A stretch of 13,560 nt of DNA from Sulfurimonas sp. Its GTDB lineage: Bacteria > Campylobacterota > Campylobacteria > Campylobacterales > Sulfurimonadaceae. Position 1 is the stretch's first letter. Each line of letters starts with the position of its first letter. The stretch covers positions 1-13,560 of the forward strand of contig JAGGWO010000098.1 of the NCBI GenBank assembly GCA_021157485.1. Direction: 5' to 3'. Shown here piece by piece: positions 1 to 13,560 of the stretch. The notes beneath the pieces were generated by a model that had not been told where the DNA came from, searched no databases, and worked only from the letters and a program-made list of their open reading frames with translations. Position numbers and translations under genes: made by a program.

Positions 1-1814
1 ATGTTGGTGATGATAAGATTTTACTTCCTGTTGAGAACTTGGATTTTATTGACCGATATATTGCCAGCGGTGGTTCTACTCCTGTTTTAGACAGACTAGG
101 TAAAGGCAGTTTTGGAAAACTAAAAGCTAAGGTTAGAAAACGTCTGCTTGAAATAGCAGGTCAAATTGTCAATACTGCAGCAGCCCGCTCTCTCATAAAA
201 TCTCCAAAAATAAGTGTCAACAAACAAGAGCTTAAAGAGTTTCAAAAACTATCAGGTTTTGAATATACTGAGGATCAAACGCAGTCTGTAGATGAGATTA
301 TAGGGCAAATGAGTTCAGGCCATATTATGGATAGACTACTAAGCGGTGATGTTGGTTTTGGTAAGACCGAAGTAGCTCTAAACACTATTTTTGCAGCTTA
401 TAAGTCAGGCTACCAGTCTGCGTTTATTGTCCCAACAACACTTCTTTCAGCTCAACATTTTCGTTCACTTCATGAGCGTTTTTTTGAGCTTGGAATCAAG
501 TATGCAAAACTAGATAGATTTGTAACTACTAAAGATAAAAACGCAGTTATAAAAGGTTTGGCTTCAGGTGAGATAGATTGTGTAGTTGGAACGCACTCCC
601 TTTTTGGACTAGAGTTTAAAAAACTGGGAGTAGTTATTATAGATGAAGAGCATAAGTTCGGTGTGAAGCAAAAAGAGAAGATTAAAGAGTTGTATCATAA
701 TGTGCACTTACTTTCTATGAGTGCAACACCAATTCCGCGTTCGTTAAATCAGGCAATGAGTTCTATTAAGACAATGAGCCAACTCTTAACTCCACCAAGT
801 GAACGTCAAGGTGTAAGAACCTTTGTAAAAGAGTATGATGAGAAGTTGATTAAAGAGGTTATTTTAAGAGAGCTTCGTCGCGGTGGACAGGTTTTTTATG
901 TACATAACTCGATTGACCATATGCCTATAAAATTTGGTGAGCTAAAAGCACTGCTTCCAGATTTGCGTATGGTTATGTTGCACTCTAAAATATCAGCAGT
1001 TGAAACTGAAAAAGAGTTACTCAAGTTTGAAGCTGGCGAATATGACTTAATGATAGCGACTTCTATTATAGAATCAGGTATTCATATGCCTAGAGTAAAT
1101 ACTATTTTAGTAGATGGTGCAGACAGATTTGGTATAGCTGACCTTCATCAGCTTCGTGGTCGTGTTGGACGTGGAAGTTATGAGGGTTTTGCCTATTTTA
1201 TAGTTCAAAATAAAGAAGCTCTTACAGATGAAGCAAAAAAACGTCTTTTAGCCTTAGAATCTAACTCATTTTTAGGTTCAGGTTCAGTGCTCGCTTATCA
1301 TGATTTAGAGATACGTGGTGGTGGTAACTTGGTAGGTGATGCGCAGAGTGGACATATTAAAAATATCGGTTACTCACTCTACCTTAGAATGTTAGAAGAT
1401 GCTATAAAAGAGCTTAGTAATACCCAAGAGAGTGAGCGAGCAAAAGTTGATATAAAACTAACTATCTCAGCCTATATCTCTGATGAGGTAGTTAAAGAAG
1501 ATAGGCTGCGTTTAGATGTATACAGACGTCTTTCTCAATGTGAAAACGCAGTAGAAGTATATGAGATAGAAGAAGAGCTCATAGATAGGTTTGGAGAGTT
1601 GGATAATCCAACAAAACAATTTTTTGAACTGATGGTTATTAAGCTACTTGCACTAGATAAAAAGATAAAATCTGTTTCAAATTATGGACAAAATATTACT
1701 TTTACATATTTGAATGAATCAAAAGAGACTATAAAGTCTAAAAGCAGAGATGATGATGATATCATCAAAGAGACTCTTTTTTATCTGAGAAACTCTAAGC
1801 CAAAAGTACTTTAA
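1..1814 (+). CDS. mfd: Transcription-repair coupling factor Mfd, 3' part (5' end outside window)
   Basis: Mfd is a cytoplasmic DNA translocase that removes RNA polymerase stalled at lesions and recruits the UvrA excision machinery. The reading frame is open from base 3 (GTT GGT GAT GAT...), so the TTG at 39 is an internal leucine and the gene starts upstream of the window. About 603 codons are visible. In order they give the end of the CarD-like RNA-polymerase interaction domain (to about codon 50), the superfamily 2 helicase core with Walker A GDVGFGKTE (about 345-371), a DEEH box at 642-653 (Mfd and RecG more often show DEEQ), SATPIPRS, the motif VI region HQLRGRVGRG (about 1147-1176), the EIRGGGNLVGDAQSGH segment, and the C-terminal TRCF domain. 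Family members in this phylum are close to 1000 residues, so roughly the first 400 are missing only because of the window edge. No frameshift is seen. Stop TAA is at 1812-1814. Confidence 0.96.
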   Translation, partial: VGDDKILLPVENLDFIDRYIASGGSTPVLDRLGKGSFGKLKAKVRKRLLEIAGQIVNTAAARSLIKSPKISVNKQELKEFQKLSGFEYTEDQTQSVDEIIGQMSSGHIMDRLLSGDVGFGKTEVALNTIFAAYKSGYQSAFIVPTTLLSAQHFRSLHERFFELGIKYAKLDRFVTTKDKNAVIKGLASGEIDCVVGTHSLFGLEFKKLGVVIIDEEHKFGVKQKEKIKELYHNVHLLSMSATPIPRSLNQAMSSIKTMSQLLTPPSERQGVRTFVKEYDEKLIKEVILRELRRGGQVFYVHNSIDHMPIKFGELKALLPDLRMVMLHSKISAVETEKELLKFEAGEYDLMIATSIIESGIHMPRVNTILVDGADRFGIADLHQLRGRVGRGSYEGFAYFIVQNKEALTDEAKKRLLALESNSFLGSGSVLAYHDLEIRGGGNLVGDAQSGHIKNIGYSLYLRMLEDAIKELSNTQESERAKVDIKLTISAYISDEVVKEDRLRLDVYRRLSQCENAVEVYEIEEELIDRFGELDNPTKQFFELMVIKLLALDKKIKSVSNYGQNITFTYLNESKETIKSKSRDDDDIIKETLFYLRNSKPKVL

Positions 1815-1823
1815 GGAATAAAT

Positions 1824-2633
1824 ATGCGAATAGCATTTATAGGTGATATAGTAGGTCAACCTGGACGTAAGATGGTACAAAATCATCTACAAAAAATTAG
1901 AGCAGAGTATAGTATTGACTTTGTAATAGCAAACTACGAAAATGCTTCTCACGGTTTTGGACTAACTTCTAAAAACGCAACGGAACTTGTCTCTTTTGGT
2001 ATTGATGTGATGAGTGGTGGTAATCATACTTGGGATAAAAAAGATATCTTGCCTCTCTTTGATACACATGAGCTTCTCCGTCCTCATAACTACCCTGAGG
2101 GTGTTCCTGGAACTGGATGTAAGGTTTATGATGTGGCCGGTGAGAAACTTGGGGTTTTAAATCTTATGGGACATTTTTCTATGCCATATACTGATAATGC
2201 GTTCAGATGTGCCGAGGAGACAGTTGCATCTCTACATGAAGAGGGTGTTAAAAATATATTTATAGATTTTCATGCAGAAGCTACAAGTGAGAAACGCGGA
2301 ATGATGATGTTGCTTCAAGGAAAAGTTAGTGCTATTATCGGTACACATACTCACGTTTCAACTGATGATTTTCAAATTTCACAAGGAACCGCTTACTTAA
2401 CGGACATAGGCTTGAGTGGTTGTAGAGATAATGTCATTGGGATGGATGCAAAAGTTCCTCTTAAACAGTTTCTCTCTGGAATGAAAGGGCATTTTGATAT
2501 CCCTAAAAAGTGTAAATCAATTTTACAGATAGCCATTATGGATTTTAGTGATTCAAAGTGTAGTGGGGCATTTAAGTTAAAATATTTTGACGATGGAAGA
2601 GTTATTAAAAATGATGCGTGGATTGAAGATTAA
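1824..2633 (+). CDS. ymdB: YmdB-like (TIGR00282) metallophosphoesterase
   Basis: This 269-residue protein belongs to the YmdB/TIGR00282 family. The Bacillus member is a two-metal 2',3'-cyclic-nucleotide 2'-phosphodiesterase that influences RNA turnover and biofilm behaviour. All metal ligands expected for the family are visible at matching positions: Asp8 in GDIVGQPG, Glu39 and Asn40, Asn67 and His68 in GGNHTWDKKD, His150 in FHAEATSEK, and His175 and His177 in GTHTHVSTDD. Length is typical and there is no signal peptide, so it is cytoplasmic. A small deviation is Tyr38, where the family usually has Gly (ANYENA rather than ANGENA). The start ATG lies 9 bases after the mfd stop and has an AAGGA ribosome site at 1813-1817 overlapping that stop, so it is probably co-transcribed with mfd. 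Its physiological substrate here is not known. Confidence 0.93.
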   Translation: MRIAFIGDIVGQPGRKMVQNHLQKIRAEYSIDFVIANYENASHGFGLTSKNATELVSFGIDVMSGGNHTWDKKDILPLFDTHELLRPHNYPEGVPGTGCKVYDVAGEKLGVLNLMGHFSMPYTDNAFRCAEETVASLHEEGVKNIFIDFHAEATSEKRGMMMLLQGKVSAIIGTHTHVSTDDFQISQGTAYLTDIGLSGCRDNVIGMDAKVPLKQFLSGMKGHFDIPKKCKSILQIAIMDFSDSKCSGAFKLKYFDDGRVIKNDAWIED

Positions 2634-3085
2634 GCGGTGATTTTGTAGTAGTTTTCATTTGCTATATATGTGTTTAGCATGGTGTGGCGTAGATTGTTTT
2701 CTTTTATATCTTGAATATTTTGGGGCAATTCTCTGTTTATTTTTGGTGTTTGGTCGAGTGTAGTACGAGGTGCTAGAATAAGAGAAAATATTTTAGAGTT
2801 ATCACTGTAGGCATTCTTAGCCTCAGCTTGAGCTTCTAACTTTAAAAATTTAGTTTTTGCACTGCTTTGAGAGTTCTCTTGCAATTTTTGTTGATTATTT
2901 AGAGATTTATAGTTTGATATATAATTAATTGGAAATTTAGGAGAAGTATCTACATTTTTAACTGTTTTAGAGAGAAGTTTTGCCTCAAATGATTCTGCAC
3001 CGTTCTCGCTCCTATTCACCCTGTTTTGTTGAGTTCTAGCAGTTGATTCAGTGTTGACATAAGTGCTAAACGATGATACATACAT
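2630..3085 (-). CDS. Hypothetical protein, unrecognised, convergent with ymdB
   Basis: A 151-residue protein that I do not recognise. It has no cysteine, no membrane segment and no signal peptide, and is rich in Asn, Gln, Ser and Lys, so it is probably soluble and partly disordered. A segment at about residues 80-95 (FLKLEAQAEAKNAYSD) could be helical. I chose the ATG at 3085 rather than the GTG at 3088 because the AAAGG ribosome site just upstream (minus strand, about 3094-3098) is 8 bases from the ATG and only 5 from the GTG. A TATAAT box on the minus strand (3117-3112) lies a suitable distance upstream. The stop overlaps the ymdB stop by 4 bases, tail to tail. The ribosome site, -10 box and open frame make it a likely real gene, but I can support no function. 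Confidence 0.68.
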   Translation of the reverse strand: MYVSSFSTYVNTESTARTQQNRVNRSENGAESFEAKLLSKTVKNVDTSPKFPINYISNYKSLNNQQKLQENSQSSAKTKFLKLEAQAEAKNAYSDNSKIFSLILAPRTTLDQTPKINRELPQNIQDIKENNLRHTMLNTYIANENYYKITA

Positions 3086-3111
3086 CACAAAAACCTTTAT
3101 CCCTTTTAGAC

Positions 3112-3117
3112 ATTATA
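3112..3117 (-). promoter_or_regulatory. -10 box (TATAAT) for the minus-strand hypothetical gene
   Basis: Read on the minus strand these bases are TATAAT, followed by the AAAGGGATAAAGG ribosome-site region and the ATG at 3085. The implied leader is about 20 bases. No convincing -35 box is seen, which is common for housekeeping promoters in Campylobacterota. Confidence 0.45.
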
Positions 3118-3199
3118 AATCAACACGACTTTAAATAATGTTAAAGAGTTATGATGTATCATTTGTGTATAAACTCACTTTTTACTAACTATCTAGTTG

Positions 3200-3205
3200 T
3201 ATACT
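3200..3205 (+). promoter_or_regulatory. Candidate -10 box (TATACT) for the response-regulator/kinase pair
   Basis: TATACT lies 31 bases upstream of the ATG at 3236, preceded by a T-rich stretch (CACTTTTTACTAACT) but no clear -35 box. A second, weaker candidate is TATAAA near 3169-3174. It lies in the divergent region between the minus-strand gene and the two-component pair, downstream of an inverted repeat that could be an operator. Confidence 0.35.
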
Positions 3206-3235
3206 TTGTAAAAGAAAATATTTTTGGATGAAATT

Positions 3236-3913
3236 ATGGATAGTTTAAAAAATCTTACTATTTTATATGTTGAAGATGATGATGAAGTAAGAGAAAATAT
3301 TGCTCAGAGTTTATCATATTTTGTAAAAGATGTATTGTCTGCAGGGAATGGTAATGATGCATTTGAACTTTATGAAAAGTATCCACCAGATATAATTATT
3401 ACAGATATAGACATGCCAGGGATGAATGGTTTGGAACTTGCGGCTAGAGTAAGAGAGCATGATAGTTTTATACCTATAGTTGTTATAACTGCATATACAA
3501 CTGAAGAGTTTTTATTAGATGCTGTTTCCCTTCATCTTGAGAGATATCTAGTAAAACCTGTAACTCTGGCAAAACTAAAAGAGAGTTTAGAATCTTGCTA
3601 TTATAAATTAAAAGAGTTAAATAGAATTACACTGAAGTTTTCTACAGGCTATACTTATAACCTTACATCAAATATTATGGAAGATGAAAATGGGGAACTC
3701 ATAACTTTACAAAATAAAGAAAAATTACTTTTAGAGTTGTTATTAAAAAATGTCGATGCTGTAACTTACTATAGTGAAATTGAAGATGAAATTTGGAAAG
3801 GTGAAAAGTTAAACAGAGGTTCTTTAAAAGCTTTGATTCTTAAACTGAGAAAAAAACTTGGAAAAGATAGTATAGTTAATGAAAATGAATTGGGTTACAG
3901 GTTGCGTATTTGA
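3236..3913 (+). CDS. OmpR-family two-component response regulator
   Basis: A 225-residue DNA-binding response regulator. The receiver domain (about 1-120) has the acidic pocket in VEDDDE (Glu13, Asp14), the phosphoacceptor Asp57 in TDIDMPGMNG, Thr85 in VVITAYT and Lys107 in YLVKPV, so it should be phosphorylatable. The C-terminal part (about 130-225) is a winged helix of the Trans_reg_C type, with EKLLLELLLKN, the recognition-helix region RGSLKALILKLRKKLG and the closing hairpin NELGYRLRI. I chose the ATG at 3236 over the in-frame TTG at 3224 because TTGGA sits 7 bases before the ATG. The stop overlaps the TTG start of the kinase by 4 bases (TTGA, 3910-3913), so the two are translationally coupled and form a cognate pair. 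Targets are unknown; the secretion operon starting at 5817 is the obvious candidate by position. Confidence 0.9.
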   Translation: MDSLKNLTILYVEDDDEVRENIAQSLSYFVKDVLSAGNGNDAFELYEKYPPDIIITDIDMPGMNGLELAARVREHDSFIPIVVITAYTTEEFLLDAVSLHLERYLVKPVTLAKLKESLESCYYKLKELNRITLKFSTGYTYNLTSNIMEDENGELITLQNKEKLLLELLLKNVDAVTYYSEIEDEIWKGEKLNRGSLKALILKLRKKLGKDSIVNENELGYRLRI

Positions 3914-5706
3914 GTAAAATTTTAGCTAGACTTTTTATATTACTACTTCTTATCTCTTCTTCTATCTCTGCGTTTACTATTTATGAAGACAAAAATTCTC
4001 ATATTACTGAAAAAGAGATATTTAAATATGAAGATAAGTTTTATACTCCAAAAGAGGGTGCTTACTCTTATACTGATTCTAGCTTCTGGTTGAAGTTTGA
4101 TTTTTCCAAAGATATCACACCTGAAAAATATATACTTTTTAACTTTGCTGTATTAACGTATGTTGATATGTTCTATAAAAGTGATGGTATTATCCAAGAG
4201 GTCAATTATGGAGCGGGTGTACAAAGAGAGCTCCCTTTTAATGAAATAATCCTCACTATACCTCTAGAAAAAATAGAGAGTAAAATAATTTATGTAAGAA
4301 TTAAACATAAGGGTGTTTTGTCTCTTGAAAATAGAATATTTGACTCTAAAGAGGATATATATAATCTCCTTGTGTTAAGAGATGATATCACTACATTTAT
4401 GGTGGCCATTACAATACTCATTATGTTATTTATCTCTGTTATAGCTTATAATCTAAAAGAGATAACCTATCGACTATTCTTGATGTTACTATTTTTTACC
4501 CTTATTATGGAACTAGCAATAAACAACTCTTTAACATGGATAATTGGAGCTAAAAATATAGATTTTATTTTTCAAGTAGGGGTAGATTTAACTGCTGTAG
4601 CTTTGTATCTATTTATCATGAATATTACAAATATGAAAGAGGCATTTCCTAAAATATATAAAATATTTAAATTATTAACAACTATTACACTCTATATTTT
4701 TATAACAGAATTTTTACAAAACAAAGATATTCATACAATAAAAACGGTTATTATAGTTCCAACATTTTTATCAATAGTATTTGCAAGCTTGGTATATATG
4801 TATTATAAAAATGTGAAATATTCAATTTTAATCTCAATAGGGTGGTTGTTTTTTCTTGCCTCAGCAGTTGTTTTATATTTAAGTGTAAATGGAATGATTA
4901 TAGGTGTCTACAATCCAATTATCTGGAAGGTCTTAATCATACTCGAGATGATTACTTTCTCACTTCTGTTACTTTATAGAATTAAAGAGTTAGCTGATGA
5001 AAATGTTAAACATGAGCTAGTCTTAGAAGAGCAGTCAAAGTTAGCAGTTATCGGTGAAACATTAACAAATATAGAACATCAGTGGCGCTCACCTCTTTCA
5101 AAAATATCATCAAATATCATTGCCTTGGAGACTGAACTTGAAGTAAAAGGAAAAGTAGAGAATAAAAGCCTGAAAAAAGCTCTTGTAAGTATGACAGATA
5201 CACTTGATTACATGACAAACTTGGTTGATTACTTTAAAGTATTCTATATGAAGGATCAAGATAAAAAACCTTTTTTAATAGGAAATTCATACTTAAGAGT
5301 TAGTCGACTACTTGAGTATGATTTTTTAAAATATTCAATTCAAATAGAGTATATTGATAATGATAAAATTCAGATACTTGGACATCTTAATGAATTTACA
5401 CAAGTACTATTAAATATTCTATCAAATTCACGTGATATTTTTATTCAACGTGAGATAAAAAAACCTAAAATAGAGATAAATGTCTCTAAAAAAGACAATA
5501 ATGTAATTATAACTATTGAAGATAATGCTGGAGGAATTGATGAAGAAAATTTAGAGAATATTTTTAATCAATTTTTTTCTGATAAAGATAAACAAAGTAC
5601 CGGTGTAGGGTTATACCTATGCAAACATATTGTAGAGAAAAAAATGAATGGAACTATACGCGTCAAAAATAAAAATCAAGGTGCAAGATTTATAATAAAA
5701 CTATAA
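3910..5706 (+). CDS. 7TMR-DISM sensor histidine kinase
   Basis: A 598-residue membrane sensor kinase. A signal peptide or first anchor (about 1-21) is followed by a periplasmic sensor domain (about 22-155) of the 7TMR-DISMED2 type (SFWLKFDF, FNFAVLTYVDMFY). About seven hydrophobic helices (roughly 160-357) match the 7TMR-DISM membrane module. The cytoplasmic kinase follows: phosphoacceptor His390 in NIEHQWRSPLSKIS, N box LNILSNSRD (501-509), G1 box EDNAGG (537-542), QFF (554-556) and G2 box GVGLYL (565-570). All catalytic boxes are intact. The start is a TTG overlapping the regulator stop, with CAGG at 3898-3901, 8 bases upstream. No alternative ATG leaves the leader intact, so this start is probably right. 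DISM sensor domains resemble carbohydrate-binding folds, so the signal may be a sugar or envelope component, but this is inference. Confidence 0.92.
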   Translation: MSKILARLFILLLLISSSISAFTIYEDKNSHITEKEIFKYEDKFYTPKEGAYSYTDSSFWLKFDFSKDITPEKYILFNFAVLTYVDMFYKSDGIIQEVNYGAGVQRELPFNEIILTIPLEKIESKIIYVRIKHKGVLSLENRIFDSKEDIYNLLVLRDDITTFMVAITILIMLFISVIAYNLKEITYRLFLMLLFFTLIMELAINNSLTWIIGAKNIDFIFQVGVDLTAVALYLFIMNITNMKEAFPKIYKIFKLLTTITLYIFITEFLQNKDIHTIKTVIIVPTFLSIVFASLVYMYYKNVKYSILISIGWLFFLASAVVLYLSVNGMIIGVYNPIIWKVLIILEMITFSLLLLYRIKELADENVKHELVLEEQSKLAVIGETLTNIEHQWRSPLSKISSNIIALETELEVKGKVENKSLKKALVSMTDTLDYMTNLVDYFKVFYMKDQDKKPFLIGNSYLRVSRLLEYDFLKYSIQIEYIDNDKIQILGHLNEFTQVLLNILSNSRDIFIQREIKKPKIEINVSKKDNNVIITIEDNAGGIDEENLENIFNQFFSDKDKQSTGVGLYLCKHIVEKKMNGTIRVKNKNQGARFIIKL

Positions 5707-5787
5707 TTCACTTTTAAATCACCCCTGTTAGATATAATTATCTTAGTAATATGCCACTGGAATAAAATATGCTAGTGAAGTCTATAT

Positions 5788-5793
5788 TATAAT
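5788..5793 (+). promoter_or_regulatory. Candidate -10 box (TATAAT) for the type I secretion operon
   Basis: A perfect TATAAT lies 24 bases before the start of the TolC-OmpA fusion and just ahead of its AGGAGA ribosome site (5803-5808). A second TATAAT is at 5733-5738 inside the near-palindrome AGATATAATTATCT. Neither has a clear -35 box. The 110-base gap (5707-5816) between kinase and channel gene holds no convincing terminator, so read-through from the regulator/kinase pair is also possible. Confidence 0.45.
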
Positions 5794-5816
5794 GTTTATT
5801 TTAGGAGACAAAAGTA

Positions 5817-7826
5817 TTGAAACTGTTTTTGAATTTTATTTTACTGTTTAGCTTACTATCATCATCACTATTTTCTCTAACGCTTCAAGAGAGCGTAGTT
5901 GAAGTTATGAATACAAATCCGATTGTTGCAGAGCGACTAAAAAACTACAGAGCAACACAACAAGATTTAACTGTTGCTGAGTCTGAATACTATCCAAGTG
6001 TAGATTTTAGAGCTTCTCTTGGTTACAACAGTGCTGGAGCACTTAAAACTTCAGATGAAGATTGGAATCATGAAGTACAAGATGAGCAGTACAACAATTA
6101 TGAAACATCTTTAATCCTGACACAAAACCTATTTGATGGTTTTTCAACTACAAGTAAAGTTGACTACCAAGAAGCAAGAATTTTAGCAGCTGCATACAAC
6201 TATATAGAAAAATCAAATGACTTAGCTTTTAAAATGACAACTGCTTACTTAAATGTTATTCGCTCATATGAACTTCTTCAAACTGCAAGAGAAAATGTGC
6301 AGATTAATGATGAGATATTTAGAAAGGTAAAAGATCTTTTTGATTCAGGGCTTACTACTGATTCTGAAGTTAAAAAAATAGAATCAGCCCTTTCTCTTGC
6401 GCGCTCAAACCTTACTGTTCAGAGAAATAACTCACGTGATACAGAATATAGTTTTAGAAGAGTACTCGGTCGTATGCCAAATGTTGCAAATATGAGTAAA
6501 CCTGAATTAAATATTTCTATGCCAGATAGTATCGAGAGAGCCGCGCTTTATGCAGTAAATCATAATCCATCACTGCTTGTTAGCCGTTATAATATTCAAG
6601 GGGCACAAGCACTTCATAGGCAAACTCAAAAAGACTTTTACCCAAAAATTGATTTAGAGCTTGCTCAGAATTATAATGATGCAGATAAACTAAATAGATT
6701 TAATCAGCCAGATGATAGATTTACAGCAAGACTAGTTCTTTCATATAATATATTTCGTGGAGGAGCAGACACTGCAGCAGCCCAAAGAGAAATAAGTAAG
6801 ATAAATCAAGAGATTGATATTAAAAGAGATCTTAAGCGTCAAGTTATTGAAGGCCTAGATCTCTCTTGGAATGCTTATGAGATGATTGCGCAGCAACTTA
6901 TAGACTTAAAAGATTATAGTCGCTTTAGTGAAAAAACACTAGAGCTTTATAAAGAAGAGTATGATTTAGGTCGTCGCTCTCTGCTTGATCTTTTATCTGC
7001 TCAAAATGATGTTATAAACTCTCGTTCTCAGATTATTATTGCAGAGCATGATTATCTTTTAGCAAAGTATCGTATCTTGGATGCGATGGGTCTTTTACCG
7101 ATGGCTATTGTTGGAGATACAAAAGATTTTAGTTCTCGTGTAAATCTTTACACAGATGGCGAAGCTCATGAAATATTAGATACTATCCCGGTAAAACTTG
7201 ATGTTGATGGAGATAATATTGTTGATAATCTAGACCTGTGTGATAACTCGCTTTTAGAGAATAATATCATGCCTTATGGTTGTAAAAAGATACTTAGAGA
7301 TAGTGATGGTGATGGTGTACGTGACTCAAGAGACAAATGTCCGCTCACTCCTAAAAATGCTAAAGTTTCTCCTGATGGATGTGCCCTTGATGGTGATATG
7401 GATGGGATTAAAGATTATAAAGATAAGTGTCTAGATACTCCAATAGGTTATGAGGTAAATGATGATGGTTGTGCCATATCACTGAATCTTGGTGTGAATT
7501 TTAAATATTATAGTGATATTATAGAAGAAAATTCTGAAAAAAATATAGAAAAATTTGCAGAGTTTATAAAAAAGAATTCTCATTATGAACTCAATATTGT
7601 AGGACATACAAGTACTAAAGGTGATGCAGATCTTAATAAAAGACTTTCACTAAAAAGAGCTAAAGCTGTAAAGTTGGCTCTGATAAATTTAGGTGTTAGT
7701 GCAAATAGTATGACAACAGAAGGACGAGGTGAAGAAGACCCGATAGTTGAAGATACTTTATCTGATTCTTCATTAGATGGCAAACTCCTTAATCGTCGTG
7801 TAGAAATAGAAATTTCAATAGAGTAA
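5817..7826 (+). CDS. TolC-family outer-membrane channel fused to TSP3 repeats and an OmpA-like domain
   Basis: A 669-residue chimeric envelope protein. Residues 1-20 are a signal peptide (FSLLSSSLFS). Residues about 21-425 are a type I secretion outer-membrane factor of the TolC/LapE kind, with two repeated outer-membrane-efflux units: barrel strands such as SLILTQNLFDG and RLVLSYNIFRGG, and coiled-coil helices such as FDSGLTTDSEVKKIESAL and EEYDLGRRSLLDLLSAQND. Residues about 461-553 hold three thrombospondin type 3 calcium repeats (DVDGDNIVD, DSDGDGVRD, DGDMDGIKD, each followed by a Cys). Residues about 556-669 are an OmpA-like peptidoglycan-associating domain ending NRRVEIEI. Ordinary TolC/LapE proteins end near 430-480 residues without this tail. 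In the OmpA part the Asp of the HTD motif is Ser599, while Arg614 of LSxKRA is kept. The TTG start has AGGAGA 8 bases upstream and places the signal peptide correctly. It is the first gene of the secretion operon; the next starts 11 bases downstream. Confidence 0.93.
   Translation: MKLFLNFILLFSLLSSSLFSLTLQESVVEVMNTNPIVAERLKNYRATQQDLTVAESEYYPSVDFRASLGYNSAGALKTSDEDWNHEVQDEQYNNYETSLILTQNLFDGFSTTSKVDYQEARILAAAYNYIEKSNDLAFKMTTAYLNVIRSYELLQTARENVQINDEIFRKVKDLFDSGLTTDSEVKKIESALSLARSNLTVQRNNSRDTEYSFRRVLGRMPNVANMSKPELNISMPDSIERAALYAVNHNPSLLVSRYNIQGAQALHRQTQKDFYPKIDLELAQNYNDADKLNRFNQPDDRFTARLVLSYNIFRGGADTAAAQREISKINQEIDIKRDLKRQVIEGLDLSWNAYEMIAQQLIDLKDYSRFSEKTLELYKEEYDLGRRSLLDLLSAQNDVINSRSQIIIAEHDYLLAKYRILDAMGLLPMAIVGDTKDFSSRVNLYTDGEAHEILDTIPVKLDVDGDNIVDNLDLCDNSLLENNIMPYGCKKILRDSDGDGVRDSRDKCPLTPKNAKVSPDGCALDGDMDGIKDYKDKCLDTPIGYEVNDDGCAISLNLGVNFKYYSDIIEENSEKNIEKFAEFIKKNSHYELNIVGHTSTKGDADLNKRLSLKRAKAVKLALINLGVSANSMTTEGRGEEDPIVEDTLSDSSLDGKLLNRRVEIEISIE
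7197..7475 (+). repeat. Thrombospondin type 3 calcium-repeat region in the TolC fusion
   Basis: Three acidic DxDxDGxxD-type repeats, each followed by a Cys and a proline- or glycine-containing link. At the DNA level the unit at 7299-7320 (GATAGTGATGGTGATGGTGT and two more bases) is nearly identical to 8525-8546 in the next gene. These repeats bind calcium in characterised proteins and commonly act as stiff linkers before OmpA domains. Confidence 0.65.
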
Positions 7827-7837
7827 GGGAGGTAATT

Positions 7838-9037
7838 ATGAGAAAAAAAATAAATAACTTATATATTAAGATGATGATATTACCTTTGGTTTTGAGTTCA
7901 ACTCTATTTAGCGCAACATATGACGAGACATATAGTGTTTTAGACTCAAAGGGGTCACATGAAAAAAATGTCAACACATATATGGACGGAAATTTTGAAG
8001 AGATAATCCGTTTTGACGACATTTTATTTACTAAAAATGGAGTTGATAAATCTAGTGAAAAAATAGTAGATAAAGCAATTGAAAAAATAAAAAAGTATAC
8101 TAGAGATGGTAAAGTTCTTAATGTGACGCTTATTGGGCATACAGACAGAGCAACTAATGATATGAATGAGCAGACAATTGACTCAGATACATATGCTAAT
8201 AAAATTCAAAATATGTTTCGTTACTCTTTAAGTGAGAATAATAGCACCGAAATAAGTAAAGATTACGCAAACAACCTCAAAAAAAGATTAGTAGATAGCG
8301 ATATCTCTAAAGATATACTGTTTGTAGAGAATAGAGGTTCAAAAGATTTGGCTTATATTGGTGATGAACCAGAAGATAGAGATTTGTCTAATCGTGTTAT
8401 GGTTACTCTTTATATTGCAGAACCCGTAGATATCGATAGTGACAGAGACGGCGTTTTTGATAATATTGATAGATGTCCAAACACTCCAAGACTTTCAAAA
8501 GTTGATAAGTATGGCTGTCCTATAGATAGTGATGGAGATGGTGTACTTGATTATAAAGACAGATGTGCTAAAACACCAAAAGGTGTTAAGGTTGATAGAA
8601 ATGGTTGTCCTGTAGATAGTGATGGTGATGGCATTGTAGACTATAAAGATAAGTGTCAAGGTACAGAGGAAGGTTTTAGTGTTGACCCAAATGGATGTCC
8701 TTTAAAAAGTACATTGAAACTACATTTTAATCCACGTTCTGACCAAATACAAATTGGCTCAAATGATGAAATAAAACGTTTTGCAAAGTTTATGAAAGAA
8801 AATAAGCTTTATAAAGCTAAAATAACTGGTCATACAGATAGTATAGGTAAGGCCGTGACGAATATGAGACTTTCACAAAGAAGAGCTAAAGCCACTAAAA
8901 TTGCACTCATAGCTGAAGGTGTTGAGGCATCTCGCTTGAGTACTGCTGGGCGTGGAGAACTTGACCCCATAGAGTCAAATAGACTTAAAGCTGGTAGAAG
9001 TGCTAATCGCCGTATAGAAGTGGAACTATATTATTAA
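7838..9037 (+). CDS. Envelope protein with two OmpA-like domains flanking TSP3 repeats
   Basis: A 399-residue exported protein. Residues 1-25 are a signal peptide (basic start, then MMILPLVLSSTLFSA). Residues about 53-195 form a divergent OmpA-like domain (IRFDDILFTKNG, LIGHTDR, ENRGS, LSNRVMVTLYI) with an insertion of about 25-30 residues after HTD; it keeps Asp103 but has Tyr143 where the diaminopimelate-contacting Arg is expected. Residues about 198-288 are three thrombospondin type 3 repeats (DSDRDGVFD, DSDGDGVLD, DSDGDGIVD). Residues about 292-399 are a canonical OmpA C-terminal domain with GHTDSIG (Asp334), LSQRRA (Arg349), AGRGELDP and NRRIEVEL, expected to bind peptidoglycan. The ribosome site AAGGGAGG at 7825-7832 overlaps the previous stop. 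OmpA-like genes often accompany type I systems that export large adhesins, and the position suggests an accessory envelope-anchoring part. It could instead be a general structural protein. Confidence 0.9.
   Translation: MRKKINNLYIKMMILPLVLSSTLFSATYDETYSVLDSKGSHEKNVNTYMDGNFEEIIRFDDILFTKNGVDKSSEKIVDKAIEKIKKYTRDGKVLNVTLIGHTDRATNDMNEQTIDSDTYANKIQNMFRYSLSENNSTEISKDYANNLKKRLVDSDISKDILFVENRGSKDLAYIGDEPEDRDLSNRVMVTLYIAEPVDIDSDRDGVFDNIDRCPNTPRLSKVDKYGCPIDSDGDGVLDYKDRCAKTPKGVKVDRNGCPVDSDGDGIVDYKDKCQGTEEGFSVDPNGCPLKSTLKLHFNPRSDQIQIGSNDEIKRFAKFMKENKLYKAKITGHTDSIGKAVTNMRLSQRRAKATKIALIAEGVEASRLSTAGRGELDPIESNRLKAGRSANRRIEVELYY
8429..8701 (+). repeat. Thrombospondin type 3 calcium-repeat region in the OmpA-like protein
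   Basis: Three DSDxDG-type units (starting near 8432, 8528 and 8618), each ending in a Cys-containing link and a GCP motif. They are collinear with the repeats in the preceding TolC fusion. Confidence 0.65.
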
Positions 9038-9058
9038 AAAAATCGAAGGTAGTGGTAA

Positions 9059-11209
9059 ATGAATGAGCATACAATAACGATAAATGAAGATTCTCTTTTA
9101 GAGATTTTTGTTATTTTTACAAAGCTTTTTCATAAACCATATACCAAAGAAGCTCTTTTAGCGGGGCTACCTATTCATGGTGACCAAAAGCTATTTTCCA
9201 AGGGAAAATCAAAATCTCTTTTCTCCCGTGTTGCTGGACGTGCAGGACTTAAATCTACACTAATTAAAAGACCAATCAAAGATATGCTCTCTCTACACCT
9301 TCCAATAATTTTACTGTTAAGTAATGATAATGTATGTATTTTAGAAAAATTTAGTGAGGATCGAACTGAAGCAAAAATTATCTATCCTGAGGGTGGGGGA
9401 CTCCAAGAGTGGCTAAGTGTAGAGGATCTTGAAAAAGAGTACATAGGTTTTGCATATATGCTTAAAAAAGAGTTTGAGTATGATGATAAAAACTCTAGAA
9501 CCCTGCAGATTAAACAAAAGCACTGGTTTTGGAGTACGCTAAAGCTATCTTTCCCAATTTATAGAGATGTCCTCTGGGCTTCACTACTTGTAAATATTTT
9601 TGTTTTAGCTACACCTCTCTTTACAATGAATGTGTATGATAGAGTGATTCCAAATAATGCACAAGAGACCCTGATGGTTTTTACTATTGGTATTGTTCTA
9701 GTATATATTTTAGATTTTTTCTTAAAAGTTACAAGAGGTTATTTACTTGAGTTGGCCGGGAAGAAGAGTGATATTATCATGTCTTCTATCATTTTTGAAA
9801 AAGTTTTAGATCTCAAGATGTCTGAGTATCCACCGTCAGTTGGATCATTCGCGAATAATATGAAAGATTTTGAATCTGTTCGTTCTTTTTTTACAACTGC
9901 AACAATGACAGCTGTGATTGACCTGCCATTTGCGATTATATTTTTAGCTGTTATTTACTATATCGGAGGAAATCTAGTATTTGTTCCTATGATTACAATG
10001 CTATTAATCTTGATATATGCTCTTATTATTAGAAAACCTCTCCAAGAGAGTATAGAGTCATCGCATGAAGCTAGTGCAAAAAAGAATGGTATTTTAATTG
10101 AAACACTGCAGAACATAGAGACAGTAAAATCTATGCGAATGAACTCTAAAATGCAATGGGAATGGGAAGAGTCAACCGGAGAAATTGCCGAGAAAAATTT
10201 AAAATCACGTCTTCTTTCCTCTTCAATTCCTAATGTTACAAATCTTTTTATTCAGTTAAATACAGTCTTTGTAGTTGTTTTTGGAGTTTATTTGATTCAA
10301 GAGTTTGAGCTTACTATGGGTGGACTTATCGCTGTTGTAATTCTAACATCAAGAACAGTTGCTCCTATGGGGCAAGCAGCTGGACTTATTTCTAACTACT
10401 CTGATGCAAGAACCTCGTACAATACACTTAATGATATTATATCAAAAGAGGCTGAACGTCCAGCTGGTAAAGAGTTTGTAGAGCGTCCAAAATTTAAAGG
10501 AAAAATAGAGTTTAAAGATGTCTGTTTTAACTACCCAGGAACAGAAGTTCCAGCGCTTAGCAATGTTAGTTTTACCATAGAAGCTGCAGAAAAGGTAGCA
10601 ATCATTGGTAGAATAGGTTCAGGTAAAAGTACGATAGCAAAACTCATTTTAAAACTATATGAACCGACAAGTGGAAAAATTATGATTGATGGCATAGATT
10701 TAACACAGATTGATCCTGCAGATTTACGTCGTTTCATAGCGTATGTTCCTCAAGATATACATCTTTTTAAAGGTACGATAAAAGATAATATTATTTCATC
10801 AGAACAACATCCTGATGTTGGAGATATTATATATGCAGCTCAAGTGAGTGGTACTGAAGAGTTCGTTCAAACACACCCGATGGGTTTTGATATGCCAATC
10901 GGAGAGAGAGGAGCAGGACTCTCGGGCGGACAGCGTCAAAGTGTTGGAATTGCGAGATCTCTTATGCAGGATAGCTCGATTATGATTATGGATGAACCAA
11001 GTAATGCTATGGATCAAACAACTGAGAGTAGACTTTTAGAAAGACTTAAAGTTGAACTTGCTGATGAGACAGTGCTTATAATTACACAAAAATTATCTCT
11101 TTTAGATATGACGGATAGAATTATTGTGATGCATAACTCTAAGGTACTGCTTGATGGACCAAAAGAGCAGGTTACAAAACAACTAGGAGGTGCTACTAAT
11201 GTCAAATAA
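9059..11209 (+). CDS. Type I secretion ABC exporter, LapB/LssB type, with C39-like domain
   Basis: A 716-residue inner-membrane permease/ATPase. Residues about 1-135 resemble a C39 peptidase fold but have no Cys near the N-terminus (only Cys93), so this is a C39-like domain that would bind rather than cleave cargo. Transmembrane helices lie at about 170-440. The nucleotide-binding domain (about 482-716) has Walker A GRIGSGKST (Lys523), Q loop Gln565 (VPQDIHLF), signature LSGGQ (621-625) and Walker B IMIMDE (Glu646). The H-loop is unusual: where exporters of this family show THR or THK, this protein has ITQK, giving Gln677 (codon CAA at 11087-11089) in place of the catalytic His. GAAGG at 9045-9049 is 9 bases before the ATG. 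The 3' end overlaps the adaptor gene by 11 bases. Together with the TolC and HlyD partners it forms a one-step trans-envelope exporter, probably for the adhesin that begins at 13223. Confidence 0.94.
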   Translation: MNEHTITINEDSLLEIFVIFTKLFHKPYTKEALLAGLPIHGDQKLFSKGKSKSLFSRVAGRAGLKSTLIKRPIKDMLSLHLPIILLLSNDNVCILEKFSEDRTEAKIIYPEGGGLQEWLSVEDLEKEYIGFAYMLKKEFEYDDKNSRTLQIKQKHWFWSTLKLSFPIYRDVLWASLLVNIFVLATPLFTMNVYDRVIPNNAQETLMVFTIGIVLVYILDFFLKVTRGYLLELAGKKSDIIMSSIIFEKVLDLKMSEYPPSVGSFANNMKDFESVRSFFTTATMTAVIDLPFAIIFLAVIYYIGGNLVFVPMITMLLILIYALIIRKPLQESIESSHEASAKKNGILIETLQNIETVKSMRMNSKMQWEWEESTGEIAEKNLKSRLLSSSIPNVTNLFIQLNTVFVVVFGVYLIQEFELTMGGLIAVVILTSRTVAPMGQAAGLISNYSDARTSYNTLNDIISKEAERPAGKEFVERPKFKGKIEFKDVCFNYPGTEVPALSNVSFTIEAAEKVAIIGRIGSGKSTIAKLILKLYEPTSGKIMIDGIDLTQIDPADLRRFIAYVPQDIHLFKGTIKDNIISSEQHPDVGDIIYAAQVSGTEEFVQTHPMGFDMPIGERGAGLSGGQRQSVGIARSLMQDSSIMIMDEPSNAMDQTTESRLLERLKVELADETVLIITQKLSLLDMTDRIIVMHNSKVLLDGPKEQVTKQLGGATNVK

Positions 11210-12536
11210 TGAACATAAAAATCTTTCAAAAAGAGATTATGAATTCATGCACTCTCTTAGCGCAGCAGTTCTTGAAGTTGCCCCTACACGTTTGAGATTT
11301 GTTCTTTATTTTTGGGTTGTGGCAATATTTATGTTTATCACATGGGCTAATTTTGCACTTATTGATGAGATTGCTAGAGGTGATGGGGAAATTATTCCTA
11401 GTGGTGAAAACCAGATGATACAAAATCTTGAGGGTGGTATCGTTGAAGAGATTTTAGTTAATGAGGGTCAAGAGGTAAAAAAAGGTCAAATTTTAATAAA
11501 AATAGATAACCAAAAATCAAAATCATCCTTTAGCTCAAACGCAATCAAAGCAGATGCTCTTGAGACAAAAATAGTTCGTCTCTTTGCAGAATCTAGTGGC
11601 AAAATGTTTCAAGTATCAGATGAGCTTAAAAAAAGACTTCCCGAATTTGTGGAGAATGAAAAGAGTTTATATCAGACAAATAAACAGCAGTTAAACTCTA
11701 AGCTAAATGCTTTAAAAGAGCGACTTTCACAAAAAAAGACAGAACTTTCAGAAGCACAAAATCAACTTGAGTATTTAAAAGCTTCTTCGGATTTTATATC
11801 TAAAGAAGTGAAGATGACTAAGCCCATGGTTGCAAAAGGAGTTCGCTCTAAAATTGACTTCTTAAAGTTAAAGCGTGAGGCGAATGAAATCATCTCAAAG
11901 TATGATGCAACAAAAAAATCAATACCTCGTCTTAGATCTGCTATTAAAGAGGTTAGGAGCACTATTAGAGAGGCTACTCTTATGTTTCAAAGTGAAGCGA
12001 AAGTTAAAATGAATGAGGCTATAGCAGAACTTAGAGGATTGAGAGCAACTTCTACAGCACTAGAAGATCAAGTAAGTCGTACTGTAGTTCGCTCACCTAT
12101 GAATGGTATTGTTCAAAAACTTTTTGTTCACACTGTTGGCGGTGTTATTAAGCCTGGTGAAAATATTATGGAAATAGTTCCCAGTGATGAAACACTTATT
12201 GTAGAAGCTAAAATAAAACCATCCGATATTGCGTTTATATATTTTGGACAAAAAGCCATTGTTAAGTTTTCTGCTTATGATTTTGCTATATATGGTGGTC
12301 TTGATGGTCAAGTTGTTTTAATTAGTGCTGATACGATTAAAGATGAAAAAGATAATGTTTTTTATACTGTTAGGATTAAAACAAACCAAAATTATCTAGG
12401 GGATGAAAGTAAACAGCTTAAAATTATTCCTGGTATGACAGTTAGTGTTGATATTATTACTGGGCAAAAAAGTGTACTTGATTATATTTTAAAACCTATT
12501 TTAAAAACAAAACAGTACACATTTACGGAGAGGTAG
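11199..12536 (+). CDS. Type I secretion membrane-fusion (adaptor) protein, HlyD/LapC family
   Basis: A 445-residue periplasmic adaptor that links the ABC exporter to the TolC channel. It has a short cytoplasmic N-terminus, one membrane helix (about 35-55, FVLYFWVVAIFMFITWANFA), and the first lipoyl half with the family hallmark GEIIPSGENQMIQNLEGGIV. A long alpha-helical coiled-coil hairpin (about 95-290, e.g. LNSKLNALKERLSQKKTEL) is followed by the second lipoyl half (VVRSPMNGIVQKL, VGGVIKPGENIMEIVPSDE) and a beta-barrel end (VKFSAYDFAIYGG, IIPGMTVSVDIITGQKS). I chose the ATG at 11199 over the GTG at 11190 because AGGAGG at 11185-11190 is 8 bases before the ATG and overlaps the GTG. It overlaps the exporter gene by 11 bases and is followed one base later by the LuxR-type gene. 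Confidence 0.95.
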   Translation: MSNNEHKNLSKRDYEFMHSLSAAVLEVAPTRLRFVLYFWVVAIFMFITWANFALIDEIARGDGEIIPSGENQMIQNLEGGIVEEILVNEGQEVKKGQILIKIDNQKSKSSFSSNAIKADALETKIVRLFAESSGKMFQVSDELKKRLPEFVENEKSLYQTNKQQLNSKLNALKERLSQKKTELSEAQNQLEYLKASSDFISKEVKMTKPMVAKGVRSKIDFLKLKREANEIISKYDATKKSIPRLRSAIKEVRSTIREATLMFQSEAKVKMNEAIAELRGLRATSTALEDQVSRTVVRSPMNGIVQKLFVHTVGGVIKPGENIMEIVPSDETLIVEAKIKPSDIAFIYFGQKAIVKFSAYDFAIYGGLDGQVVLISADTIKDEKDNVFYTVRIKTNQNYLGDESKQLKIIPGMTVSVDIITGQKSVLDYILKPILKTKQYTFTER

Positions 12537-12537
12537 T

Positions 12538-13125
12538 ATGAAAGTTTTAATACATAGCGATGATATAAATCTACTCTCTCACTGGGAAAAATCCATTGAT
12601 TCAAAGTATGAAATTATTGATAATTTGGATGAGTTGTTAAATATGACTTCTAGTCTAATAATTATTAATTTCTCAGCATGTTTACCTAGTTGTGATGATG
12701 TTTTAAAAACTTTAATAAGTAATGATAATAAGGTTTTAGTTCTCCATAGAACACCAGAATTGGCTGTTGCAAAAAAGCTTTTAAGAATTGGTGCAATGGG
12801 TTATGGAAATGCTTTGATGAGAGATCATTTTATAGTTGCAGCACTCAATGCGATTAAAGATAATATGGTCTGGTTATACCCAGAGTTAACTTCTCAACTT
12901 ATTATGGATATACCAACATCAAATGATGAAAACAGTGATGAACAACTCTCAAAATTAACATCAAGAGAAAAAGAAGTTGCACTACTTCTTAAAGAAGCAT
13001 ATCCATACAAAGAGATAGCACTCAAACTTGATATTACACCAAGAACGGTAAAAGCTCACGCACAAAGTACCTATTCAAAACTAAATGTTAAAGATAGACT
13101 AGCACTTGCACTCCTCTTAAAATAG
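12538..13125 (+). CDS. LuxR-type transcription regulator with degenerate receiver
   Basis: A 195-residue two-domain regulator. Residues about 1-120 have the layout of a receiver, but the phosphoacceptor position is Asn44 (LIIINFSA), the Thr/Ser switch position appears to be His70, and the conserved Lys is not evident around GAMGYGNALM; only the acidic pair Asp8-Asp9 remains. It is therefore unlikely to be switched by ordinary phosphorylation. Residues about 137-195 are a GerE/LuxR helix-turn-helix (LTSREKEVALLL, YKEIALKLDITPRTVKAHAQ). The ATG is one base after the adaptor stop, with GGAGAGG at 12527-12533, so it is the last gene of the secretion operon and sits next to the putative adhesin gene, which it may regulate. 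Similar pseudo-receiver LuxR proteins beside LapBCE-type exporters are familiar to me from other proteobacteria, but I cannot verify orthology here. Confidence 0.88.
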   Translation: MKVLIHSDDINLLSHWEKSIDSKYEIIDNLDELLNMTSSLIIINFSACLPSCDDVLKTLISNDNKVLVLHRTPELAVAKKLLRIGAMGYGNALMRDHFIVAALNAIKDNMVWLYPELTSQLIMDIPTSNDENSDEQLSKLTSREKEVALLLKEAYPYKEIALKLDITPRTVKAHAQSTYSKLNVKDRLALALLLK

Positions 13126-13141
13126 GGCTTTACTCAACTAC

Positions 13142-13176
13142 TTGTCCCTATGGACAATACCATTAATCTTTTTTTT
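13142..13176 (+). terminator. Possible weak terminator or attenuator after the LuxR-type gene
   Basis: TTGTCC (13142-13147) and GGACAA (13152-13157) form a 6-base-pair stem with a CTAT loop. A run of eight T follows at 13169-13176, but 11 bases from the stem, which is further than in a classical intrinsic terminator. A competing 4-base-pair hairpin (ATGG 13150-13153 with CCAT 13160-13163) lies nearer the T run. It may give partial termination. Confidence 0.35.
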
Positions 13177-13180
13177 AACC

Positions 13181-13186
13181 TATAAT
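13181..13186 (+). promoter_or_regulatory. Candidate -10 box (TATAAT) for the adhesin gene
   Basis: A consensus TATAAT lies 36 bases before the ATG at 13223, with the T-rich run 13169-13176 just upstream and no clear -35 box. This gives the adhesin gene its own transcription start near 13193, apart from the secretion operon. Confidence 0.45.
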
Positions 13187-13222
13187 CTAAATAATTAAAA
13201 TTTTATCTATTTAGGATATATT

Positions 13223-13560
13223 ATGAATGTAGTTATTGGAACAGTAAAAACGCTAAGCGGACAGTTTTTTGCAAAAGATTCACATGGCGATGTAGTTGAG
13301 CTACATGTTGGAGATAAGATAACACAAGATATGGTTGTATTTGGTGCTGATGAAAATAGTGCAGATGCAAATATCAAGATAGGAATGTTAAACCTAGAAG
13401 AGGCAATAACTCTTACTGGTCTAGAAAAACAGACTTTTGATATGTCACTAATAGAAGATAATAACATTGATGACCTACTTTCCCCAGATAGCTTAAACGC
13501 AGCACTAAATGAAAATGTAGATGTAGATGCACAAGAGAGTGAAAATACAGATGAAGAAGA
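13223..13560 (+). CDS. Retention-module protein, probable LapA-like type I secreted adhesin (5' end only)
   Basis: An open frame starts at the ATG at 13223 (AGGA at 13213-13216, 6 bases upstream) and runs off the window without a stop; 112 codons are visible. The first residues, MNVVIGTVKTLSGQFFAKD followed by HGDVVELHVGDKI, match the pattern I know from the N-terminal retention module of LapA-like adhesins (a GTV..SG..F/Y....G....L..GD motif). The region then reads IKIGMLNLEEAITLTG and becomes very acidic after residue 95 (NENVDVDAQ...). There is no signal peptide, as expected for type I secretion, where the signal is at the C-terminus. Placement directly after a LapB/LapC/LapE-type operon fits a cargo gene. 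No LapG-type cleavage site (a TAAG-like motif) appears in the visible part. Total length, repeats and secretion signal lie outside the window, so 'giant adhesin' is inference. Confidence 0.75.
   Translation, partial: MNVVIGTVKTLSGQFFAKDSHGDVVELHVGDKITQDMVVFGADENSADANIKIGMLNLEEAITLTGLEKQTFDMSLIEDNNIDDLLSPDSLNAALNENVDVDAQESENTDEE

Follow-up and report, generated by a model that had tools for sequence, protein, structure and literature searches.

Lap-type systems pose a mechanical question: what keeps a giant adhesin, plugged into a thin outer membrane, from being torn out of it. In a locus of Sulfurimonas sp., a secretion channel ends in an OmpA-like domain. We analyzed the whole 13,560-nucleotide stretch that carries this locus (GenBank assembly GCA_021157485.1, contig JAGGWO010000098.1, positions 1 to 13,560), referred to here as the window. 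On balance, we think it probable that the protein is the LapE channel of a Lap-type system, tied together with a partner protein to the peptidoglycan through periplasmic modules and bearing the load of the adhesin.

Channel, repeats, and OmpA-like domain form one open reading frame

The channel gene at 5817..7826 on the plus strand is a single uninterrupted frame of 669 amino acids, with a TTG start at 5817 and a stop at 7824-7826. Its features are as follows.

5817..7106, plus strand: TolC/LapE-type channel domain, residues 1-430 (two stretches of Pfam OEP, TIGR01844, and an alignment with TolC)
7200..7481, plus strand: three thrombospondin type 3 (TSP3) repeats, from residue 462 (Pfam TSP_3 and motifs)
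7500..7760, plus strand: fused OmpA-like domain, residues 562-648 (PF00691, 64.5 bits with a cut-off of 27.2; whole-genome search match at 7500-7763)
7611..7613, plus strand: Ser599, in the alignment column where the diaminopimelate (DAP)-contacting Asp normally sits; Asn607 (7635-7637) and Arg614 (7656-7658) are kept

The N-terminus begins with a signal-peptide-like stretch of ~21 residues, as called by eye. The two OEP stretches scored 174.1 bits, the second ending at residue 425, and the protein reached 254 bits against the NCBIfam model for TolC of type I secretion, TIGR01844 (cut-off, 225.15), which places it in that family. The TSP_3 match stood barely above its cut-off (25.6 bits against 25), and TSP3-like motifs with the calcium-ligand pattern were located at residues 462, 495, and 525. 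These matches within one open frame confirmed the first-pass annotation, which had read channel, three TSP3 repeats, and OmpA domain as a single chain. It had also raised the possibility that a stop or a sequencing error near codons 430 to 460 divides two genes. A homolog search returned 1278 proteins at an E value of ≤1e-10 among 7996 scored candidates, and all 120 homologs listed (of the 1278), which came from several data sources and reached down to 61% identity, carried PF02321 and PF00691 in one chain. Nor is the architecture a one-off: the fusion is commonly found in relatives from Sulfurimonas and Arcobacter, and it occurs again in Colwellia-class channels, which rules out a unique oddity.

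The channel gene lies in a putative Lap-type adhesin locus

Downstream of the channel gene, the window holds the following genes.

7838..9037, plus strand: partner of 399 aa, composed of a degenerate OmpA domain (OmpA'), three TSP3 repeats, and OmpA (Pfam OmpA, 87.9 bits in two stretches; TSP_3, 38.2 bits; motifs)
9059..11209, plus strand: LapB/LssB-type type I secretion ABC transporter (TIGR03375, 879.7 bits; cut-off, 693.1)
11190..12536, plus strand: LapC/HlyD-type periplasmic adaptor (TIGR01843, 419.3 bits; cut-off, 208.65)
12538..13125, plus strand: LuxR-type regulator (Pfam GerE, 48.3 bits)
13223..13560, plus strand: start of an adhesin, a LapA-type retention-module-like stretch ended by the window edge (NF033682 match; same slot in relatives)

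The partner gene goes unmentioned in the first-pass annotation. Its start codon follows the channel stop after 11 bases, and the slot of the LuxR-type regulator, between the adaptor and adhesin genes, recurs in many relatives. The retention-module-like stretch scored 24 bits with NF033682, below the cut-off of 50 and over 112 aa only, and it ends before the expected position of a LapG site. In relatives, the same slot holds longer proteins, many with LapG-type sites. Taking [TAP]AAG to be the LapG cleavage motif, we examined 47 retention-module-like proteins of relatives: [TAPS]AAG lay at positions 96-160 in 27/47, an ETxG/ETxxG variant was present in 12, and 8 had neither. An NCBIfam scan of three longer relatives gave no NF033682 match for the retention module, and the matches obtained look compositional. 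Elsewhere in this genome, on contig C17, a LapG gene (PF06035 Peptidase_C93, 60.9 bits) stands directly beside one for LapD (PF16448 LapD_MoxY_N/GGDEF/EAL, 110/67.6/55.6 bits). Because LapB, LapC, and a retention-module-like start occur in the locus and LapD and LapG in the genome, we read the locus as a putative Lap-type adhesin system with a candidate retention module. This agrees with the adhesin-secretion setting proposed earlier.

In this gene content, the locus resembles LapEBC of Pseudomonas fluorescens, in which LapE is likewise a TolC-like channel acting with LapB and LapC. By contrast, the passages of PMC6890996 that describe LapE mention no wall-binding tail, whereas the window has both a fused TSP3-OmpA tail and a second OmpA protein.

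The C-terminal tail should emerge in the periplasm

Channel residues 93-427 align with residues 63-407 of Escherichia coli TolC. Residue 427 thus corresponds to TolC 407, five residues before Leu412, a residue of the periplasmic equatorial domain according to a review (PMC8277102, in the part describing TolC). From this proximity, the tail should exit the channel into the periplasm, in line with the location given to the C-terminus in the first-pass annotation. By its family membership, the channel would be a trimer. As described in PMC6570770, cryo-electron tomography (cryo-ET) of E. coli located peptidoglycan at the TolC coiled coils and the AcrA tips, not at the equatorial domain, and crosslinks in the E. 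coli TolC work mapped to the equatorial domain also. The linker of ~120 residues could be long enough to span the distance from the equatorial domain to the peptidoglycan.

The partner module takes separate, split, and channel-fused forms

We annotated 79 hand-chosen genome stretches, picked mainly from LapB- or channel-positive matches, together with the 80 best-ranking loci of named genomes and another 24 loci (20 Colwellia-class, taken as Gammaproteobacteria, and 4 from plasmids, most of them chosen for long frames). Among 163 distinct channel proteins, 60 had no tail, 33 had one OmpA domain, 21 had two, 19 had a degenerate OmpA domain only, 14 had TSP3 only, and 16 had another tail (a Pfam scan covered 13/16 of the last); these class frequencies are not population frequencies, since the 79 stretches were hand-chosen, and they mix genomes drawn by search with the 80 best loci, deduplicated by identical protein alone so that near-copies remain. 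The classes rest on our own profile scores; hence, borderline OmpA' domains land in either the one-OmpA (F1) or the degenerate (Fdeg) class.

LapB was present in the locus in 127/139 channel rows, a set that covers all but the 24 gammaproteobacterial rows. Within these 127 rows, a separate same-strand OmpA gene lay within 4 kb of only 1/20 two-OmpA channels versus 9/11 TSP3-ending channels (Fisher, 2.5e-5; the rows are related and hence not independent). Added together, channel and partner reach 838-910 aa, which matches the 807-916 aa of the full fusions. Some loci show a split form, in which the channel carries a degenerate OmpA' and a TSP3-OmpA gene lies upstream (for example, L091, L098, and L102). 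In a FastTree tree of the channel domains, which gave long-branch warnings, the clade of Arcobacter-type full fusions is sister to L185/L187, in both of which a TSP3-ending channel abuts a separate partner of 324-325 aa. At least there, the partner module thus joined the channel by gene fusion. Altogether, the partner module exists in three forms: as a gene of its own, divided, or joined to the channel. In 50/127 LapB rows, OmpA was detected neither in fused form nor as a separate gene within 4 kb, and a few of these carry SPOR; the anchor is therefore either not obligatory or located elsewhere.

The fused tail departs from the canonical ligand site while the partner keeps it

PorE holds diaminopimelate through side chains of Asp576, Asn584, and Arg591, as reported in PMC7192894, and calorimetry with alanine variants showed D271 and R286 of Acinetobacter baumannii OmpA to be critical for DAP association, according to work cited in PMC6572160. 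The tail in the window passes as an OmpA-like domain and departs from this triad, having Ser599/Asn607/Arg614. The earlier identification of the domain holds as to fold family, with the correction that its site is not canonical. Among the window channel and its 120 listed homologs, the Asp column held Ser in 108/121 and Asp in 1/121, and the triad read S/N/R in 107/121. The partner at 7838-9037 has D334/N342/R349, and D/N/R was found in 121/121 (itself and 120 listed relatives). With its full ligand triad, the partner is probably the main, or stronger, anchor. Its N-terminal OmpA', in which Tyr occupies the Arg position in 116/121 (position matched by eye), is probably not a cell-wall binder.

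The same site was compared across 104 OmpA domains scoring ≥60 bits, a threshold that favors intact domains, and Asn and Arg were kept in 104/104. At the first triad position, Asp was present in 49/56 separate domains (at least three of which, from L152, L153, and L297, come from stretches without LapB), versus 11/26 in the one-OmpA class and 5/22 in the two-OmpA class, so that 16/48 fused domains kept it. Seven of the 56 separate domains lacked Asp, with Ser in 5/56. Six other OmpA proteins were found in this genome, five of which show Asp. The terminal OmpA domain of the Arcobacter-type full fusions has Ser in 17/17; as the 4 kb around these 17 fusions yielded no separate OmpA gene either, canonical binding is missing at these loci. 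The first triad position underwent 10 changes on the tree, which is poorly resolved. Thus, replacement of Asp by Ser is common in this system and has more than one origin, and it is not strictly coupled to fusion. An initial set of 41 domains had suggested the rule that separate means Asp (23/23 separate, 4/18 fused), and this rule was weakened by the 104-domain sample.

Because Ser replaces Asp while Asn and Arg are kept, the tail may bind weakly or differently. Ser can presumably still form a hydrogen bond, and part of the DAP contact would be to the main chain; the change may weaken or alter cell-wall binding. An alternative reading is that the tail binds no peptidoglycan and acts as a platform that keeps the partner, or parts of LapG/LapD, next to the channel, with only the partner touching the wall. 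The prevalence of Ser in the tails, together with the D/N/R kept by the partner in 121/121, would suit it, and the Tyr in the partner's OmpA' indicates that OmpA-like domains here do take other roles. Nonetheless, the tails retain Asn and Arg; Ser occurs in separate domains as well and is thus not tied to fusion; and 19/20 two-OmpA LapB channels (non-gammaproteobacterial) lack any separate OmpA gene on the same strand within 4 kb whose product they could dock. We regard a purely docking tail as unlikely, albeit worth keeping in mind, and prefer a channel tethered to the wall by both tail and partner.

Unrelated wall-binding folds recur on this channel class

SPOR is a peptidoglycan-binding fold unrelated to OmpA. 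Nine channels carried SPOR above the Pfam cut-off, on the C-terminal side in eight (L127, L131, L134, L136, L226, L235, L283, and L287) and on the N-terminal side in L137, and L125 fell just under the cut-off. On the channel-domain tree, the OmpA label requires 21 changes and the SPOR label (10 rows, one just below the cut-off) 5, of which 4 are forced by well-supported branches. The Colwellia-class channels have OmpA tails after different linkers: TSP3 in L274 (by motif) and L284 (by Pfam); Ig-like Big_9 in L275 and L278 (by Pfam), with L276 and L277 similar by eye; and plain linkers in L280-L282, of which L281 was scanned and had no other Pfam domain in its linker. In L286, OmpA is N-terminal to the channel. 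A homolog search with the fusion L281 gave OmpA in 30 and no OmpA in 90 among the 120 matches listed. In a plasmid search with the fusion L275, 0/490 matching records reached 80% cover. Separately, a match on a Marinobacter adhaerens plasmid was read along part of its surroundings, which held no secretion genes. That two unrelated folds, both binding the cell wall, turn up repeatedly on a single class of channel argues for a tether kept by selection and against an accidental one. It suggests that these exporters of adhesins are fastened to the cell wall so as to carry load, and it lends support to the reinforced channel proposed in the first-pass annotation.

Channel frames were also counted in nine genomes of the genus. 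OmpA shared the frame, degenerate domains included, in 6 of 66 OEP frames, a control counted by hand with fragments included: 5/7 of those within 2 kb of LapB versus 1/59 of the others (Fisher, 1.4e-5). The lone OmpA frame away from LapB is on a short contig of this genome (C126), which has no LapB, and it groups with LapB-linked channels on the tree. This distribution bears on whether the tail might bind peptidoglycan merely to place the channel in a wall gap or to set the LapB-LapC spacing, bearing no load. A wall-binding module on a channel could guide assembly in this way, given the peptidoglycan seen at the TolC-AcrA junction by cryo-ET (PMC6570770, in the part on that junction). Such a role would apply to OEP channels at large, yet the concentration of OmpA next to LapB fits adhesin retention better, and we consider assembly without load quite improbable as the explanation.

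Adhesins of this class are calcium dependent. The TSP3 repeats, with three motifs bearing the calcium-ligand pattern, could accordingly be imagined to stiffen with calcium and to gate or time secretion; however, the linkers vary among the fused channels, and L275 and L278 (Big_9) and L281 have no TSP3 match. It follows that what recurs alongside the channel is the OmpA domain and not TSP3; apart from the TSP3 motifs nothing speaks for calcium responsiveness, calcium sensing as the main role is unsupported, and we rate it very improbable. That a chimeric assembly or a frameshift merged two genes, as might be feared from an assembly in 249 contigs that is 80% complete, has negligible probability and is ruled out by the architecture shared among the homologs, with further fusions carried by a contig of the isolate Sulfurimonas indica NW8N (L159) and by the complete plasmid pACLO of Arcobacter cloacae.

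A proposed load-bearing joint between adhesin, channel, and cell wall

We therefore return to the wall-tethered channel and set out how it might work. The adhesin would be exported via the channel and then left plugged there by its N-terminal retention module, as is expected from its family; LapA of P. fluorescens stays anchored in LapE, as stated in PMC6890996. With the adhesin plugged in the channel, a pull on the adhesin would be a pull on the channel. A TSP3 linker and OmpA-like tail would leave the equatorial region of each protomer, giving three tails per trimer. These tails and the OmpA'-TSP3-OmpA partner would tie the trimer to the peptidoglycan and spread the load, with the tail binding peptidoglycan in an altered fashion or docking the partner. 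The architecture, the operon, the recurrence, the complementarity of fused and separate forms, and the residue pattern are seen directly; peptidoglycan binding, the contact between tail and partner, and load-bearing are what we infer.

Other classes are known to have secretion machines and adhesin barrels with a wall anchor. TpgA of Acinetobacter sp. Tol 5, a periplasmic protein reinforcing the outer-membrane anchor of the giant adhesin AtaA, approximately doubles the force needed to extract the AtaA membrane domain in the simulations reported in PMC13082670. AtaA is a trimeric autotransporter, unlike the protein described here; TpgA is a separate protein, and no TolC channel takes part. Against the TpgA model NF047726, the OmpA part of the tail gave a weak match of 33.8 bits (cut-off, 350). 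PorE of type IX secretion has an OmpA_C-like domain with Asp/Asn/Arg and is thought to hold the secretion machine to peptidoglycan, according to PMC7192894; it differs in being a separate multidomain lipoprotein that has the canonical Asp. In E. coli, YbjP is an accessory protein at the TolC equatorial domain, as described in PMC13082787, but it is a membrane-anchored lipoprotein with no fusion and, per its authors, may not bind peptidoglycan avidly. The adhesin YeeJ itself binds peptidoglycan and promotes biofilm, as reported in PMC5595812; as an inverse autotransporter, it belongs to another secretion class. We found no description of a TolC-OmpA or TolC-SPOR fusion in type I secretion, or of its recurrence, in full-text searches of an open-access library. 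Fusion of such modules to LapE-type channels is thus apparently undescribed in the open-access literature searched.

A further parallel lies in gene order. In Shewanella oneidensis, an OmpA-like gene, SO4321, lies between the type I secretion genes and bpfG, and its deletion affected biofilm; as discussed in PMC4523816, its role is not known, with translocation of BpfD/BpfG or positioning of BpfA at the outer membrane offered as guesses. The partner gene at 7838-9037 sits in the same slot, directly after the channel gene. SO4321 differs in being a separate protein for which the part of PMC4523816 describing it reports no fusion, and we link it to the window by gene order and domain name, not by sequence. 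With Lap names assigned from annotated products, the order is HlyD-TolC-OmpA-LapG-LapD-LapB in Salinivibrio kushneri and TolC, LptE-family gene, OmpA, LapG, LapD, LapB, LapC in Marinomonas algicola. An OmpA-family gene thus follows lapE in the Lap operon in the window (7826/7838), in Salinivibrio, and, with one gene between, in Marinomonas.

The fusions act as a Rosetta stone, linking the unexplained OmpA gene of Lap operons to the channel. They predict that the SO4321-type OmpA protein anchors LapE to peptidoglycan, which is directly testable. Extended further, wall tethering would be a general and unrecognised part of Lap-type secretion, a load-bearing channel joint whose tether is a separate OmpA protein in the SO4321 slot, a partial or complete fusion, or elsewhere SPOR or an N-terminal OmpA, with the Asp-to-Ser change marking a changed hold on the wall. 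This is a generalization that we find as easy to doubt as to believe. As a minor observation, database entries for homologs of the channel bear labels such as 'adhesin transport system outer membrane protein'.

Regulatory genes at the channel locus

Regulatory genes in the window include:

3224-3913, + strand, OmpR-type response regulator
3910-5706, + strand, 7TMR-DISM histidine kinase
12538-13125, + strand, LuxR-type regulator

The regulator and kinase pair immediately precedes the channel gene, and it is possible that the adhesin system is under their control. The LuxR-type regulator, in which Pfam matched no receiver domain, adjoins the adaptor gene, an arrangement shared by many relatives' loci. 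In Arcobacter cryaerophilus gv. crypticus (L189), the adhesin and LuxR genes, both inverted, lie between the full-fusion channel, which carries two OmpA domains, and LapB. In the plasmid Lap operon of Marinomonas algicola, an LptE-family protein (L295:13234-14088) separates the channel gene from the OmpA gene.

Additional Lap-type genes in the same genome

Three other contigs of this genome carry related pieces:

C126, L147:302-2083, + strand, second channel (OmpA tail degenerate)
C65, L148:1056-5165, - strand, LapB-LapC-LuxR set without a channel
C71, L045, third partner-like protein (388-aa frame; N-terminal OmpA domain degenerate, C-terminal canonical)

The second channel occurs by itself, its neighbors being, as judged by eye, a HipA-like gene and a flagellar gene, and the LapB-LapC-LuxR set adjoins the end of a repeat-rich secreted protein. 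The two may constitute a single system divided over two sites.

Channel variants at other loci

In place of a known cell-wall binder, the channel tails of loci L082, L109, and L111 contain Sel1 repeats, scoring 44 bits in L082 and under the cut-off in the other two. Other channels are extended N-terminally, by 354 aa in L285 and about 142-165 aa in L114, L151, and L117; a Pfam scan of the L285, L114, and L117 extensions returned zero domains above the cut-off. Finally, two contigs titled Colwellia (L209 and L212), from genomes labeled Gammaproteobacteria, encode channels 45-46% identical to that of the window, with a nearby OmpA gene whose diaminopimelate-ligand triad is Ser-Asn-Arg. Transfer or misbinning may account for such window-like channels under this label.
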